A stretch of DNA of 64,000 nt from Terriglobia bacterium (GTDB lineage Bacteria > Acidobacteriota > Terriglobia > Terriglobales > Acidobacteriaceae). Location of the stretch: contig JAIQGL010000007.1 in the NCBI GenBank assembly GCA_020072585.1, positions 62,001 through 126,000 on the forward strand, read 5' to 3'. Position 1 is the stretch's first letter. Every line of letters begins with the position of its first letter. The position numbers were made by a program, and so were the translations under genes. This document shows positions 1-64,000 of the stretch, piece after piece. The notes beneath the pieces are model-generated. The model was not told where the DNA came from. It ran no database searches and was given only the letters and a program-made list of their open reading frames with translations.

Positions 1-673
1 CCGCTTGCTCGCGGAACGCAGGAGTAAAAGCCAGGTCGTTGATCTCAGGATAGGCGCACCAATCCTGGCAGCCGCTGATGCTGATCTTGAATTTGCGCGG
101 CAGATTATAGAAGTCAGGATTGGTTGCAAGCTGTTTTGTCACCTCATCCACCAGCGGTGAAGCGTCGCATAGCTCGTGCGCATCCAGCCCGGCCAATGGG
201 CACCCTGTAACAGTTCTAGTTACGTCGCCGCAGGTTGCCATGGAAGTCAGGCCCGTTTCAAAAAGCGCTTGCAGGACTTCAGGAAGGTCCTTGATCGTAA
301 TCCAATGCAATTGGATATTCTGGCGCACGGTAATGTCCGCAATTCCACCAGCATATTTCTCTGCCAGACCGGCGATAGTCCGCAACTGCGACGCGCTGAC
401 AAATCCGTTCGATAAACGGATACGCAGCATGAAATACGGTGTGGCACGGCCTTCACCGCCGCTGCCGCCAATGGCGCCTCCACCATCACCCTGCGTGTAT
501 ACACCCCACCAGCGGAAATAGGTTTTGATCCATGCATCTGGAACGGCCGAAAGCCCCTGGCGGGCAAACTCGCGGATTTCCTCAAAGCACTCCAGAGGAT
601 TCTTCTCCCGCTTGAGACGTTCCGCCCTTTGGGCTTTGGTTTCTTTGACCGGTATTGCTGCTTCTATGCTCAT
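1..673 (-). CDS. Ferredoxin-type nitrite/sulfite reductase, N-terminal part (cut by window edge)
   Basis: Reading the minus strand from ATG at 673 gives an open frame that runs off the window after about 224 residues. It begins MSIEAAIPVKETKAQRAERL. It contains 'YFRWWGVYTQ' (about residues 52-61), the substrate-side arginine region 'ADITVRQNIQLHWI', then 'TRTVTGCPLAG' and 'ISGCQDWC', all typical of the N-terminal half of the siroheme/4Fe-4S nitrite and sulfite reductase family. The cluster-ligating cysteines of the C-terminal half lie outside the window. A GAGG ribosome site sits six bases before the ATG. The family reduces nitrite to ammonia or sulfite to sulfide with ferredoxin. Sequence alone does not decide the substrate. 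The cysteine-rich leader peptide upstream argues for sulfite and cysteine supply. Confident on family, unsure on substrate. Confidence 0.85.
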   Translation of the reverse strand, partial: MSIEAAIPVKETKAQRAERLKREKNPLECFEEIREFARQGLSAVPDAWIKTYFRWWGVYTQGDGGGAIGGSGGEGRATPYFMLRIRLSNGFVSASQLRTIAGLAEKYAGGIADITVRQNIQLHWITIKDLPEVLQALFETGLTSMATCGDVTRTVTGCPLAGLDAHELCDASPLVDEVTKQLATNPDFYNLPRKFKISISGCQDWCAYPEINDLAFTPAFREQA

Positions 674-690
674 AGTCCTCGCATAATCTG

Positions 691-731
691 CCAAAAAGCA
701 AAAGGCCCATCGCCTGTTCTGGCGATGGGCC
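691..731 (-). terminator. Intrinsic terminator (attenuator) ahead of the reductase gene
   Basis: On the minus strand an 11-bp perfect stem GGCCCATCGCC / GGCGATGGGCC (731-721 and 714-704 arms, 6-nt loop) is followed by TTTTGCTTTTTGG. It lies between the leader peptide stop (756) and the reductase ATG (673), so it would end transcripts before the gene unless prevented. The position fits an attenuator rather than the end of an upstream gene. Confidence 0.8.
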
Positions 732-755
732 CTGTTTCCTAAAATGAAATGCGGA

Positions 756-836
756 TTAGGTAACAGTTTCTCCAGCCAGAGACACATGGGTTGCTGTGCG
801 ACAACACATACACATGTTCTGGCAAATGGCCTGCAT
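756..836 (-). CDS. Cysteine-rich leader peptide of a putative attenuator
   Basis: ATG at 836 opens a 26-codon frame ending in TAA at 756. The peptide starts MQAICQNMCMCCRTATHV, with four cysteines at positions 5, 9, 11 and 12. The -10 box of the promoter (844-849) lies seven bases before the ATG, so the transcript probably starts at or next to the start codon and is leaderless. The stop is 25 nt before the terminator stem. Leader codons 20-22 (TGGCTGG, 778-772) can pair with the terminator's 5' arm (CCA..CGCCA, 7 bp with a 2-nt bulge), which would free transcription when a ribosome stalls at the cysteine codons. Cysteine-rich leaderless upstream frames controlling sulfur genes are known from mycobacteria. 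Function here is inferred from architecture. Confidence 0.7.
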   Translation of the reverse strand: MQAICQNMCMCCRTATHVSLAGETVT

Positions 837-843
837 GACAAGA

Positions 844-872
844 AAGGTAAATGGCCCGGTGCAGGCTGTCAA
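844..872 (-). promoter_or_regulatory. Sigma70-type promoter for leader peptide and reductase
   Basis: On the minus strand TTGACA (872-867) and TACCTT (849-844) are separated by exactly 17 bp. The predicted transcription start falls on or beside the leader peptide ATG at 836. Confidence 0.7.
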
Positions 873-1071
873 GAAATTACCGTTCCACGCAATGCAAAAA
901 AATTACCAGACAAGGTGAATCTTTGACGGGCGGGCGATCATCGGGCTGCGCGCTCCCATAACGACGCCCAGGGATAGCTCTCTATATCCTTGGATAGTCT
1001 ATGGCCTGGGAATTGGCGTTGCCTGAATAGTATCTTGCCCACGGTTTGCCGTTGAGGATATGGTATGAAGT

Positions 1072-2286
1072 ATGGCAATCAAGAGTCAGCGTGGAAGTTG
1101 GATCGTTAGAGTCTCCGCAGCACTCCTCTGTAGCGTGGTCATCATTTTCGCTACCGGCTGCACCACCGGACATAACATTGTTGGGGGAGGCACGCCAACG
1201 CCAACGCCCGCCACGCCCAGAATGCTCGTATCCGACAATAGTTCCGGCACCGTCAACGTAGTGAACGCGACAACGGATGTGATCACGAAAACTGTGGCCG
1301 TTCTCTCGCCGGGCAAAATGGTGAGCGCCGGCGGCACCACTCTGATTCAGAGCACGATTGCCAGCTCTGTCGCAATTTTTGAAAATGCCACCGAAACCAT
1401 ACGCTTTACGGTTCCACTATCGGGCCTGCCATTGGACGTGGCGATCACGCCAGATGGCAAGACTGGGTGGGTTGCCGTGAATGACGGCACGGTGCAGAAA
1501 ATCAATACAGCCACGGGAGCAATTTCCGGGTCTTTCACAGTCGCAGGCGTTCAGCGCCTGGTCGTGGGTCCCCAGGGAACCACCGTGCTTGCGTTCAATG
1601 ACACTCTGGCAATTAATTTCAGCGTAATTCTTACCATTGGATTTTCAACTTTGGGGAATGCCGGGCTGAACCATCCCGCCAACGCTGTCTTCGCGGCCGA
1701 TGACAACAATTTCTTTATTCTGGATTGCGGGCCGGAATGCGCCGGAACGCAGGCGGGCATTGCAAGCGTAACGTTGAACACTCCCGGAGGTCCCTCCATT
1801 GGCACTCCCGTAGCCCTAACTGGAGCAACAGTTGGTTTGCGCAACACGACCTCAACCTTCGTCGCTGGCTCCCCGGCTACCGGATTGAATGCGGGCACGG
1901 TGCAGGTAATCAATAACTCGACTCTCACCGCAGGCCCGGCAATCAACATTGCTGACGGACGCCACAGTCTAATGGCGCTTGCGTCCAACGCGCGCCTCTA
2001 CATAGGTTCTACTGGCTGCACATTGGGCGCGGTCAACGCGCAAAACCTTCGCCAGGGCTGCCTCACGATTTTCGATACCACTACGCAGGCGGCCACGCCA
2101 ATCTTGCTGCCTGCATCCCGTCCCAACGGAGACGTGACTGGGCTGGCCCCCGTTGCCGGACGAAACGTGATTTATGTGGTCCAGGGCGGGAAACTCGATA
2201 TCCTCGATATCACCACGAACGCCGTCAGCCCCGCGCCTCCCAATCCTCCTGGAACGGTCTTTGGCGTGGTGCAATTAAGTCCGTAA
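1072..2286 (+). CDS. Putative lipoprotein with YncE-like beta-propeller
   Basis: The 404-residue protein has an N-terminal signal with a hydrophobic stretch ending in a lipobox 'FATGC' (Cys about 30), so it should be anchored to a membrane outside the cytoplasm. Repeats such as 'VSDNSSGTVNVVNATTDV', 'VAITPDGKTGWVAVNDGT' and 'VQKINTATGAISG' have the spacing of seven-bladed YncE/SMP-30-like propellers. An in-frame ATG at 1060 is followed by a stop, so 1072 is the first usable start; its ribosome site is weak (GAAG directly before). It is followed by the separately promoted threonine operon. The ligand is unknown and function beyond a secreted propeller scaffold cannot be stated. Confidence 0.75.
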   Translation: MAIKSQRGSWIVRVSAALLCSVVIIFATGCTTGHNIVGGGTPTPTPATPRMLVSDNSSGTVNVVNATTDVITKTVAVLSPGKMVSAGGTTLIQSTIASSVAIFENATETIRFTVPLSGLPLDVAITPDGKTGWVAVNDGTVQKINTATGAISGSFTVAGVQRLVVGPQGTTVLAFNDTLAINFSVILTIGFSTLGNAGLNHPANAVFAADDNNFFILDCGPECAGTQAGIASVTLNTPGGPSIGTPVALTGATVGLRNTTSTFVAGSPATGLNAGTVQVINNSTLTAGPAINIADGRHSLMALASNARLYIGSTGCTLGAVNAQNLRQGCLTIFDTTTQAATPILLPASRPNGDVTGLAPVAGRNVIYVVQGGKLDILDITTNAVSPAPPNPPGTVFGVVQLSP

Positions 2287-2365
2287 CTGGCGCAAAACAC
2301 TCCGTTTTGAGCATCGCTCCAACCTGCGGATTTGTGGTGTCGATCAGCCATAGAGAAGCTAGTTC

Positions 2366-2394
2366 TTGACTCTGCCCCCCACCCGGGCTATAGT
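2366..2394 (+). promoter_or_regulatory. Promoter of the threonine operon leader
   Basis: TTGACT (2366-2371) and TATAGT (2389-2394) have a 17-bp spacer. The predicted start near 2401 is about four bases before the leader peptide ATG at 2405, giving an almost leaderless transcript. Confidence 0.75.
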
Positions 2395-2404
2395 TTCCTA
2401 GCAA

Positions 2405-2506
2405 ATGCAGGTTCGTAAATCCAATTTCGCCATGGCCATGTGTTTGACAACAACAAGCACAGGCACAACTACATCCAGGCGACAATTGGGCGAGCCGGCA
2501 GCGTAA
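2405..2506 (+). CDS. thrL: Threonine-rich leader peptide of the thr operon attenuator
   Basis: A 33-codon frame from ATG 2405 to TAA 2504-2506. Codons 14-24 read LTTTSTGTTTS, giving seven threonines in nine positions (15-23), the hallmark of a threonine attenuator as in enterobacterial thrL. No Shine-Dalgarno precedes the ATG, and the promoter places the transcript start about four bases upstream. In-frame ATGs at 2432 and 2438 are alternative starts and keep the Thr run. GGCGAG at 2489-2494 (codons 29-30) is complementary to CTCGCC at 2537-2542 in the terminator's 5' arm. A ribosome stalled on Thr codons would leave it free to form an antiterminator; a ribosome reaching the stop would cover it. 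The gene symbol is by functional analogy. Confidence 0.85.
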   Translation: MQVRKSNFAMAMCLTTTSTGTTTSRRQLGEPAA

Positions 2507-2532
2507 CTAACTAGCAATCATAAGTTTCCTGA

Positions 2533-2566
2533 CCCACTCGCCAAGGCGAGTGGGTTTTTGCTTTTT
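2533..2566 (+). terminator. Attenuator terminator before thrB
   Basis: Perfect 10-bp stem CCCACTCGCC / GGCGAGTGGG (2533-2542, 2545-2554) with a 2-nt AA gap is followed by TTTTTGCTTTTT. It ends ten bases before the thrB ATG, so it is a leader attenuator. The U-tract 'TTTTGCTTTTTGG' is identical to the one at the reductase attenuator (703-691). Confidence 0.85.
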
Positions 2567-2575
2567 GGGGAGAAC

Positions 2576-3565
2576 ATGGACCATTCAAACTCAGACAATG
2601 CGGGATACGGCTGGCGCGTGGTAGTGCCGGCGACCTCCGCCAACCTGGGCTGCGCCTTCGATTGCGGCGGCCTGGCACTCAAACTCTATCTCAGGGCGCT
2701 TTTCGTGCCCTCCGCCAGCACGGAGCTGAGCCTGGAATATCAGGGCAAGACTCCGGATAGATTCCCCATTGAAAGTTCGAACCTGATCCTGCATGCCTTG
2801 CGCTATGCAGCGGAAAAACTCGACGCGCCTCCTCCCGGTGGGCATGTCCTGGTGCAGAGCGACATTCCCATCAGCGTTGGCCTGGGCAGCAGCGCCGCTG
2901 CCGTGATTGCCGGCCTGCTGCTGGGCGCCCGATACAGCGGGAAAGAGCCAGCGCCGGAGCAACTGCTGCGGTGGGCGGAAGATATTGAAGGGCATATTGA
3001 CAATGCGGCGGCAGCCTATTATGGCGGACTGACACTGGCCCTCTCCAACAACATAGACCGCGTAGTTACGCTGAACGCAAAGTTTCCTGAAAACATCCGT
3101 CTGGTAGTGGTGACTCCATCCATCACTGTCCCCACGCATGAGGCTCGACAGGTACTGCCCAAATCGTATGACCGCGCCGACGTGCTGCATACCCTGCAGC
3201 GTACGGCGCTGCTGGCTGCCACCTGCTTTTCAGGCAACTTTGACCTTTTCCCTGAATTGTTCCAGGACAGGCTGCACCAGCCGTACCGCCAGAAGCTGGT
3301 TCCAGGAATGGAACGCTGCCTTGGCCTGAGGCGGCCCGGTCTTCTGGGCGTGGCCATCAGCGGCTCGGGTTCGTCAGTGATTGCATTTACCGCCAGGGAC
3401 GAGATGCAAGTGGCTGAGGAATTGCAACGAATCTTCTCCGAGGAGGGTGTGCAGGCGGAGACGCTCTTTACATCGGCTGACAACAATGGCGCAGGGGTTA
3501 CACGCGAACTGATTCCACTGGTGGAAAGACTTGGAGCCGTGTTGCAGAGGCTGGAGAAACCGTGA
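2576..3565 (+). CDS. thrB: Homoserine kinase
   Basis: Phosphorylates homoserine with ATP to O-phosphohomoserine in the threonine pathway. The 329-residue protein has the GHMP-kinase N-terminal 'PATSANLGCAFDCGG' (about 18-32) and the ATP-binding 'VGLGSSAAAV' (101-110), plus a C-terminal glycine-rich 'ISGSGSSVIAF'. The ATG at 2576 is chosen because GGGGAG lies just upstream; an upstream TTG at 2558 falls in the terminator U-tract and is not credible. It is the first structural gene after the Thr attenuator and its stop overlaps the start of the aspartokinase gene. Confident. Confidence 0.95.
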   Translation: MDHSNSDNAGYGWRVVVPATSANLGCAFDCGGLALKLYLRALFVPSASTELSLEYQGKTPDRFPIESSNLILHALRYAAEKLDAPPPGGHVLVQSDIPISVGLGSSAAAVIAGLLLGARYSGKEPAPEQLLRWAEDIEGHIDNAAAAYYGGLTLALSNNIDRVVTLNAKFPENIRLVVVTPSITVPTHEARQVLPKSYDRADVLHTLQRTALLAATCFSGNFDLFPELFQDRLHQPYRQKLVPGMERCLGLRRPGLLGVAISGSGSSVIAFTARDEMQVAEELQRIFSEEGVQAETLFTSADNNGAGVTRELIPLVERLGAVLQRLEKP

Positions 3566-5034
3566 TGAAAAGAAAGCGTTTGATCGTAATGAAGTTTGGC
3601 GGCACCTCCGTGGGGAGTGCAGAGCGCTTCCGCCAGTGCGCCGCAATTGTGGCCCGGGCGGCAAAGTATGACCGGATTGTGGTGGTGGTCTCCGCCATGG
3701 CGGGCGTGACCGACCTGATTTTCAAGACCATTGAAGCGGCCCGGCACGGCGACTCCGCTGCAACCAGGACGCACCTGCAGAAGTTTGAGACCATGCACCG
3801 CGAACTGATCGTTCAATTGTTTGATTCAACGCGTCATGCTGCGGCCAACGATTTCACCTCTGAAGTCCTCTCACAATTGCAGAACGCATGCCACGCGCTC
3901 TCCGCATTGCGCTCTGACATCTCGGCGCAAACCGCGGATTCTCTGGTGGCACTGGGTGAACGGATCTCGGCCTGGGCCCTGGCCGCTTATCTCCAGCAAA
4001 CGGGCAGTAGTGCTGAGTTTGTGCGCGCGGAAAATGTGATTGTGACGGACAGCAATTTCGGCAATGCATCCCCGGACATTGAAGCAACGCGCAAGCAGTG
4101 TGAACAGTCGCTGTTGCCGCTTCTGGACCGTGGCATTGTGCCGGTGGTCGCCGGCTATAGCGGCGCTAATCCACAAGGCAAGTCCACCACGCTGGGACGC
4201 GGCGGATCAGATTACTCCGCCACCATCATCGGGGCCGCGGCCGGCGCGGATGAAGTCTGGATCTGGACCGACGTTAACGGCGTTCTCAGCGCCGATCCGC
4301 GCATCTGCCCGGACGCCACTACGCTGCCTGAAATCAGCTTTGAAGAAGCAATCGAGCTCGCCTACTACGGCGCCAAAGTGATCCATCCCAAGGCCGCGTA
4401 TCCAGCCGCGGAAGCCGGCTTCCCTGTATGGATAAAGAATTCATTTCGTCCCGACGTTGCCGGGACCAAGATCACGCATGACGCGCGACCAGCCAATTCT
4501 CCGGTAAAGTCTGTAACGTCAGTCAAGGACGCCACTCTCATTTCTCTGGTCACGCGGCGCGATGTGCATCCTGTGGAGCTCTGGGGAAGATTGTTCCTGC
4601 GCCTGGGCCAGGAGCAGATTGAGGTCCTGTTTGCCACCCAGTCTTCGCCGGAGCACGCGCTGGGCCTGGTCCTGCGCAGAGAGGACGCGGCGCGTGTGCT
4701 CAAACTGATCAACACGGTCTTCCGCATGGAGCTGGCGCAGGGTGTGCTGAATCCAGCAGCGGTGGAAGACATTGCCGTGGTGGCCGTGCTGGGCGAATCG
4801 ATGAAAGGGACGTGTGGAATTCTGGGGCGTGTCTTCTCGGCGGTGGCGCGGCGTGAAGTCAGCGTAATTGCCGTGGCCCAGGGCGCCAGCGAACTAAGCA
4901 TCTGCTTTGCCGTACCGGCATCGCGCGGCACGGAAGTGGTGCGGGCTGTGCATGACGAATTTTTTGAGCAGATCGGCGCCAATATCCCATTGTGCCTGCG
5001 GCCCAATCACTCCATGTCAACGGGGGCGCAATGA
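3565..5034 (+). CDS. lysC: Aspartate kinase
   Basis: Catalyses ATP-dependent phosphorylation of aspartate, the first step towards threonine, methionine and lysine. About 489 residues, a usual length for a monofunctional enzyme with a C-terminal ACT regulatory pair. 'MKFGGTSVGS' (about 9-18) is the amino-acid-kinase signature; 'LGRGGSDYSA' and 'WTDVNGVLSADPR' are substrate and nucleotide elements. The tail 'IAVVAVLGESMKGTCGILGRVF' belongs to an ACT domain. ATG 3565 overlaps the thrB stop in TGATG, with GGAGA eight bases upstream; GTG at 3562 is a one-codon-longer alternative. Being inside the Thr-attenuated operon suggests transcription follows threonine supply; ACT domains suggest allosteric feedback as well. 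Confidence 0.95.
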   Translation: MKRKRLIVMKFGGTSVGSAERFRQCAAIVARAAKYDRIVVVVSAMAGVTDLIFKTIEAARHGDSAATRTHLQKFETMHRELIVQLFDSTRHAAANDFTSEVLSQLQNACHALSALRSDISAQTADSLVALGERISAWALAAYLQQTGSSAEFVRAENVIVTDSNFGNASPDIEATRKQCEQSLLPLLDRGIVPVVAGYSGANPQGKSTTLGRGGSDYSATIIGAAAGADEVWIWTDVNGVLSADPRICPDATTLPEISFEEAIELAYYGAKVIHPKAAYPAAEAGFPVWIKNSFRPDVAGTKITHDARPANSPVKSVTSVKDATLISLVTRRDVHPVELWGRLFLRLGQEQIEVLFATQSSPEHALGLVLRREDAARVLKLINTVFRMELAQGVLNPAAVEDIAVVAVLGESMKGTCGILGRVFSAVARREVSVIAVAQGASELSICFAVPASRGTEVVRAVHDEFFEQIGANIPLCLRPNHSMSTGAQ

Positions 5035-6338
5035 GTACACTGCCCGCAAATCCGCAGGTGGTCACGCATGAGTTGCGTTGCGTCCACTGCGGCAAAGTCC
5101 AGGAAACGGCGGACCGAATGTTCCGCTGTACGCAATGTTCGGAGCTGCTTGAGGTGGTCTACCCGGAGTGGGCCGATGCGCCGCGCGAATTCGCCCTGCG
5201 GCTGAAGGAAATCTGGCGGGAGCGTCGGGGATCGTCACTGCCGGAAAACGCAAGCGGCGTATGGCGCTTCCGCGAGCTGCTCCCGCAGGTGGACCGGCAA
5301 CACATCGTCACCATGAGCGAAGGCAACACCCCTCTGGTCCCGCTCAAGAAAGCGGCACGCGAACTGCGGTTGCCAAATCTTCTGGTGAAACATCAGGGTA
5401 TGAATCCCACCGGCTCTTTCAAAGATACGGGGATCTCCGCGGCCATCACCATGGCCAGGGCTGAAGGTTTTTCCTGGGTCTGTTGTGCGTCCACCGGAAA
5501 CACCTCCGCCTCTGTAGCCGCATACGCAGCCCGGGCGGAGATGAAGAGCATCGTCCTTCTGCCCGCCGGACAAGTGACCGCCGGAAAGCTGGCCCAGGCG
5601 CTGGAATATGGCGCGCACGTGCTTCAGTTGCGCACCGATTTTGACAGTTGCCTGAAAGTGCTGCATGAGGTGGTACGGAAGTTTCCTGCTTACCTGCTCA
5701 ACTCCCTCAACCCGTACCGTCTGGAAGGGCAAAAGACCGTGGCTTTTGAACTGATGGAGCAACTCGACTGGCGAGTGCCCGAGCACGTAGTGGTACCTGG
5801 AGGAAATCTCGGCAACAGCTCAGCCCTGGGCAAGGGATTCATGGAGCTGCACAACCTTGGTTTGATCAAGTTGTTGCCGAAGATCTCCATCATTCAGGCA
5901 GCTGGCGCCAATCCTCTCGTCCGCACCATGCGGGAAAACGGTGGTAAAGAACTCATTCGCGTGAATGCAGAAACCCGGGCCACGGCAATCCGGATTGGCA
6001 ATCCTGCTTCATGGCGCAAAGCTGTGAGTGTGCTCAGAAATACGGCCGGCGCATGTGAAGAAGTCAGCGAAAGCGAGATCGCGCAAGCGAAGGCAGAGCT
6101 GGGTGCGGAAGGCATTGGCTGCGAGCCCGCTTCCGCGGCGACTCTGGCCGGGCTCAAGAAGCTGGCGGCTGCGGGCTTCGTCAAGGCCGCAGAGACGGTC
6201 GTCCTGTTGCTGACTGGACACATGCTGAAAGACGTTGACTACATGAAGCAGGCGCCGGGGCAGAGCCTTCTTGGCCCCATGGAAGCTGACAGTGACACGG
6301 TAATCACGACCCTGGAGAAAATTTATGCGCGGCATTGA
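5031..6338 (+). CDS. thrC: Threonine synthase with N-terminal zinc ribbon
   Basis: PLP enzyme converting O-phosphohomoserine to threonine. The 435-residue protein begins with a Cys4 ribbon (C17-x2-C20 and C33-x2-C36), then 'EGNTPLVPL' and 'MNPTGSFKDTG', whose lysine (about K131) binds PLP, and 'CASTGNTSASVAAYAARA' for the phosphate site. The chosen ATG 5031 overlaps the aspartokinase stop (ATGA); a longer frame from 4992 would lie inside lysC. The zinc-ribbon N-terminus occurs in many archaeal and bacterial class-II-like threonine synthases. Translational coupling along the operon is likely. Confidence 0.95.
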   Translation: MSTLPANPQVVTHELRCVHCGKVQETADRMFRCTQCSELLEVVYPEWADAPREFALRLKEIWRERRGSSLPENASGVWRFRELLPQVDRQHIVTMSEGNTPLVPLKKAARELRLPNLLVKHQGMNPTGSFKDTGISAAITMARAEGFSWVCCASTGNTSASVAAYAARAEMKSIVLLPAGQVTAGKLAQALEYGAHVLQLRTDFDSCLKVLHEVVRKFPAYLLNSLNPYRLEGQKTVAFELMEQLDWRVPEHVVVPGGNLGNSSALGKGFMELHNLGLIKLLPKISIIQAAGANPLVRTMRENGGKELIRVNAETRATAIRIGNPASWRKAVSVLRNTAGACEEVSESEIAQAKAELGAEGIGCEPASAATLAGLKKLAAAGFVKAAETVVLLLTGHMLKDVDYMKQAPGQSLLGPMEADSDTVITTLEKIYARH

Positions 6339-7686
6339 AGAAGCAACGGAAAAACAACAGGTAGTAAGAAGAGATGCCGAGCAGGTGAGAGTGGGCATAG
6401 TTGGCTACGGCACCGTGGGGCGCGCCACGGCGGAGATTCTTCTGGGCCACGCGGAAGAGATCAGCCAGCGCACCGGCGGTATCTCAATCGTCGTGACGCG
6501 GATCGCCCGCAAAAGGCCACGCGCTGCTGAAGTTGGCGTGAACGGGATCACAGTTGTATCTGACTGGCGGCAGATCGTGACCGCAGATGACGTGGACATT
6601 GTGGTCGAAGCGATTGGAGGCACCACGATCGCGAGGGATGTTGTTCGCACCAGCCTGGAAAATGGAAAGGCCGTGGTCACAGCGAACAAAGCATTGATTG
6701 CGCTGCATGGAGATGAACTGTTTGCTCTGGCCCAGGAGAAAAATCTTCCCCTCGGCATTGAAGCCACGGTTGCCGGCGGCGTGCCGGTGATCCGCGCGAT
6801 CTCTGAGGCGCTGGCTGCCGACCGCATTCAAGCTGTCTATGGCATTGTGAATGGCACCTGCAACTACATTCTTACGCAGATGGAGCAGCACGGCATTGAG
6901 TTTGCCCATGCGCTGGAACAGGCACAGGCAGCCGGCTATGCGGAAGCAGACTCAAGCCTGGATATCGATGGCCTGGACGCGCGCGACAAGATCGCAATTC
7001 TTGCGCGCATCGCTTTTGGTCACGCTGTACGTGCCTCGGAAATTCCTGTGACCGGCATACGGGACATTACGTCCACTGATTTTCATTATGCCCATCGCTT
7101 AAATTCCACCATTCGCCTGGTGGCCTCTGCCGAACGGATGCCGGAAGGCGTGCACATCTCCGTACAGCCATGGCTGGAGCCTCGTGACTCCATGCTGGCC
7201 AAGGCAGCGGGCGCGAACAACGCCATCTTTATTGCCGGAGAAAAAGTTGGCACACAGATGCTCTATGGCCGCGGTGCGGGCGGCGGCGCCACGGGAACGG
7301 CCGTACTCTCTGATGTGCTGCAGATTGCCCGGCAGATTTCGCGGGGCCAGACGGCGAGCAGTCTTCTCGCGGGATTTGATCGTGCCGAACCATTGCGGCC
7401 CTTATCCAGACCGCACCCGATAAGCTGGTTTTTACGCCTCACGGTCAACGATCAGCCGGGAATCCTTGCGCGTACCGCGGAAGCGATTGCGCATGAAGGA
7501 ATCAACATCGACTCTGTGATCCAGGAGCCGCACATGCCAAAGGACCGTCTCTCATTCGTGATTACGCTGGAGCCGACGCTGGAAACGACTGTGCAGCGGG
7601 CCGTGGAGGCCATCAATCGTTTTGATTTTATGAGAGCGCCGGTCCTGCTGATGCCGATGATCTCACCAACGGAAGAACACGTTTAA
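6325..7686 (+). CDS. hom: Homoserine dehydrogenase
   Basis: NAD(P)H-dependent reduction of aspartate semialdehyde to homoserine. 453 residues: Rossmann motif 'VGIVGYGTVGRA' (about 23-34), catalytic region 'GIVNGTCNYILTQM' and 'EADSSLDIDGLDARDK', then a C-terminal ACT domain beginning 'WFLRLTVNDQPGILARTAEA'. The length is normal for the ACT-containing form. It overlaps the thrC stop by 14 bases and closes the operon thrB-lysC-thrC-hom. All four threonine-branch steps apart from aspartate semialdehyde dehydrogenase are thus under one attenuated promoter. The convergent palindromic repeat downstream may act as terminator. Confidence 0.95.
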   Translation: MRGIEEATEKQQVVRRDAEQVRVGIVGYGTVGRATAEILLGHAEEISQRTGGISIVVTRIARKRPRAAEVGVNGITVVSDWRQIVTADDVDIVVEAIGGTTIARDVVRTSLENGKAVVTANKALIALHGDELFALAQEKNLPLGIEATVAGGVPVIRAISEALAADRIQAVYGIVNGTCNYILTQMEQHGIEFAHALEQAQAAGYAEADSSLDIDGLDARDKIAILARIAFGHAVRASEIPVTGIRDITSTDFHYAHRLNSTIRLVASAERMPEGVHISVQPWLEPRDSMLAKAAGANNAIFIAGEKVGTQMLYGRGAGGGATGTAVLSDVLQIARQISRGQTASSLLAGFDRAEPLRPLSRPHPISWFLRLTVNDQPGILARTAEAIAHEGINIDSVIQEPHMPKDRLSFVITLEPTLETTVQRAVEAINRFDFMRAPVLLMPMISPTEEHV

Positions 7687-7687
7687 G

Positions 7688-7817
7688 AAATTGGTAATCG
7701 GGTAATTTGGTAATTGAGTAATTTTGAAAAAAGAATCAGCTTCTAAGTTGTGCTCTTTCGCGATTCATTTAAGGCAAGCTCAATTACTAAATTACCCAAT
7801 TACTCATTTACCAAATT
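7688..7817. repeat. AT-rich inverted repeat between hom and ggt
   Basis: The left arm (7688-7718) and right arm (7779-7817) are built from GGTAATTTGGTAATTG-type words. The arms pair over about 27 bp with two mismatches, separated by about 60 bp. The composition contrasts sharply with the GC-rich genes. The right arm supplies the last codons and stop of the convergent gamma-glutamyltransferase gene. A related word occurs at 41741-41763. It may serve as a bidirectional transcript end; it is probably a dispersed repeat. Confidence 0.75.
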
Positions 7818-9483
7818 GCGCTGGTTCGGGCTCAGCCGTACCGTCGGCACGCGGATCAGAGGCAGCAGAGTTCATGCCGGTCTTTGAATTATGCACCACG
7901 GCCTGGCCGCGCCCCATCATCGCGGTATACTCCGCGCGGACAATCAGGTTGTGACCTTTCTGCCGCAATGCTTGTAGCACGTCCGGCGTGACGCGCGATT
8001 CAATCACAATATCGCAGCTCACCTGACCGCCAGTCACGGTAAAACGCGGTGCTTCCAGTGCGCCCTGGATATTCATGCCATAGTCAACAAGGTTGGAAAC
8101 AAACTGAGCATGTGCCAGCGGCTGGTTGGCTCCGCCCATAATGCCGAAGCCGATGTGCACATCACCGCGCTCCATGAATGCAGGAATGATCGTATGGAAT
8201 GGGCGCTTGCGTGGCTGCAGCGCATTCGGGTGCGAAGCGTCGAGCGAGAACAAAGCGCCACGGTTTTGCAAAGCAAACCCCATTCCATTCACCACCATGC
8301 CGGATCCAAAGCCCGAATAGTTGCTCTGGATGAGCGAAGCGATGTTGCCGTCTTTATCAACGGCGGCCAGATATGTTGTGTCACTGGTGGCGGGATGTCC
8401 GGCGCCGGGATTGCAATCGGCTTTGTCAGGATTGATCTTCGCCGCGCGTTGCGCCCCGTACGCCTTGTCCAGCAAGCCTGTCACCGGGACTTTGCCAAAT
8501 CGAGGATCGGCGTTGTAACGGTACAGGTCGGCATAGGCCAGCTTCATGGCCTCGATTTTTTTGTGCAGTTCGACTGTTCCTTTCGGCCCCTCTTTATCGG
8601 GCTGAAAATTGCTCATGATGTTGAGCATCTCCAGCGCAGCCATGCCTTGTACGTTCGGGGGAAGCTCGTAAATTGTCCAGCCACGATAGTTGATCGAGAT
8701 GGGCTCGACCCATTCGGCAGAAAAGTCAGCTAGGTCCTGCAACTCCATTGTCCCGCCGAAAGCGGCAGAGGTGCGCACAATGGCCTGGGCGATTTCGCCT
8801 TTGTAAAAAGCGTCCCGGCCTTTTTCGGCCAGCAGATGCAGGGATCTTGCAATGTCAGGGTTGGTAAACCTGGAGCCCAGCTCAGGAACTTTGCCCCCGG
8901 GAAGAAATACCCGGCGGGCTTCCTCCGTCTTCTGCAATTTGGCTTCTTCATCCGACCAGTAATACTGGACGATCTCCGGCACGGCATAACCATGTTCAGC
9001 ATAGTAAATGGCCGGCGTAAACAAATCTTTCCAGGGCAAACGGCCAAAACGCTTGTGTGCCTGGCTCCAGCCATCCACGGCGCCGGGAACGGTAACGCTG
9101 TGAATGCCCTCGTGGGGCATGGCGGTGATGCCATGCTGCGCCAGAAATTCAATCGTAAGCTTGCGTGGCGCCCAGCCACTGGCATTGAGTCCGTAAAGCT
9201 TGCCGGCTTTTGCGTCCCAGTAAATCAGGAAGAGATCGCCGCCAATGCCGTTCATCATGGGCTCGGTCACGCCGAGCACGGCATTTGCTGCGATAGCCGC
9301 ATCCATGGCGGACCCGCCCTGGGCCAGCACCTGCGCGCCTGCCTGTGAGGCAAGGTAGTGGCTGGTGGCCACAATACCCCGCTCCGTCATCACGACGGAG
9401 CGGCCATACGAGCGGTCTTGGGTTGGAGCCTGGTAAGTCATGCTCAAAATCAAAGCGAAGAGCAGCAGGATCTGGCGTAGCAC
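7804..9483 (-). CDS. ggt: Gamma-glutamyltransferase (secreted)
   Basis: Transfers or hydrolyses the gamma-glutamyl group of glutathione and related peptides; an N-terminal nucleophile hydrolase that self-cleaves into two subunits. 559 residues with a short hydrophobic signal (MLRQILLLFALILSMTYQAP), then 'QGGSAMDAAIAANAVLGVTEP' in the large subunit. The cleavage site region is 'GHPATSDTTYLAAVDKDGN', where the first Thr of TTY is the likely nucleophile, followed by 'IQSNYSGFGSGMV'. The extreme C-terminus (AQFGK) is encoded inside the palindromic repeat. Substrate in this organism is not shown; periplasmic glutathione use is the usual role. Confidence 0.9.
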   Translation of the reverse strand: MLRQILLLFALILSMTYQAPTQDRSYGRSVVMTERGIVATSHYLASQAGAQVLAQGGSAMDAAIAANAVLGVTEPMMNGIGGDLFLIYWDAKAGKLYGLNASGWAPRKLTIEFLAQHGITAMPHEGIHSVTVPGAVDGWSQAHKRFGRLPWKDLFTPAIYYAEHGYAVPEIVQYYWSDEEAKLQKTEEARRVFLPGGKVPELGSRFTNPDIARSLHLLAEKGRDAFYKGEIAQAIVRTSAAFGGTMELQDLADFSAEWVEPISINYRGWTIYELPPNVQGMAALEMLNIMSNFQPDKEGPKGTVELHKKIEAMKLAYADLYRYNADPRFGKVPVTGLLDKAYGAQRAAKINPDKADCNPGAGHPATSDTTYLAAVDKDGNIASLIQSNYSGFGSGMVVNGMGFALQNRGALFSLDASHPNALQPRKRPFHTIIPAFMERGDVHIGFGIMGGANQPLAHAQFVSNLVDYGMNIQGALEAPRFTVTGGQVSCDIVIESRVTPDVLQALRQKGHNLIVRAEYTAMMGRGQAVVHNSKTGMNSAASDPRADGTAEPEPAQFGK

Positions 9484-9533
9484 TCAGCACCTCGTATCGC
9501 AGCCAAGCGAAGCATTATAGCTGAGCACAACGA

Positions 9534-10337
9534 TCAGTGAACTTTCTTCTTCCAACTGAACCTGCGCCCGATTATGCCTTTGACGATCAGGTGGTCTGTG
9601 GAGCGGGTTACACCCCACCCGACGCCAAAATTGATCTCCCAATCCGGGGAAACATTCAAATCGACTGAAGGGAAAAACTGCTGCTGCTGTTCCGCCACTG
9701 GATCAAAGCTGCCGACCGGTCCCAGAGCGCCATAATATTCCAGGCCGCCAGTAACTACCTTGGAGAAATCGTAGGACACCTTGGCATTCGGAGAAAATTC
9801 AAAGCCCAGGTTGACGTTGTCACCGTGCAGCGACTTGTCGAAGGTAGGATTAAAAGCCAGATACCAGCGCCCAACTTTCTTGTCGATAATGGGACGCATT
9901 TCCCAGGTCCATGTATCCGGCGAAAACGCGTGCCGCTGGTAGCCGATTTCATTAGAGAGACTCAACCCGACCGGCCAGTGCCACTTCTCTGGAATTCGAA
10001 CACGCGGCCGGATGTGGTCACCTACCCAGTCCCATCCATCCCCGGAACGAGCACTGGTGAAAATGTAAAACCCTGTTTCAAACCAGTCATTCCAGCCCTG
10101 GGTAATTTCAATGGTCTCGTGTACCGTACGGTTCGTAGGCCTTACGCCATTCACCAGGTTCTTCTCGCCCTGGACTGTCAGGTTGGTATGGAACTCAACC
10201 ATCGTGCTGTGGGGATCAACGGTGTCCGCTCCGTACACCTGGATCTCATAGTTCTCCTGGGCACACAAATGGAAAGGGCATAGCAATGCTGCCCACACAA
10301 CAACCAACAGAGATGTCTTCACCGTCATCGGTCTCAC
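9534..10337 (-). CDS. Putative outer-membrane beta-barrel protein
   Basis: 267 residues with a signal peptide ending near 'LCPFHLCAQ'. The rest is rich in alternating aromatic strands ('WNDWFETGFYIFT', 'KVSYDFSKVVTGGLEYYGALG', 'WEINFGVGWGVTR') without a globular motif, which indicates a small outer-membrane barrel of the transporter or porin type. Start may be M1 or M4 (10328). It is followed on the same strand by gamma-glutamyltransferase with only 50 bases between, so co-transcription is possible. No specific substrate can be inferred. Confidence 0.6.
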   Translation of the reverse strand: MRPMTVKTSLLVVVWAALLCPFHLCAQENYEIQVYGADTVDPHSTMVEFHTNLTVQGEKNLVNGVRPTNRTVHETIEITQGWNDWFETGFYIFTSARSGDGWDWVGDHIRPRVRIPEKWHWPVGLSLSNEIGYQRHAFSPDTWTWEMRPIIDKKVGRWYLAFNPTFDKSLHGDNVNLGFEFSPNAKVSYDFSKVVTGGLEYYGALGPVGSFDPVAEQQQQFFPSVDLNVSPDWEINFGVGWGVTRSTDHLIVKGIIGRRFSWKKKVH

Positions 10338-10467
10338 CTGGGTTCAGAGGATATGCAAGAGATTTGTTATAACCCCTTGCTCCAGGAAACTCAAACCGCC
10401 GGGCCGCGCCACCAGTTTCCGGAAAGGCACCAATGCTCGCAGGGCAAACGCACCGCCAAGGACCAAT

Positions 10468-10497
10468 AAAGAGGGCCGCTCCTTAGCGGCCCTCTTT
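10468..10497. terminator. Bidirectional intrinsic terminator
   Basis: AAAGAGGGCCGCT / AGCGGCCCTCTTT form a 13-bp perfect stem with a CCTT loop. It lies downstream of the small basic gene on the minus strand (10529-10750) and has short T-runs on both sides. Confidence 0.8.
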
Positions 10498-10528
10498 ATA
10501 CCTTTTCATCTACCAGCCTCTTCTTGCT

Positions 10529-10750
10529 TCAGGCTGCTTTGGCAGCTCTTTTTCTTTCAGCCCAGCGCTTTTTCATCATTTCTGAAATGCGCCTTTTCGC
10601 AGCCGCACTCAAACGACGACGTCCCCGCCGACCTTTTCCTATTGCGGTAACGCCACGGCGGCCACTCATTGAACCGCGAAGAGCGGAGATAGCCTGCTCC
10701 AGCCGGTCCCTCTCTGACTCTAACTCCGAGATAATCTGTTGGGTATCCAT
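10529..10750 (-). CDS. Small basic protein, possible DNA-binding or histone-like
   Basis: 73 residues. The N-terminal third is an acidic amphipathic helix (MDTQQIISELESERDRLEQA, likely coiled coil). The rest is strongly basic: 'GRRGVTAIGKGRRGRRRLSA' then 'AAKRRISEMMKKRWAERKRA'. The coiled-coil plus basic-tail plan resembles nucleoid-associated or AT-hook-like proteins. It has AAGGAG upstream of ATG 10750 and its own terminator. I recognise the 'ISE..KKRWAE' style from small acidobacterial and planctomycete hypotheticals but not a named family. DNA binding is inference from charge. Confidence 0.65.
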   Translation of the reverse strand: MDTQQIISELESERDRLEQAISALRGSMSGRRGVTAIGKGRRGRRRLSAAAKRRISEMMKKRWAERKRAAKAA

Positions 10751-11492
10751 ATAGCTCCTTCCGAGAGCATGCTATCAGCCAAGAACATAACCTGCAAGGC
10801 GAAATAGTCTAACTTTCTTGTGCGAGGGCGCAAATAGCTTCGCATTTCTTAATTAGCTATCTCCAATATAGCTTGAACCCGCATCTAAGATTGTTTAGAA
10901 ACTATTAAGTTTGCACGCCATATTTCCTAACATCATTCTGCATTTCGCGCTTTCGAGAGAATGTATCTGTTTTGAAGGCTCTCTGCCATCGATTTTGAAC
11001 GAATACCCGCCCAGAGCAACCCCCTCCGCTGCCGTAAGGAGAAGAACAATTGTTTGAGGGACTCTGAAAAAAAACCGATAGCTTAGCAATTAAGCTGGCC
11101 CTGAAGGTGATCTCACAATACAGTCTTAAAACAGCTGAACCCAGGAGCCACAGGATGATGCTCCGGCGGGAACAACAACTAACCTCAATCGCTGCAATGT
11201 TAGAGTTGCAGCCTATAGGTTGAAGTGCCAGGAGCTATTCCATTCGCACAATTTATGCAAAAATACTTCAACATTAAGATATTAAAACTAGGCTGTGAAA
11301 CCCCCAGTACCGCCGTTCCGGGCTTATAGAGTATCGGAGGGCGACCTATCTACGAATTATTTTAGCGGACTATTGGGCTTGGCAGTATGCAAGAAACAAA
11401 GGCGCATCTATAGCTTAGCCCTCCAACTCCGCATAGAGTCTAAGCGGGCCGCTGCTCCAACTGCCAAGGATAGTAGGTGCCGGGGTTTACAT
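10751..11492. other. Intergenic region, nothing supported
   Basis: About 740 bases with lower GC than the flanking genes. Short frames exist on both strands but lack ribosome sites and protein-like composition. It must hold the promoter of the 73-residue basic protein; no RNA gene or repeat is obvious. Confidence 0.5.
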
Positions 11493-12173
11493 CTAGCTGG
11501 GGAAGTGGAAGTGCACATCATGCTTGGATGGAATGGCCACTCCGTTCCGTGTTGCCGGCCGGAAATGCCAGTCACGCAGGACCGCTATCACTCTTTCATC
11601 CACTCCATGGCCCAGGCCCTGAAGCAGCCTTTCTTCCACAACCGTGCCCTGTGCATCGATTGTAATCTCTACAATCACATCGCCTTGAACGCCGCTCGGT
11701 AGCTCTGACCTGGGAATCTTCAGGTCCTGGAAGGCAACCGGCAGTGCCGGTTTCACTTCGTCGCCGCTCATGGGGCCGTCATACGCCGATCCCTGTTGTG
11801 AACCGGCCTCGGTGGAGTTTGTCTGCTTCTCAACTTCAAGCACGTTGTTGCGCTTGTGTACTTTTGTCTTTTGCGGCTTTTTCTTCGCTGTAGCCGGCAG
11901 TGACAACAGCGGGGGCTGGCTTGACGTGGCGAGTTGAAGATCATTCGGTGCATAAAGGACCACTGAAGCCGGGGTTGCGCTGCCACCCTCGCCATAAGCA
12001 ATGGCATTTGGCCTTATAAAGGCAGGCACAGCCGGCCAGCAGAGCAGCACCACCACCAACCCATGAATCGCCGATGCCAGAGCTATGGAAAAACTCCAGC
12101 GCCGCCGGCGCGCAGGCTGGCTGTGCGTCAGCGTTGTCCATTCGTACCGATCCTGTTCGAACCCAAAGTCCAT
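11493..12173 (-). CDS. tonB: TonB-family energy transducer
   Basis: 226 residues: one N-terminal transmembrane helix ('FSIALASAIHGLVVVLLCWP', about 28-47), a periplasmic linker with Lys/Thr-rich 'KKKPQKTKVHKR', and a C-terminal TonB domain 'GDVIVEITIDAQGTVVEERL' ... 'VIAVLRDWHFRPATRNGVA'. The family couples inner-membrane proton motive force to outer-membrane receptors; the Oar-type receptor at 31927 is a possible client. It stands alone, divergent from the SpoIIE phosphatase. The linker is short and not proline-rich, unlike enteric TonB. The partner ExbBD is not in the window. Confidence 0.8.
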   Translation of the reverse strand: MDFGFEQDRYEWTTLTHSQPARRRRWSFSIALASAIHGLVVVLLCWPAVPAFIRPNAIAYGEGGSATPASVVLYAPNDLQLATSSQPPLLSLPATAKKKPQKTKVHKRNNVLEVEKQTNSTEAGSQQGSAYDGPMSGDEVKPALPVAFQDLKIPRSELPSGVQGDVIVEITIDAQGTVVEERLLQGLGHGVDERVIAVLRDWHFRPATRNGVAIPSKHDVHFHFPS

Positions 12174-12372
12174 GCTCTCTCTATTTATTTAGACGGCACC
12201 CTTATTTTAGTGTCATCAGGTGCATGGATAAAAGACGAAAGTATTATGACTGTGGGCTTAAATAACCTTTATTTTGCGGGCGGGCCAGCCATGCGGCAAA
12301 CCGTACACCCAACTCCACAGACCGGACGTGCAGGCAGCAATAGTATGGTTGATCCAATCGGCAAGGATGCTT

Positions 12373-14130
12373 ATGCTATGGTCTTTGAGTAGGGTTACGC
12401 GACCCTCATGGATCAAGAGAAGCCAGGCGCTCCCCGGCCTCTATCCACAAGTCCTTATGAGGTTTTTTCCTCTTTTTAATTCGGCAGCGATGCGGGCCCG
12501 CCGGCACAGACGGCGCAAGGGCCCCCAGGTGATTGCGGTTGAGACGGTCCTTCTGTTGGAGCTGTTATGCGCCGTGCTGGTGCTGGCATTCTGCCTGACC
12601 GGACGGCGCGGCGCCTTTCTTGATCGCATCCATCCTCGTGCCGATGCAATTCTTGTGGTGCTGACAGCTTGTGCGGTGGCCGGATCTCACTTTCTTTTTG
12701 TTACGCGCATCCTGCCTGTATTGCGGCGCCGGGCTTCACCCATTGAATATGACCATCAGCGTATTCTGCTTGAACTGGGAGACGCTGCCCGGCATTCCAA
12801 CAACCTTGCCGATGTCTACAAGTTCAGCGTGAGCACAGTGGCGCACGCGCTGGAGGTGGCCAAGGTCTCCATTCTGGTGCGCGACCAGGAGACAGGAAAT
12901 TTCCTTCTACGCAGCTCTTCGGCCCAGCCGGGAGATGGCGCTACCAGCGCGGCAGACGGTCTGGATGCCCTGGCTCCTCCACCATTGGTGCTCACTTCAG
13001 ACGCGTTTGTCGTGAGACGGCTTAACAAACTCTCCGCACCCTTGCGCATTGAGAGTGACGACCTTGACGCCTGGCAGCGTGCCGCCGGATTTATTCAGGG
13101 CATCAACAACACCAAGCGTGAAGCCGAGCGCGACGCTCTGAAGCAGCTTGATTCACGCCTGCTGGTACAGATCAGGAACAAGGCACAGCTAACCGGAATC
13201 CTGTCACTGGGGCCGCGGCATTCAGGCTTTGACTTCGCTGACAAGGACCTGCGGATGCTTATGTCCATTGGCGAACAGCTGGCCCTGGTCATCGACAACT
13301 CCAACCTGGTTGAACGCATTGTGGACCAGGAGAAGATGCTGCATGAGATGGCGCTTGCAGCATCCGTACAAAAGCATCTCTTCCCAGTGGACGCGCCGCA
13401 GTCGCCGATGATCCAGATCAGTGGGTACTGCAAGCCGGCGGGGTTTGTGGGTGGCGACTATTACGACTTCATGCAGCTTGCGAATGGCCAGATCGGCGTG
13501 GCCGTGGCGGATGTGGCAGGCAAAGGCTTCTCCGCCGCGCTGCTCACCTTTATGATCCACGCCTTTCTACGCAGCCAGGCACTCACGAACGGCCCCGGAA
13601 ACGCTTATCGTGCATCTCTTGCCCAGCTCGCCACCTCGCTAAACCGGCTGCTCTTTGCTTCCACCAGCAGCGCCAGCTACGTCACTCTCTTTTATGCTTC
13701 TTATGAGGAGAGTTCCGGGCGGTTGAGCTTTGTGAATGCCGGACACAATGCTCCGTTTGTTCTGCATGCACATCCTACAACCGGGGAAATCCCCGCCCAT
13801 CCCCACGCCAATGGTGTGATGAAATTGGAATCTGGCGGTCCTATGCTTGGGCTCTTTCAGGATTGCCCCATTCAGGAAAGCTCGTTTCAACTACGCTCCG
13901 GCGACTTCCTGTTTGCCTACACTGACGGCGCGATTGACGCAGTCAACCCGGCGGGAGAAGAGTTCGGCGAAGAACGCCTGCTCTCCCTGGTAAAAGCCAA
14001 AGCACATCTGCCCGCGCTCAAAGCGCGGGATGAAATCTTCCGCGGCATTGAAGAATGGTGCGGCGATGCTGCGCAACCCGACGACATCACCATGGTTGTG
14101 TTAAAAGTCAACGACGCTGCCGCAGCCTAG
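12373..14130 (+). CDS. Membrane-anchored GAF-SpoIIE protein phosphatase
   Basis: Two N-terminal transmembrane helices ('TVLLLELLCAVLVLAFCL' and 'AILVVLTACAVAGSHFLFV'), a GAF-like domain ('ADVYKFSVSTVAHALEVAKVSI'), a short coiled linker, then a PP2C/SpoIIE phosphatase with metal motifs 'VGGDYYDFM', 'VADVAGKGFSAALL', 'YTDGAIDAVNPAGEEFG' and 'DDITMVVLKV'. Such proteins dephosphorylate anti-sigma-factor antagonists or other regulators in response to the sensor. The start is uncertain: the frame is open from 12274, ATG 12373 has AAGG at a proper distance, and later ATGs at 12457 and 12490 also precede the helices. No anti-sigma partner is adjacent. Confidence 0.8.
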   Translation: MLWSLSRVTRPSWIKRSQALPGLYPQVLMRFFPLFNSAAMRARRHRRRKGPQVIAVETVLLLELLCAVLVLAFCLTGRRGAFLDRIHPRADAILVVLTACAVAGSHFLFVTRILPVLRRRASPIEYDHQRILLELGDAARHSNNLADVYKFSVSTVAHALEVAKVSILVRDQETGNFLLRSSSAQPGDGATSAADGLDALAPPPLVLTSDAFVVRRLNKLSAPLRIESDDLDAWQRAAGFIQGINNTKREAERDALKQLDSRLLVQIRNKAQLTGILSLGPRHSGFDFADKDLRMLMSIGEQLALVIDNSNLVERIVDQEKMLHEMALAASVQKHLFPVDAPQSPMIQISGYCKPAGFVGGDYYDFMQLANGQIGVAVADVAGKGFSAALLTFMIHAFLRSQALTNGPGNAYRASLAQLATSLNRLLFASTSSASYVTLFYASYEESSGRLSFVNAGHNAPFVLHAHPTTGEIPAHPHANGVMKLESGGPMLGLFQDCPIQESSFQLRSGDFLFAYTDGAIDAVNPAGEEFGEERLLSLVKAKAHLPALKARDEIFRGIEEWCGDAAQPDDITMVVLKVNDAAAA

Positions 14131-14180
14131 CCATCGGGCGGGCCTTGGCCGGCGATTGTGAGATTCTGCACAAATCAAAT

Positions 14181-14786
14181 TTACAACCATCCCTTCATCC
14201 TGGCGATCCGCGCCGCTTCAACGCGGTTGCTGGCGCCAAGCTTGCTGATGGCTTCAGAGAGATAGTTGCGCACAGTCCCTTCAGAAAGGTGCAGCGTGGC
14301 AGCGATCTCAATGCTGGTAGCGCCTTCAGCTGCGTGCCGCAGGACCTGGCGCTCGCGGTCGCTGAGCGGATCTGCTTCCGTCCACGCTTCCGTGGCAAGT
14401 TCAGGATCAATCACGCGGCGGCCGGAGTGGACACGGCGGATCGCATCCGCCAGTGTCGCAGCAGGAGAGTCTTTCAGAAGATAGCCGGAAGCGCCTGCAT
14501 CCAACGCACGCCGCAGATAGCCGGAACGGGCAAAGGTAGTCAGGATGATCACGCGTGTAGGCGATCCCTGCCGCTTGAGCTCTGCCGCCACCTCAAGGCC
14601 GCTCATCTCCGGCATTTCAATGTCCGTCAGCAGAAGATCAGGCTTGTGCTGCAACGTGAGCTGCAGAGCTTCTTTGCCGTTCAGGGCCTGGCCCACAACG
14701 CGGATGTCGTGCTCAATCTCAAGCAGAGCTGCGAGCGCTCCCAGCACCATGCTTTGGTCTTCTGCAATGACCACGCTGATCTTCAT
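14181..14786 (-). CDS. NarL/DesR-family response regulator
   Basis: About 201 residues: receiver domain with phospho-acceptor 'LLLTDIEMPEMSG' (D55), 'ILTTFARSGYLRRAL' and 'GASGYLLKDS', then a LuxR helix-turn-helix 'LSDRERQVLRHAAEGATSIE' ... 'VRNYLSEAISKLGASNR'. The ATG at 14786 overlaps the kinase stop (ATGA), the usual coupling of the pair. It probably controls the adjacent ABC exporter, as in Bacillus DesKR/YvfTU systems (inference from context). Confidence 0.9.
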   Translation of the reverse strand: MKISVVIAEDQSMVLGALAALLEIEHDIRVVGQALNGKEALQLTLQHKPDLLLTDIEMPEMSGLEVAAELKRQGSPTRVIILTTFARSGYLRRALDAGASGYLLKDSPAATLADAIRRVHSGRRVIDPELATEAWTEADPLSDRERQVLRHAAEGATSIEIAATLHLSEGTVRNYLSEAISKLGASNRVEAARIARMKGWL

Positions 14787-15856
14787 TGTGTTGCCACCGG
14801 CAACGTAATGGTAAGGCACGTTCCAGAAGATACCTCGCGCTGGAGCTGGCCGCCTAGAGACTCCACACGCTGGCGCATGCCGGTTAGGCCAACGCCTTCC
14901 GGGGACATACTTCCGCAGCCATCATCTTTGATTTGCAGGCGGCAATTGCCATTCTCCTGGTGCAGACTCAGGGAACACGAGCTGGCCTTGGCGTGCCGAA
15001 CCACATTGGTGACCGCTTCACGTAAAGCCAGCGCCAGAACACCTTCTTGTGCGGCAGGAAGCTTGGGCGCGTCAAAGTCACACTGCGCCTGCACACCGGC
15101 GGCGCGCAAGGCTGACCGCGCCTGCTCAACTTCCGCCAGCAGACCGCGTGACTGGTAGCCGCTCACGGTGCTGCGCACCTGCCCCAGCGCGTCACGGGAG
15201 ATGCGTTCCACGTCGCGGATCTCCTGGGCTGCCCGTATTGGATCTGTCTCCGCGAGCTTTGCCGCGAGCTCTGATTTCAGCACGATCACGGAGAGCGTGT
15301 GACCCAGAACATCGTGCAGATCGCGGGCAATACGCTCACGCTCCGCGATTTTCGCCAGTTGCTCAACTTCTTCTTGTGCCATCAGCAGTTTCTTGCTGTC
15401 CATTTGGCGCTGCTTGAAGTGAATGTTGGTCGCGCCGACAAGAGTGGAAAACACGGTTGCCGGTATCCAGAAATAGGGAGGCAGACGTAAGATCCAGGTT
15501 TCCAGCCCGATCAAGAGAAGAATCAGCAACAAAATGCGTATGGCAAATGCGGTCTCACCGATGTAAGCAGCAAACGATGCGGCATAGATAAAATAAACTG
15601 ATGCTCCGGCATTTGTGGGCGCGTAAACTGCCCCCAGCAGCGCTATCGCGGCGATGATCCACAACAGCTTTTTGCCCTTGATCCAGTAGCCGCGAAAATA
15701 GAGCGCCAGAAAAACCACCATACCCAGAATGGTGAGCGCCCAGTATGCGGGGGATTTCTCCCGGCTGGCATAAGCGTAAAATGGCACGCTCGCCAGGTAG
15801 ATGAGCCAGGCATACGGTGTCCAGCCGATATCTTTGTTTTTGGGCAACAAGCGCAT
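14783..15856 (-). CDS. DesK-like sensor histidine kinase
   Basis: 357 residues with about five transmembrane helices in the first 140 residues and no extracytoplasmic sensor domain, then a HisKA_3 phospho-acceptor 'ERERIARDLHDVLGHTLSV' (H181) and an ATPase domain with 'LREAVTNVVRHAKAS' and 'DDGCGSMSPEGVGLTGMRQR'. This layout matches DesK kinases that sense membrane state or a transported compound through the membrane helices. It lies 12 bases downstream of the permease gene and overlaps the regulator gene. Confidence 0.9.
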   Translation of the reverse strand: MRLLPKNKDIGWTPYAWLIYLASVPFYAYASREKSPAYWALTILGMVVFLALYFRGYWIKGKKLLWIIAAIALLGAVYAPTNAGASVYFIYAASFAAYIGETAFAIRILLLILLLIGLETWILRLPPYFWIPATVFSTLVGATNIHFKQRQMDSKKLLMAQEEVEQLAKIAERERIARDLHDVLGHTLSVIVLKSELAAKLAETDPIRAAQEIRDVERISRDALGQVRSTVSGYQSRGLLAEVEQARSALRAAGVQAQCDFDAPKLPAAQEGVLALALREAVTNVVRHAKASSCSLSLHQENGNCRLQIKDDGCGSMSPEGVGLTGMRQRVESLGGQLQREVSSGTCLTITLPVATQ

Positions 15857-15868
15857 GAATTCAAGATC

Positions 15869-16669
15869 CTACGCGTTGATGCTCACATCATCGCGCTTGA
15901 AACCGCGCTGTGCAAGCAAAAGAAAAAATACGGTGAATGCCGCCAGCGCCGCCACGTGCTGCATGCCGTGCCCGCCGCTAAATCCAATCTGCTGCAATGC
16001 CAGCTGCCCCAGGTGGTACGGCGGCAGAAATGGCGCAGCATGCTGCAGGAATTTGGGCAGCAACTGGATAGGAAGCCACAATCCAGAGCAAAACGATAAT
16101 GGCAGGAAGAGCACGTTCACCACAGCCGGCGCCGAGTTCGGCGCGGAATAGCAGCCAATCGCCAGTCCCAGCGCGCAGAAAGGAATGGTGCCGGCGATCA
16201 TGGTCCCGGCAAGCCCAAGAAATTTGCCGACCGAGAGATGCACGCCGCCAAACGCAGTGCCGATCACAAACAATGCAGTCACCAGAATGGCGCTGAAGAT
16301 CATGGCCATGGTGGTTTTTGCCGCAAGGTAGGCCAGCGGAGGCATAGGACTAGCACGCTTTACCTGTAGCCAGCCGTAACCGCGCTCCATGGCAACACCC
16401 ACGGCAAACCCGAACAGCGACGCGCCAATCACTCCGAACGCCGAATAGGTGGCCAAAAGGTAGGTTGCCAGGTTCACAGCCCCCACCGCTTGCTTTCCGC
16501 CAAAGACGATCCCGAACATGACGTAAAAGATCACCGGAAAAGTAAGGGTTGGAATTACATACGCCGGCTGGCGCAGGGTTTTAATAAACTCGTACTTTGC
16601 TTCCGTGAGATAAACACGGAACATACTTGCACCGGGACTCTGCCGCATATCTATTGTTGCGCTGCTCAT
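15869..16669 (-). CDS. ABC-2 type transporter permease
   Basis: 266 residues, six predicted transmembrane segments: cytoplasmic start 'YLTEAKYEFIKTLRQPAYVI', then 'FPVIFYVMFGIVFGG', and a late 'VLFLPLSFCSGLWLPIQLLPKFL' before 'LPPYHLGQLAL', the usual ABC-2 exporter signature. Its ATG overlaps the ATPase stop by four bases (ATGA). With the ATPase it should export a lipid-like, antibiotic or other small molecule; substrate unknown. Confidence 0.9.
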   Translation of the reverse strand: MSSATIDMRQSPGASMFRVYLTEAKYEFIKTLRQPAYVIPTLTFPVIFYVMFGIVFGGKQAVGAVNLATYLLATYSAFGVIGASLFGFAVGVAMERGYGWLQVKRASPMPPLAYLAAKTTMAMIFSAILVTALFVIGTAFGGVHLSVGKFLGLAGTMIAGTIPFCALGLAIGCYSAPNSAPAVVNVLFLPLSFCSGLWLPIQLLPKFLQHAAPFLPPYHLGQLALQQIGFSGGHGMQHVAALAAFTVFFLLLAQRGFKRDDVSINA

Positions 16670-17604
16670 GCTGTCATCTCCTTCTGGGCAGGCTGGCTGC
16701 CGGTTTCAACAGTCTTTGTTTCAACAATCTTCAGGAATGCGTCTTCCAGCGTGCTATTGGACACTTCCAGCCCGGCGAGGCTGGGGTCGCGGAGGAAAAG
16801 CTCCCGCAGCACAGGCTCCACTTGCGATGTGAGTATCTCCATTCGGCTTTCCTGTTCCGAGACGCCGCTCACTTCCGGAATAGTCTCAATGTCACTGCGG
16901 CGGAGGCGCGTGGCGCAACGGATCTTTCTCTGTGCGGTGCGGGATTTGATCTCCGCTGAAGTTCCTTCCGCCACAATCACGCCATGGTTCAGTACCACAA
17001 CCCGGTCCGCCAGTGCGTCCACTTCTTCAAGGTAATGCGTGGTCAGCACCACGGTACGGCCTTCCTGCACGAGCCTGCGAATCTGCTGCCAGATCAGATG
17101 GCGCGTAGTAATGTCCAGACCAACAGTGGGCTCGTCCAGAAAAAGGAGATCGGGATTACCACAGATTGCCAGGGCAAACAGTACGCGTTGCTTCTGTCCG
17201 CCGGAGAGCGCTCCAAAAAGCCGGTCTTTCATGGACTCAAGACCGGCGGCTTCCAGCGTTGTTTGCAATGAGAGCGGATTGGCATAATAGCTGCGGAACA
17301 GGTTGATGTGCTCTTTGACCTTGAGCGTCTCCGGCACCTTGGCTACTTGCAGCATCGCGCCGATGCACCCACGCGCCGAAGCGATGCGCGGATCACGACC
17401 AAACACCGCAACCTGGCCGGAAAGCGGTTTGGTCAAGCCCAGCATCAGCCGCACCGCTGTGGTTTTCCCTGCTCCGTTCGGCCCCAGCACAGCCAGCAAT
17501 TCACCTGCCCGGACGTTTAAATTCACGTCGCGCAATGCCGTGATCTCGCCGTACTTCTTGGTAACGCCGGAAAGCGAAGCTACAATTTGTTTCTCTTCCT
17601 TCAT
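16666..17604 (-). CDS. ABC transporter ATP-binding protein
   Basis: 312 residues from ATG 17604, chosen because GGAGG lies seven bases upstream. Walker A 'GPNGAGKTTAVRL', Q-loop region 'GAMLQVAKVPETLKVKEH', signature 'LSGGQKQRV', Walker B 'LLFLDEPTVGLD', switch 'LTTHYLEEVDALADR', and an added C-terminal domain as in drug and daunorubicin-type exporters. First gene of a four-gene unit ATPase-permease-kinase-regulator with overlaps or 12-bp gaps throughout. Confidence 0.9.
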   Translation of the reverse strand: MKEEKQIVASLSGVTKKYGEITALRDVNLNVRAGELLAVLGPNGAGKTTAVRLMLGLTKPLSGQVAVFGRDPRIASARGCIGAMLQVAKVPETLKVKEHINLFRSYYANPLSLQTTLEAAGLESMKDRLFGALSGGQKQRVLFALAICGNPDLLFLDEPTVGLDITTRHLIWQQIRRLVQEGRTVVLTTHYLEEVDALADRVVVLNHGVIVAEGTSAEIKSRTAQRKIRCATRLRRSDIETIPEVSGVSEQESRMEILTSQVEPVLRELFLRDPSLAGLEVSNSTLEDAFLKIVETKTVETGSQPAQKEMTA

Positions 17605-17640
17605 CGCATACCTCCACTCAATCAAGAGAATTCTGTTTGT

Positions 17641-19485
17641 TTATTCGAGCCGCACGCTGTCGATCGTTAGGCTGAATGTGCCCGGATCGGCCCATGCGCC
17701 GAAGAAGATGCCCATCAGGTCATGGCCATCGATTTCAAAAGCAGAAAAAGGAACTGTGATCTTTTTCCACTCCGGTCCAGCAGTAAAACTCTGCATCTTT
17801 GGCATGTAGCCGTTGCTCTGCGTGTAGACCATCAGCCGGTAGCTTTTACCATCGCCCTTGACCCAGAAAGTAATCGCCTTCCTGGTGGCAAGGTTTACCG
17901 GTGACATGGGAGCTGGACCGGGAAAAAACATTGCTCCGGACCAGGCAATGGAGTTTTGCACGATTGTGCCGTCGATCTGAAGCGCGCTCTTGCTGCCCTC
18001 TGCTCCGCCTGCAACAACCTTCATTTGCGCGGTCGATTGTCCGCCACGAAAACTGTCAGTCGAGATCATCCAGCCGGAGCCGAATCTTGCTTTTGGAGTT
18101 TCGGCGTCGTCAAAGTCGCTGATCAGCCCTGACTCCGCCTCCGCCGGCGCGCTGGCAAGGCTCTGCACCGCTGTCTGCTTTTCTTTTTCCAGCGCAGCGC
18201 GGTAGCTTGCGCGATCCAGTTCAACGCCGGCTTTCCACACGCCCACTATGTCACGCGTTGCGGAAATATCGGTTGTGGGATCGCCTTTGACCAGCAGAAG
18301 GTCGGCACGTTTGCCCGGCGCAACCTGTCCGCGGTCGTCAAGATGGAACGCATGAGCAGGCGCTGAGGTTGCGGCCGTCAGCGCTTCCACAGGTGTTAGT
18401 CCAGCAGCAACGAGCAACGCCATCTCACCGTGCATGCTGGCGCCATGCGCCGTACCGGGATTAGGAGCATCTGTTCCGGCAAGAATGGGAACGTGCCGCG
18501 CCTTGAGCTGGCGAACTGTTTCCTGCACGTAGCTGAACTGGCCGTGCGTCCCTGGGAACGAGCCGCCTAAATTTCTGAGCGAGGCGGCCGGGAGATAAGA
18601 TTGGATTCTTGCATCTGCGGCAAGTGGCTTGCCGGAAGGCGCGCCGCTGATCGTTGCCTGAACAGAAAGCGTGGGCACCACAAACGCGTGATGGCTGGCG
18701 ACCAGGGCTGCAAACCCCGCGTCAGGCGCGGCGTTGACGAAAAGATGCGCCAGACCGTCCGCGCCGGATTCAATGGCGTCCCTGGCGCCTTGCAGGGTAC
18801 CGATGTGGACCACAGCAAGCTTGCCGCGTTGATGTGCCGCTAAGATTACAGCAGCCATGGTTTCCTTGCTGATGGCGGGGGTGTTGATCCCGTAAGCCTT
18901 GCCGTCGTCGTAAATGATCTTGATGTAGTCAGAGCCTTCGGCAATGCGGGCATCCACAAACGCCTGCGCTTCACCAGGTGACGTGATCGTTGGTATGGCC
19001 ATGCCGTATTCGGTACCGTGGCCTTTAGGCGCGGTAACCAGCGTGCCGGCGCTGCGCAGATCGGCCAGATCCAGGTCTTTTCCTTCAGCCTGGTTTTTCT
19101 TGATTTGCGCGGCGTAATTGTAGTCAGTAAACATGTCGAGCTCTGTGGTAACACCAAAGACCAGAGCTTCTTTCAATGCCGTGGTGAAGGCATGCGTGTG
19201 AGAATCAATCAGGCCGGGCAGCAATGTTTCTCCCGTCCCATTGATACTGTGAACGGCCGCCGGCGCTTTCACGTCCGCTCCCACGGCTTTAATCCTGCCA
19301 TCCTGCACCCAGACCTGACCGCGAGGAATCACGCGCGTCCCGTCAAAAATGCGGACGTCGCGGACCACAAATTCATTTTTCTCCTGTGCGGAAGCCGGGG
19401 CTATGAAGGCCGCAAGGCTGGCCGCCAGGAATAGGCAAACTTTGATGATCACTGAACAGCGAGAAGCACTAGCTCCTGGATTCAC
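17641..19485 (-). CDS. Secreted amidohydrolase with C-terminal CIA30-like beta-sandwich
   Basis: 614 residues. After a signal peptide ending near 'FIAPASAQ', an amidohydrolase domain carries the metal motif 'LLPGLIDSHTHAF', a later catalytic segment 'GTDAPNPGTAHGASMHGEM' and closing 'GQVAPGKRADLLLVKGDPT'. From about residue 450 a separate domain begins 'ISDFDDAETPKARFGSGW' and runs to 'FGAWADPGTFSLTIDSVRLE', like the carbohydrate-binding-like fold of CIA30/NDUFAF1 proteins. Such fusions would hydrolyse an amide, ester or lactam while binding another ligand. It starts 36 bases downstream of the ABC ATPase start, but on the same strand and separately transcribed unit. Substrate unknown. Confidence 0.8.
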   Translation of the reverse strand: MNPGASASRCSVIIKVCLFLAASLAAFIAPASAQEKNEFVVRDVRIFDGTRVIPRGQVWVQDGRIKAVGADVKAPAAVHSINGTGETLLPGLIDSHTHAFTTALKEALVFGVTTELDMFTDYNYAAQIKKNQAEGKDLDLADLRSAGTLVTAPKGHGTEYGMAIPTITSPGEAQAFVDARIAEGSDYIKIIYDDGKAYGINTPAISKETMAAVILAAHQRGKLAVVHIGTLQGARDAIESGADGLAHLFVNAAPDAGFAALVASHHAFVVPTLSVQATISGAPSGKPLAADARIQSYLPAASLRNLGGSFPGTHGQFSYVQETVRQLKARHVPILAGTDAPNPGTAHGASMHGEMALLVAAGLTPVEALTAATSAPAHAFHLDDRGQVAPGKRADLLLVKGDPTTDISATRDIVGVWKAGVELDRASYRAALEKEKQTAVQSLASAPAEAESGLISDFDDAETPKARFGSGWMISTDSFRGGQSTAQMKVVAGGAEGSKSALQIDGTIVQNSIAWSGAMFFPGPAPMSPVNLATRKAITFWVKGDGKSYRLMVYTQSNGYMPKMQSFTAGPEWKKITVPFSAFEIDGHDLMGIFFGAWADPGTFSLTIDSVRLE

Positions 19486-19629
19486 TTGAACACTCCCTCA
19501 AAATCTGATTGCAAAGCCAGTATGTCTGGGAAGGAACAAGAGGGTAAGTGGAGAATGTCACTTTTTGCGAATGACAATTGTCATGCGGCGATCAGGCGGG
19601 AGAGTTGCGCCCAGGGAGAGGAAAGCGCC

Positions 19630-20400
19630 TTAAATGCTGTCGATTGCCGCTCTTAATTCACGCACGCCGCTCTCAGGCACCACAATGTGCTGGTATTCGC
19701 TGTTTGCCAGTGTGCCCATGGAGATTTTCTGGTTCTTGAAACGCATGGCGCTGGTGACTGCCGTACCCAGGCCCGCATGGACTTCGCGAACATGGGTGTA
19801 TTCCACCACAGCTTTTACGTTGACAATGGAAAGCTCCCCGCAAGCCATGATGGAGATGCGGCCCTGGGCCTGTTGCACCAGTTGCGCCAGGGTTGGCATG
19901 GCGTCAACAGCGCTCTTTTTGCCGCCGGAAGTGAGGACGCGGTCCACGCCCATGTCCATCAGGTCGTCCAGAGCGCGAGCAAGATCACACGTCATATCGA
20001 AGGCGCGATGGCATGTGACTTTGAGCGGATGCGCAAGGTCAATGAGCTGCCGCATTCGGTCTTTATCCACGTTGCCATCCACGGTCAGGATGCCGAAGAC
20101 GACACCATTGACGCCCAGTTGCTTTGCGATAAGGATGTCGCGCTGCATGATGCTGAATTCGTCCGCGCTGTAATGGAAATCGCCGCCGCGCGGACGGACC
20201 ATCACTTGCAGACCGATAGCAACTTTCCTTCGTACCGCGGCAATCATGCCTGCGCTGGGCGTGGTGCCGCCTTCAGGAAGTCCGGCACAGAGTTCAACAC
20301 GGTCGGCGCCACCTCGCTCGGCGGCCGCTGCGGATTCCACGGAATCAAGACATATCTCCAGCAGGATCTTGCCAGGCCGGATTTGCGGCTGGGCTACCAC
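19630..20400 (-). CDS. cutC: CutC-family protein
   Basis: TIM-barrel protein of the copper-homeostasis CutC family; the true biochemical role is disputed. 'LLEICLDSVESAAAAERGGA' and 'DRVELCAGLPEGGTTPSAGM' are the N-terminal family signature; 'VMVRPRGGDFHYS', 'LGVNGVVFGIL', 'VTCHRAFDM' and 'DRVLTSGGKK' follow. About 256 residues. GTG 20400 is proposed because it overlaps the stop of the peptidase gene and leaves only a short extension before the conserved start; an ATG at 20445 would overlap that gene by 52 bases. Probably translated by coupling with the upstream M13 peptidase gene. Confidence 0.85.
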   Translation of the reverse strand: MVAQPQIRPGKILLEICLDSVESAAAAERGGADRVELCAGLPEGGTTPSAGMIAAVRRKVAIGLQVMVRPRGGDFHYSADEFSIMQRDILIAKQLGVNGVVFGILTVDGNVDKDRMRQLIDLAHPLKVTCHRAFDMTCDLARALDDLMDMGVDRVLTSGGKKSAVDAMPTLAQLVQQAQGRISIMACGELSIVNVKAVVEYTHVREVHAGLGTAVTSAMRFKNQKISMGTLANSEYQHIVVPESGVRELRAAIDSI

Positions 20401-22487
20401 ACGCGGCAGCGGTTCTCGCGCACCATGGGCTGTCCGGCTTTGCAACTGAATGCCTGCTGAAATTCAGGTATGTTGACTACCAGACCGTTCACCCGGTACT
20501 TGCCCGGTGAATGCTCATTCGTGATGGCATTGGCGCGCAGGTTTTCCGGGCGCTCATTCTCGCACGCCCATTGCGCATAGCCGATAAAGAAACGCTGGTC
20601 AGGAGTAAAGCCATCACGGCTCTCAGGCTGTTTGTCTTTCATGTCCGCTTTCCAGGCCAGATAGGCCAGGATCAGACCGCCCAGGTCCGCCACGTCCTCA
20701 CCTTCAGTAAGTTTGCTGTTGATCTTGATATCGTCCACGATCGTGTACCCGGCATACTGGTCCACAATACACTGCGCGCGTTTTTCAAATTGCGCGCCAT
20801 CTTCCTTGCTCCACCAGTCGCGCAGATTGCCTTTGGCGTCAAACTGGCGGCCCTGGTCGTCAAAGCCGTGCGTCAATTCGTGGCCGATTGTGCCGCCCGT
20901 ATTGCCGTAATTGGGAGCATCGTCCATTTTGGGATCGTAAAGCGGCGGCTGAAGAACTCCCGCGGGGAAATTAATGTCATTCATCTGCAGATTGTAATAA
21001 GCATTCACGGTGGGTGGCGTCATGCCCCATTCGCCGCGGTCAAGAGGCTTGCCGATTTTCGCCAGTTCGCGGCGCGATTCAAACATGGTGGCACGCTGCA
21101 CGTTGCCAACAAAATCGTCGCGCTTGACTTCCACTGAGCTGTAGTCACGCCACTTATCAGGGTAGCCGATCTTGTTTACCACCGAGTGCAGCTTTTCCAG
21201 CGCCTGCCTTTTCGTTTCCGGACCCATCCATGTGAGCTGCTTGATGTCGTCTTCCATGGCCTGCTCAATCAGCTTTGTCATTCGCAGGGTGCTTTGTTTC
21301 GTTTCCTGGCTGAAAGCGCGGTTCACGAATTCCTGGCCCAGAGCTTCGCCCAGTTGCCCGTCCACCAGGCGCACGCAACGCTTCCATCGCGGCGGCAGTT
21401 GCTCAACGCCGCGCAGTGTATGGGAGTAAAAGTCAAAGTTCTGCTTTACAAACCTGGAAGAGAGAAACGGCGACTCCGCGCTCACCAGGTGCCAGCGCAG
21501 GTACACTTTGAGATCATCCAGGCTGTTCTCTTGCAGCTGGTGATTGAGCTCCTGGAAGAACTTGGGCTCGGTCACGTTAAAGGTGTTGACCTGGCCAATG
21601 CCGCCGATCGTCAGGTACGTGTCCCAGTCAAAGCCCGGCGTGAGCGCCTGTAGCTGTTTGCGGTCCATCTTGTGAAACAGATTGTGGGGATCACGCTGCT
21701 CCACCCGCGTGAGTGACGCCTTGGCCAGCGCGGTTTCAATCTCCATGATGACCTGGGCTTCGCTTTTGGCGACATCCGGCGAGTCACCCAGCAGCTGCAA
21801 CATGGCCTGCACATGCGCTACATATTTCTTGCGAATCTCCTCCGACTTCGCATCGGTCTTGGTGTAATAGTCGCGGTCCGGGAGGCCCAACCCGCCCGCC
21901 ACGGCAAACGCAATCACCTGTGACGAATCGGAAAAATCCTGGTCGGAGCCAAAGTTAAAGAGCAGCCCGCTGGTCCTGGTGGCCAGGTGCTCATGCGCCA
22001 GCACGGTCGCCAGGTCTCTCCTGGTCTTGATCGCGGCTATCTCCGCCAGGGCCGGTTTCAGCGGAGTTGCGCCAAGCTTCTCCACCTCAGCTTCATTCAT
22101 GCAGGCGGCAAAGTAGTCGCCGATTTTTTGCTGGGTCGCGTTACGTCCGCTGGTCTTTTTCGCCAGATCGTCAAGGATGCCCCAGAGAAAGCGCTGGTTA
22201 TCCACAGTGACCTTACCGTAGACACTCCAGCTCGCCTGGTCCGCGGGGATGGGATTATTTTTCATCCAGCCTCCGCATGTGTACTGATAAAAATCCACAC
22301 AGGGATCGGCCGACTTGTCCATGGACGGCACATCCAGGCTCGGCGTGTATGGGAGCGCGGTAACCGGCTTGTCTTCAGCGGCCGCAGCGGGCTTTGGGTT
22401 GTACAGTGGTTGTGCCTGAGCCGGGTCCAGAGCAAACGAAATAGACCCCAGTAAAATTGCGATAGATAAATAACTACTTAACTTCAT
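20394..22487 (-). CDS. M13-family (neprilysin-like) zinc metallopeptidase
   Basis: Exported endopeptidase acting on oligopeptides. 697 residues from ATG 22487 (GGGAGAG upstream), with signal 'LSIAILLGSISFALDPAQAQ'. The M13 N-terminal marker is 'DPCVDFYQYTCGGWMKNNPI'. The catalytic part carries 'VNAYYNLQMNDINFPAGVL', the zinc motif 'HELTH' within 'GTIGHELTHGFDDQGRQFD', and 'EDVADLGGLILAYLAW', where the family consensus ENxADxGG has N replaced by D. It ends in the conserved 'CRVW'. Lacks a membrane anchor, so soluble periplasmic or secreted. Confidence 0.92.
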   Translation of the reverse strand: MKLSSYLSIAILLGSISFALDPAQAQPLYNPKPAAAAEDKPVTALPYTPSLDVPSMDKSADPCVDFYQYTCGGWMKNNPIPADQASWSVYGKVTVDNQRFLWGILDDLAKKTSGRNATQQKIGDYFAACMNEAEVEKLGATPLKPALAEIAAIKTRRDLATVLAHEHLATRTSGLLFNFGSDQDFSDSSQVIAFAVAGGLGLPDRDYYTKTDAKSEEIRKKYVAHVQAMLQLLGDSPDVAKSEAQVIMEIETALAKASLTRVEQRDPHNLFHKMDRKQLQALTPGFDWDTYLTIGGIGQVNTFNVTEPKFFQELNHQLQENSLDDLKVYLRWHLVSAESPFLSSRFVKQNFDFYSHTLRGVEQLPPRWKRCVRLVDGQLGEALGQEFVNRAFSQETKQSTLRMTKLIEQAMEDDIKQLTWMGPETKRQALEKLHSVVNKIGYPDKWRDYSSVEVKRDDFVGNVQRATMFESRRELAKIGKPLDRGEWGMTPPTVNAYYNLQMNDINFPAGVLQPPLYDPKMDDAPNYGNTGGTIGHELTHGFDDQGRQFDAKGNLRDWWSKEDGAQFEKRAQCIVDQYAGYTIVDDIKINSKLTEGEDVADLGGLILAYLAWKADMKDKQPESRDGFTPDQRFFIGYAQWACENERPENLRANAITNEHSPGKYRVNGLVVNIPEFQQAFSCKAGQPMVRENRCRVW

Positions 22488-22643
22488 CGATTGATCTCTC
22501 CCGAATGCGATAGTGTACAAGAAATCCCCGCACGGCATGATATTAGACGGACAAAGCGCACCAGTGTCAGGTAAAAAACGCCACAGCGTACAATGGTTTT
22601 TGTTCTGCCCATAAAATCTATAGTTCAAATAGAGGTCTCTTCC

Positions 22644-23960
22644 ATGAAACCTGTATTGGCTATCCTCGCGATCTACTCTCTGCTGTTTCTAGGCGGATGC
22701 GGCAGTCCCGCCGTCAGCCTGCATCCGCTCTATATGGAAAAAGAAAAGCCTGCCACTGAAGCGGGAATCGAGGGCGCATGGCTGGCTGAAGATAGCAACG
22801 CTTCAGGCGCTGATCGCTGGGATGTGGCTGTTGAGGCCGATGGTTGCTATCACGCACGCAGCCAGCAACAGAATGCCGAGGCAAACAAGCCAAAGCAGAC
22901 TGAGCTCCACAATATCTGCCTGGTACGTCTGAAGGAGAAGCTGTTCTTTGATTCTGAACTGCTCACCAAGGATTTTGGAGCCACGGCCGTCAGCGCCAAT
23001 GACCTTGGAATAACAATCGTGCGTGGCCATATTGTGGGCCGCCTCTGGCTGGTGGACAAGGACATGCTGCGCGTGGCCAGGTTCACCTCGTCATGGGCAG
23101 AGAAAAACATGCCTGAGAGCCAGCGCGCGATGCAGGGCCAGACAGCGATCATCACCGCTTCCACGGAGGATTTGCGCAAATTTCTTTCTGAACACGCAGT
23201 TGACGATTCGGTATGGGACTCTTATACGTATCTCTGCCGGCCCGGAGTCGACTGCAAGCTGCGTGCCACGGCTGACCGCCTGGTTCGCTATCCCGATGAC
23301 GATGATGTTTTGCGGGATGCTGCTGTTGTCTTTGTTACGCGCGGCGACTATGACAAAGCGACGGGCCTTTTGCAGCACGCGGCACAGGTGGCGCCGGACA
23401 AGGCCGCTACCCATGGAATGCTGGCGCTTGCGCTGCTGCCCCGGCATGACTTTACCGGCATTCGGCGCGAGCTGGCCCAGGCCCAGAAACTCGACAAAGA
23501 AAATCCTGAGAACTATGACTTGTTTTTTGGCCTCTCCTATTTCCTGGAGGGCAATTTTCCGGAGGCCTCGCGCATCTTTGCCAAGGCGCATGCCACCGAA
23601 AAAACGCCCACAGCGGGACCTATTCTCTTCAACTATTTTTCGCTTGCCCGTGGCGGCCGCCGCAAAGAAGCAGACGCTTTCCTGGCAAAGGAAACTGCGC
23701 GCTTTGTCGGCTCGCCGGAGGACCAACTTCTGCTGCTTCAGGCCGCGGGCCGTGTGACGAATCCGCCCTGGGCGCAGCTCGGAGACAAGGCCAACAAAGA
23801 CAATACGTTCTTATACGCAGAAAACTGCGTGGTTCAGGGTGATCTGAAAGCAGCCGGGGCCGCGCTGGAAACAATTATCAACAACGCTGGGGATGACATT
23901 ATTCAAAAGCTAATGGCAAAGGCAGAGCTTGAGCGGCTGCAAGCGGGCGGCGCGCACTAA
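22644..23960 (+). CDS. Lipoprotein with TPR-like repeats
   Basis: 438 residues from ATG 22644 (AGAGGT upstream). Signal with lipobox 'FLGGC' (about 20), then an N-terminal domain of unknown type containing 'VSLHPLYMEKEKPATEAGIE', followed by helical repeats such as 'GDYDKATGLLQHAAQVAPDK' and 'NPENYDLFFGLSYFLEGNFP' with the 34-residue spacing of TPRs. Probably a periplasmic scaffold. Divergent from the M13 peptidase with about 155 bases between. No named family recognised. Confidence 0.65.
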   Translation: MKPVLAILAIYSLLFLGGCGSPAVSLHPLYMEKEKPATEAGIEGAWLAEDSNASGADRWDVAVEADGCYHARSQQQNAEANKPKQTELHNICLVRLKEKLFFDSELLTKDFGATAVSANDLGITIVRGHIVGRLWLVDKDMLRVARFTSSWAEKNMPESQRAMQGQTAIITASTEDLRKFLSEHAVDDSVWDSYTYLCRPGVDCKLRATADRLVRYPDDDDVLRDAAVVFVTRGDYDKATGLLQHAAQVAPDKAATHGMLALALLPRHDFTGIRRELAQAQKLDKENPENYDLFFGLSYFLEGNFPEASRIFAKAHATEKTPTAGPILFNYFSLARGGRRKEADAFLAKETARFVGSPEDQLLLLQAAGRVTNPPWAQLGDKANKDNTFLYAENCVVQGDLKAAGAALETIINNAGDDIIQKLMAKAELERLQAGGAH

Positions 23961-24013
23961 GCTTGAATTTGAGCAGAAGCCGCGCACTCATCTGGAACTC
24001 GGGTTCGCGTTTT

Positions 24014-25405
24014 TTAGACCTTTGCTGTTTCTGCCGTTTCCACCGGCAGCCCGGCTTTGCGCCACGCATCGAACCCGCCCGCCACGTTGATCACGTCTTT
24101 CGCGCCGGCGCGGCGCAGCAGGCTGCATGCAATCATGCTGCGGTATCCGCCCTGGCAATGGACCACCAGCGGAGCCGCGGGATCGATTTCCGGCGCGGAA
24201 ACCTTGAAATTATCCAGAGGGAACCATTCCGTGCCTTCAATGTGCCCTGCCTGCCACTCACCTTCACGGCGCACATCGAGCACCTGCAAAGGACCGCTTT
24301 GCAGGCGATCCTGTAACTCCTCCACGGTCATCTGTGGCACCTGGAACAGCGGAAACCCAGCTTGCTTCCACGCGCTGATGCCGCCTTGCAGAAAGCCGCG
24401 TGGATCTTCAATACCAACGCGCGCCAGCCGCAGCCGCGCTTCTGCATATTGCTCCGGTGTATCCGCGATGAGTACCGGACGCGCGCTCAGCCCCAGGATG
24501 GTCCCCGCCCAGGAGGCAAACTGGCCTGAGAGCGCAATGTTGACCGAGCCGGGTACGTGCGCTGCGGCAAAATCGGCGTTTGGGCGGACATCCAGGACAA
24601 AGACTTCCTGTTCCAGCAATGTCTTTAATTCAGGCGCTGACACCGGAGAAAGCTCAGGCAGTTCTGAGAGAGCAGGCGCGCCGGCACGGTTGATCTGTGC
24701 ATCCTGAAGAAAATAGTCCGGGCGCGAAGGCAGGTTCTCCGTCAATTGCCGGATGAACTCATCACGAGACTTGATTTGCAGAGCGTAGTTGGTAAGCCGC
24801 TCCGTGCCTATCGTCGACGAGCGCTCCGCCCGCATGTTGCGTCCGCAGAGCGAGCCGGCCCCGTGCGCCGGATAAACCAGCACGTCATCACTGAGCTTGA
24901 GCAATTTGCCATGCAGGCTGTCATAAAGCAGACCAGCCAGTTGCTGCGGCGTAAGTGCTGTGGAGAGATCGGGCCGTCCGACATCGCCGATAAATAAAGT
25001 ATCGCCGGTCAACACAGCCCAGGGCCTGGCTGACTTCTCTTCGTCCGTGACGATCAGACATATGCCTTCAGGCGTGTGGCCGGGAGTTTCAATCGCGGTG
25101 ATCCGCAGCTTGCCAAGCCGCAACTCTGATCCATCCTGCATGGCAACATGAGGGAACGTTGCGCCGGCCTTTGCGCCAATATGAATTGTGGCCCCGGTGC
25201 GCTCCGCCAATTCAATATGCCCGGAGACAAAATCGGCGTGGAGATGTGTCTCAAAAATATGTCTGATTTTCAGCCCCTGCTGCTCCGCGGTTTTAAGGTA
25301 GATATCCACATCGCGCTGCGGATCCACAACGACTGCTTCGCCCTCTGAACCAAGCATGTACGAGGCGTGGGCCAGACATCCCAGATAGAACTGTTCAAAA
25401 TACAT
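24014..25405 (-). CDS. Persulfide dioxygenase-rhodanese fusion
   Basis: 463 residues. N-terminal metallo-beta-lactamase fold of the ETHE1/persulfide-dioxygenase type with iron motif 'THLHADFVSGH' (H54, H56, D58, H63), 'TPGHTPEGICLIV' and 'TGDTLFIGDVGRPDL'. Two rhodanese domains follow. The first ('VFVLDVRPNADFAAAHVPGS') lacks the catalytic cysteine at 'PVLIADTPE'. The second has the active loop 'LVVHCQGGYRSM'. Together the domains oxidise glutathione persulfide to sulfite and handle sulfane sulfur. Relevant to sulfur metabolism alongside the reductase at the window start, though not linked by operon. Confidence 0.9.
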   Translation of the reverse strand: MYFEQFYLGCLAHASYMLGSEGEAVVVDPQRDVDIYLKTAEQQGLKIRHIFETHLHADFVSGHIELAERTGATIHIGAKAGATFPHVAMQDGSELRLGKLRITAIETPGHTPEGICLIVTDEEKSARPWAVLTGDTLFIGDVGRPDLSTALTPQQLAGLLYDSLHGKLLKLSDDVLVYPAHGAGSLCGRNMRAERSSTIGTERLTNYALQIKSRDEFIRQLTENLPSRPDYFLQDAQINRAGAPALSELPELSPVSAPELKTLLEQEVFVLDVRPNADFAAAHVPGSVNIALSGQFASWAGTILGLSARPVLIADTPEQYAEARLRLARVGIEDPRGFLQGGISAWKQAGFPLFQVPQMTVEELQDRLQSGPLQVLDVRREGEWQAGHIEGTEWFPLDNFKVSAPEIDPAAPLVVHCQGGYRSMIACSLLRRAGAKDVINVAGGFDAWRKAGLPVETAETAKV

Positions 25406-25487
25406 CCTTACTACTCCTAGCGGGCGATGGCTCGGGATACGTGCTTTAGTTAATTCTAGCCGAATAGCGGCGGGATATCCGGTCTGC

Positions 25488-26714
25488 TTAAGCCTGTTGA
25501 GGTTGTGGCGCTCCTGATCCTTTCAAGGGATAGAAAATAATGTAGATATAGCAGAGCACCGGAAGAAAGAATGCATGGTGGATTCCGATTTTGTCTGCCA
25601 GCAGCCCCTGCAACTCAGGAATGATGGCCCCGCCGACGATTGCCGCCACGAGCAATCCTGACCCTTTTCCGGTCAGCGGTCCCAGCCCTGCGATGGCCAG
25701 GGTAAAAATGCTGGGGAACATAATGGAGTTGAACAGTCCAACCAGTACAAGGGTCCACATGGCGAAATGTCCGAGGGTAAAAATGGAAGCGGTCACCAGC
25801 AACGCGGCGGCCAGGGCATTCAACGCCAGCAACGTCTGCGTGCGCATCCTTTGCAGCAGAGCTGAACCCACGAACCGCCCGACCATCGCGCCACCCCAGT
25901 AGTACGGCAGATAGCCCGCTGCGTCTTTCAATGGCAGATCACCGATCTCTTTCTGGTTGAAATAGTTGGTCATCAGGCTGCCAATCGCAACCTCTGCACC
26001 GACATAGACAAAAATCGCCACCGCACCCAGCACCAGCTGCCGATGCTGCCAGATACTTCCCGTCGCATGACCATGGGCCTCGGCATATTCGATGACCGGC
26101 AGCTTGAACAGGCCAACGGTGGCCGCAAGCAGAATCAACGCCACGGAAAGACCGATATATGGCAGCTTGACTGATGCAGCCTGTTGAATGCGATACGCGT
26201 GCAGCTGATCGGCGTTCATCGCTCTCATGGCTTCCACGGACAGCGGCGCGAGTGCAGCACCAAGGATGAGCCAGCTTCCAAACTTTGGCGCCAGCGTGGT
26301 GCCCAGGGAATTGAACGCCTGTGTCAGGTTCAAGCGGCTGGAGGCAGTGCGCGGCGGTCCAAGAATTGCCACGTATGGGTTGGCGGAGGTCTGTAGCACG
26401 GTCATGCCCGCAGCCAGCACGATCAGAGCGCTAAGAAACACGGGGAAGGACGGAATGGAGGCAGCTGGAACAAATAGCAGCGCGCCGGTGGCCATGGTCA
26501 GGAGGCCTGTGACCATCGCGCGCTTGTAGCCGATCCACTCAACAATCTTGCCGGACGGCATGGAGAACAGAAAGTACGAAGAAAAAAATGCAAACTGCAC
26601 CAGCATCACTTCTGTGTAATTCAGGTCGAAAATATTCTTGAGATGCGGGATCAGAATGTCATTCAGACAGGTCAGGAAACCCCAGGCAAAGAAGAGCGTT
26701 GAGACCATCGCCAT
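25488..26714 (-). CDS. Sugar MFS transporter, FucP family
   Basis: 408 residues, twelve transmembrane helices. 'FFAWGFLTCLNDILIPHLK' at the N-terminus is the signature of the fucose/glucose/galactose permease group, with 'GYKRAMVTGLLTMATGALLF', 'QTSANPYVAILGP' and 'RLNLTQAFNSLGTTLAPKFG'. Imports a sugar with protons. The start may lie further upstream because relatives have 10-20 residues before the first helix, but no in-frame ATG, GTG or TTG is seen there, so 26714 is retained. No sugar catabolic gene is adjacent, so the substrate is open. Confidence 0.88.
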   Translation of the reverse strand: MAMVSTLFFAWGFLTCLNDILIPHLKNIFDLNYTEVMLVQFAFFSSYFLFSMPSGKIVEWIGYKRAMVTGLLTMATGALLFVPAASIPSFPVFLSALIVLAAGMTVLQTSANPYVAILGPPRTASSRLNLTQAFNSLGTTLAPKFGSWLILGAALAPLSVEAMRAMNADQLHAYRIQQAASVKLPYIGLSVALILLAATVGLFKLPVIEYAEAHGHATGSIWQHRQLVLGAVAIFVYVGAEVAIGSLMTNYFNQKEIGDLPLKDAAGYLPYYWGGAMVGRFVGSALLQRMRTQTLLALNALAAALLVTASIFTLGHFAMWTLVLVGLFNSIMFPSIFTLAIAGLGPLTGKGSGLLVAAIVGGAIIPELQGLLADKIGIHHAFFLPVLCYIYIIFYPLKGSGAPQPQQA

Positions 26715-27001
26715 TGCGCTCTGGTCGGTCTTCTCCGGAGCGCTCTGCCGTGCGCTGCTGGCTGCACCGGATTGGCCTGGGATCGTGATGGGCTGGGACC
26801 TGAAGAATCTGCGCTCGACTACTAAAGCACACCGTGCGGAGTGTTCTCAAGCCTCGTCTCAAAAAATCACGCAAATGGGACTCTGCCATCGTCTACGCAA
26901 ATGTGCCGCATCGCTTTGTCTGTTAGAAAAGCGCCTGCGTCTTCGCCAGTTACAATGCGCTCAACAAGAGGCTATGATTCAACAGGAACGGGCCGAGTTT
27001 T

Positions 27002-28609
27002 ATGGCCATGGCAACCACTCTCAATCCCGGTGAAGCGGCCCTGCTGGTGGAAGAAGGCGACCGCCAGCGCCGGCTCGCCATCTCCAAGACACCTTTTACC
27101 ATTGGCCGGGCGGAAGAGTGTGACGCCACCATCACTGACTTCAAGGTGTCACGCCAGCATGCCAAGCTGGTCATGGAGGGCGGTGACTATTTTGTGGTTG
27201 ACGCTGGCAGCCGCCACGGCACATTTGTCAACGGCGCACGCTGCGAACGAGCCAGGCTGAAAAATAATGACGTGATCACGCTGGGCGTGGCCGGGGTGAA
27301 GATTGTTTTTTTTCATGGCATGCCCGCCCACAATCCCACCAATGTTTTGCTGACCCGCCTGGTCTCCAAGACTGACATCTCAGATCTGGAAAAGCTGCGC
27401 CTCTTTCTTGAAGCCGCCCGCAGCCTCACCGGCGGACTGGTTGTAAACGACGTTCTGCGCAACATGCTCGACTACGCGCTGAAAATCACCGGGGCAGAGC
27501 GCGGCTTTGTGTATTTGAAGGACAAGAACAAGGACCGCGCGCCGGTGCTGGCTTGCGGACTGGACCACGGCGGCGCCACCAATACGAATGACGCCGATGT
27601 TTCCCACTCCGTGGTGCGCGAAGCCATGGCCTCAGCGGCGGAGTTCATCACCGGCGACGCGCTGCAACAGCAAGCGCTTGCGGCGAGAGAGAGCATTGTG
27701 CTCAACGAACTAAGAACAGTCATCGCCATCCCCTTGCGCACGCGCCACGGCGCAGGGGCTGACGTGGATGGCGTCCTTTATCTGGACAGCCGGTCTGTAT
27801 CCCATAATCTTTCCGGTGTGAGCCATGATGTGCTGCGGGCGCTGGCGGATGAATGTGCCGCGGTGCTGGAGAGCGCCAAACTGGTGGCGGCGGAGCAGGC
27901 AGCGCAGCAATACCGCCAGGAGATGGAAATTGCGGCATCCATTCAGCGCAGTCTCATTTCCGCCGAGGAAGTGGAAAACGAATTCGTCCGCGTCAATGCC
28001 CGCAGCATACCGTGCCGCGAAGTCGGCGGCGATTTTTACGATGTCCATACATCGCCTGAAGCCGTGACGGTGATTGTGGCCGACGTTTCCGGCAAGGGAA
28101 TTTCCGCCGCGCTGCTGGCATCAGTGATCCACGGAATGTTTTACGCGCAGATCTCCAGCGGGGCCGGGTTGGTGGATGCAGTCGGCTCCATCAACGGCTT
28201 CCTCTGCTCACGCGTGGCGGGACAGAAATACGCCACGTTGCTGGCGGCGCAACTAAGCCGCGATGGCAACCTCGCAATCGTGAACTGCGGACATGTTCCG
28301 GCCATCCTTGCCCAGGATGGCACGGTCACGCACGTGAATGACGGAGACATGCCGGTGGGACTCATCGCTGCGGCGAAGTTTCATGTTATCGAACGCAAAC
28401 TGGCGGTGGGCTCGCGGCTTTGCATCCTGACCGACGGCATCAGCGAGACGGAGAACCCGGAAGGCGCAGAGTTTGGCACCCGTGCCATCGATACATTTCT
28501 GTTGCGTGATGGACCGATCCCCAAAATCCTGGAGGCGGTCCAGTTATTCTGCGGAAACAGCGAAGCCCAGGATGATCGCACGCTGGTGGTGCTGGAGCGA
28601 ACCAAATAG
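27002..28609 (+). CDS. FHA-GAF-SpoIIE phosphatase
   Basis: 535 residues, soluble. FHA domain at about 20-95 ('FTIGRAEECDATITDFKVSR', 'HAKLVMEGGDYFVVDAGSRH', 'GTFVNG'), GAF domain at about 135-300 ('ALKITGAERGFVYLKDKNKD', 'GVLYLDSRS'), then PP2C/SpoIIE with 'EVGGDFYDV', 'VADVSGKGISAALLASV', 'LTDGISETENPEGAEFGT' and 'DDRTLVVLERTK'. Would bind phosphothreonine partners and dephosphorylate a regulator depending on a GAF ligand. A second in-frame ATG (27008) is a possible start. Convergent with the FHA/PP2C pair, suggesting a Ser/Thr phospho-signalling locus, though no kinase gene is present. Confidence 0.88.
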   Translation: MAMATTLNPGEAALLVEEGDRQRRLAISKTPFTIGRAEECDATITDFKVSRQHAKLVMEGGDYFVVDAGSRHGTFVNGARCERARLKNNDVITLGVAGVKIVFFHGMPAHNPTNVLLTRLVSKTDISDLEKLRLFLEAARSLTGGLVVNDVLRNMLDYALKITGAERGFVYLKDKNKDRAPVLACGLDHGGATNTNDADVSHSVVREAMASAAEFITGDALQQQALAARESIVLNELRTVIAIPLRTRHGAGADVDGVLYLDSRSVSHNLSGVSHDVLRALADECAAVLESAKLVAAEQAAQQYRQEMEIAASIQRSLISAEEVENEFVRVNARSIPCREVGGDFYDVHTSPEAVTVIVADVSGKGISAALLASVIHGMFYAQISSGAGLVDAVGSINGFLCSRVAGQKYATLLAAQLSRDGNLAIVNCGHVPAILAQDGTVTHVNDGDMPVGLIAAAKFHVIERKLAVGSRLCILTDGISETENPEGAEFGTRAIDTFLLRDGPIPKILEAVQLFCGNSEAQDDRTLVVLERTK

Positions 28610-28630
28610 GGCTTCCATCCGTGATAATCG

Positions 28631-29413
28631 TCAGTCCTGAAAACTGAAAGACGCTTTCATCTTTCCGACTTCAATGATGTCACCAGAGCTCAGCTCGCGC
28701 TGGGCTGCAACATCTTCTCCGTTGACCTTCACCCTTGCCTTGCTCTCAGATGGCGAGATGAAATACTTGTTATCACGCTTGCTGATGAGGGCGGCCGTGG
28801 TTGGCGCAAACAAGCCCTTCAGCTTGATGGACGCCATGCTTGACTTGCCAATCATGGTCATCTTGCCCGTCAGCACATATTTTTCCTGATCGGTCTTCCC
28901 GTCCAGAATATTGAGCAGACCGATACGGTCTTTGGCGGCAACAAAGGGGTCTGACATCCATGCCGGGCGGGAAATTCCCAACGGCCCTGATGCGGCATTC
29001 GCAGGCGCGGATTTATCGGCGAGTTTTTCTCGCGCCTGTTTTGTGTCCAGCAGCATGGTTGCATCCAGCTGCGGCGTGGACGGTCCGGTCTTGGCGGCCA
29101 CGGCAAAGTTCGGCACCGGGCCTTCATGCTTGAACTCCACCAGATGCTTGCCGATCTTTACCTGGTCGCCATGCTTCAGCGGGGCTTTGCCCACACGCTC
29201 ATTGTTTACATAGGTTCCGTTCAGCGAACCCAGATCTTCCACCACATAATGGTCTTGGTCCCAGGAAATTTTGGCGTGGTGACCGGAGACGGCGAGGTTA
29301 TCTATTTGGACGCTGTTGTCCGGCAAGCGGCCGATGGTAGTCGCCGCCTGTGTCAGCGGGACCTCTTTCAGTACCTGGTCATTCTGTTCAAATCTCAAAT
29401 AGAGTTTTGCCAT
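28631..29413 (-). CDS. Double FHA-domain protein
   Basis: 260 residues from ATG 29413 (GGAGGG five bases upstream). First FHA at about 20-95: 'TTIGRLPDNSVQIDNLAVSG', 'HHAKISWDQDHYVVEDLGSL', 'NGTYVNNERVG'. A second, more divergent FHA-like fold at about 175-260: 'KMTMIGKSSMASIKLKGLFA' and 'SKARVKVNGEDVAAQRELSS'. The start overlaps the end of the PP2C gene by 19 bases, so the two are co-translated. Likely an adaptor reading phosphothreonines removed by that phosphatase (inference). Confidence 0.85.
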   Translation of the reverse strand: MAKLYLRFEQNDQVLKEVPLTQAATTIGRLPDNSVQIDNLAVSGHHAKISWDQDHYVVEDLGSLNGTYVNNERVGKAPLKHGDQVKIGKHLVEFKHEGPVPNFAVAAKTGPSTPQLDATMLLDTKQAREKLADKSAPANAASGPLGISRPAWMSDPFVAAKDRIGLLNILDGKTDQEKYVLTGKMTMIGKSSMASIKLKGLFAPTTAALISKRDNKYFISPSESKARVKVNGEDVAAQRELSSGDIIEVGKMKASFSFQD

Positions 29414-30240
29414 TGCGGCCCTCCGGAAAACAGCTTGTTCAAAATGCTTTGATACCACGGCCGGTCTACGATCCGCACCAGCAGACAGGTAATATTGTCA
29501 TCGCCGCCGCGGTCTTTCGCCGTTTGAACCAGGCCCGTGCAGGCGTCCTCCAGATTTCCGGGCGCCTGCAAGATCTTTAAAATTTCTTCGTCCTGCACAT
29601 GCCGCGTCAACCCATCCGAGGTCATTAGCAGCAGATCGCCAGGTACGGCGACCAAATCTTCCACATCGGCTTCCACCGCTTCTTCAGAACCAAGGGCGCG
29701 CAAAATAATGTTCTGCATCTCCGATTTCTGCGCCTGCTCCAGCGTGATGTAACCGCGCCGCACCTGCTCCATCACCAGCGAATGGTCCTGAGTGAGCTGC
29801 TGAATCGCGCCCTGGCGGACCAGGTAGATTCTGCTATCACCCACGTGCCCGATGGCCAGTGAGTTTCCGCGCACCAGCGCCGCGACAATCGTTGATCCCA
29901 TGCCGTTGCGGCCGTTCTGCGCCTGGCCTGCCTTGTGAATGGTCCGGTTCGCCAGCTGGATCGCGCTGGCCAGACTCCTGGCTCCGGCAGAACTGGATTG
30001 TGCCGTATATTCAAGCGCCCCATTGGCTACGCGCATCTCCGCGACGGATGTCTCGTTGCGGAAATAGTCCAGCAGAATGTCCACGCCCATTTTGCTGGCG
30101 ACCTCGCCGGCAGCCTGTCCGCCCATGCCGTCACAAACGACAAAGATGCCGTAGCGCGAATCGTATCCGAAGTTATCTTCGTTATTCGCGCGCACGCACC
30201 CGACGTCGGTTTTGCCGGCAACTTCCACCGCAAGCGCCAT
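29395..30240 (-). CDS. PP2C-family Ser/Thr protein phosphatase
   Basis: 281 residues from ATG 30240; a GTG at 30294 would add 18 residues without known homology. Metal motifs: 'GCVRANNEDNFGYDSRYG', 'VVCDGMGGQAAGEVAS', 'LAIGHVGDSRIYLVR', 'LLLMTSDGLTRHV' and 'RGGDDNITCLLVRI', as in Stp1/PstP phosphatases that oppose Hanks-type kinases. The overlapping FHA gene is a natural partner. The C-terminal 40 residues past the domain are variable. Confidence 0.9.
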   Translation of the reverse strand: MALAVEVAGKTDVGCVRANNEDNFGYDSRYGIFVVCDGMGGQAAGEVASKMGVDILLDYFRNETSVAEMRVANGALEYTAQSSSAGARSLASAIQLANRTIHKAGQAQNGRNGMGSTIVAALVRGNSLAIGHVGDSRIYLVRQGAIQQLTQDHSLVMEQVRRGYITLEQAQKSEMQNIILRALGSEEAVEADVEDLVAVPGDLLLMTSDGLTRHVQDEEILKILQAPGNLEDACTGLVQTAKDRGGDDNITCLLVRIVDRPWYQSILNKLFSGGPQWQNSI

Positions 30241-30434
30241 ATGTGGGTTCCGTGTGTAAAACGCCAGACTGTTTCCTGCTGTCCCTTTCGACACTTATTA
30301 TCCCGTTTTCAATGCGATCTGTGGGGGAATTCAATATTGCTGGAGGAGATTCTCGAACGTCACTTCCAGGGGGAAATTGAGCGGATTCTACTAACGTTAT
30401 GTATGGGTTGCAAGTTACCGGCAGGCAGGCGCGA

Positions 30435-31424
30435 TCAGCCGCCAATATGGACCATGCTGCGCGAAGGCTTGATAAATCCAGCTTCGCCAATGTGATGGCG
30501 GGCTTCTTTCTGGTCGACCACTGACCGAACGTAATCAGTTAATTCACTGTCACTGGCGCCACGGTACATCCGTCCTGCCATGTCATGGTCCAGGAGGGAA
30601 AACAGGCAGGTGCGTATCTTGCCGTCTGAAGTGAGGCGCACGCGTGAGCAATGCCCGCAGAAAGGATGTGACACCGGCGCGATGATGCCTATCTCGCCCT
30701 TGCCGTCGTCAAATGTATAGCGCCGCGCCGTCTCACTAAGCTCATTGGGAAGCTGGCGCACCGGCCGGAACTGGTTGAGCTTTTCCAGGATTTCGTCCAT
30801 CGACACCACCACGTGCGGCGACCACACACGGTCTTCTTCCAGAGGCATGAATTCGATGAACCGGACCACCACGCCTTCTTCGCGGGAGAAGCGGGCGAAT
30901 TCGACGATTTGATCCTCATTGAAGCCGCGCAGAAGAACGCAGTTGACCTTGACCGGCTCCAGACCCTCTCGCTTGGCTGCCCTGATGCCGGCCAGCACAC
31001 TGTCATAGCCGTTCGGGACGCGCGTGATCCGGGCGAACTTCTCCGCGTCTACCGCATCCATGCTGACGGTGGCGCGCCGCAGCCCTGCATCTTTGAGCGG
31101 CTGGACGAGTTCAGACAGCAAATGGCCGTTGGTGGTAATCGCCAGATCGAGTTTCTGGCCATCCAGTGTGCGCATGGCGGAGAGGTCGCGCACAAAATCC
31201 ACCAGGCCGTTGCGCAGCAGAGGCTCACCGCCAGTAAGACGGACTTTTTCAATTCCCAAACCGACAAAAATTCCGACCAGCCGCAGGTAGTCAGCAAACG
31301 GCAGCTCAGAATACTGCGCGCCTTCATTCCCGGTACGGCAATAGACACACTTGTAATTGCAGCGGTCCGTGATGCTGACCCGCAGGTCAGTGATGAAGCG
31401 CCCGTGTTTGTCCTGAAGCCGCAT
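30435..31424 (-). CDS. moaA: GTP 3',8-cyclase, molybdenum cofactor biosynthesis
   Basis: Radical SAM enzyme converting GTP to 3',8-cyclo-GTP, first step of molybdopterin synthesis. 329 residues: N-terminal cluster 'DRCNYKCVYCRTG' (Cx3Cx2C), 'EKVRLTGGEPLLRNGL', 'AITTNGHLL', and the C-terminal second cluster 'PFCGHCSRVRLTSDGKIRTC' that holds the substrate. It ends in the conserved Gly-Gly (HIGG) needed for activity. Length is normal. A probable molybdenum-cofactor riboswitch precedes it, giving feedback control. No other moa gene adjoins it. Confidence 0.95.
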   Translation of the reverse strand: MRLQDKHGRFITDLRVSITDRCNYKCVYCRTGNEGAQYSELPFADYLRLVGIFVGLGIEKVRLTGGEPLLRNGLVDFVRDLSAMRTLDGQKLDLAITTNGHLLSELVQPLKDAGLRRATVSMDAVDAEKFARITRVPNGYDSVLAGIRAAKREGLEPVKVNCVLLRGFNEDQIVEFARFSREEGVVVRFIEFMPLEEDRVWSPHVVVSMDEILEKLNQFRPVRQLPNELSETARRYTFDDGKGEIGIIAPVSHPFCGHCSRVRLTSDGKIRTCLFSLLDHDMAGRMYRGASDSELTDYVRSVVDQKEARHHIGEAGFIKPSRSMVHIGG

Positions 31425-31488
31425 GGTTGGATCCGGCCTGAACTAATCTGACTGCAAGGAAGAAAAAGGGAGGAAATACGCCCGCAGG

Positions 31489-31612
31489 GCGTGTTCCGGT
31501 TCCTTTCCAAACGGGAGGCCCAGACGTTTCCGCTCTGAACCCTCGTCCTTGCATCAGCAAGGAGCCGCCACATGGGCCAGGTATGCCTCAGGCCGGATGT
31601 GGTCGGAACCTA
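31489..31612 (-). ncRNA. Probable molybdenum-cofactor (Moco) riboswitch
   Basis: In the 5' leader of moaA the minus strand carries GCCTCCCGTTTGGAAAGG, closely matching the conserved segment of the Escherichia coli moaA Moco RNA. The stem GAGG...CCTC encloses CAGA-GCGGAAAC-GTCTG with a GNRA-like loop. Other helices: CCACAT/ATGTGG, TCCTTGC-TGAT-GCAAGGA, and an outer GTTCCG/CGGAAC. A following hairpin ACGCCC-TGC-GGGCGT (31478-31492) and pyrimidine-rich run could be the expression platform. Identification rests on recalled consensus; a covariance-model search would settle it. Confidence 0.75.
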
Positions 31613-31620
31613 TAAAGGCC

Positions 31621-31648
31621 ATTATATAACGACGTGCAGGACAAGCAA
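31621..31648 (-). promoter_or_regulatory. Promoter of moaA leader
   Basis: TATAAT (31626-31621) with TTGCTT (31648-31643) 16 bp upstream on the minus strand. The predicted start is at the edge of the riboswitch. Confidence 0.6.
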
Positions 31649-31926
31649 GAATCCCAAAAAATCCAAAATAGGGAAACTAAAACAATTCCCAAATCAGGAA
31701 ATTCACTTTGATTTTGGGAATGAGGCGGATCGGCTTCAATAAGTTTTGCATTTTCGGAAGAAGCCGAAGAAAGGCTGAATGACTGATTCTACGCTAAACA
31801 GCTGATTACCAGCGGTATGTGCACATGCTGCTTTTTGTTTGGAACGAACCCGCTACTGCTGTATTTATGCCTCTTTGGGCCAGTTGTACAACTTCCGGAT
31901 ACGGCAAAGAATGAATCGGAGGCACC

Positions 31927-34900
31927 ATGAAAGCGAATGGCAGGGCACTTGAGCTGGTAAGGCGACCTTTCCTATTAATCGCATTTCTCGCTACTTTTTG
32001 TTATCTCCTTCCAGGACAGGACGCAACCGGGCGCATTGTTGGAACAGTTACGGACAGCTCAGGCGCCGTAATACCCGGCGCGCACGTTGTGGTCACCAAT
32101 CCCGCAACGCACGTTTCCCGCGAAACGGAAACTGATGGCTCCGGAGCCTACCAGGTACTGTCCTTGCCCATCGGAGACTATACAGTTTCAGCCGATAGAA
32201 AGGGCTTTAACCCCATCACCACCAGCTCCAGCAAGCTTGAGATCAACCAATCATTAAAGATCGACATCACGCTGGAAATCGGGACCAAAACCGAGGTGGT
32301 TACGGTAGAGAGCACGGCCCCTACGGTTGAGACAATCAATCCAACTCTGGGATCGACAGTATCTGACCGCTCCGTGCAGGACCTTCCGTTAAACGGACGC
32401 AATGTGCTGGATCTTGCTCTATTGCAGCCGGGCGTCCTGCCTTCCGACAATCCAAATAACACCGGCGCAGCCAGCGCAAACACCCCCTTCAGCGTTTCCG
32501 GTGGCCGCAGTGATTCCAATACTTTCATTCTGGATGGCGGCGCCAACAACGACCTGCTGGACAATGGCGTTGTTTACAACCCGAACCCGGATGCGGTGCA
32601 GGAATTCAAGGTACTCACCAGCAACTTCACGGCAGAGTATGGACGCAACAGCGGCGGCATAGTTACGGTAGTAACCAAGTCAGGCACCAACAATTTTCAC
32701 GGAAGTGTCTACGAATACAACCGCAATGACGCGTATAACGCGAATGATTTTTTCAGCAATTTCAACAATCAGCCGCGCGGCGTTTTGAAGAGAAACCAGT
32801 TCGGCGGGACCGTGGGTGGGCCGGTTGTCAAAAATAAACTGTTCTTCTTTGGCTCTTATGAAGGGCAGCGCCAGACGCAGCTGGTTCCAAGCGGACAGGT
32901 AACTGTCTTGACGACCCAGGAAGCGCAGGGAGACTTTACGAATTCCACGAACCAGGCTGCCATTGCCAGCTTTCTGCAGGCAAACCCATTTTTCCAGCCT
33001 GATCCGTCAAAGAGGGGCGCTGGGCCCAGTGATCCAACCATTATTGACCCTAATTCCTTTGATCCGGTTGCGAAGGCTTATCTAAAGGCCGGGCTGATAC
33101 CAATTGGCAGCTCTGCATTCACCTCTTTCCAGAACCCAGGGCAGAATAACTACGATCAGATGACAAGCAAGTTCGACTTTGATCTCACGGAAAAAGACCA
33201 CTTCACCTCGACCCTGGGCCGTGTCCACAATACGCAGCTGAACCCAGGGCCCGGAGGAATTCCCGGATTCAATTCCAATCAGGACATCTACCGCCAGTTT
33301 ATCCACTTCGCTTATATGCGAATTGTTTCGCCCACGATGTTGAATGAGTTTCACTTTTCCGCGCAACGCAATGACACACTGCAATACAAACCGGCAGGAA
33401 CTCCGCCGGTTCCCAGCGCGCTTGGAATTAACATCACACCCGATTTGCCAACCGGCCCGGCACGGATGGATTTTCCGGGCTTGACCGTCGGCTTCAGCAT
33501 CCAAGGGCCCTCCAGCGTTATCAGCAACACATTCAATTTTTCTGACACGTTTTCCTGGACGCATGGAAAGCACACCATAAAATTCGGCGGGAGCTTCATT
33601 GCATTCCAGAACAATGAACTCTTTGATTTCATCGGCAACGGCCTGTTTGATTTTGGCAGCTCCAACGGGGCTGGCGATCCATTCGCCAACTTCCTTGTAG
33701 GCCTGCCGGCTGATTTCGCGCAGTTCCCTGCGGCGCCTTCGAACATCCGGGGAAAATCAACGTTTGTCTTTGGCCAGAATGAGTGGCACGTGAAGCACAA
33801 TCTGGTTCTAACGCTGGGGCTGCGCTACGAGTTCAGCACGCCCAAGTCAGACACCTTTGGCAGGACCTTTGACATTCTGCCCGGCAAGCAATCCTCGGTT
33901 TTTCCGGGCGCTCCGGTTGGTCTGGTCTTCCCGGGTGATCAGGGAGTTCCCACAGGGGCCAACTTCCCTGACAAGAACGATTTTGCTCCGCGCCTGGGAT
34001 TTGCCTGGCAGCCGTTCGACTCTAAAACGAGCGTCCGGGGCGGCTTTGGCGTTTTCTATGATGTGCTGAAAGCTGAAGACAATTTCCAATTTAACGGGCA
34101 AGTGCCTTTTGCATCCTCGGCGTTCTTTGGATTTCCCGGGGCCGCGGGCGGGCCTTTCACTTTCCTGAGTGATCCTTACGGGTCGACGGGGAGTCCAAAT
34201 CCATTTCCTACCAAGCCGGCAAACCACAACGTAAATTTCTTCAATACGTTCGGGACGTTTGGAGGCGTGGGGGTTTTCTTTGTTGATCCGCACCTGCGCA
34301 CGCCTTACACCTATCAATACAACCTGAGTATCGAGCGGGAAGTCGCGAGCAAGACAACGCTGCAGGCAGCCTATGTGGGCAGCGCATCACGCAAACTGAC
34401 CTCGCTGCGGGACGTAAATCCCTTTGACCCCGCAACGCTCGGCAGCGCGCAGCCGCAGAGGATCCTGAATGAAACTCCGGGTAACGTGCTGGCCAGCGCA
34501 ACCACTGACGGCAGCTTTGGTTTTCTGAATGAGTTCACCAATACCGCCAATGCCAGCTACAACGCCCTGCAATTGAGTTTGCGAAAGCAGGCAAGCAGCA
34601 ATCTGCTGGGCACAACCTATTTCACTTTAAGTTATACCTACGCGCACAGCATTGACGATGCTTCAGGCTTCCGCCAGCTGAGCAGCAACACCCCGGCGTT
34701 TGCTCCACATGCTTTCCGCGCGTCTTCAGACTTTGATATCCGGCACTTCCTGGTCTTGTCCGGCGGATGGGACCTGCCGTTCCATCGCGGCCCCAGAGCG
34801 CTGGTGAAAGGCTGGAGTGTGTATCCGATCCTTACGTGGCGCACAGGCTTCCCGTTGACCGCGACTGCGGGTGGGTTCACTGAGAACTCTGATCCCGGAC

Positions 34901-35307
34901 CTTCCGGAGCAGGCGACGCCGGGCTGGCCAATGCCAACCTGACAGGGCCGATCCACTATGTGAATGGCCGCAATCCAAGCACATTTACCATTGCGGGCAC
35001 GCCGACCACTGGATTGTACTTCCTTGACCCAACGGCATTCAGTGACACCCCCACGCCCCCCTACGGCACCGCCCCGCGAAACGTTATCCGCGTACCGGGA
35101 CGGTCTAACCTTGACCTGACTCTGGCAAAAGTCACGCCGATCCATGGAGACCGGGCCAGTTTTGAGTTCCGTGTGGATGCCTTCAACATTTTCAACCACA
35201 CGCAATTTAGCAACTTTGACACCAATGCCGCTGACAGCGGCTTTGGAACAGTCACCCAGGCGTATGCGCCGCGCATCCTGCAGTTAGCTGCGCATATACG
35301 GTTCTAG
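31927..35307 (+). CDS. Oar-like TonB-dependent outer-membrane receptor
   Basis: 1126 residues with GGAGG before ATG 31927. A signal peptide ends near 'CYLLPGQ'. A carboxypeptidase-regulatory-like beta-sandwich follows ('GRIVGTVTDSSGAVIPGAHV' ... 'GAYQVLSLPIGDYTVSADRK', about 32-110), then a plug with 'VQDLPLNGRNVLDLALLQPG' and 'TAEYGRNSGGIVTVVTKSGT', and a long beta-barrel ending in 'RILQLAAHIRF' with terminal Phe for outer-membrane assembly. This is the large Oar/CarboxypepD_reg receptor type greatly expanded in acidobacteria, thought to take up oligosaccharides or peptides. Substrate not inferable. Has its own terminator. Confidence 0.9.
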   Translation: MKANGRALELVRRPFLLIAFLATFCYLLPGQDATGRIVGTVTDSSGAVIPGAHVVVTNPATHVSRETETDGSGAYQVLSLPIGDYTVSADRKGFNPITTSSSKLEINQSLKIDITLEIGTKTEVVTVESTAPTVETINPTLGSTVSDRSVQDLPLNGRNVLDLALLQPGVLPSDNPNNTGAASANTPFSVSGGRSDSNTFILDGGANNDLLDNGVVYNPNPDAVQEFKVLTSNFTAEYGRNSGGIVTVVTKSGTNNFHGSVYEYNRNDAYNANDFFSNFNNQPRGVLKRNQFGGTVGGPVVKNKLFFFGSYEGQRQTQLVPSGQVTVLTTQEAQGDFTNSTNQAAIASFLQANPFFQPDPSKRGAGPSDPTIIDPNSFDPVAKAYLKAGLIPIGSSAFTSFQNPGQNNYDQMTSKFDFDLTEKDHFTSTLGRVHNTQLNPGPGGIPGFNSNQDIYRQFIHFAYMRIVSPTMLNEFHFSAQRNDTLQYKPAGTPPVPSALGINITPDLPTGPARMDFPGLTVGFSIQGPSSVISNTFNFSDTFSWTHGKHTIKFGGSFIAFQNNELFDFIGNGLFDFGSSNGAGDPFANFLVGLPADFAQFPAAPSNIRGKSTFVFGQNEWHVKHNLVLTLGLRYEFSTPKSDTFGRTFDILPGKQSSVFPGAPVGLVFPGDQGVPTGANFPDKNDFAPRLGFAWQPFDSKTSVRGGFGVFYDVLKAEDNFQFNGQVPFASSAFFGFPGAAGGPFTFLSDPYGSTGSPNPFPTKPANHNVNFFNTFGTFGGVGVFFVDPHLRTPYTYQYNLSIEREVASKTTLQAAYVGSASRKLTSLRDVNPFDPATLGSAQPQRILNETPGNVLASATTDGSFGFLNEFTNTANASYNALQLSLRKQASSNLLGTTYFTLSYTYAHSIDDASGFRQLSSNTPAFAPHAFRASSDFDIRHFLVLSGGWDLPFHRGPRALVKGWSVYPILTWRTGFPLTATAGGFTENSDPGPSGAGDAGLANANLTGPIHYVNGRNPSTFTIAGTPTTGLYFLDPTAFSDTPTPPYGTAPRNVIRVPGRSNLDLTLAKVTPIHGDRASFEFRVDAFNIFNHTQFSNFDTNAADSGFGTVTQAYAPRILQLAAHIRF

Positions 35308-35330
35308 GTGGAATATCAGCCATGTAGAAA

Positions 35331-35364
35331 AGCCGGCCTGCAAGTGAGGCCGGCTGTTTTGTTT
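35331..35364 (+). terminator. Terminator of the TonB-dependent receptor gene
   Basis: AGCCGGCCT / AGGCCGGCT 9-bp stem (35331-35339, 35347-35355) with a 7-nt loop, then GTTTTGTTT, 24 bases after the receptor stop. Confidence 0.85.
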
Positions 35365-35383
35365 ATGGATGGCTGGCAAAAGA

Positions 35384-35914
35384 TCAAAAGCGCAATATCA
35401 TCAGCACATCATCCACGTATTCCGTGCCGGTCTCTGTTTTGATCTTGAGTGAACGCGGTTCCAGCCCATAGGCTTCAAAGCCCAGAGATTCATACAGCTT
35501 TCGCGCCGGCAGATGCGCCGACGCCACCAGAAGGACCTGCTCCACTCCGGCGATTTCCCGGGCCCGGCGAATGATCTCCTGCATCAGGGCACGGGCCACG
35601 CCTTTGCCGCGCGACTGCGGTCGCACATAGACACCCCATACATTTCCCTTGTGCCGCTCCTTATTGTGATGACTGCGATAGAAGCCTGCCGTAGCCGCGA
35701 GTCTGCCCTCTTGAAACATGCCGACGACAAAGCTGGTTGCAGGTCCGCCCGCGCCGAGGCGTTCTCGCACCATCTCAACGCTGGTGTTCTGGTGCTCCTC
35801 GGCGGAGTCGGCAAAGGAGGCTGAGTCGTTACGCAGGGCTTCAAGGCGCAGATGCCAGAAGGCTTCGGCGTCATCAGTGGTGAGGAGGCGGAGATTCGTG
35901 GTAGCAATGGGCAT
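35384..35914 (-). CDS. GNAT-family N-acetyltransferase
   Basis: 176 residues from ATG 35914 (an ATG two codons earlier at 35920 is also possible). Acetyl-CoA binding motif 'VYVRPQSRGKGVARALMQEI', preceded by 'GNVWG', and 'ARKLYESLGFEAYGLEPRSL' near the end are typical GNAT elements. Would acetylate an amine on a small molecule or protein N-terminus. It is a single gene; the target is unknown. Confidence 0.88.
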   Translation of the reverse strand: MPIATTNLRLLTTDDAEAFWHLRLEALRNDSASFADSAEEHQNTSVEMVRERLGAGGPATSFVVGMFQEGRLAATAGFYRSHHNKERHKGNVWGVYVRPQSRGKGVARALMQEIIRRAREIAGVEQVLLVASAHLPARKLYESLGFEAYGLEPRSLKIKTETGTEYVDDVLMILRF

Positions 35915-35928
35915 GTGCAAACCTTTTT

Positions 35929-35959
35929 ACCGCAGAGGACGCGAAGAGCGCAAAGAAAA
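35929..35959. repeat. Degenerate intergenic repeat (ACCGCAGAG type)
   Basis: ACCGCAGAGGACGCGAAGAG followed by CGCAAAGAAAA, a member of the ACCACAGAG/ACACGAAG repeat words that also occur at 38600-38650 and 41669-41690. Confidence 0.5.
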
Positions 35960-35982
35960 GCATCTGCGGGCGCGCTGGCCCG

Positions 35983-36837
35983 TCATGAAACAGATTTTGC
36001 CATATATCTTAAAATTCCCCGGCGGCGGGTCTGCAGTATCAACTTCCACACCCTTTCTTGATCAAAGACAGGCCACATTTTGCGCAGTTCAGCACGCGCC
36101 TGGGACTGTCTGCCGCTATAGAGATAGGCCAGGACGATTCGAAGCACCTGACTGGCTGTATGTTCAAGGCCCGCCTTCTCGGACTCATTCTCGGCTTGAA
36201 AGAAAGTTTTTAGCTCTTCGGCTGAAATATCCGCTTTCAATTCACGGATCTTTTTGTCGTAATCGGCTAGATGCTGCGAACTGATATCGATCAGGCGATT
36301 GTCATCCATTCGGAAATAAACCAAAGGATAAGGGCTGCCAGCCGTCGGTTGGTGGTCGAACATGAAGAATGCGCCGTCCCAGGTCTGGACTTCCATACCG
36401 TTCGAAGTTCTGGAAGGGATAAAGCGGGCTGGAACAGCTTCTGTCTGGAATTTCAAGATGAGTTCCGGCTTTTGTCCGAATGAAAAAACGTAGTAGGTGT
36501 TGGTACCGTGCATACCACCGGAATCGCTTTCCAGGACAAGATCCGGGATGCCATCGCCATTGACGTCCTTGCCGGCAAGAACAATAGAGAAGCCCCAATC
36601 CGTGGCTGAGAAGATTACTTTGTGCTGTGTGTTCACGATCTGCGCACGGCAGCCTTCACCTGTAGCACGATTTGCGGCGCCCGTAATCGGAGTCATCCAC
36701 AGGGTGAAACCAGACACATCCTTCTGAAAGGTCCTTTTGGCGCCAGCCCAGCAGTCAGAACCATCATTTGCAGAGAGCGGCAGAGCGCACAAGCATGCGA
36801 GCGCGAGAACTGCCACCCAGCATCTACATTCCGTCAT
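35983..36837 (-). CDS. Exported protein of unknown function
   Basis: 284 residues from ATG 36837, which overlaps the end of the ETF-QO gene by 14 bases. Signal 'CWVAVLALACLCALPLSA'. Contains an FG-GAP-like calcium motif 'LAGKDVNGDGIPDLVLESDS' (DVNGDGIPDL), suggesting a beta-propeller blade or calcium-binding loop. The last part 'LEHTASQVLRIVLAYLYSGR' is helical and resembles a TPR-type end. No named family is recognised. The overlap points to joint transcription with the ETF-QO gene, but a functional link is not evident. Confidence 0.6.
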   Translation of the reverse strand: MTECRCWVAVLALACLCALPLSANDGSDCWAGAKRTFQKDVSGFTLWMTPITGAANRATGEGCRAQIVNTQHKVIFSATDWGFSIVLAGKDVNGDGIPDLVLESDSGGMHGTNTYYVFSFGQKPELILKFQTEAVPARFIPSRTSNGMEVQTWDGAFFMFDHQPTAGSPYPLVYFRMDDNRLIDISSQHLADYDKKIRELKADISAEELKTFFQAENESEKAGLEHTASQVLRIVLAYLYSGRQSQARAELRKMWPVFDQERVWKLILQTRRRGILRYMAKSVS

Positions 36838-38539
36838 AATTGGGGCCGCCGCCGCCCTCGGGCGGGACCCAGGTGATGATCTCATAGGGGTCCATGATGT
36901 CGCAGGTCTTGCAGTGGACGCAGTTGGAAGGATTCAGGTGGATTACTTTTCCTTTCGGCGCGCTGGCGTCCTCTTCCATCTCATAAACGTTGGCCGGGCA
37001 GAAATTCTGGCAGGGATTGCCGAACTCCGTGACGCAGCGGGTATTGCAGATGTTAGTGTCATGGATGATCAGGTGCGAGGGCTGGTCTTCTTCGTGCTTG
37101 GTGCCGGAGTGATAGAGGTCGGTGAGCTTGTCAAAGGTAAGCTTGCCATCGCCTTTGGCCTTGCCCAGCAGGTGTGCGCGGTTGCCGCCGTCAGCGGGCA
37201 GCGCGTCAAGATGCAGCATGCGGGTGTGGCCAGCGTGCGCGGGATACACCTCATGCAGGCCGCGGCCGCCGGTAAGCTGCTGAAGCGCGGTGTGAATGAG
37301 TCCGGAGACGAGCCCGTTCTCAAAGCCCTGGTGGAAGTTGCGCACCTGCCAGAGCTCGTCCTTGATCCAGCTTGAGTCGACACTCTCTTTGTATTGCTGA
37401 AGCCGGGAGGCGCTGAAATTGCTTTCCACGAGGGCATTGAAGGCCGTTTCCGCGGCGAGCATGCCGCTCTTGATGGCCAGGTGAATGCCTTTGAGACGCT
37501 GCGAGTTCAGGAAGCTGGCGGAGTCGCCGACGATCATCCAGCCGTTGCCAGCCAGCGGTGGCATGGAGAACCATCCGCCGTAGGGAAAGGTCTTGGCGCC
37601 ATAGCGGATCATCTTTCCGCCTTTGAGCAGGCCGGCAACAAGATGATGCGATTTGAAGTCCTGTAGCACGCGCTGGGGATCAAGACGCGGGTCCTGATAG
37701 TCAAGGCTGGTGACGTAGCCGAGCGAGACAAGGTTGTCTTTTGATCCGTAGATCCAGCCGCCGCCATATTCTTTGGTGGTAAGCGGCCAGCCCATGGTGT
37801 AAATGACCTGGCCTTTTTTGATGGCGCCCGACGGCACTTCCCACAGCTCTTTTACGCCAACGCCATACACCTGCGGATTGCGGCCCTTCTGTAGATCGTA
37901 TTTGGCGACGAGCTGTTTGGTCAGCGATCCGCGGGGGCCTTCCGCCAGCACCGTGACCTTCGACTTGAGGTCATAACCGGGTTCAAAGTTTGATTTCTTC
38001 TGGCCCTGCTTGTCGACGCCCTTGTCATCGGTGCGTACGCCGGTGACCTGGTCGCCATCGGTAAGCAGTTCTGATCCGGCAAAGCCGGTGAAGACGGTGA
38101 TGCCGGCCTGCTCAACTTTTTCTCCCAGCCACTTCACAAAGCGGTTGATGGAAATTACATAGTTGCCGTGGTCCTGCAATGGCGGAGGCGTGATGGGAAG
38201 GCGGTGCTCGCCTTTTTCCGTGAGGAAGTAAACGTCTTCATGCGTGACCTCGGCATCAAGCGGGGCTTCGTCACGCCAGCCGGGGAGCAGCTCGTCCATT
38301 GCACGCGGATCAAGCAGCGCGCCGGAAAGCGAGTGCTGGCCCAGTTCACGCGCCTTCTCCAGGACGTAAATGTTTTCCTTGCTCATCTGCGCATCAGGAT
38401 TGCGGCGGTTATGGCGATCGATGAGCTGAGAAAGACGCAGCGCGCAGGCCAGTCCGCCCGGCCCGCCGCCAACAATGGTGACGTCCGCTTCCATCTGCGG
38501 ACGGTCAACACCTTCAAGAGGTTTGCGGAAAATAAGCAT
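36824..38539 (-). CDS. Electron-transfer flavoprotein:ubiquinone oxidoreductase
   Basis: Passes electrons from ETF to the quinone pool. 571 residues: FAD-binding 'DVTIVGGGPGGLACALRLSQ' near the N-terminus, 'EKARELGQHSLSGALLDPRA', a quinone and membrane-association region, then a C-terminal 4Fe-4S domain 'PCQNFCPANVYEM' and 'NPSNCVHCKTCDIMDP'. ATG 38539 sits within a short direct repeat that also carries a weak ribosome site. It lies about 300 bases downstream of etfA with a repeat-rich gap. Together with etfAB it forms a complete route from beta-oxidation or amino-acid dehydrogenases to quinone. Confidence 0.93.
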   Translation of the reverse strand: MLIFRKPLEGVDRPQMEADVTIVGGGPGGLACALRLSQLIDRHNRRNPDAQMSKENIYVLEKARELGQHSLSGALLDPRAMDELLPGWRDEAPLDAEVTHEDVYFLTEKGEHRLPITPPPLQDHGNYVISINRFVKWLGEKVEQAGITVFTGFAGSELLTDGDQVTGVRTDDKGVDKQGQKKSNFEPGYDLKSKVTVLAEGPRGSLTKQLVAKYDLQKGRNPQVYGVGVKELWEVPSGAIKKGQVIYTMGWPLTTKEYGGGWIYGSKDNLVSLGYVTSLDYQDPRLDPQRVLQDFKSHHLVAGLLKGGKMIRYGAKTFPYGGWFSMPPLAGNGWMIVGDSASFLNSQRLKGIHLAIKSGMLAAETAFNALVESNFSASRLQQYKESVDSSWIKDELWQVRNFHQGFENGLVSGLIHTALQQLTGGRGLHEVYPAHAGHTRMLHLDALPADGGNRAHLLGKAKGDGKLTFDKLTDLYHSGTKHEEDQPSHLIIHDTNICNTRCVTEFGNPCQNFCPANVYEMEEDASAPKGKVIHLNPSNCVHCKTCDIMDPYEIITWVPPEGGGGPNYDGM

Positions 38540-38567
38540 TTAGCACTTAGCCTTTAGCACTTTAGCC
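38539..38567. repeat. Short direct repeat at the ETF-QO start
   Basis: TTTAGCACTTAGCC (38539-38552) is repeated as TTTAGCACTTTAGCC (38553-38567), overlapping the start codon region of the ETF-QO gene. Confidence 0.6.
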
Positions 38568-38640
38568 CAGAAGCATCCTCGCATCGCTTGGGCCGAAACT
38601 TTACCACAGAGAAACGCTGATGATACTGATCAGGAACTTC

Positions 38641-38829
38641 TTACCACGGATGAACACAGATCACACGGATTTCAGGCTTGCTTTTTTCGGATCGGTTTTT
38701 GGGCCCGGCAATCATCCTTGCGCGGCTGGGCCTTAACTTACCACTGATCAAACACAGGGATGAATACAGAAACACGGATTTTAGCTTTGCGTTTTCTGAT
38801 CAGTGTTTATCCGCGTTCATCCGTGGTAA
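38641..38829. repeat. Intergenic inverted and direct repeats (ACCACGGATGAACAC type)
   Basis: TTACCACGGATGAACACAGA (38641-38660) recurs inverted at 38808-38829 and, degenerate, in direct orientation at 38739-38780 (ACCACTGATCAAACACAGGG). TTTACCACAGAGAAACGCTG upstream (about 38599) is related. The gap between ETF-QO and etfA is filled by these elements and holds no gene. Confidence 0.75.
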
Positions 38830-38834
38830 GGGTT

Positions 38835-39830
38835 CTATCCGCCGGCCTTTGCTTTCTTCACCTCTTCGGTCAGCGCGGGCAGAATGTCAAACAGGTTCCC
38901 CACCACGCCAAAGTCGGCGATCTCAAAGATTGGCGCTTCCGCGTCTTTATTGATGGCGATGATGCTGCGCGAACCTTTCATGCCGACGATATGCTGAATG
39001 GCGCCGCTGATGCCCACGGCCAGATAGAGCTTGGGGGAGACCGTCTGGCCGGAGCTGCCAATCTGGCGGTCCATGGGGAGCCAGCCTGAGTCACAGATGG
39101 GACGCGACGCGGCGATCTCGCCGCCCAGAGAATCGGCCAGCGCCTTGGCCAGTTCAATGTTCTTTTGCTCTTTGATTCCGCGACCGACCGAGACAATGAT
39201 TTCCGCCTGGGTCAGGTCAACGGCCTGCTTGGCTTCCTTGAATGGGTCTTCCGGCTGATTGCGCTGGACGCCATCGGCGATATTGGCGTTCACGGTTTCC
39301 ACCGGTGCGGCCGATGCGCCTGCTTCAGCCTTGTCGCCACGGAATGCACCTGCCTGAAAGGTGACGAAGTGCGGCGCAGGGCAGGCAAATGAGACGTCTG
39401 CTGCGAACTTGCCCTGGAACATCTGCCGGGTAAAAACCAGCTTGTCCCCGTCTTTGCGAAAGCCGATGGCATCACTGATGAGCGTGCGCTGGAGGGCCGT
39501 AGCAAGTTGGGGAGCGAAGTCGCGCACCTGGTAGGTGTGCGGCATGAGCACCAGCGTGGGCTTTTTCTGGCCGATGAAGTCCTTGAGCGCCGCGACCACG
39601 CCATCCGGCTCATACTTGGCCAGTTTGGGCGACTCGATCACGGTGACTTTGGCCAGCTTTTTGGCGGCGAACTCCGAGGCAATGCCGGCGATGCCGCTGC
39701 CAAAGAGCGCGGCCTCAACCGTCGCTCCGGTTGCAGCGGCAATAGCCTGCGCCGCCGCAATGGTTTCCATGGAGACGCGGTTCAGTTTGCCTTCACGTTG
39801 TTCAGCAATTACAAGGATTGTGTCTGCCAT
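38835..39830 (-). CDS. etfA: Electron transfer flavoprotein alpha subunit
   Basis: 331 residues. FAD-binding C-terminal domain with 'IVSVGRGIKEQKNIELAKAL', 'GWLPMDRQIGSSGQTVSPKL' and 'YLAVGISGAIQHIVGMKGSR', the ETF-alpha signature. Pairs with EtfB to carry electrons from acyl-CoA dehydrogenases to ETF-QO. ATG 39830 directly follows the stop of the small membrane protein (TAG then ATG), so translation is coupled. Confidence 0.95.
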   Translation of the reverse strand: MADTILVIAEQREGKLNRVSMETIAAAQAIAAATGATVEAALFGSGIAGIASEFAAKKLAKVTVIESPKLAKYEPDGVVAALKDFIGQKKPTLVLMPHTYQVRDFAPQLATALQRTLISDAIGFRKDGDKLVFTRQMFQGKFAADVSFACPAPHFVTFQAGAFRGDKAEAGASAAPVETVNANIADGVQRNQPEDPFKEAKQAVDLTQAEIIVSVGRGIKEQKNIELAKALADSLGGEIAASRPICDSGWLPMDRQIGSSGQTVSPKLYLAVGISGAIQHIVGMKGSRSIIAINKDAEAPIFEIADFGVVGNLFDILPALTEEVKKAKAGG

Positions 39831-40076
39831 CTAGTTTATTTGCCGTTTCTTTTTGATAAATCCCAGGGTCATCAGGAACAGGGCCAGAACAACGTCCGCG
39901 GCGAAGATGGCCTGCATGAGGCCGCCGCCCGCGCGGATGTCCCAACCGACAAACAGCGCCCAGCCGAGCGCCGCAATCAGCATGATGAGGCCCGCAACAA
40001 TAAAGGTTGAGCCGGTCTCATGTTCGGTTACTGGCTGATAATTTCCGCCTTCAGGGTCATAGTCCATTCGCTCCAT
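39831..40076 (-). CDS. Small two-helix membrane protein between etfB and etfA
   Basis: 81 residues from ATG 40076, chosen for AAGGAG six bases upstream. Soluble N-terminus 'MERMDYDPEGGNYQPVTEHE', helix 1 'TFIVAGLIMLIAALGWALFV', a short loop, helix 2 'AIFAADVVLALFLMTLGFI', then basic 'KKKRQIN'. No family recognised. Its exact insertion between etfB and etfA, with no gap to etfA, suggests a role tied to ETF, for example membrane tethering (inference). Confidence 0.75.
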   Translation of the reverse strand: MERMDYDPEGGNYQPVTEHETGSTFIVAGLIMLIAALGWALFVGWDIRAGGGLMQAIFAADVVLALFLMTLGFIKKKRQIN

Positions 40077-40118
40077 GGGGTGCTCCTTAAAACAAACCTG
40101 CAAAATCAACTTTCAAAA

Positions 40119-40889
40119 TCAAAGCACGCGGACATCGTTGCGCAGCTTGTCCACCAGCTTTTTGGCAATTTCACCGGGTGAACCTTCCAGCATCTCAGTC
40201 TTCTTGGTCTTCTGCGGGATATAAAGTTTTTCAATCTTCTGCATATTGTCGCCGAGAGCGGACTTCACCTCGTCAAGCGTGACCTTGCGCAACGGCTTGT
40301 TCTTGGCCTGCTTGATGCCGAGCAGCGTAGCGTAGCGGAGTTTGTTAATGCCCGATTGAATCGTGAGCACCGCCGGCAACGGCATGCTTACATGCTGAAA
40401 GAAGCCCGACTCCAGTTCACGCTTTACCTTGATGCCGGCATCCGTTTTCTGGATCTCCATGATGATGGTGGCGTGCGGCCAACCCAGCAGTTCCGCCATG
40501 ATCACGCCGGTCTGGGCGTACCCATAGTCGTCTGATTGCAGGCCGGTAAAGATGAGGTCGAATTTTTCATCTTTGATCGCCGCGACAAAGGCCTTGGCCA
40601 TGTTGAAGGCATCCAGGCCGACAAAGCCATTATCCTCAAGATGAATGGCGCGGTCCGCGCCTTTGGCCAGCCCTTCCCGAAGTACCTGCTGCGAACGTGC
40701 CGGGCCGGCGGTGATGACCACGACTTCACCGGTATGCTTTTCTTTTTGCCGCAATGCCTCTTCCAGGGCAAACGCGTCCGGTTCATTCACTTCATAGGAG
40801 ACATCATCGCGGATCCATGTGCCGCTTTCATTGAGCTTGAGTGGAGCGTCTTTCTGCGGGACCTGCTTCATGCAGACCAGAATCTTCAT
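40119..40889 (-). CDS. etfB: Electron transfer flavoprotein beta subunit
   Basis: 256 residues beginning MKILVCMKQVPQKDAPLKLN. AMP-binding ETF-beta features: 'NEPDAFALEEALRQKEKHTG', 'FDLIFTGLQSDDYGYAQTGV' and the signature-type segment 'AVLTIQSGINKLRYATLLGI' (family consensus has P.Y..L). First gene of the etfB-membrane protein-etfA run. The upstream leader holds imperfect tandem repeats. Confidence 0.94.
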   Translation of the reverse strand: MKILVCMKQVPQKDAPLKLNESGTWIRDDVSYEVNEPDAFALEEALRQKEKHTGEVVVITAGPARSQQVLREGLAKGADRAIHLEDNGFVGLDAFNMAKAFVAAIKDEKFDLIFTGLQSDDYGYAQTGVIMAELLGWPHATIIMEIQKTDAGIKVKRELESGFFQHVSMPLPAVLTIQSGINKLRYATLLGIKQAKNKPLRKVTLDEVKSALGDNMQKIEKLYIPQKTKKTEMLEGSPGEIAKKLVDKLRNDVRVL

Positions 40890-40897
40890 AAGAGAGT

Positions 40898-40952
40898 ATT
40901 TCCTGTCATTTCCTGTAACGTCGTTTTTTGTAACCGTCGTTTCCTATAACCC
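40898..40952 (-). promoter_or_regulatory. Imperfect tandem repeats upstream of etfB
   Basis: On the minus strand units GTTATAGGAAACGACG, GTTACAAAAAACGACG, GTTACAGGAAATGAC and AGGAAATACTC follow each other with a 15-16 bp period, ending nine bases before the etfB ATG. The last unit supplies the AGGA ribosome site. The array could be a regulator-binding site or a small tandem duplication; function unproven. Confidence 0.5.
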
Positions 40953-41115
40953 AGGAACATTAGATGCGTGGGCGAGATGCCAGCGGCGTCCCCCCGAGCC
41001 GATGAAACTTTTCAGTATAAATGAGAGAGGGCGGTTGGGACAGACTGGTGTGACAGAGATACTTCGCCGATCAGGCAGGATAAGGGTAAGCTAAGATTGG
41101 GTTTCGGGAGCATGC

Positions 41116-41322
41116 ATGGACTTGTGGAGAGTTCTAAAAATCATCTTGGGCCTCATCTGTATTGGAAGCGGTCTGTTTTCAAAGGAGTTCCAGCCCATTG
41201 GATGGACCACAAGCCTTATCTGGGGCCGCGACGAAAATGCCCGAATCCCCCGATGGGTTGCAGGGCCTTTCTACGTATGTCTGGGGCTGCTGGTGCTTTA
41301 TTGGGGAATCGCGAACAAATAG
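41116..41322 (+). CDS. Small membrane protein
   Basis: 68 residues with GGGAGC upstream of ATG 41116. Helix 'VLKIILGLICIGSGLF' at the N-terminus and 'AGPFYVCLGLLVLYWGIA' at the C-terminus flank a short polar loop containing 'EFQPIGWTTSLIWGRDENAR'. Protein-like composition and ribosome site support a real gene; no family recognised. Confidence 0.55.
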   Translation: MDLWRVLKIILGLICIGSGLFSKEFQPIGWTTSLIWGRDENARIPRWVAGPFYVCLGLLVLYWGIANK

Positions 41323-41338
41323 CACGACCAAGTCCCCG

Positions 41339-41614
41339 TCAATTGAGAAACGCGACAGACTGAACCCCGGCCACTTCAAAGCGTTTGCGGCAGCGAATGT
41401 TCTTGCACATGACCATATCGTCACGCCGAACCATATAAGACTGCGCCTTGGCAAACTTGGCGCGATCACGCTCGTCGGCACGGCCGGAAAGCTGTTTCTT
41501 CTTGGTACGCACCAGCCATGCGAGTTCGTACTCACCGGGCTGGCGGCAGTGCGGACAGGTGAGAGTGTGGGCCTTCTTGGATTCCTTTTCGTCGAAAAAA
41601 TCACGCTCGTCCAT
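41339..41614 (-). CDS. Small zinc-ribbon-like protein
   Basis: 91 residues: MDERDFFDEKESKKAHTLTC continues into a CPHC pair, with a second pair CKNIRC near residue 75. The Cys4 arrangement is that of a zinc ribbon, and the middle is basic ('RTKKKQLSGRADERDRAKFA'). Possibly nucleic-acid binding. Convergent with the small membrane protein at 41116. No named family. Confidence 0.65.
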   Translation of the reverse strand: MDERDFFDEKESKKAHTLTCPHCRQPGEYELAWLVRTKKKQLSGRADERDRAKFAKAQSYMVRRDDMVMCKNIRCRKRFEVAGVQSVAFLN

Positions 41615-41668
41615 TGGCTACTATATTAACCGAGAGAACGGCCAAATGCGCGATCCCCAGGCCCCTGA

Positions 41669-41763
41669 ACCACAAAGGACACGAAGGAACACTGGGGGAC
41701 CCCGCTACGTGAACACGGATGGCACGGGTCCGGGAAAGATTTGGTAAATGGGTAATTTGATCC
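41669..41763. repeat. Cluster of degenerate intergenic repeats
   Basis: ACCACAAAGGACACGAAGG (41669-41687), GTGAACACGGATGGCACGGG (41709-41728) and TTTGGTAAATGGGTAATTTG (41740-41759) lie next to each other. They resemble the repeats at 35929, 38641 and 7688 respectively, so three repeat families meet in one 95-bp gap. Confidence 0.6.
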
Positions 41764-41852
41764 ATTGGATAATTGAAACCGGCTCTGAAGACATTGTTGC
41801 GGTTTCAGGATTCTGGGGCCTGAGACATGGGCTTTCATGATTAAATGGAGCC

Positions 41853-42029
41853 GTGCCGAAAAAGAAAAAGCTCAAGAGCGTTCGCGCCACAAGCATTGTA
41901 AAGGCTGCGTCCCGCGCGGTGCTGGGGACGCCTCCGCCAGTGAAGCGCGATGAGAACAAGAAGCGCCTCAAGAAAGAAAAACACAAGCCCAGTCTGGGTA
42001 AGCTTCTGGCCGACGCTGACCGCAGCTAG
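41853..42029 (+). CDS. Small basic conserved-looking protein (GTG start)
   Basis: 58 residues: starts MPKKKKLKSVRATSIVKAAS, continues with 'RAVLGTPPPVKRDENKKRLK' and ends 'KHKPSLGKLLADADRS'. The GTG at 41853 has TGGAG close upstream. Highly basic; the 'GTPPP' segment and 'HKPSLG' ending look conserved rather than random, and I recall similar small acidobacterial hypotheticals. Function unknown. Confidence 0.6.
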   Translation: MPKKKKLKSVRATSIVKAASRAVLGTPPPVKRDENKKRLKKEKHKPSLGKLLADADRS

Positions 42030-42494
42030 CATTTGTCATCTCCCCACCTGACTCTGAGTTTTCGAGACAAATCCGTTTGCAGAATTGTGAATTCTTTTGC
42101 GTGCGTGTGAAGGAGCCGGCTGGAAAATATATCGTCCGGCGATTTGTTAAAGAATTTAATTCCCATTTAATGAGCCCCTAAGCAGCCAGGCGCAACCTAC
42201 ACGTGAATCGACGGGTGGATGCTCCGGGCCAATGCTACGGAAGCGCATTTTCCAGCAGTTTGTCCCCCTGCGGCCACACATACTTAGGACCCTCAAAATG
42301 TGCCGTGGTGCAACGGTGCTGATGGTCACTGAAGGCAAGTAAGGCAAGACTGGTTTCCGGGACACGCAAGGAGTCGTCTCCTCCCAGTTTCTTACCTGGC
42401 TCCACAGTGAGTTTAGTCAGCCGGCAAGCAAGCAACCTTGTTCCACCACAAGCACTTTGCTGGTCTGCGGACCAAAAACAAGGAGCGCTTTTCT
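42030..42494. other. Long 5' region of the di-heme peroxidase gene
   Basis: 465 bases without a supported gene. The stretch 42330-42400 can form small hairpins (CTGG-TTT-CCGG and GGAG-TCGT-CTCC) around 'GACACGCAAGGAG', so a structured leader is possible, but no riboswitch class fits well. Confidence 0.4.
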
Positions 42495-44615
42495 ATGCTT
42501 TCCCAGAGCAAACTCAAACAACTGGTCGCGTTCTTCTTCTCTCTATGCGCGATCACACTATTCAGCGTTACCTATCTCTCTGCAAAAGGCGGGGGTGGTG
42601 GCCAAGACAACAATGGGGCCCGGAACCAAGTAGGCAAAGGCGGTAATGGCGGCCAGAATGGCGGAGTACAGGTAGGCGGCCAAAAAGGTAAGGGCGGCAA
42701 CGGCGACGGTAATGGTGGCGATAATGGGGGGAACGGCGGTGGCAAAGGTGGAAATGGCGGCAGCAAAGGTGGAAACGGTGGTGGCAAAGGCGGCAACGGC
42801 GGCGGTCATGACGGCCGCGGTCTTACGTCGTTAAAGACTGTCCCTATCCCTGGCCCTACTGCAACAGAACTGGCGAACGTGATCAAAGACAAGAACGCTG
42901 CGATTGCTCTGGGTAAAGCGTTCTTCTGGGAGATGCAGTTTGGCAGCGACGGCAAAACAGCCTGCGCTACCTGTCACTTCAATGCAGGCGCGGACAGCCG
43001 CATCAACAATCAAACAGATCCTGGATTGCGTCGCGTCGATGGCAACGGCTTTCCTTCGCCTGACTCAACTACATTTCACGCGGGCTTTGGACCAAATCAC
43101 AGTCTCGCTCTCAGCGACTTCCCGCTGCACACTCTGAATCGCGACAACAACAACATCGTGGGTTCGCAGGGTGTGTTCCGCTACAACTTTAATGACGTGG
43201 TGCTGGGGCAAGCCGCGGAAAACGAAACCGGCGTCACCGATCCCGTCTGGAGCATCTCCAACGGCGCTGACGGCACGGTGAACGTCCGGCGCTCCACGCC
43301 GCGCAACGCTCCTCCGGTCATCAACGCGGTATTCAACTACCGCAATTTCTGGGACGGACGCGCGCAGAGCACCTTCAACGGCGTGAATCCCTTCGGCGCC
43401 GGCGATCCCAGTGCGCATCTTCTTCAAGTCGATCCCAGCAATCCCAACTCTACGATCGAAGTCACGCTTCGCTTGTCGAACTCTTCGCTGGCATCGCAGG
43501 CCGTTGGGCCTCCGGGCAGTGACGTGGAAATGTCCGCTACGGGCCGTCCATTCGTGAAGATGGGCAAGAAGATGCTCATGCTCACTCCGCTGGCCTTGCA
43601 ACAGGTCGCAGCCGATGACAGCGTGCTCGGCAGCCTGAGCGCATCACCCAACAACGGCCTGACCACGGATTATGTCGCCATGATCAAGGCTGCATTCCAG
43701 AACAAGTGGTGGGGCTCCAACATTGTGGTGGACGCCAACAGCAACGTTCTTCACACCGGCGCGCCGCAGAACACTGACGAGTACTCGCAGATGGAATACA
43801 ACTTCTCGCTCTTCTGGGGAGTCGCTATCCAGATGTACGAATCCACTCTGGTTTCAGACAACTCGCGCTTTGACCAGTTCATGGACGGCAACCGCACCGC
43901 TCTCACAGCTCTTGAACAGCTCGGTCTTGATCGCTTCCAGGGCAAGGGTCACTGCGCCAGCTGCCACAATGGCGCTGAATTCACTGATGCCACGGTTTCC
44001 AACGTTCTGCAACACGGCTCCGTGGTTGAGCAACTGCCTGGCGGACGCTGGCACGATATCGGCTTCCACAACATCGGCGTGCGCCCGACCGACGACGACA
44101 TGGGCCTCGCGGCCTCTGATCCTTCCGGATTAGCGTCTCTCTCCGTGGCCCAGCTCGCCGCCATGGGACAGGTCACCGGAACTCCGGTGCCTGCCGGCGC
44201 GCCCGTCTCCGTTCGTGGAGCGGTCAAAACGCCCAGCCTGCGCAACGTTGAACTGACCGGTCCGTTCTTCCTGAATGGCGGCCAAGCCAACCTCTCCCAG
44301 GTGGTGGATTTCTACAGCCGCGGCGGGGACTTCCCTTCTTCGGACATCGATCCCAATCTTGAGCGCGCCAGCTTTGGCACGCTCGATCGAGCTGCCGTGG
44401 TGGCTTTCCTGAAGTCGCTCACGGACGAACGCGTAAGAAATCAAAGCGCGCCCTTCGACCATCCTTCACTCGCGGTTCCAAACGGTGGAGCGGTGTCGAA
44501 TGGCGTTCTGACGGAGCAAATGCTCACGATTCCTGCTACCGGCGCCGCTGGTGGAGCACCCATGGCCAAGTTCTGTGAATCATTGGCCGGGGCATCCGTC
44601 CAGCAGTGCCAGTGA
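42495..44615 (+). CDS. Di-heme cytochrome c peroxidase-like protein with Gly-rich N-terminal repeat
   Basis: 706 residues from ATG 42495 (AAGGAG nine bases upstream). Signal helix 'VAFFFSLCAITLFSVTYLSA', then about 80 residues of low-complexity Gly/Asn/Lys repeat (words like GGNGGGKGGNGG). The rest is a MauG/CcpA-type di-heme domain with heme motifs 'CATCH' (in TACATCHFNAG) and 'CASCH' (in GHCASCHNGAEF), 'YRNFWDGRAQSTFNGVNPFG' and 'VKTPSLRNVELTGPFFLNGG'. Periplasmic or cell-surface peroxidase or oxidase acting through c-type hemes. The repeat is unusual for the family and suggests surface display or matrix attachment. Own terminator follows; a cupredoxin gene is convergent. Confidence 0.88.
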   Translation: MLSQSKLKQLVAFFFSLCAITLFSVTYLSAKGGGGGQDNNGARNQVGKGGNGGQNGGVQVGGQKGKGGNGDGNGGDNGGNGGGKGGNGGSKGGNGGGKGGNGGGHDGRGLTSLKTVPIPGPTATELANVIKDKNAAIALGKAFFWEMQFGSDGKTACATCHFNAGADSRINNQTDPGLRRVDGNGFPSPDSTTFHAGFGPNHSLALSDFPLHTLNRDNNNIVGSQGVFRYNFNDVVLGQAAENETGVTDPVWSISNGADGTVNVRRSTPRNAPPVINAVFNYRNFWDGRAQSTFNGVNPFGAGDPSAHLLQVDPSNPNSTIEVTLRLSNSSLASQAVGPPGSDVEMSATGRPFVKMGKKMLMLTPLALQQVAADDSVLGSLSASPNNGLTTDYVAMIKAAFQNKWWGSNIVVDANSNVLHTGAPQNTDEYSQMEYNFSLFWGVAIQMYESTLVSDNSRFDQFMDGNRTALTALEQLGLDRFQGKGHCASCHNGAEFTDATVSNVLQHGSVVEQLPGGRWHDIGFHNIGVRPTDDDMGLAASDPSGLASLSVAQLAAMGQVTGTPVPAGAPVSVRGAVKTPSLRNVELTGPFFLNGGQANLSQVVDFYSRGGDFPSSDIDPNLERASFGTLDRAAVVAFLKSLTDERVRNQSAPFDHPSLAVPNGGAVSNGVLTEQMLTIPATGAAGGAPMAKFCESLAGASVQQCQ

Positions 44616-44656
44616 GAAGGTTGCAACACTTAGTATTTGGCTTGATGTAAACCTGG

Positions 44657-44690
44657 GAGGCCGCAAAACAAGGCGGCCTCTTTATTTTGT
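44657..44690 (+). terminator. Terminator of the di-heme peroxidase gene
   Basis: GAGGCCGC / GCGGCCTC 8-bp stem (44657-44664, 44673-44680), followed by TTTATTTTGT. Confidence 0.85.
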
Positions 44691-44835
44691 TTGGGCAGCC
44701 TTATTTTTGGGTAGCGGTGTAGTTTGAAAAAATTCAAGGTCGTCATCCCGAATCCCGTTAAGCGAGCGAGCGCTTTTACCAGCGCGCGAGTTGAAATTGG
44801 GGGAAAAATTCGACCCATATTTGTGATTGAAAAAA

Positions 44836-44888
44836 GCCGGGCACCCATCCTTTTCTCGTCCCGTTGACGAAAAGGGTGAGCACCCGGC
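44836..44888. repeat. Imperfect 53-bp palindrome
   Basis: GCCGGGCACCCATCCTTTTC (44836-44855) pairs with GAAAAGGGTGAGCACCCGGC (44869-44888) with a few mismatches. A related half-site AGGCACCCATTTTTGCGAGA lies at 55460-55479. It looks like a dispersed palindromic intergenic element; 44690-45016 otherwise holds nothing convincing. Confidence 0.6.
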
Positions 44889-45016
44889 ATGTGAGGAAGC
44901 GCTTTCCAGCAAGAGAGAACGATCCCCATCGTCAGGTCTCTTTAGCGCTTTACTTCGTGAGTCCGCTGCGCGCAGCTAGCGCCCGGATCGCTCGCTTGCT
45001 TTCGCTCGCTAACGTC

Positions 45017-45577
45017 TCACTTGACCTCAACTTCCACCCGCATCCAGGGATGAATGCAGCATTGAAAAAGGTGTTTGCCTTTTGACAATTCCGGGAGCTT
45101 GATTTCGCTGCCTTGCAGAATCCTGGTCCTGGCCACTCCAAGGTTTTTAAAGCCGCCGGAACATTCTGGAACGGTGTCAGCTCCCGCATTGAGTGGCGGT
45201 ATGAAGCCGCCACCGAAATTTGCCACCTCAGTAAAGGTGTGCGGCTCGCCGCCCTGGTCAACCACGCTCAGCGGCGTCCCTTCCTTGATCACAACGCTGT
45301 CGGGCTCAAAATCCCAGCCCGGATCCGGCGTGCCGGCGGCCGCCTGGGCGAACAACTGGTCCAGCGTGGTGAAAGCTCCCAAAGCTACGTTCTTGCAAAA
45401 GTCGGCGCCAAGCGCCGCGTTGAATGTGGCTGGATCGCATTCGTCCAAGGCCACAATCTGTACTGCCTGTGTTGCGGGCTTTTGCTGTTTGTGTTCTTGC
45501 GTTGGTCCCTGAGCAAGCGCGTACGTAGCGCTCAAGAACATGAAAAAGCCCAGTAGCCATTGATTGCGGTTCATCAT
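45017..45577 (-). CDS. Secreted cupredoxin (plastocyanin-like)
   Basis: 186 residues. Signal 'WLLGFFMFLSATYALAQG'. The C-terminal half is a type I copper fold: 'DSVVIKEGTPLSVVDQGGEP' leads into 'HTFTEVANFGGGF' (first His ligand), and 'HLFQCCIHPWMRVEVEVK' supplies Cys, His and Met. The N-terminal 70 residues ('IVALDECDPATFNAALGADF') are a separate acidic segment with two cysteines. Would carry electrons or bind copper in the periplasm; a partner for the neighbouring di-heme peroxidase is plausible but unproven. Start may be either of two adjacent ATGs. Confidence 0.85.
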   Translation of the reverse strand: MMNRNQWLLGFFMFLSATYALAQGPTQEHKQQKPATQAVQIVALDECDPATFNAALGADFCKNVALGAFTTLDQLFAQAAAGTPDPGWDFEPDSVVIKEGTPLSVVDQGGEPHTFTEVANFGGGFIPPLNAGADTVPECSGGFKNLGVARTRILQGSEIKLPELSKGKHLFQCCIHPWMRVEVEVK

Positions 45578-45670
45578 TGCAGTTTTTCCTTTTCCGTCAG
45601 TTTAGTTTTTGTCAAGGGGCAATCTTTCCTTGGTGAAACCTGCGCTCTCAACCCATTCGCACTCGTCTGC

Positions 45671-46240
45671 CTAGATCATTCGTTCGGCAGAGACCAGCAG
45701 GGGAACGCCATTCATGAGCGAATCGAAAACAGGAGAAAATGTCGGGCCCAGCTTGCCCAGCTCCTGCAGTTGTTCTTCCGTCACGTTGGCCTTGATTCGC
45801 AGCTTAAGGCGGATCTGCTGATAGCCGTTGCGAACCGTGGGATCAAGGCCCAGAAAACCCTGCAGGTCCAGATCACCATCAAGGGATGATTCAACCTGTT
45901 CAATAGCGATGCCACGCGCCGCAGCGTGATACACCATGGAGGTTGTCACACAGGCTGCCAGGGCGTGCAGCAAATGCTCGACCGGGTTCGCTCCTCTATC
46001 CGTGCCGAGCAGGATGTCCGGTTCGTCGGCCGAGAGAGTGAAACCGGTCTTGTGCGAAAGCTCCTGTCCGCAGCCAGAGAATGAGCCCACCTCAGACCTG
46101 TTCTCGCCGGCATCTATCCAACGATTCTCAATTCGAAAATTGAACCGCCCCAGTTCCGGCGAAGCCTTTACGGCGCTGACAGTTTCCTGTAGTCGAGTTG
46201 TATCGACACCATTGATGTTGTGCGTGATTTCCAATTGCAT
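45671..46240 (-). CDS. OsmC-family protein
   Basis: 189 residues from ATG 46240. OsmC/Ohr fold: 'GSFSGCGQELSHKTGFTLSA', 'GTDRGANPVEHLLHALAACV', 'TTSMVYHAAARGIAIEQVES' and 'VRNGYQQIRLKLRIKANVTE'. The 'AACV' cysteine corresponds to a catalytic thiol of peroxide-reducing members; the second cysteine 'SGCGQ' sits in the N-terminal strand region. Likely organic-peroxide detoxification, or an OsmC-like protein of unknown substrate. Separately transcribed from the RiPP locus upstream. Confidence 0.85.
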   Translation of the reverse strand: MQLEITHNINGVDTTRLQETVSAVKASPELGRFNFRIENRWIDAGENRSEVGSFSGCGQELSHKTGFTLSADEPDILLGTDRGANPVEHLLHALAACVTTSMVYHAAARGIAIEQVESSLDGDLDLQGFLGLDPTVRNGYQQIRLKLRIKANVTEEQLQELGKLGPTFSPVFDSLMNGVPLLVSAERMI

Positions 46241-46391
46241 GTTCTTCTTAATTCCTTTTACCCGAGAGATTTTTGCGACCCGCTTCCATTGCCTTCTATA
46301 TAAGCAATGGGAATGCCATAGGTGCTGCGGCAAATTGTGGTTGCCTTCAATGACTTGCGGCGATGCGGCGGAAAGCCCGACTCACGATTTT

Positions 46392-46427
46392 TCGCGACTT
46401 GTTATTTCTCGCGAGAGGAAGTCGCGA
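46392..46427. repeat. Inverted repeat downstream of the radical SAM gene
   Basis: TCGCGACTT (46392-46400) and AAGTCGCGA (46419-46427) enclose a TCTCGCGAGA palindrome. There is no U-tract on the minus strand, so it is a 3' hairpin rather than a classical terminator. Confidence 0.5.
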
Positions 46428-46481
46428 GAGCAGAAAAAGAAAAAGGAGGGGGAGCAGGACAGCTTGGACTAGCGATTCTGG

Positions 46482-48584
46482 TTACGCCAGGGCTATGAGT
46501 CGCTGCTGGCGCAGCATCTCGATCCCCGCTAAACATGCCTTTTCCGGCGTAACGCCCGGAATCTCGATATTACGCAGCAGGAACTCTCCCGCAATCTCCT
46601 GTACCGTCAAGCCGCCTTCACAAAGGTCCAGCAATTCGGCCGAGAGCGGGGTAAGTTGGCGAACTTCCGCCGGCCCCAGCGGAGTCCTGCGAATTGCGAG
46701 CTTCACCGGCCGATTGGGAACGTCATGTAACGGGCTTCTCTGCCGGAGCCGCCGAACAATCTCCTGATAATCCGCCGGAAGCTGGATGACATTTACTCCC
46801 GGACGCAGTTGTAGACGGCTGTCCGGGGAAAGCAGCTTTTCATTGTCTGCGGAAATGTCACCGGAGACTTGCTCTTGATTCTGGCGGATGGCGTTCATTT
46901 CATGGTCCGATTCATGATCGCGGCCAAGCAATGCCGCTTCATATTCTGCCAGCGCCGTAATTGCCAGAGGCGCTTTGCTCGCAGCAGGTATGTAATGCAA
47001 CCGCACAAACTGGAAAAAGTCTGCCGGAAAGCCGCTTTGCGCGTAGTAGGCGGTACGATCGCCCTCTGAGAAATGTACTCCGTTTTTTGTCCGCCATTCC
47101 TGCCATTGCTGAAAAACGTCCACTACGTTGCCGCTGTCCTGATGCAGTCCCAGGAGAAGCCGTCGAAATGCCCTCATGCCATTCAGGAGAAAATCGCGTA
47201 ACTCCTTAAGGAATTCGCGTTCGATGTGAGGCAAGGGAACAGAGTAAAAGCTGGAAAAAATTTCCGGATGCGCAGCAATCATCGCATGGTCTTCAGGCTG
47301 CTGCTGCCATCCGCGATACGACATATCGGCAACATCGTCATTCAGGACAAGCGAATCTTTGTGCTGCTTCTGGATGGGCGTATCCGCCAGAGGAGCCAGG
47401 ATGCTGAGTTGAGGATCAGCGTAGTCATAGCGCAGTGAATCCACAAAGAACGCTGCGGTATCGCGCAGGTCATTCATGGTTTCGTCGGGGAAGCCGGCCA
47501 TCAATGAGACCGCTGTACTGATTTTGAATTTGTCGCAGGAACGGACGCGCTCCGCCGAATCGTTCAATTCCAGGCCCTTGTCAATGATTTTCTGCATGCG
47601 CCGCGAGCCGGTCTCAATGCCGAAAAAAATGCCGCGGCAGCCTGCTTTGGCCATGAGCTCGATCAGTTCTTCGTCAACACAGTCCGTGCGCGCGCTACAG
47701 CCCCATGTAAATTCTTCCTTGCTCCCCAGCAGGGCTTCACAAAATGCCACCACGCGTTTGCGGTCCACCGTGAACATGTCGTGGACCAGCTCAAAAGAGT
47801 TGATGCCGTACGTTTGCTTGACCCTGCGCATATCGGCAATCATTTGCGCCGGACTCTTCAGCCGGAAACTGCGACGGAAAAAATCGTTGGTCGAACAGAA
47901 GGTGCAGGCAAAGGGGCAGCCACGCCCCAGCTCGAGCGGGAAATGGCGGCAGAAACGAACGTCTGGAAAGAGATGAAAAGCTGGAAATGGCAACGCGTCC
48001 AGGTCTGAAACCAGGGGAGCAGCCGCGGTGCGCACTATTTCTCCGTCTTCATCCCGGCGAAACGTAATGCCTGAGATTGTGGCCAGAGAGCTGTGCCGGG
48101 TGAGCGCATCCACAAGGTCAGGAAGGGTTTGTTCCGCTTCACCGCGCACTACCAGATCAACAAATGGAAAAGCGCGCATAGTGGAGACATCCACCACGGA
48201 CGCCTGGGGGCCGCCCAGCACGACCACTGACTCGCGATGCGCTCGCTTGACCTCAGCGGCGATGCGCAGCGTCAGCGGGTAGCTGCTGCAAACCGTACTG
48301 AAACCAAAGAAGTCGAAATCGCGGCCCGCGAAGTAATCTCCGGCAAAACGGCAAAAATCCGTTTCAGCGCTGCTTTGGCTTCGATTCGATTTTTGCAGCC
48401 AATCGTAGTAAACGCGATTGAGGTCCACAACTTCCGGATGCAAGCCCTTTGCTTCCAGCACGGCGGCGAGGCTCAGGATGCCAACAGGGGCAAGCTCACC
48501 CATAACGCGAGCTGCTTCCTTTTCGTCCATGGCCCAGTTATCGAACCGATTGGCCGTGGGCGCACTGATGAGGCAAACCTTCAT
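46482..48584 (-). CDS. B12-binding radical SAM enzyme, RiPP maturation C-methyltransferase type
   Basis: 700 residues from ATG 48584 (GTG 48593 adds three). N-terminal B12-binding-like Rossmann domain ('PVGILSLAAVLEAKGLHPEV', 'VVLGGPQASVVDVSTMRAFP'). Radical SAM cluster motif 'GRGCPFACTFCST' (C223, C227, C230) and 'GIFFGIETGSRRMQKIIDKG'. The C-terminal end 'ELLDLCEGGLTVQEIAGEFL' ... 'EMLRQQRLIAL' resembles a PqqD-like peptide recognition element. The layout fits the RiPP maturation radical SAM C-methyltransferase family (TIGR03975-like). Two small paralogous peptides with conserved C-termini lie directly upstream on the same strand, as expected for precursors. Which residues are modified is unknown. 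Confidence 0.85.
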   Translation of the reverse strand: MKVCLISAPTANRFDNWAMDEKEAARVMGELAPVGILSLAAVLEAKGLHPEVVDLNRVYYDWLQKSNRSQSSAETDFCRFAGDYFAGRDFDFFGFSTVCSSYPLTLRIAAEVKRAHRESVVVLGGPQASVVDVSTMRAFPFVDLVVRGEAEQTLPDLVDALTRHSSLATISGITFRRDEDGEIVRTAAAPLVSDLDALPFPAFHLFPDVRFCRHFPLELGRGCPFACTFCSTNDFFRRSFRLKSPAQMIADMRRVKQTYGINSFELVHDMFTVDRKRVVAFCEALLGSKEEFTWGCSARTDCVDEELIELMAKAGCRGIFFGIETGSRRMQKIIDKGLELNDSAERVRSCDKFKISTAVSLMAGFPDETMNDLRDTAAFFVDSLRYDYADPQLSILAPLADTPIQKQHKDSLVLNDDVADMSYRGWQQQPEDHAMIAAHPEIFSSFYSVPLPHIEREFLKELRDFLLNGMRAFRRLLLGLHQDSGNVVDVFQQWQEWRTKNGVHFSEGDRTAYYAQSGFPADFFQFVRLHYIPAASKAPLAITALAEYEAALLGRDHESDHEMNAIRQNQEQVSGDISADNEKLLSPDSRLQLRPGVNVIQLPADYQEIVRRLRQRSPLHDVPNRPVKLAIRRTPLGPAEVRQLTPLSAELLDLCEGGLTVQEIAGEFLLRNIEIPGVTPEKACLAGIEMLRQQRLIALA

Positions 48585-48667
48585 GGTTGTCACTTGATGG
48601 AACTGCGACCAAATGGTGTTGATGCACCACGGGCTAGCTACTCCAGGCCGTGATGCATCGTGACCAA

Positions 48668-48973
48668 TCAGGTGGTAGGGACTTCGCAGCCCATGTTGGT
48701 GACCAACGTATTCTGAAATGCCTTTTGTATCTCCAGAATCTGGGTGTCGGTCAACTGTACATCGCGCACTTGGCTTATAGCCTCAGGCAGTTGATTGACT
48801 ATGTGTCTTGCCAGTGCCCGGGCCCATTCTCTTTCCGCAACAACAACGGTTTGGGGCATCGTCGCGGCGCCAGCCGCGGCGCCACCGAGTATAGACGCCC
48901 CGCCTACTGCAAGCGCGCCACGCATCACAGCTCGACGATCAAGACCTTTCGATTTATCCTTGGGTTTTGACAT
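48668..48973 (-). CDS. Putative RiPP precursor 2 with twin-arginine signal
   Basis: 101 residues with CAGGAG before ATG 48973. Residues 1-37 form a Tat-type signal: basic start, 'LDRRAVMRGALAVGGASILG' (twin Arg then hydrophobic helix), ending 'GAAAGAA'. From residue 39 the protein aligns along its whole length with precursor 1: 'MPQTVVVAEREWARALARHI', 'VNQLPEAISQVRDVQLTDTQ', 'ILEIQKAFQNTLVTNMGCEV', ending PTT. The amphipathic middle would be the leader and NMGCEVPTT the likely core. Lies 75 bases upstream of the radical SAM gene. A Tat route would allow export after cytoplasmic modification (inference). Confidence 0.75.
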   Translation of the reverse strand: MSKPKDKSKGLDRRAVMRGALAVGGASILGGAAAGAATMPQTVVVAEREWARALARHIVNQLPEAISQVRDVQLTDTQILEIQKAFQNTLVTNMGCEVPTT

Positions 48974-48977
48974 TAAG

Positions 48978-49085
48978 TCACTCCTGAGAAAAATATTTGG
49001 CCACAGAGCTTAATCTTTCAACTTGTCGGTTATCAAGCCGGAATGAGATGCTGAGGCGTTTCTCGCCAACTTTCATGGTTGTCAC
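48978..49085 (-). pseudogene. Decayed copy of the radical SAM gene start
   Basis: GTGACAACCATGAA (49085-49072) repeats the start of the radical SAM gene (48593-48580). The 32-residue frame that follows (MKVGEKRLSISFRLDNRQVE...) aligns without gaps to the enzyme's first 16 residues at M1, K2, V3, R13, D15 and N16, then stops at 48978, five bases before precursor 2. The 3' flanks of both precursors are also alike. This shows a tandem duplication of precursor plus enzyme start, with the inner enzyme copy lost. It might be translated as a short peptide. Confidence 0.65.
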
Positions 49086-49153
49086 TTGTTGGACTGCGAC
49101 AGAACGGCGCTGACACATCGCAGGATAACTACACTCGCCCTGATGCATTGTGA

Positions 49154-49348
49154 TCAACCAGTAGTTGTTACATCGCAGCCCATGTTGTTGACCAACGTAT
49201 TCTCAAATGCTTTCCGTAGCTCATCAACCTGGTCGACGGTCAATTGGATGTCACGAACCTGGCTTACAGCCTGCGGTAGCTGGTTGGCTACGAATCTTGC
49301 CAGGGCTCTGCCCCACTCTTTCTCTACGGTAATGACAGCTTGAGGCAT
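49154..49348 (-). CDS. Putative RiPP precursor 1
   Basis: 64 residues from ATG 49348, preceded by a strong GGAGGAGG. Starts MPQAVITVEKEWGRALARFV, continues 'ANQLPQAVSQVRDIQLTVDQ', 'VDELRKAFENTLVNNMGCDV' and ends TTTG. An amphipathic helical leader is followed by a short Cys/Thr tail. About 60 percent of positions match precursor 2 by eye, with identity strongest in 'QLP.A.SQVRD.QLT' and 'NTLV.NMGC.V.TT'. No Gly-Gly cleavage site, Nif11 or NHLP signature is seen. Core chemistry is unknown. Confidence 0.75.
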   Translation of the reverse strand: MPQAVITVEKEWGRALARFVANQLPQAVSQVRDIQLTVDQVDELRKAFENTLVNNMGCDVTTTG

Positions 49349-49398
49349 GGGTTCCTCCTCCAAGTTTCATTAAAGCATTCTAAAAATACAGCAGGGAG

Positions 49399-49427
49399 TA
49401 TATACCCGACCCTTATACCCCTTTCAA
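49399..49427 (-). promoter_or_regulatory. Promoter of the RiPP locus
   Basis: TTGAAA (49427-49422) and TATATA (49404-49399) with a 17-bp spacer on the minus strand. The predicted start is about 45 bases before precursor 1, with no other gene between. Confidence 0.6.
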
Positions 49428-49635
49428 GTGTTTTTAGGTGATTTAATTGTTCGCTCTGTTCAGGTTGTCCTCGGAAAACTCCGGCTTCCGCCGCCTGAAA
49501 CCAGGGCTCGGCAAGGCCTCGTCGCAACCTTTCAAAAACCATCCTTCAAAAGCATTGAAAATGCTCTGTGATAGCTCAATTTTGTTGAAGGAATATCTTG
49601 AGATGGCCACATCAGTTCTGAGCTAGCAACGTAAG

Positions 49636-49684
49636 TTGTTGAAAAGATGTGGTTGAGCGCGATATAGGGATCGAACTTCAATCT
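49636..49684 (-). pseudogene. Degraded copy of the tRNA-Lys 3' end and flank
   Basis: TTGAAAAGATGTGGT (plus strand) is identical to the flank of the tRNA-Lys gene at about 51325-51339. It is followed by GAGCGCG and a T-arm-like GATCGAAC.TTCAA, matching the tRNA 3' half including the CCA. The rest of the tRNA is missing. This resembles an att-type duplication left by integration at a tRNA 3' end. Confidence 0.65.
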
Positions 49685-49849
49685 AACCGGTCCCAGAATG
49701 CATTGTTCCAACTGCGCGTGACCGGGTACGAAATCGAGTTGAACTGACACGCTGACTACATTCCGGCCACCGCCCAGCCTCTACAGCAACCCGGGGCGAA
49801 TTGTCGGAGAGTCCCGCCGTGTTTGATTCGCTAATAGAAACATCCTCGA

Positions 49850-51190
49850 ATGAATCGAAAGAATGGTCTGGTATCATTAAGACTATCTCACAATACATAC
49901 CAGCGGTTGGTACGTCTGAACGCGGCCGCTCCAAGAGGATGGCAGGCGGTGGCAACCTCCTGTTTCGAAGTGCTGGTCATCGGCAACTATCGGCAGACGC
50001 TGACCGTGATTCGTTCGCTTGCTCGCGCCAACTACAAGGTAATCCTCGGACGGTCTGAACCTGGTGTGTTCACGCAGTATTCGCGCTACATCGAGGAAAT
50101 ATGGGAGCACCCCGGCATCGATTGCCACAGCGAGGAGTTCCTGACGGCGCTTTCGACCTTCGCGAAATCGCGCAATGCACCTATTTGCATCTTCCCGGCC
50201 GGTGACAGCGAGGTGTCTGTGTTGGCGCGCCACTTCCCTGAGCTGCCTCCGGCGACAATGGCCGTCATGCCCAATCCCGCCACGGTTCTGACCTGTCTCA
50301 ATAAGGTTACTTTCTATGAATTGGCAACCAGGCTGGGGCTTCCCGTGGCGGAATTTCAACTTGCCAAGTCCCTGCCGGAGCTCATGGCTCAAGCCGAGGG
50401 CATTGGCTTTCCTTGTGTGGTGAAGCCCATCGGTCCGCTCACTGATTTTCGAGACCAGAAAGCGGTTATTTTGCACAAACACGATGAACTCCCGCGCAAG
50501 CTGCCGTCGTGGCCTCCGGGGCATGCATCGCTCATCGTGCAGAAGTTTTCGAGCGGTCTTCGCCGCAACTGCCATTTCCTCGCCGACCAAGGCGAGATCC
50601 TCGCTTACTTTGAGCAACGCGTGCTGCGCACCGACCGGCCGGACTACATGGGCTACGGAGTGGATGGTGACGCGGTTCCTCCGACGCCTGCGCTGAAGAA
50701 TCACACCGCCAAGCTCATCGCGGAGCTGGGATACTCGGGGCTGGGTTGCGTGCAATTTATCGTGGATGAGATACGAGGTACGACGTCTTTACTGGAACTC
50801 AACCCAAGGCTTGATGCAACATGCGCCATTCCTTACTATTGCGGTTACGATTTTCCTGCCATGGCTGTGGCACTCGCGGCATACCGCCGTCAGATCACCA
50901 GCAACCGCCCGGCGAATGATTCGATCTATCCACTTCGCCGTGGTGTCTGGACCTCGGGCGATCTGACAAAGCTGGGCCAGGATATCAGGGCCCAACAGGT
51001 AAGCTGGGGCGAAGTTCCAGGCCGCCTGCTCCGAATTGCGCGCTCATTCTGCCTGGCGGATTTTCATCTTACCTGGAGCTGGCACGACCCGCTGCCGACT
51101 TGTTACGTGTTCGCGAGGATGTTGCTGGCCGCGTTTCGCCGGATCGGAGATCTCGTCGATGTCGGAAGGCGGCAGGACCGCTCTCTTTGA
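49850..51190 (+). CDS. ATP-grasp domain protein
   Basis: 446 residues. Pre-ATP-grasp Rossmann start 'FEVLVIGNYRQTLTVIRSLA' and 'FTQYSRYIEEIWEHPG', then ATP-grasp elements 'GFPCVVKPIGPLTDFRDQKA' (ATP-contact lysine), 'LIVQKFSSGLRRNCHFLADQ' and metal-binding 'SLLELNPRLDATCAIPYYCG'. The family forms carboxylate-amine or similar bonds; the acceptor is unknown. No Shine-Dalgarno precedes ATG 49850, and GTG near 49961 with AGAGG upstream is an alternative start. It sits between the tRNA-Lys gene and a tRNA fragment and diverges from the RiPP locus; a role in that pathway is possible but not shown. Confidence 0.8.
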   Translation: MNRKNGLVSLRLSHNTYQRLVRLNAAAPRGWQAVATSCFEVLVIGNYRQTLTVIRSLARANYKVILGRSEPGVFTQYSRYIEEIWEHPGIDCHSEEFLTALSTFAKSRNAPICIFPAGDSEVSVLARHFPELPPATMAVMPNPATVLTCLNKVTFYELATRLGLPVAEFQLAKSLPELMAQAEGIGFPCVVKPIGPLTDFRDQKAVILHKHDELPRKLPSWPPGHASLIVQKFSSGLRRNCHFLADQGEILAYFEQRVLRTDRPDYMGYGVDGDAVPPTPALKNHTAKLIAELGYSGLGCVQFIVDEIRGTTSLLELNPRLDATCAIPYYCGYDFPAMAVALAAYRRQITSNRPANDSIYPLRRGVWTSGDLTKLGQDIRAQQVSWGEVPGRLLRIARSFCLADFHLTWSWHDPLPTCYVFARMLLAAFRRIGDLVDVGRRQDRSL

Positions 51191-51335
51191 CGCCAACGTG
51201 GTGGCAAATTTTTCGCTCTTCCCGCGCTGGATTCATGTGGCGATGCTCGGCCTAGCTACAACTTTGTTTGAGTGAAGACACTCCGCAAAGGCCACAGTAG
51301 TTGCTCTGCCGAGACCGCAAGTCATTGAAAAGATG

Positions 51336-51411
<76 letters not shown>

Positions 51412-51772
51412 ATTGCGATGGAAATGGAAAGAGGGGCATCAGGAAGACGCAATTAGTGTAACACAGACAAACGCCCTCCGGAACGCTCTGCCGCCAAGTA
51501 TGCGGTCTCGCCACTTACCCTGATTTGCTCGCAGCATCTTCAACCCAATGAAGATTTCTGATCAGGACAACACGGGCTTCCGATTTTTGCCTTGGATTCA
51601 GCTTTCTACCAACGTGTGGCCGCGTTGCGTCGGCCGCTCAAAATCGGGTTGGGCATGTAAAGCAGAATTGCGTGAAGCAGCGAGAAAAGGAACGCAGCGC
51701 AGTTGTGAATGGTTAACCAAGGTTTAACAGTCTCTTCATCCGGCGTTAAAACGGCAGGCATATAAAATTGTC

Positions 51773-51851
51773 ATTCGCTTCATCATGGAAGCGTTCGAAC
51801 CAGATTCTCTCTCTAATCACTCCATGGGCCCGCGACCTCCGGGCCTTTTTT
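51773..51851 (+). ncRNA. Candidate small RNA with terminator
   Basis: A -10-like TATAAA (51761-51766) is followed by hairpin CGCTTC-ATCATG-GAAGCG (51776-51793) and a terminator GGCCCG / CGGGCC (51827-51832, 51840-51845) with TTTTTT. There is no clear -35. The unit of about 78 nt lies in a 745-bp gap between the tRNA and the phosphoesterase with no protein gene. Structure is visible; expression is inference. Confidence 0.4.
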
Positions 51852-52156
51852 CGTGTCATGCTTTTCAGGCGTGCCTTCAGGCGCGGAAAATGCGGGCTGG
51901 GTCGGCCACTTTGATTGCGTCCTGCAAGAAGCCGCGTTTCAGGGCCTTAAGAAAAACCCGGCAACCGTCTCAATTTGTTCGGCATAGGCCAAGCACAAAT
52001 TATGAGCGCGCCTTCTCCGTTTTGCCTTTTGGCCTAGATTTGCACAAGTCCCTCATAATCAACTTGATACGACTCTAACATTTAACCCATTTTATTTACA
52101 TATATTTAACGTTCCATTCACGGGAATGAAATCTGCGATTGCTACAAAGGTAGTGC

Positions 52157-52963
52157 ATGGCAGATTGCTTCGATACCGTCATTATTTCTGACCTGCACCT
52201 TGGTTCCGAGGTCAGCCAGGCCGGCGCTGCGCTGGCTTTCCTGCAATCGGCACGGTTCAAGCGGCTGATTCTGCTGGGTGACATCTTTGCTGACCTCAAC
52301 TTCCGCCGCCTGACGAAAGAGCATTGGAAGTTTCTAGGACATATCCGCAAGCTCTCTAACCCGCGCCATGAAATTGAGGTCGTATGGGTTGAGGGTAATC
52401 ATGACCACGGGCTTACGGAAGTTATGTCGCATCTGGTCGGCGTGCCGGTGTACCAGGAATATGAGTGGCAGTATGACGGCAAACGGCATCTGGCCATCCA
52501 TGGCCACCAGTTTGACAGCTTTGCCGTAGGCAATGCGTTTCTCAGCAAGGTGGGCAACTTCATTTTTCTGCAATTGCAGAAATTCGATTCCAAGAACAAA
52601 CGGTTTGCCCGTTACCTGGACCGTCTTAACACAAGATGGTTGCGTCTTTCAGAACAGGTAGCGCATGGCGCGCTCAGTTACGCAAAACCTGGCAAGACTG
52701 AGCGCATTTTCTGCGGTCACACGCACGCCCCGCTGGCCCGCGAGCGCGACGGCGTGGAGTATTACAACTCGGGCGCATGGGTCGATCAGCGATGCACTTA
52801 CATCACGATCGGCCCGGAAGGAGTGGAGATCCATGACTACGTCCACGAAACTGACAATCGTGATCCCGGCGAAGAACGAATCCCGGCTTTTGCCGACGCT
52901 GCTGCAATCACTGTGCCGGCAGGACTATTCCCTGATGAGGTCTACGAAGGTATTCCTGGCTGA
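52157..52963 (+). CDS. Calcineurin-like metallophosphoesterase (LpxH-like)
   Basis: 268 residues, AAAGG before ATG 52157. Metal motifs in order: 'TVIISDLHLGS' (D-x-H), 'LILLGDIFADL', 'VWVEGNHDHG', 'LAIHGHQFD' and 'IFCGHTHAPL', as in UDP-2,3-diacylglucosamine hydrolase-like phosphoesterases. The conserved part ends near 'GVEIHDYV'; the last 40 residues overlap the glycosyltransferase gene in another frame for 131 bases and look non-conserved. Lipid-A pathway use is possible, but relatives act on other phosphates too. Confidence 0.88.
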   Translation: MADCFDTVIISDLHLGSEVSQAGAALAFLQSARFKRLILLGDIFADLNFRRLTKEHWKFLGHIRKLSNPRHEIEVVWVEGNHDHGLTEVMSHLVGVPVYQEYEWQYDGKRHLAIHGHQFDSFAVGNAFLSKVGNFIFLQLQKFDSKNKRFARYLDRLNTRWLRLSEQVAHGALSYAKPGKTERIFCGHTHAPLARERDGVEYYNSGAWVDQRCTYITIGPEGVEIHDYVHETDNRDPGEERIPAFADAAAITVPAGLFPDEVYEGIPG

Positions 52964-53558
52964 TGCTGGATCGACCGACGGCACACAGGAGCTGGCGATG
53001 TCTTTTGCCGGGCGGCTCGACATTGAAGTAATTCCTGGCGGACTGCCTTCTGTTGGACGCAACGCTGGAGCGCATCGCGCCACCACGCCGTATGTGTTGT
53101 TCATCGACGCCGACATGGAGTTGAAAGATCCCACGCTGCTGCGTCGCGCCATGGAACTCGCTGGACGGCGCAGGCTCCACTGCGTTACGACGAACATATG
53201 GTGTTCACAGGGGAGCGCGCGCGACGGAATCCTCTATTTCCTTAACAATGTGGCGCAATACGGATCATTGCTGGTCAAGCCATTCAGCACCGGCATGTTC
53301 ATGCTGTTTGAGAAAGAGACCTTTGTGCGGCTCGGCGGCTTTAATGAGGGCGCACTCTACGCGGAAGATTATCTGCTCAGCAAAAAGGTGCAAAACCGCA
53401 GGTTTGGGATTGTAAGCGGATGCATCCACACCACGAACCGCCGTTTCCGCAGCATGGGGCATTTGAAGATCGTTGGCATGTTCTTGAAAACAATGCTGAA
53501 CTCCTGGAACGATAATTATTTTCTGCACGATCATGGATACTGGCGGCAAAAGGTCTAG
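52833..53558 (+). CDS. Family 2 glycosyltransferase
   Basis: 241 residues from ATG 52833 (GGAAGGAGTGGAG upstream). 'LTIVIPAKNESRLLPTLLQS', 'VFLADAGSTDGTQELA', 'SVGRNAGAHRATTPYVLFID' and 'ADMELKDPTLL' (the D-x-D of nucleotide-sugar binding) define the GT2 fold; 'GGFNEGALYAEDYLLSKKV' holds the catalytic-base region. A C-terminal hydrophobic segment is weak. The start lies 131 bases inside the phosphoesterase gene, an unusually long overlap, and the GH1 gene follows 14 bases later. Likely a cell-envelope glycan or glycolipid enzyme. Confidence 0.85.
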   Translation: MTTSTKLTIVIPAKNESRLLPTLLQSLCRQDYSLMRSTKVFLADAGSTDGTQELAMSFAGRLDIEVIPGGLPSVGRNAGAHRATTPYVLFIDADMELKDPTLLRRAMELAGRRRLHCVTTNIWCSQGSARDGILYFLNNVAQYGSLLVKPFSTGMFMLFEKETFVRLGGFNEGALYAEDYLLSKKVQNRRFGIVSGCIHTTNRRFRSMGHLKIVGMFLKTMLNSWNDNYFLHDHGYWRQKV

Positions 53559-53572
53559 AATCCAATTCAAGA

Positions 53573-55066
53573 ATGGACAAAGGACCCAGCGATTCAGATT
53601 TTGTTGACCCCAGCTCCGCCTTCCCTGCTGACTTCGCCTGGGGCGTAGCTACGTCTTCTCATCAGGTGGAAGGCGGCAACTCAAATAATCAATGGGCGGC
53701 GTGGGAAAAGCGCGGACGGATCAAGTCAAAAGATTGCGTTGGGCGTGCGTGTGACTGGTGGCGCGGCGCGGAACGGGACTTTGACTTAGCCCGGTCTCTG
53801 GGCGTAAATGCGCTTAGGCTCTCCGTGGAGTGGAGCCGCATTGAGCCGGAAGAAGGCCAGTGGGATGACACTGCACTGGCGCGCTATCGCCAGATGCTCA
53901 GGGCGCTGCGGGAGCGCGGCATGCGGCCGTTCGTCACGCTGCATCACTTTACTAACCCACAGTGGTTTGAAGCGAAGGGCGCTTTTGCCGCCGCAGAATC
54001 GGTTGCGCTCTTCCAGCGATTTACACAGCGCGTAGTGGCTGCGCTGGGAGAATTCTGCCATGACTGGGCGACCTTCAATGAGCCGAATGTCTATACTTCG
54101 CTGGGATATTTTCTGGGGGAGTTTCCTCCGGGGAAAAAAGGGCGCTTTCTGGAGGCAGCACAGGTCACGCGCAATCTTTGTCTGGCACACGCTGCTGCAT
54201 ATCGCACAATTCATTCATTGCAGGTGGATGCGAATGTCGGCTGGGCGCAGCACTATGTGGTATTCAAGCCGCGCCGGATGGAGTCAGCCCTTGACCGCTG
54301 GCTTTGCGGGTTCATTGACCGGCACTTCAATGACAATTTTGCCGAAGGTATCCGAAGCGGGCGCGCGCCGTTTCCCTTGAGCAAGTTTGGCTACAGACTG
54401 GAAGACGTGAAGGGCACCTGTGATTTTGTAGGAATCAACTATTACAGCCGCCTGCGCGTGGGCTTTCAGTCGAAAAGCCCAAGGACGCTTTTCCTCCAGG
54501 TCTCAGTCCCACCGCACAAACCGCAGGGAGATTCCGGCATTGAAGTGCCTTATGGCGAGGTCTATCCGGAGGGATTGCGGCGGGCGGTGGAGCATTTTGC
54601 CGAATTCAAAAAGCCGGTCTACATTCTGGAGAATGGCGTGCCGGACCGCGAGGACCGGATTCGTCCGTGGGTGATTGAGTCGATTGTTGGACAGATGCGC
54701 GGACTGCTGGCGGAAGGAGTAGACCTGCGCGGCTACTTCCATTGGACGCTGGCGGACAACTTTGAATGGAATGAGGGCTGGCACCTTCGCTTTGGATTGT
54801 TTGAGCTTGATCCGGTAGCGCAAACGCGTACACCACGGCCAAGCGCACAGCTTTACGCGCGGGTGATACGAGAGAGCATGGGGTACGGCGCCATGGCTGA
54901 GCCGTTCACGACGGCGGACGCAAGCAAGAATGGCTCTCATCGTCATTCAGCAGAGCATCAGTCAGCAAATCAGCAATCACCAAACGGGCGCGGCGATCAG
55001 AAAGATGCAGGCTTGGAGCCATCGAGCGGGGCCACAGCCAAAAACGAGAGCGGCTCCGGCAAATAA
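53573..55066 (+). CDS. Glycoside hydrolase family 1 (beta-glucosidase-like)
   Basis: 497 residues. N-terminal GH1 marker 'PADFAWGVATSSHQVEGGNS', 'LARSLGVNALRLSVEWSRIE', acid/base glutamate in 'WATFNEPNVYTSLGY' and nucleophile glutamate in 'KPVYILENGVPD', then 'GYFHWTLADNFEWNEGWHLR'. Both catalytic residues are present. The last 60 residues ('HSAEHQSANQQSPNGRGDQK' onward) are a low-complexity polar tail not usual for the family. No signal peptide, so intracellular. Probably co-transcribed with the phosphoesterase and glycosyltransferase. Confidence 0.92.
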   Translation: MDKGPSDSDFVDPSSAFPADFAWGVATSSHQVEGGNSNNQWAAWEKRGRIKSKDCVGRACDWWRGAERDFDLARSLGVNALRLSVEWSRIEPEEGQWDDTALARYRQMLRALRERGMRPFVTLHHFTNPQWFEAKGAFAAAESVALFQRFTQRVVAALGEFCHDWATFNEPNVYTSLGYFLGEFPPGKKGRFLEAAQVTRNLCLAHAAAYRTIHSLQVDANVGWAQHYVVFKPRRMESALDRWLCGFIDRHFNDNFAEGIRSGRAPFPLSKFGYRLEDVKGTCDFVGINYYSRLRVGFQSKSPRTLFLQVSVPPHKPQGDSGIEVPYGEVYPEGLRRAVEHFAEFKKPVYILENGVPDREDRIRPWVIESIVGQMRGLLAEGVDLRGYFHWTLADNFEWNEGWHLRFGLFELDPVAQTRTPRPSAQLYARVIRESMGYGAMAEPFTTADASKNGSHRHSAEHQSANQQSPNGRGDQKDAGLEPSSGATAKNESGSGK

Positions 55067-55074
55067 ACTGCTAA

Positions 55075-55287
55075 TTATTCGCCGCCAGATGGACCGCGCG
55101 AACCGGCTGGATCGAGACGTGCCAGTTCCAGCAAAGCAAAACACTTGGCATCTTCTTTGCGCGCAGTTTCATGCAGAACAACAACTTCTCCGGAACCTTG
55201 CTGCTGGATGATGCAGCGCCACAAATTGGGAGCTCCGGGGCTTTGCGGTTTGATTTGGGCCTGATACGGCGGTTGGACAATTCGCAT
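55075..55287 (-). CDS. Small conserved-looking protein
   Basis: 70 residues from ATG 55287 with GGGAGAG upstream: MRIVQPPYQAQIKPQSPGAP, then 'NLWRCIIQQQGSGEVVVLHE' and 'TARKEDAKCFALLELARLDP'. The middle looks like a compact beta-beta-alpha unit ('WRCII....EVVVLHE...EDAKCFALLEL'). No named family. It converges with the GH1 gene, eight bases from its stop. Confidence 0.55.
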   Translation of the reverse strand: MRIVQPPYQAQIKPQSPGAPNLWRCIIQQQGSGEVVVLHETARKEDAKCFALLELARLDPAGSRGPSGGE

Positions 55288-55482
55288 GTTCTCTCCCTGG
55301 GGGTAGATGGAGTGTACTTCTCCTTGGGTGGAACCCATTACACTCTTGTTGGGCAAGCCCGAATGTTAATAACATGTTAAAAAATGGCTGCGCCTGTGGA
55401 ATACGCGTACCTAATAAATTTCTGGAGCAGGCACGAATCACCGAACTAACAAAAAGACCAGGCACCCATTTTTGCGAGAAAA

Positions 55483-57990
55483 TTAAACCTTGACCGATTC
55501 CCTGGCTGTTGAGGACTGGTGCTTTGAGCCTGGAAGCGCCGATTTGATGTTCCAAATCTCGCGAGCATATTCCGCGATGGTGCGATCGCTGGAGAAATAG
55601 CCGGTGCGGGCCACATTGAGGATGGATTTGGCCGTCCAGATTGCCGGCTGTTGAAAATCTTTTTCTGCGCGATGGCTGGCTTCAATATAAGAAGACAGAT
55701 CAGCCAGATGGAAGTAGCGATCACCGCGGTCCAGAAGTTCATCCACAATCCAGCGGAAGAGGCCGGGCTCATCAGGACAAAAGCGGTTTGAAGCCAGGCT
55801 ATCGACCACGCGACGGACGATAGCATCATTGTTATAAACTTCGCGCGGATTGTAGCTTTTGGATTCCTGATACCAGCTCACGTCTTCGCGGGTCAGGCCG
55901 AAGGTGTAGATATTTTCTTCGCCGACGGCTTCCATGATTTCAATGTTGGCGCCGTCAAGCGTGCCCAGCGTGAGCGCGCCGTTCATCGCCAGCTTCATAT
56001 TGCCGGTGCCGGAGGCTTCCATGCCGGCGGTGGAGATCTGCTGGCTGAGGTCGGCGGCAGGCATGATGATTTCCGCCAGGGAGACGCGGTAATCAGGAAC
56101 AAAGACGGCCTTGATGCGATCTTTGGCACGCGGGTCCGTGTTCACCACCTGGGCAACGTTGTTAATGAGCTTGATGATCTGCTTGGCCGCCCAATATCCG
56201 GGCGCTGCTTTACCGGCAAAAATATAGGTGCGCACAATCTGCGGATCAGCGCCGTCATCCACCATGCTGAGATACTCGTGAATCACGCGCATCACATTGA
56301 GGAGCTGGCGCTTGTATTCATGAATACGCTTCACATGAACGTCAAACATGGAGTGCGGATCGATGACGACGGCCGTGGTGTTGAAGACTTCACGGGCCAG
56401 CTTTTGCTTGTTGCGCCGCTTGATCTCGCGGAACTCCTCCAGGAAGGCCGGGTCAGCAGAGTTTTTTTCGATCGCACGCACGTGGTCAAGATCGGTAATC
56501 CACTCCTGGCCGGCGGTGCGCGTGAGCAGCGCCGCAAGACCGGGATTGGCTTTCAAAATCCAGCGGCGCGGCGCCACACCATTGGTCTTGTTGCTGAAGC
56601 GCTCCGGCCAAAGCTGGGCGAAATCTGGAACGAGGGAGCTTTTAATCAAATCCGAGTGCAGACGGGAGACGCCGTTCACTGCGTGGCTGCCGACGATGGC
56701 AAGATTGGCCATGCGGACGTGCTTTTCCGGGCCTTCTTCAATGATGGACATGCGGCTCTGGCGGTCCAGCTCGCCCGGCCAGCTGCGCGCCACGGTACGG
56801 AGAAACTGGTGGTTGATGCCGAAGATGATCTCCATGTGGCGCGGCAGCACGCGCTCCATCAGCGAGACGGGCCATCTTTCCAGGGCCTCAGGCAGCAGCG
56901 TGTGGTTGGTATAGCCGAGCGTGGCCACGGTAAGTTCCCAGGCCCTGTCCCAATCGAGCTGGTGCTCATCCACCAGCAGGCGCATCCATTCAGCTACGCA
57001 CAGGCTGGGATGCGTGTCATTCATCTGCACGGCAACCCTGGCGGGAAGCTCGTCAAACCCGGTGTGGGTGGAGCAATAGTGCCGCAGAATATCGCGCAGA
57101 GCGCACGCCACAAGAAAATATTCCTGCGTCAGACGCAGCTCTTTGCCGGAGAGCACGGAATCAGAGGGATACAGAACGCGCGAGATGTTCTCTGAGGCAA
57201 TCTTCTGCTCCACGGCGCGGATGTAATCACCGCGATTGAAAATCTCAATGTCAAAATCCTCTGAGGCACGCGCGGTAAAGAGCCGCAGGAAGTTCACGGT
57301 CTCGCCGCCGTATCCGGCAACCGGCATATCATTGGGGACGCCAACCACGATCCTGCTGTCTACCCAGCTCTGACGGCGATTACCATGCGAGTCGCGCGAG
57401 GATTGAATATGGCCATAAAGCGGAACAGTGCAGAAATCCCGCGGGCGCTCAATATAGAATGGCGTTCCCTCGGACTTCCACCGGTCCGGTTTTTCCCGCT
57501 GGAAGCCGCCGATGATCTCCTGCCGGAACATGCCATACTCATAGTCGATTCCGTAACCGTAGCCGGGCATGCCCATGGTGGCCAGCGACTCAAGAAAACA
57601 CGCGGCCAGACGGCCCAGTCCGCCGTTTCCCAGACCGGCGTCAGGCTCTACCTCTAAAACGTCGTCCAACTTGATGCCAAATTCAGCCAGCACGGTACTG
57701 CATTGTTCGGTAAGACCCAGGTTGCACAGATTGTCACTGAGCCAGCGGCCCATGAGAAATTCCATGGAGAGATAGCCAAGCCGTTTGACGTTCTGCTCGC
57801 GATAACGCTGCCCGGTCTTGAGCAGGCCGTCAATCAGAAAGTCCCGAATGGTGAGCGAGAGGGGCTTGAACAGCTCCTGCGGAACAAGATTACCGCCGGG
57901 GCGGGCGAGGGTGTAATGGATATGCCGCAGGATGGACTGACGCAGCGGTTCGGGATCGAATGATGTTCCGGTCAATAAATCAGCGGACAT
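55483..57990 (-). CDS. glgP: Glycogen/starch/alpha-glucan phosphorylase
   Basis: Releases glucose 1-phosphate from alpha-1,4-glucans using PLP. 835 residues from ATG 57990, normal length. 'VKRLGYLSMEFLMGRWLSDN', 'EPDAGLGNGGLGRLAACFLE', 'AVQMNDTHPSLCVAEWMRLL' and the PLP-site signature 'EASGTGNMKLAMNGALTLGT' are all present. An earlier in-frame start at 58074 lacks support. The gene's 3' end abuts a degenerate repeat half-site (55460-55484). Near the GH1 and GT2 genes, but on the opposite strand. Confidence 0.95.
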   Translation of the reverse strand: MSADLLTGTSFDPEPLRQSILRHIHYTLARPGGNLVPQELFKPLSLTIRDFLIDGLLKTGQRYREQNVKRLGYLSMEFLMGRWLSDNLCNLGLTEQCSTVLAEFGIKLDDVLEVEPDAGLGNGGLGRLAACFLESLATMGMPGYGYGIDYEYGMFRQEIIGGFQREKPDRWKSEGTPFYIERPRDFCTVPLYGHIQSSRDSHGNRRQSWVDSRIVVGVPNDMPVAGYGGETVNFLRLFTARASEDFDIEIFNRGDYIRAVEQKIASENISRVLYPSDSVLSGKELRLTQEYFLVACALRDILRHYCSTHTGFDELPARVAVQMNDTHPSLCVAEWMRLLVDEHQLDWDRAWELTVATLGYTNHTLLPEALERWPVSLMERVLPRHMEIIFGINHQFLRTVARSWPGELDRQSRMSIIEEGPEKHVRMANLAIVGSHAVNGVSRLHSDLIKSSLVPDFAQLWPERFSNKTNGVAPRRWILKANPGLAALLTRTAGQEWITDLDHVRAIEKNSADPAFLEEFREIKRRNKQKLAREVFNTTAVVIDPHSMFDVHVKRIHEYKRQLLNVMRVIHEYLSMVDDGADPQIVRTYIFAGKAAPGYWAAKQIIKLINNVAQVVNTDPRAKDRIKAVFVPDYRVSLAEIIMPAADLSQQISTAGMEASGTGNMKLAMNGALTLGTLDGANIEIMEAVGEENIYTFGLTREDVSWYQESKSYNPREVYNNDAIVRRVVDSLASNRFCPDEPGLFRWIVDELLDRGDRYFHLADLSSYIEASHRAEKDFQQPAIWTAKSILNVARTGYFSSDRTIAEYAREIWNIKSALPGSKHQSSTARESVKV

Positions 57991-58092
57991 TCTGGATTGT
58001 TGGCGGCAAATACCGCGAGCATAAACCACGGCGCGGCTGTGATTAGTATGGCACAGCACGCGCTCAGAGCGCACTCAGGTGAATTACCCGTA

Positions 58093-59496
58093 TCAGGAGA
58101 GCTGGGGCCTTTTCTGGTGCCAGTCCGTATGGCGCTGGTAAATTCGCGCTGCCTGGACGACCTTGGCATCGTCAAGCGCACGCGCGATGAACTGGATGCC
58201 TACCGGCAGATTGTGCTGGCCAAAACCACAAGGCACGCTGATGGCGGGCAGACCGCAGATATTGCCGATGCCTCCGATGGGGTCGGCAAAGGTCAGTTCC
58301 AGGTCAAGATTGGCGTCAGCTTTGGGGGCGGTCACCGGGAGCGAGGCGGTGGCCAGCACGTCAACCTTGTTGAAGATTTCATCCATCTTGACTTGCAGAA
58401 TGGCCCGGATTCGCTGGGAGAGAATAAAGTCTGAGGCGCTGATCTCCTCATTCATGTAGCCGCCGATTTTGCCCAGAGGATCGTTGAGCTCAGCCACGCG
58501 TCCGGAGTGGATGAGATCGCGAAACGCGGTAGCTCCCTCCACGGAGACGATAAGTCCGGCAGCAGTCTCCCACGGGCCTTCCGGCAGAGAGACATTGCTC
58601 AGCGTGATCGATGGGTCCTTTTCCAACACCTGCCGGGCCGCCATTACCGCCTGATTCACGTCAGGCGAAAGTTCCTTCCACTGGTTCACCAGCCAGCCAA
58701 CACGCAGGCGGCCGCTGGGCGCCGCGGCGCCGGAATATCTGGCGGAGGCTTCCGACAACGAGCCGAGATCTTCAGGATCATGACCAGAGATAATTTTCAG
58801 GACCAGATCGCAGTCGTCGGCGCTGCGCGTGATAGGGCCAATCTTGTCCATGGTGTAGGAGAGAGCCATGGCGCCGGCGCGGCTGACGCGTCCATAGGTG
58901 GGCCGCAGACCGCTCAGGCCGGAAAAGCCGGAAGGACAGATGATGGAGCCCCAGGTCTCCGTGCCGATGGCAAACGCCGCCAGTCCGCCGCCCGCGATTG
59001 CGGCCGAGCCGCTTGAGGAGCCGCATGTCCAGTAATCAGGGTTCCATGGATTTCTTGCGGGGCCGGTAGCGGAGGCCGAGGGAAACCGGTATCCCATGCC
59101 ACCGGCAAGCTCGACCATGGCCGCCTTGCCGAGCAGAACCGCGCCCGCCGCTTCCAGCTTCTTGATGACGGTGGCGTCAAAATCAAGGCGCTGGTCCGCA
59201 TACGGCCGCGCGCCCCAGGTGGTGGGATAACCCTTCACGGCGAGCAGATCCTTGGCAGCATACGGAATGCCATGTAACGGGCCGCGGTATTTGCCCGCGG
59301 CAATCTCTTTTTCCGCGGCACGCGCCTGCTTTAAAGCCAGATCAGGTGTGAGCGTGGCATAGGCATTCAGCTTTGGGCCGATGCTGCGGCTGCGCTCCAG
59401 GTAGCTTTCTGTAAGCTCCACCGGAGAAAGCCGGCGTGCGTGGATGCGCTTTGCCAGCTCAGTGACAGGAAGAAAGAGAATGTCTTCGCTCAGCAT
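58093..59496 (-). CDS. Amidase (amidase-signature family)
   Basis: 467 residues. Ser-cisSer-Lys triad: K82 in 'PLHGIPYAAKDLL', Ser region 'TCGSSSGSAAIAGGG' (158-172), nucleophile S184 in 'GTETWGSIICPSGFSG', followed by 'LRPTYGRVSRAGAMALSYTM' and 'DKIGPITRSADDC'. Related to GatA, but no GatB or GatC adjoins, so a stand-alone amide hydrolase is likelier. ATG 59496 is two bases after the stop of the Tat protein gene, so the two are co-translated. No signal peptide is seen. Confidence 0.9.
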   Translation of the reverse strand: MLSEDILFLPVTELAKRIHARRLSPVELTESYLERSRSIGPKLNAYATLTPDLALKQARAAEKEIAAGKYRGPLHGIPYAAKDLLAVKGYPTTWGARPYADQRLDFDATVIKKLEAAGAVLLGKAAMVELAGGMGYRFPSASATGPARNPWNPDYWTCGSSSGSAAIAGGGLAAFAIGTETWGSIICPSGFSGLSGLRPTYGRVSRAGAMALSYTMDKIGPITRSADDCDLVLKIISGHDPEDLGSLSEASARYSGAAAPSGRLRVGWLVNQWKELSPDVNQAVMAARQVLEKDPSITLSNVSLPEGPWETAAGLIVSVEGATAFRDLIHSGRVAELNDPLGKIGGYMNEEISASDFILSQRIRAILQVKMDEIFNKVDVLATASLPVTAPKADANLDLELTFADPIGGIGNICGLPAISVPCGFGQHNLPVGIQFIARALDDAKVVQAARIYQRHTDWHQKRPQLS

Positions 59497-59498
59497 TA

Positions 59499-59918
59499 TT
59501 ATTTTTTCTCTTTCTGGGCGGTATGTACGTGAGGCTTTTCTTCGCCGGGCCTGCTCTCTGTCCGGTAGGCGCGGAACGCATCGGCCGGCTGGTCTCCGTT
59601 TTCCAGATGGAAGGCCCGCATTTTTTCCAGACCTTCCTGAGTTTCAGCCATGATGCGGCGAATATCAGCTTTTTGTTCCTCACTGAGACGGTCACCATAC
59701 CGGCGGAAGATTGAGGCAACCTTCATTTCCACTTCAGCCTGAGCGGACGCGGAAAGCTTGGCCATGGCGGCACGCGTCTTTGCGTCCAATGACTGGGCGT
59801 TCAACGATGGGGCCGCAGTGCTCGTTTGGGCCAGCGCATCGGCTGGAAAAACCAGCGAAGTAGCGGCAGCAACGGCAGCGCCGAAGGTGAACTGACGCCG
59901 GCCAAGGAATTTGGACAT
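59499..59918 (-). CDS. Tat-exported small helical protein
   Basis: 139 residues from ATG 59918 (AGGAG upstream). Twin-arginine signal 'MSKFLGRRQFTFGAAVAAAT' followed by 'SLVFPADALAQ'. The mature part is helical: 'QAEVEMKVASIFRRYGDRLS', 'EEQKADIRRIMAETQEGLEK', and ends 'PHVHTAQKEKK'. I know no named family. It is co-translated with the amidase gene, so a joint periplasmic/cytoplasmic function is possible, though the amidase has no signal of its own. Confidence 0.75.
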   Translation of the reverse strand: MSKFLGRRQFTFGAAVAAATSLVFPADALAQTSTAAPSLNAQSLDAKTRAAMAKLSASAQAEVEMKVASIFRRYGDRLSEEQKADIRRIMAETQEGLEKMRAFHLENGDQPADAFRAYRTESRPGEEKPHVHTAQKEKK

Positions 59919-60062
59919 CCATCGTCTCCTGTACTGAAGGTCTAAGCCGGGAGAGTACATGAAGGGCGCAAGGGAGGTCAAACGCGGGAGAGCTGGTGAG
60001 CATCTAAAAATCAGCGCCGCTTGTCTTAGAAATATTTCAGGGACAGCTCACGGAAGGTATTT

Positions 60063-60419
60063 ATGGCACGATGGATCGCGTTTGATCAGCAAACCTCTTC
60101 TCTTCTGCGCTCGATGCTGGCGCAAGGAACCAGAATTGACACACTTCTGCGCGGACCGGTGGATTATGCGCTGGCCAGGCCGAGCGCAGTAGTCGCCGTG
60201 CTGCCCGCATCGGGCGGCGGCGATCTTGGGATTGCGGTGTTTCGTCCGGCACAGCATGTTGCAGCCGCGCCACGCCAGAGTGCTTTGCCGCCGCGCGCGA
60301 GCCGCCGTTCAGAGACGACACGCGCTGGAGGCTTCCTGGGGCTGAGCGATGAAGCGGTGTTTGAGGAAGATGTTGAGCGAGAGAAAAAGGGCTGGTGGAA
60401 GAGGTTCTGGGAAGAATGA
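60063..60419 (+). CDS. Hypothetical protein
   Basis: 118 residues starting MARWIAFDQQTSSLLRSMLA. A central stretch 'PSAVVAVLPASGGGDLGIAV' looks like a beta strand pair; the C-terminus is acidic then basic-aromatic ('EDVEREKKGWWKRFWEE'). No family recognised; proposed for its codon-like composition and clean frame. It is divergent from the Tat protein gene. A short hairpin ATCTCGAGCGTAGCGAGAGAT follows at about 60431-60451. Confidence 0.5.
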   Translation: MARWIAFDQQTSSLLRSMLAQGTRIDTLLRGPVDYALARPSAVVAVLPASGGGDLGIAVFRPAQHVAAAPRQSALPPRASRRSETTRAGGFLGLSDEAVFEEDVEREKKGWWKRFWEE

Positions 60420-60504
60420 TCTTGCTCTGAAATCTCGAGCGTAGCGAGAGATCACTCTACCTTTCGAAAGCCTATAGTATCGGTGTGACATCAGCGAACG
60501 TACC

Positions 60505-60933
60505 TTAATTGACGGGGATACCAAAATATTTGTTCGCCAGTTGCAGGAGGTCGGCATCGGTCATGACGCCGTATTCAACGCGCGGCTTCTTGCCGGGCGC
60601 GACTAAGTAATACCCAACATCCACTTTGGCCGGTCGGAACATGATCAATCGGCTTCCAACCTGCAATCGAAAAGAGTTTACGTACAGTTCATGAAACTCG
60701 ATTCCGGCTTTTCTGAGCGGCTCGCGGACATTTGTTGCATACAACTGGAAATCCGCCAACGCCTCGTTGGTGTCGGGGTTTTTATCCAGTTTCGCCTGTG
60801 GGACTGGCTTGAAAAATGCCAAAATGGTTGGACCCCGCACGGCAACAATAGGTTGTTTTTCTGCCGCGACTGGCGCTATCGGGCCGGTAAGAGCGCACAG
60901 AACACAGGCGATTGCGCACATCAGGTGTTTCAT
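60505..60933 (-). CDS. Exported hypothetical protein
   Basis: 142 residues. Signal 'MCAIACVLCALTGPIAPVAA'. The mature part 'TILAFFKPVPQAKLDKNPDT' and 'LRKAGIEFHELYVNSFRLQV' could be a thioredoxin-like or small mixed fold but lacks cysteines. Ends 'YGVMTDADLLQLANKYFGIP'. Periplasmic, function unknown. Confidence 0.6.
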   Translation of the reverse strand: MKHLMCAIACVLCALTGPIAPVAAEKQPIVAVRGPTILAFFKPVPQAKLDKNPDTNEALADFQLYATNVREPLRKAGIEFHELYVNSFRLQVGSRLIMFRPAKVDVGYYLVAPGKKPRVEYGVMTDADLLQLANKYFGIPVN

Positions 60934-61077
60934 ACTGCAAATGTACGCTGATTAGGCGCTGAGCTCCAGCTTGTGGCTTTATGCGGCTCGGGTAAAGGCA
61001 GGACAAACTGGGGACGCGCTTCTTTTATCCCAAAGACTCTTGCACCAATAGGGATCCCTCGCTTCGGCTTCGGGATT

Positions 61078-62811
61078 TCAAAAAGTGAACGCCAATCCAC
61101 CGCGCAATGACCGTGCGGATTGGACCATATAGATGGTGCGGCCGTCCTGGCCCATCACGGGAACATAGCCCTGGGCGAGCAGGTTGCGCAGATCGAGTAG
61201 CGCGTCCATTCTGCCGGGGATGAATGAGGTGCCGGGGAGAGGCTGTCGGATGAAGAGGCTCAGGTAAGGATCCGCCTGGCCGGGCGATGCGTTAAAGGCG
61301 TCAACGGAAGAGAGCGCATTGCCGCTGGTCCATTTATAAGAAGCGATCCAGCGTGTGCCGGTGGCGGGTATGTGGCCGTAAAGCTTTGTCCCCACGGAAT
61401 GTTGCCGGCTAGTGGAGAGTGTCTGCGCCAGGGCCTGCCAGTCCGTAGAGGCTTCCGCCACAATCGCCTGACCGGTGGAGTAATCCACGGTGGCCGTAAG
61501 ATCGTCAGAGATTTTGCGTTGCACCACAACGCGCGCGCCGGTGCTGCTTACGCCAGGGCCATAGCCATAAGAAAACGTGCCGGAGTAAACATCTGGAAGC
61601 ACATCATCAGAATAGCTGGAAGGATCGCCCGCGCCGGTAAGGACGGCATTGCGCACGTGATCAAAAAACGCAGCCAGCTGGACGCTGGTGTTCCCCATGC
61701 GGCGAGAAACGGAGAGCTCATGATGCGCGGCTTTTTCCACTTCAGGCTGGCCATTCAGGAGCGCCATTCTGGGGCCGGACTCGCTGAGATCGGCAGGAGC
61801 AGTATCAAAGCCCTTGGCTGTTCGCGTATCAGGCTCAGAGGTTGCGTAGCGATATTCGACCACAAAATTGGGCGAGAGATGCACATCCACCGAGCCGTGC
61901 GGCCTAAGCGCGGTCACCCGGTTGGCGAACTCCATGGACTGGAGATCGGCGCCGTAGGTCAGATCGATAAATCCGGCCACGGTCATGCTGTCAGAGCTGC
62001 TCATCTGCACAGCCGCATAGGGCGAATTCTGGACGGCAACGCCAGGCGCGGCAAAATGCCGGTAGGTCACGGTGAAAGTTGGGCGCGCCGTGTCACCAAA
62101 GTTGTGCGAATACGAGGCGCGTAATACGCCGGTGGGATCGCCCGCGGAAGCGCCGATGTTGCCATTCAAAGAGAGCGTGCCGGATGAGAACAGGGACTTT
62201 TCCAGCGCGAAGGCCGTGGTCATATCGCCCGCGCTGCCGAAGCCACCGGCTTCAGCGCCGGCCATAAAGGCCACGCTGGCTTTCATGGCGCGATCGCTGC
62301 TTTGTTCAGTATTCCTGTGCGAAACCACCACCAGCGACTGGCTGTCACTGCTGTCTTTAGCTTTATCTTTGTCTTTTTCCAGGACTCTGAGGATGGGGCG
62401 GTTGGTTGCGGAGCGCAAGGTCCAATGCCAGTCATCGGGCTCGTCAGAGTCTGAACGGCGGGTGGGCATCATTTTGAGCGCGTCCGCCAGCGTGTTGACC
62501 GTGAGGTTGATGATGAGGTGAGCACCGGAGCGAAGAATAATGTCTTCACGCAGCGAAGGCAGAAAAGATGCGGCGGTTACTTTAACCTGATAGGTGCCTG
62601 CGGGCAGATTGTCCGCCAGATAATAGCCGCGAGAATCAGTAAAGACCGTGGTACCCACTCTGGCGGCGGAGACAAAAACCTCAACCACCGCGCCCATCTG
62701 GGGCGCTCCGGAACTGTCTTTGACGTATCCCGCAATGGCTCCAACGCTGGCCGCATGAAGCGGCGCCCATGCCAACAGGACCACCAATAAACATCCGAGT
62801 TTGCGGGTCAT
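61078..62811 (-). CDS. Carboxypeptidase-regulatory-like outer-membrane protein
   Basis: 577 residues from ATG 62811 (GAGG seven bases upstream). Signal 'LLVVLLAWAPLHAA', then a CarboxypepD_reg beta-sandwich ('GAIAGYVKDSSGAPQMGAVV' ... 'DNLPAGTYQVKVTAASFLPS', about 27-110). The rest is a beta-barrel ending 'RSLRGGLAFTF' with terminal Phe. No TonB plug motif is seen, and the length is half of the Oar-type receptor at 31927. A plugless relative or a reduced receptor; substrate unknown. Confidence 0.75.
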   Translation of the reverse strand: MTRKLGCLLVVLLAWAPLHAASVGAIAGYVKDSSGAPQMGAVVEVFVSAARVGTTVFTDSRGYYLADNLPAGTYQVKVTAASFLPSLREDIILRSGAHLIINLTVNTLADALKMMPTRRSDSDEPDDWHWTLRSATNRPILRVLEKDKDKAKDSSDSQSLVVVSHRNTEQSSDRAMKASVAFMAGAEAGGFGSAGDMTTAFALEKSLFSSGTLSLNGNIGASAGDPTGVLRASYSHNFGDTARPTFTVTYRHFAAPGVAVQNSPYAAVQMSSSDSMTVAGFIDLTYGADLQSMEFANRVTALRPHGSVDVHLSPNFVVEYRYATSEPDTRTAKGFDTAPADLSESGPRMALLNGQPEVEKAAHHELSVSRRMGNTSVQLAAFFDHVRNAVLTGAGDPSSYSDDVLPDVYSGTFSYGYGPGVSSTGARVVVQRKISDDLTATVDYSTGQAIVAEASTDWQALAQTLSTSRQHSVGTKLYGHIPATGTRWIASYKWTSGNALSSVDAFNASPGQADPYLSLFIRQPLPGTSFIPGRMDALLDLRNLLAQGYVPVMGQDGRTIYMVQSARSLRGGLAFTF

Positions 62812-62891
62812 ATCCACCACCTCATGTAAAAGTGGAGCCCCTTGCCTTCTACTGCTGCGCGCTTCTATTGCCGACCACTATTGCTGGGCCT

Positions 62892-64000
62892 TTATTGCTG
62901 AACCACGAACTTCGCCGTAGGCGAGATCGTCTGCTTGGAAATCTGATCGTTCACTTTGATCGTAACCTGGTACACGCCGGGATCGAGCTGACTCAGCTGC
63001 AGGCTCTTTCCAAGGGTCACCTGCTCACCGATGTTGCCCATCTGGGCAGTTGATTCCGTGAAGTCTAGCACATGCTGCTGCGTTGCGGTATTGACAACCT
63101 GGTATTCCACCGTGGCGGAAGGCTTGTTGGTCTTCTGGTCAAGGCCAAGATTGTAGACCTGGAGCCAGAAACTGACCTTTTCCTTCTTGGTAAAAGAGGC
63201 CGGCTTACCGTCTGACGGCTGCACCTTGGGACGGACCTTATTGGTGCCGATTACGAAGTTGCCGGTGCCGATCTCGCGCGCAGGGACAGGTTCCATCTGG
63301 TCCGCCAGGATCAGCGAGGAGGCCGCAAGTTTCTCGTCGCCGAAATCGGGTACGGTATAGCTGCGGCTGAAAATGCCGGTCTTGTCGCCATTTACGTCCT
63401 TCATGACCACATCCAGCCGGTAGAGCCCGGGACGCATGGGCAAAGCCTTCCAATACAAGGAAACGTTATTTATTTCTTTCTCAAGCAGTTCCGCGGGGAT
63501 GTCTTTGCGCAGGGTCTCTTCAAAAGTCTGCACGATCTGCCCGGAAAGCTTGGTTAGCTGGCCATAGACGTTCACTACGGCACGCTGGATGCCATCTTTG
63601 TTGGCGAAGGTAAGGCCCTTGAGCGGGACTTGCAAGGTGATGGGCACCAGCACGGTGTCAGAGGTCAGCTTAACGAAGTCAACTTGTACGTCAAAAGGCA
63701 AAAGATTGGTGCGGAATTTGTGTGTTACCAGCTCGTTCTGCAGGTCCTTGAATTTGATGTCGGGAGCGCGGTTCAGCTTGGCGAAGGTCTCCATCCGGTC
63801 AAACTGCTTGGTCTGGTTGCTTCTGTTGAAAGGACCTTCACCAATGGCTTCAAGGCCTCCACGGAAACGGTCAGCCTTGTTGGCCTGGCCCATTTCTTCC
63901 ATGGTGGTTAGACCGGCGTTGGGAACGTGCAAAAGCGCGTCTTTCTTGGAGCGGTCCAGGGTCATTTCATAGGCGCCGCAGCCGCAATCATCCACAAATT
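62892..64000 (-). CDS. Putative GWxTD-type protein, C-terminal part (cut by window edge)
   Basis: The frame is open to the window edge; about 368 residues visible, ending 'ISKQTISPTAKFVVQQ'. A GTG at 63995 is an artefactual start because codons continue upstream. Contains 'DVQVDFVKLTSDTVLVPITL', 'DFGDEKLAASSLILADQMEP', 'IGTGNFVIGTNKVRPKVQPS' and a final Ig-like strand set. The 'LAASSLILAD...FVIG...V.P' sequence is what I associate with acidobacterial GWxTD-domain proteins, but the domain itself would lie beyond the window, so this is tentative. Lies 80 bases upstream of the outer-membrane protein gene, probably in the same unit. Confidence 0.55.
   Translation of the reverse strand, partial: FVDDCGCGAYEMTLDRSKKDALLHVPNAGLTTMEEMGQANKADRFRGGLEAIGEGPFNRSNQTKQFDRMETFAKLNRAPDIKFKDLQNELVTHKFRTNLLPFDVQVDFVKLTSDTVLVPITLQVPLKGLTFANKDGIQRAVVNVYGQLTKLSGQIVQTFEETLRKDIPAELLEKEINNVSLYWKALPMRPGLYRLDVVMKDVNGDKTGIFSRSYTVPDFGDEKLAASSLILADQMEPVPAREIGTGNFVIGTNKVRPKVQPSDGKPASFTKKEKVSFWLQVYNLGLDQKTNKPSATVEYQVVNTATQQHVLDFTESTAQMGNIGEQVTLGKSLQLSQLDPGVYQVTIKVNDQISKQTISPTAKFVVQQ

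Follow-up and report, generated by a model that had tools for sequence, protein, structure and literature searches.

A candidate RiPP-type unit of two paralogous peptides and a B12-binding radical SAM enzyme in a Terriglobia bacterium

The closest named relative of the enzyme described here is ApyD, which is reported to add a beta-methyl group to tyrosine and is described as RRE-containing (PMC10635010). In the aminopyruvatide (apy) system of ApyD, the precursor ends in Asp, with aromatic residues second and fourth from the C-terminus in clusters that have a P450, and an MNIO is part of the cluster. ApyI and HvfC, and perhaps TglI, act as partners of MNIO enzymes. Bufferins and other MNIO-modified RiPPs are modified peptides exported via a Sec signal peptide, and according to the survey that treats them, even signals of the Sec type are rare in bacterial RiPPs (PMC12452194). 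PbsB, another B12 radical SAM enzyme of RiPPs, is reported to cross-link side chains (PMC12257519), and the rSAM_ocin_1 family comprises RiPP C-methyltransferases.

The window, a 64,000-nucleotide stretch of DNA from a Terriglobia bacterium, a soil organism, encodes on its minus strand precursor A, precursor B and a B12-binding radical SAM enzyme, in that order. Like the apy system, it combines a B12-binding and radical SAM core, a probably RRE-type C-terminus and a short upstream precursor. It differs in that NMGC and a variable tail, not aromatic-x-aromatic-Asp, close the peptides, a Pfam scan of seven window proteins found no MNIO or P450, and the only MNIO match of the genome is on contig C63, whereas the window is on C29. 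The module that resembles HvfC and, in relatives, ApyI is here fused to a radical SAM enzyme and does not serve an MNIO. The locus also differs from that of bufferins in enzyme class and in the export signal, which is Tat-like in precursor B. Judged by titles and abstract openings, no description of such systems in Acidobacteria or Bradyrhizobium was found in the literature searched.

Layout of the locus and conservation of the precursors

All three ORFs were confirmed. Precursor A (49154..49348, minus strand) has 64 aa, ends in NTLVNNMGCDVTTTG and lacks a signal peptide. Precursor B (48668..48973, minus strand) has 101 aa, with a Tat-like N-terminus (LDRRAVMRGALAVGGASILGG) followed by the same helical domain as A, and ends in NTLVTNMGCEVPTT. 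The enzyme (46482..48584, minus strand) has 700 aa when read from the ATG common to its relatives, and 703 aa from a GTG at 48593. With Pfam domains above cut-off, this agrees with the preliminary description of two paralogous peptides and a 700-residue B12-binding radical SAM enzyme on one strand.

Upstream of precursor A, a promoter-like element (49397..49427, minus strand) is composed of TTGAAA, 17 nt and TATATA, and its core, CGGGTATATACT, is kept in three of the four genomes that have an A copy. A consensus promoter scan did not list the element, and the sites that the scan did find were not in excess (2 versus a shuffle mean of 2.4). The spacer 3' of precursor A (49065..49156, minus strand) resembles the spacer 3' of B plus the first enzyme codons, with 71 of 94 aligned columns identical and a score reached by none of 1000 base shuffles. 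Judged by this alignment, the A spacer is what remains of a tandem duplication that included a precursor and the start of the enzyme gene.

The two precursors are 65% identical. Both are preceded by ribosome-binding-site-like stretches, as judged by eye, and dN/dS stayed under 1 in all segments, with 0.07-0.54 outside the tail and 0.48-0.74 within it, so they look like real genes. The most constrained stretch was NTLVxNMGC (omega 0.07-0.13), and the two helices are under purifying selection (omega 0.17-0.54). Non-synonymous differences per site (pN) came to 0.52 (A) and 0.39 (B) for the tail, compared with 0.07 (A) and 0.05 (B) for NTLVxNMGC. Synonymous change in the tail is close to saturated, and for this reason the tail omega among A copies (0.48) does not exceed the value for helix 2 (0.54). 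The structure model of the precursor shows two predicted helices at a mean pLDDT of 56.6, too uncertain for anything further.

Eleven of 13 peptides keep the Cys of NMGC; the exceptions are both peptides of one genome (G134), which also lack a signal. The residues after the Cys differ in length and sequence, and Thr is absent there from three of the 11 Cys-bearing peptides. The earlier proposal, in which the modified core is the Cys/Thr tail, was not supported in that form, and the Thr tail was discarded as the main candidate site on account of this variability. Conservation over the whole length, as in an ordinary small protein, had been named as evidence against a precursor role, and the outcome was mixed: the helices are conserved and the tail is not.

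The Tat-like N-terminus of precursor B is present in seven of eight genomes, with DRR in all seven. With the first 44 residues of B, Pfam matched TAT_signal alone, below cut-off, and full-length precursor B matched no Tat model up to E 1. Across the seven B N-termini, TAT_signal matched four, all below cut-off, TIGR01409 matched one above cut-off (G050B, 18.1 versus 16.7) and three below, and three N-termini matched neither profile. In a Tat scan of its own genome precursor B ranked 29th of 36 (12.8 bits); TatC is present. The N-terminus of B looks like a signal for folded export, and the absence of an exporter gene need not mean an absence of export. No RiPP precursor with a twin-arginine or Tat signal was found in the literature searched.

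Enzyme family, C-terminal module and gene neighbourhood

Two Pfam domains were found above cut-off in the enzyme, B12-binding (42.5 bits, cut-off 32.1) and Radical_SAM (69.7 bits, cut-off 29.5), and its CxxxCxxC motif, CPFACTFC, is invariant across 12 aligned enzymes; this is the domain content of B12-dependent radical SAM RiPP systems. Of the named families, ApyD comes closest, with 352.6 bits over residues 15-467, below the equivalog cut-off of 750 bits for NF050148; all 12 enzymes scanned match it. The score for rSAM_ocin_1 (TIGR03975), from the same superfamily and with the same kind of job, was also below cut-off (119.9 versus 281.85 bits). The predicted fold matches OxsB, TsrM, CysS, MgmA and TokK, and in a tree the window enzyme groups apart from those with ApyA-like xWLYD peptides.

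The last 248 residues of the enzyme form a module (46485..47228, minus strand) with a helical part and a probable PqqD-like RRE, which weakly resembles the RiPP-binding proteins PqqD and HvfC and, in relatives, ApyI. The PqqD-like C-terminus noted earlier was recovered at residues 644-700, though at 16.9 bits it is below the Pfam cut-off of 23.4 (E 0.0019); three of the eight modules scanned had no Pfam PqqD match at E up to 1. HvfC was matched by two of the eight, including that of the window (E 0.0019, below the curated cut-off). ApyI was matched by five, all below cut-off, with the best values in L060 (E 1.1e-9), L063 (1.1e-8) and L067 (1.1e-6); the window module gave no ApyI match. In the enzyme model, residues 586-700 have strands and helices of the RRE kind, as judged by eye, and a profile of the module had no match among solved structures. 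The whole-enzyme model lists two TglHI entries, 8hi7_A (E 8.8e-6) and 8hci_A (E 1.2e-5), over an unspecified part of the model. By sequence, TglH corresponds to chain D of 8hci; chain A would then probably be TglI, and the match would lend weak support to the ApyI/HvfC likeness. An exchange of modules between ApyD and ApyI was considered and dropped, as ApyD-type C-termini align collinearly with the module, although weakly (hhalign E 0.021, probability 2%).

The precursors were found in eight of 398 family genomes searched, and in all eight the enzyme adjoins them, at 61% identity or more; precursors occurring commonly without the enzyme, the case that would have counted against the RiPP reading, were not what was found. 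In G134 the enzyme (61% identical) stops at about residue 541, and the C-terminal module was not found within the 11 kb examined; in G153 the enzyme gene contains an internal stop. A search of 396 genomes of the phylum gave two further weak precursor matches, with E 0.001 and 0.005 when calculated for a single genome, which is chance level at this search size. In another draw, which may or may not have covered the two weak-match genomes, 12 of 392 genomes had the enzyme, and these two are not among the 12.

Nine window genes were used as queries against 23 relative loci from 21 different places (E 1e-5), some of which cover only a few kb on one side. The enzyme was found in 23 and the precursors in seven, and no other gene among the nine recurred: the OsmC, cupredoxin-like, MauG-type peroxidase and divergent ATP-grasp genes and the two genes beyond had no match. 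No gene for a peptidase or a transporter recurs across the loci among the window genes used as queries. The earlier statement that a dedicated exporter is absent had missed the Tat-like N-terminus of B. A search for phage carriage gave no match at E 1e-30. Carriage on plasmids was rejected, since all 12 plasmid records matched were below 60% identity and the two surroundings inspected were small-molecule-like operons.

Enzyme relatives were found in other Acidobacteriota, Bradyrhizobium and Opitutia. In all 20 clade loci examined a short ORF ends 10-202 bases upstream of the enzyme start (the spacing in L053 was taken from coordinates). Leave-one-group-out profiles ranked this ORF first in 14 of the 20 loci and in six of nine groups, against no first ranks for reversed profiles and 0-1 for five shuffles in controls on 18 loci. 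The enzyme-adjoining ORF ranked second in L065 and L066, and the profile failed in one group, L051-L054 (ranks 68, 86, 89 and unlisted). The clade peptides have a common leader helix and differing tails; those of Bradyrhizobium lack Cys and carry a run of Val in the tail. A search of 34 enzyme loci for aromatic-x-aromatic-Asp detected the ApyA-like L069, L070 and L075, plus one case in L066, in a frame that overlaps the enzyme gene. Full co-occurrence, a conserved leader and a variable core are what is expected of precursors in B12-dependent radical SAM RiPP systems.

Proposed function and alternative readings

The co-occurrence in eight of eight genomes, the common leader helix with differing tails and the PqqD/HvfC-like module, even if below cut-offs, uphold the RiPP-type precursor and enzyme pair of the preliminary description. 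We consider it rather likely that the locus is a self-contained unit of this type. The RRE-like C-terminal module would bind both precursors at their helical part, around V.D...LT..Q...L..AF.N, and the cobalamin and radical SAM core would then modify a residue at or beside NTLVxNMGC, which follows the helical part. By analogy with ApyD and its tyrosine substrate, the modification is probably C-methylation of an unactivated carbon near NMGC. Precursor A, being signal-less, would stay cytoplasmic unless cleaved, and precursor B would probably be modified in the reducing cytoplasm and exported afterwards.

A substantial but lesser chance is given to A and B being small helical proteins, not natural-product precursors, that function in intact form (B outside the membrane) and bear a modified residue, as modified protein subunits do. 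The purifying selection on both helices, the lack of a shared peptidase or transporter gene among those tested and the position of the B Tat-like N-terminus ahead of a helical domain are in its favor, but the very different tails on the peptides of enzyme relatives follow the pattern of a leader and a variable core. Less probable is that the enzyme is a macrocyclase or a C-S or C-C cross-linker, joining the conserved Cys (or Met or Asn) to a neighbouring carbon. The Cys is the last residue of the most constrained stretch and PbsB sets a precedent for such chemistry, but ApyD, the closest described family with known chemistry, methylates, and neither the two G134 peptides nor the Val-run Bradyrhizobium peptides have a Cys. 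That peptides and enzyme adjoin by chance, with a small molecule as the substrate, is very improbable: more distant relatives, roughly 30% identical, lie in small-molecule-like operons on the two plasmids inspected, one from Sinorhizobium and one from Mesorhizobium, but the constant pairing, the lack of any other shared neighbour among the genes tested and the likeness of the C-terminal module to RiPP-binding proteins argue against it.

More tentatively, the RiPP-type unit could yield cytoplasmically modified proteins that are exported folded by Tat, together with a signal-less cytoplasmic twin that bears the same modified motif, so that one modification would serve products in two compartments. 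In this proposal the two-gene unit would move independently of its neighbours, and the clade would act on very different tails, including a Val run, via one leader helix.

To our knowledge, few B12 radical SAM reactions on peptides have been worked out. The locus would add a minimal RiPP-type family next to ApyD: a single enzyme with its own module for precursor binding and one or two precursors, with no further gene found in common. Export of a modified precursor by a Tat-like signal would, if true, be an unusual route, and the common leader with differing tails, poly-Val among them, recommends the clade as a candidate tool for C-methylation at unactivated carbons.

Organization, distribution and duplication of the locus

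The genes of the candidate unit lie on the reverse strand of the window. The first element in transcription order is a promoter-like sequence (49397-49427), followed by precursor A (64 aa; 49154-49348), precursor B (101 aa; 48668-48973) and the B12-binding radical SAM enzyme (46482-48584), which has 700 aa from the ATG common to its relatives, or 703 aa from an alternative upstream GTG. Stretches resembling ribosome-binding sites were seen by eye ahead of both precursors. Both paralogous peptides and the enzyme of the preliminary description were located on one strand, while the promoter it placed ahead of precursor A found mixed support: the CGGGTATATACT part is kept in three of the four genomes with an A copy, but the element was absent from the list of a consensus scan, which gave 2 sites against 2.4 expected.

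A search of 398 family genomes found relatives of precursor A in eight, and all eight also carry the enzyme (at least 61% identity) adjoining the peptides, the co-occurrence that had been proposed as a check. In one of them (G153) the enzyme gene has an internal stop, and in another (G094, as read in locus L058) it is interrupted by unknown bases. More distant enzymes (32-48% identity) occur in eight additional family genomes, giving 16/396 at E <=1e-60. At the phylum level, the enzyme profile matched 12/392 genomes at E <=1e-80 and the precursor profile 4/396, of which two were already known and the other two were at chance level. Four of the eight precursor-bearing genomes have both A and B, three have the signal-bearing type alone, and the remaining one, G134, has two peptides that lack the signal.

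When nine window genes were compared with 23 relative loci, a set in which two places are each included twice, only the enzyme (23/23) and the precursors (7/23) were matched. Neighbouring genes that did not recur with the locus across the loci compared encode a di-haem peroxidase of the MauG type whose N-terminus is Gly-rich (42438-44615, forward strand), a cupredoxin-like protein (45017-45577, reverse) and an OsmC-like protein (45671-46246, reverse) downstream of the enzyme, and a divergent ATP-grasp protein (49850-51190, forward) upstream of precursor A. Elsewhere in this genome (6.9 Mb, 74 contigs), three large open frames of 871, 850 and 1750 residues contain a cluster of four radical SAM matches (G000:C25:26667-35069).

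The spacer that follows precursor A resembles the one that follows B together with the opening codons of the enzyme (identity in 71 of 94 columns; none of 1000 shuffles was as good), indicating from the sequence that the duplicated piece is a precursor together with the enzyme start. A similar layout was seen in Edaphobacter aggregans, where an enzyme fragment lies between two precursors (L065, 6038-6385); L044 also has an enzyme fragment (12106-12414), and in both loci the fragment accompanies a longer enzyme copy.

Enzyme family and C-terminal module

The best described family for the enzyme was ApyD, of the aminopyruvatide clusters, at 352.6 bits, below the cut-off of 750. ApyD is described as RRE-containing and as adding a beta-methyl to a Tyr of its precursor (PMC10635010). 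In a midpoint-rooted tree of 34 enzymes, the window enzyme falls within a 19-row group (support 95/92) with Acidobacteriota, Bradyrhizobium and Opitutia rows, a group that includes one long row (L153) outside the peptide survey and several open inner forks. It groups apart from L069, L070 and L075, whose loci, unlike the window, encode ApyA-like peptides ending in WLYD. Enzymes about 30% identical were found in plasmid operons of Sinorhizobium meliloti (pRmeGR4a) and Mesorhizobium huakuii (p_3); there the enzyme is accompanied by another radical SAM protein and by a gene whose annotation is diaminopimelate decarboxylase or alanine racemase, gene content that suggests a small-molecule pathway.

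The enzyme model (mean pLDDT 81.6) matched OxsB, TsrM, CysS, MgmA, AprD4 and TokK, as well as two TglHI chains, probably TglI, for which the listing does not give the matched part of the model. The C-terminal module, a helical part plus a putative PqqD-like RRE, is better supported by sequence profiles than by these TglHI matches. PqqD and ApyI each matched 5/8 modules (best E for ApyI, 1.1e-9) and HvfC matched 2/8, including that of the window (E 0.0019), all below cut-off; from these matches the module is read as a putative domain for binding RiPP precursors, joined to the catalytic core in one protein. The G134 enzyme (L048 = G134:C82, 1732-3333) stops at about residue 541, and the module was not found within the 11 kb examined. 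The G134 peptides (L048, 1186-1395 and 1462-1677) have MGEDSDETP in place of MGC, with neither Cys nor signal. The shortened enzyme and these peptides may represent decay or a different use.

Conservation of the precursors and possible export of precursor B

Selection was estimated from change counts over 55 pairs of 11 peptides, leaving out those of G134. Omega was lowest in the NTLVxNMGC segment (0.10 overall; 0.13 in A, 0.07 in B), followed by 0.22 for helix 1, 0.32 for helix 2 and 0.64 for the tail beyond the Cys, values of which the ranking alone is trustworthy given the few sites per segment. Among A copies alone, helix 2 (0.54) was not below the tail (0.48), a segment nearly saturated with synonymous changes. 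Non-synonymous differences per site were highest in the tail of both precursors (0.52 in A, 0.39 in B). Of the 13 peptides, 11 have the Cys; among those 11, three lack a Thr downstream of it. The Cys and the residues ahead of it are thus conserved and the Thr tail, the most variable part, is not, a pattern that does not support the Cys/Thr tail as a whole being the modified core, as previously inferred. Judged from sequence, the locus is likely a RiPP-type modification unit; by analogy, our best guess for its chemistry is methylation near NMGC.

The N-terminus of precursor B has charged residues, DRR and then a hydrophobic stretch with paired Gly, ending in an AxA-like motif in several B copies (both by eye), and is here called Tat-like. 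Of the seven B-type N-termini, TAT_signal matched four, none reaching the Pfam cut-off; TIGR01409 also matched four, one of them over its own cut-off (G050B, 18.1 vs 16.7). Three of the seven matched neither profile, full-length precursor B had no Tat match at E <=1, and its match ranked 29th of 36 in a Tat scan of its own genome. The genome encodes TatC. The stretch may instead be an ordinary membrane anchor. A literature search on RiPPs and twin-arginine or Tat signals found no paper on RiPP precursors bearing such a signal. Tat-like export of one of two twin peptides would be the most unusual feature of the locus, and is also the least certain.

Leader helix and variable tails in relatives

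Enzymes 41-50% identical to that of the window, from Acidobacteriota (Edaphobacter among them), from two Bradyrhizobium and from an Opitutia MAG, have a short ORF directly upstream, and so do those of the family genomes G180, G031, G095 and G219. Including the window group, this ORF was present in 20/20 loci examined, ending 10-202 bases ahead of the enzyme start. Most of these ORFs share a helix of the type LT..Q...L..AF.N.

The leader was tested with a profile built from all other groups against every ORF of at least 25 residues per locus (154-417 ORFs), with candidate ORFs picked by position beforehand. Over the first 18 loci, the adjacent ORF ranked 1st in 14, 2nd in two and 68th in one, and was unlisted in one; control profiles placed it 1st in 0/18 (reversed) and 0-1/18 (five shuffles). 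In two added loci it ranked 86th and 89th, for an overall rank of 1 in 14/20 loci and 6/9 groups, the groups being the fairer count since eight of the loci belong to the close window group. It was 2nd in two further groups, and the profile failed in all four loci of one group.

The tails of these ORFs are very different, containing VVVVVVVIVF in Bradyrhizobium and being Gly/Asn-rich or charged in others. The Bradyrhizobium precursor-like peptides (L060, 6605-6862; L062, 6212-6445), with the tail RRRIVVVVVVVIVF, adjoin an enzyme 48-49% identical to that of the window, and would be an attractive candidate substrate for valine-carbon methylation.
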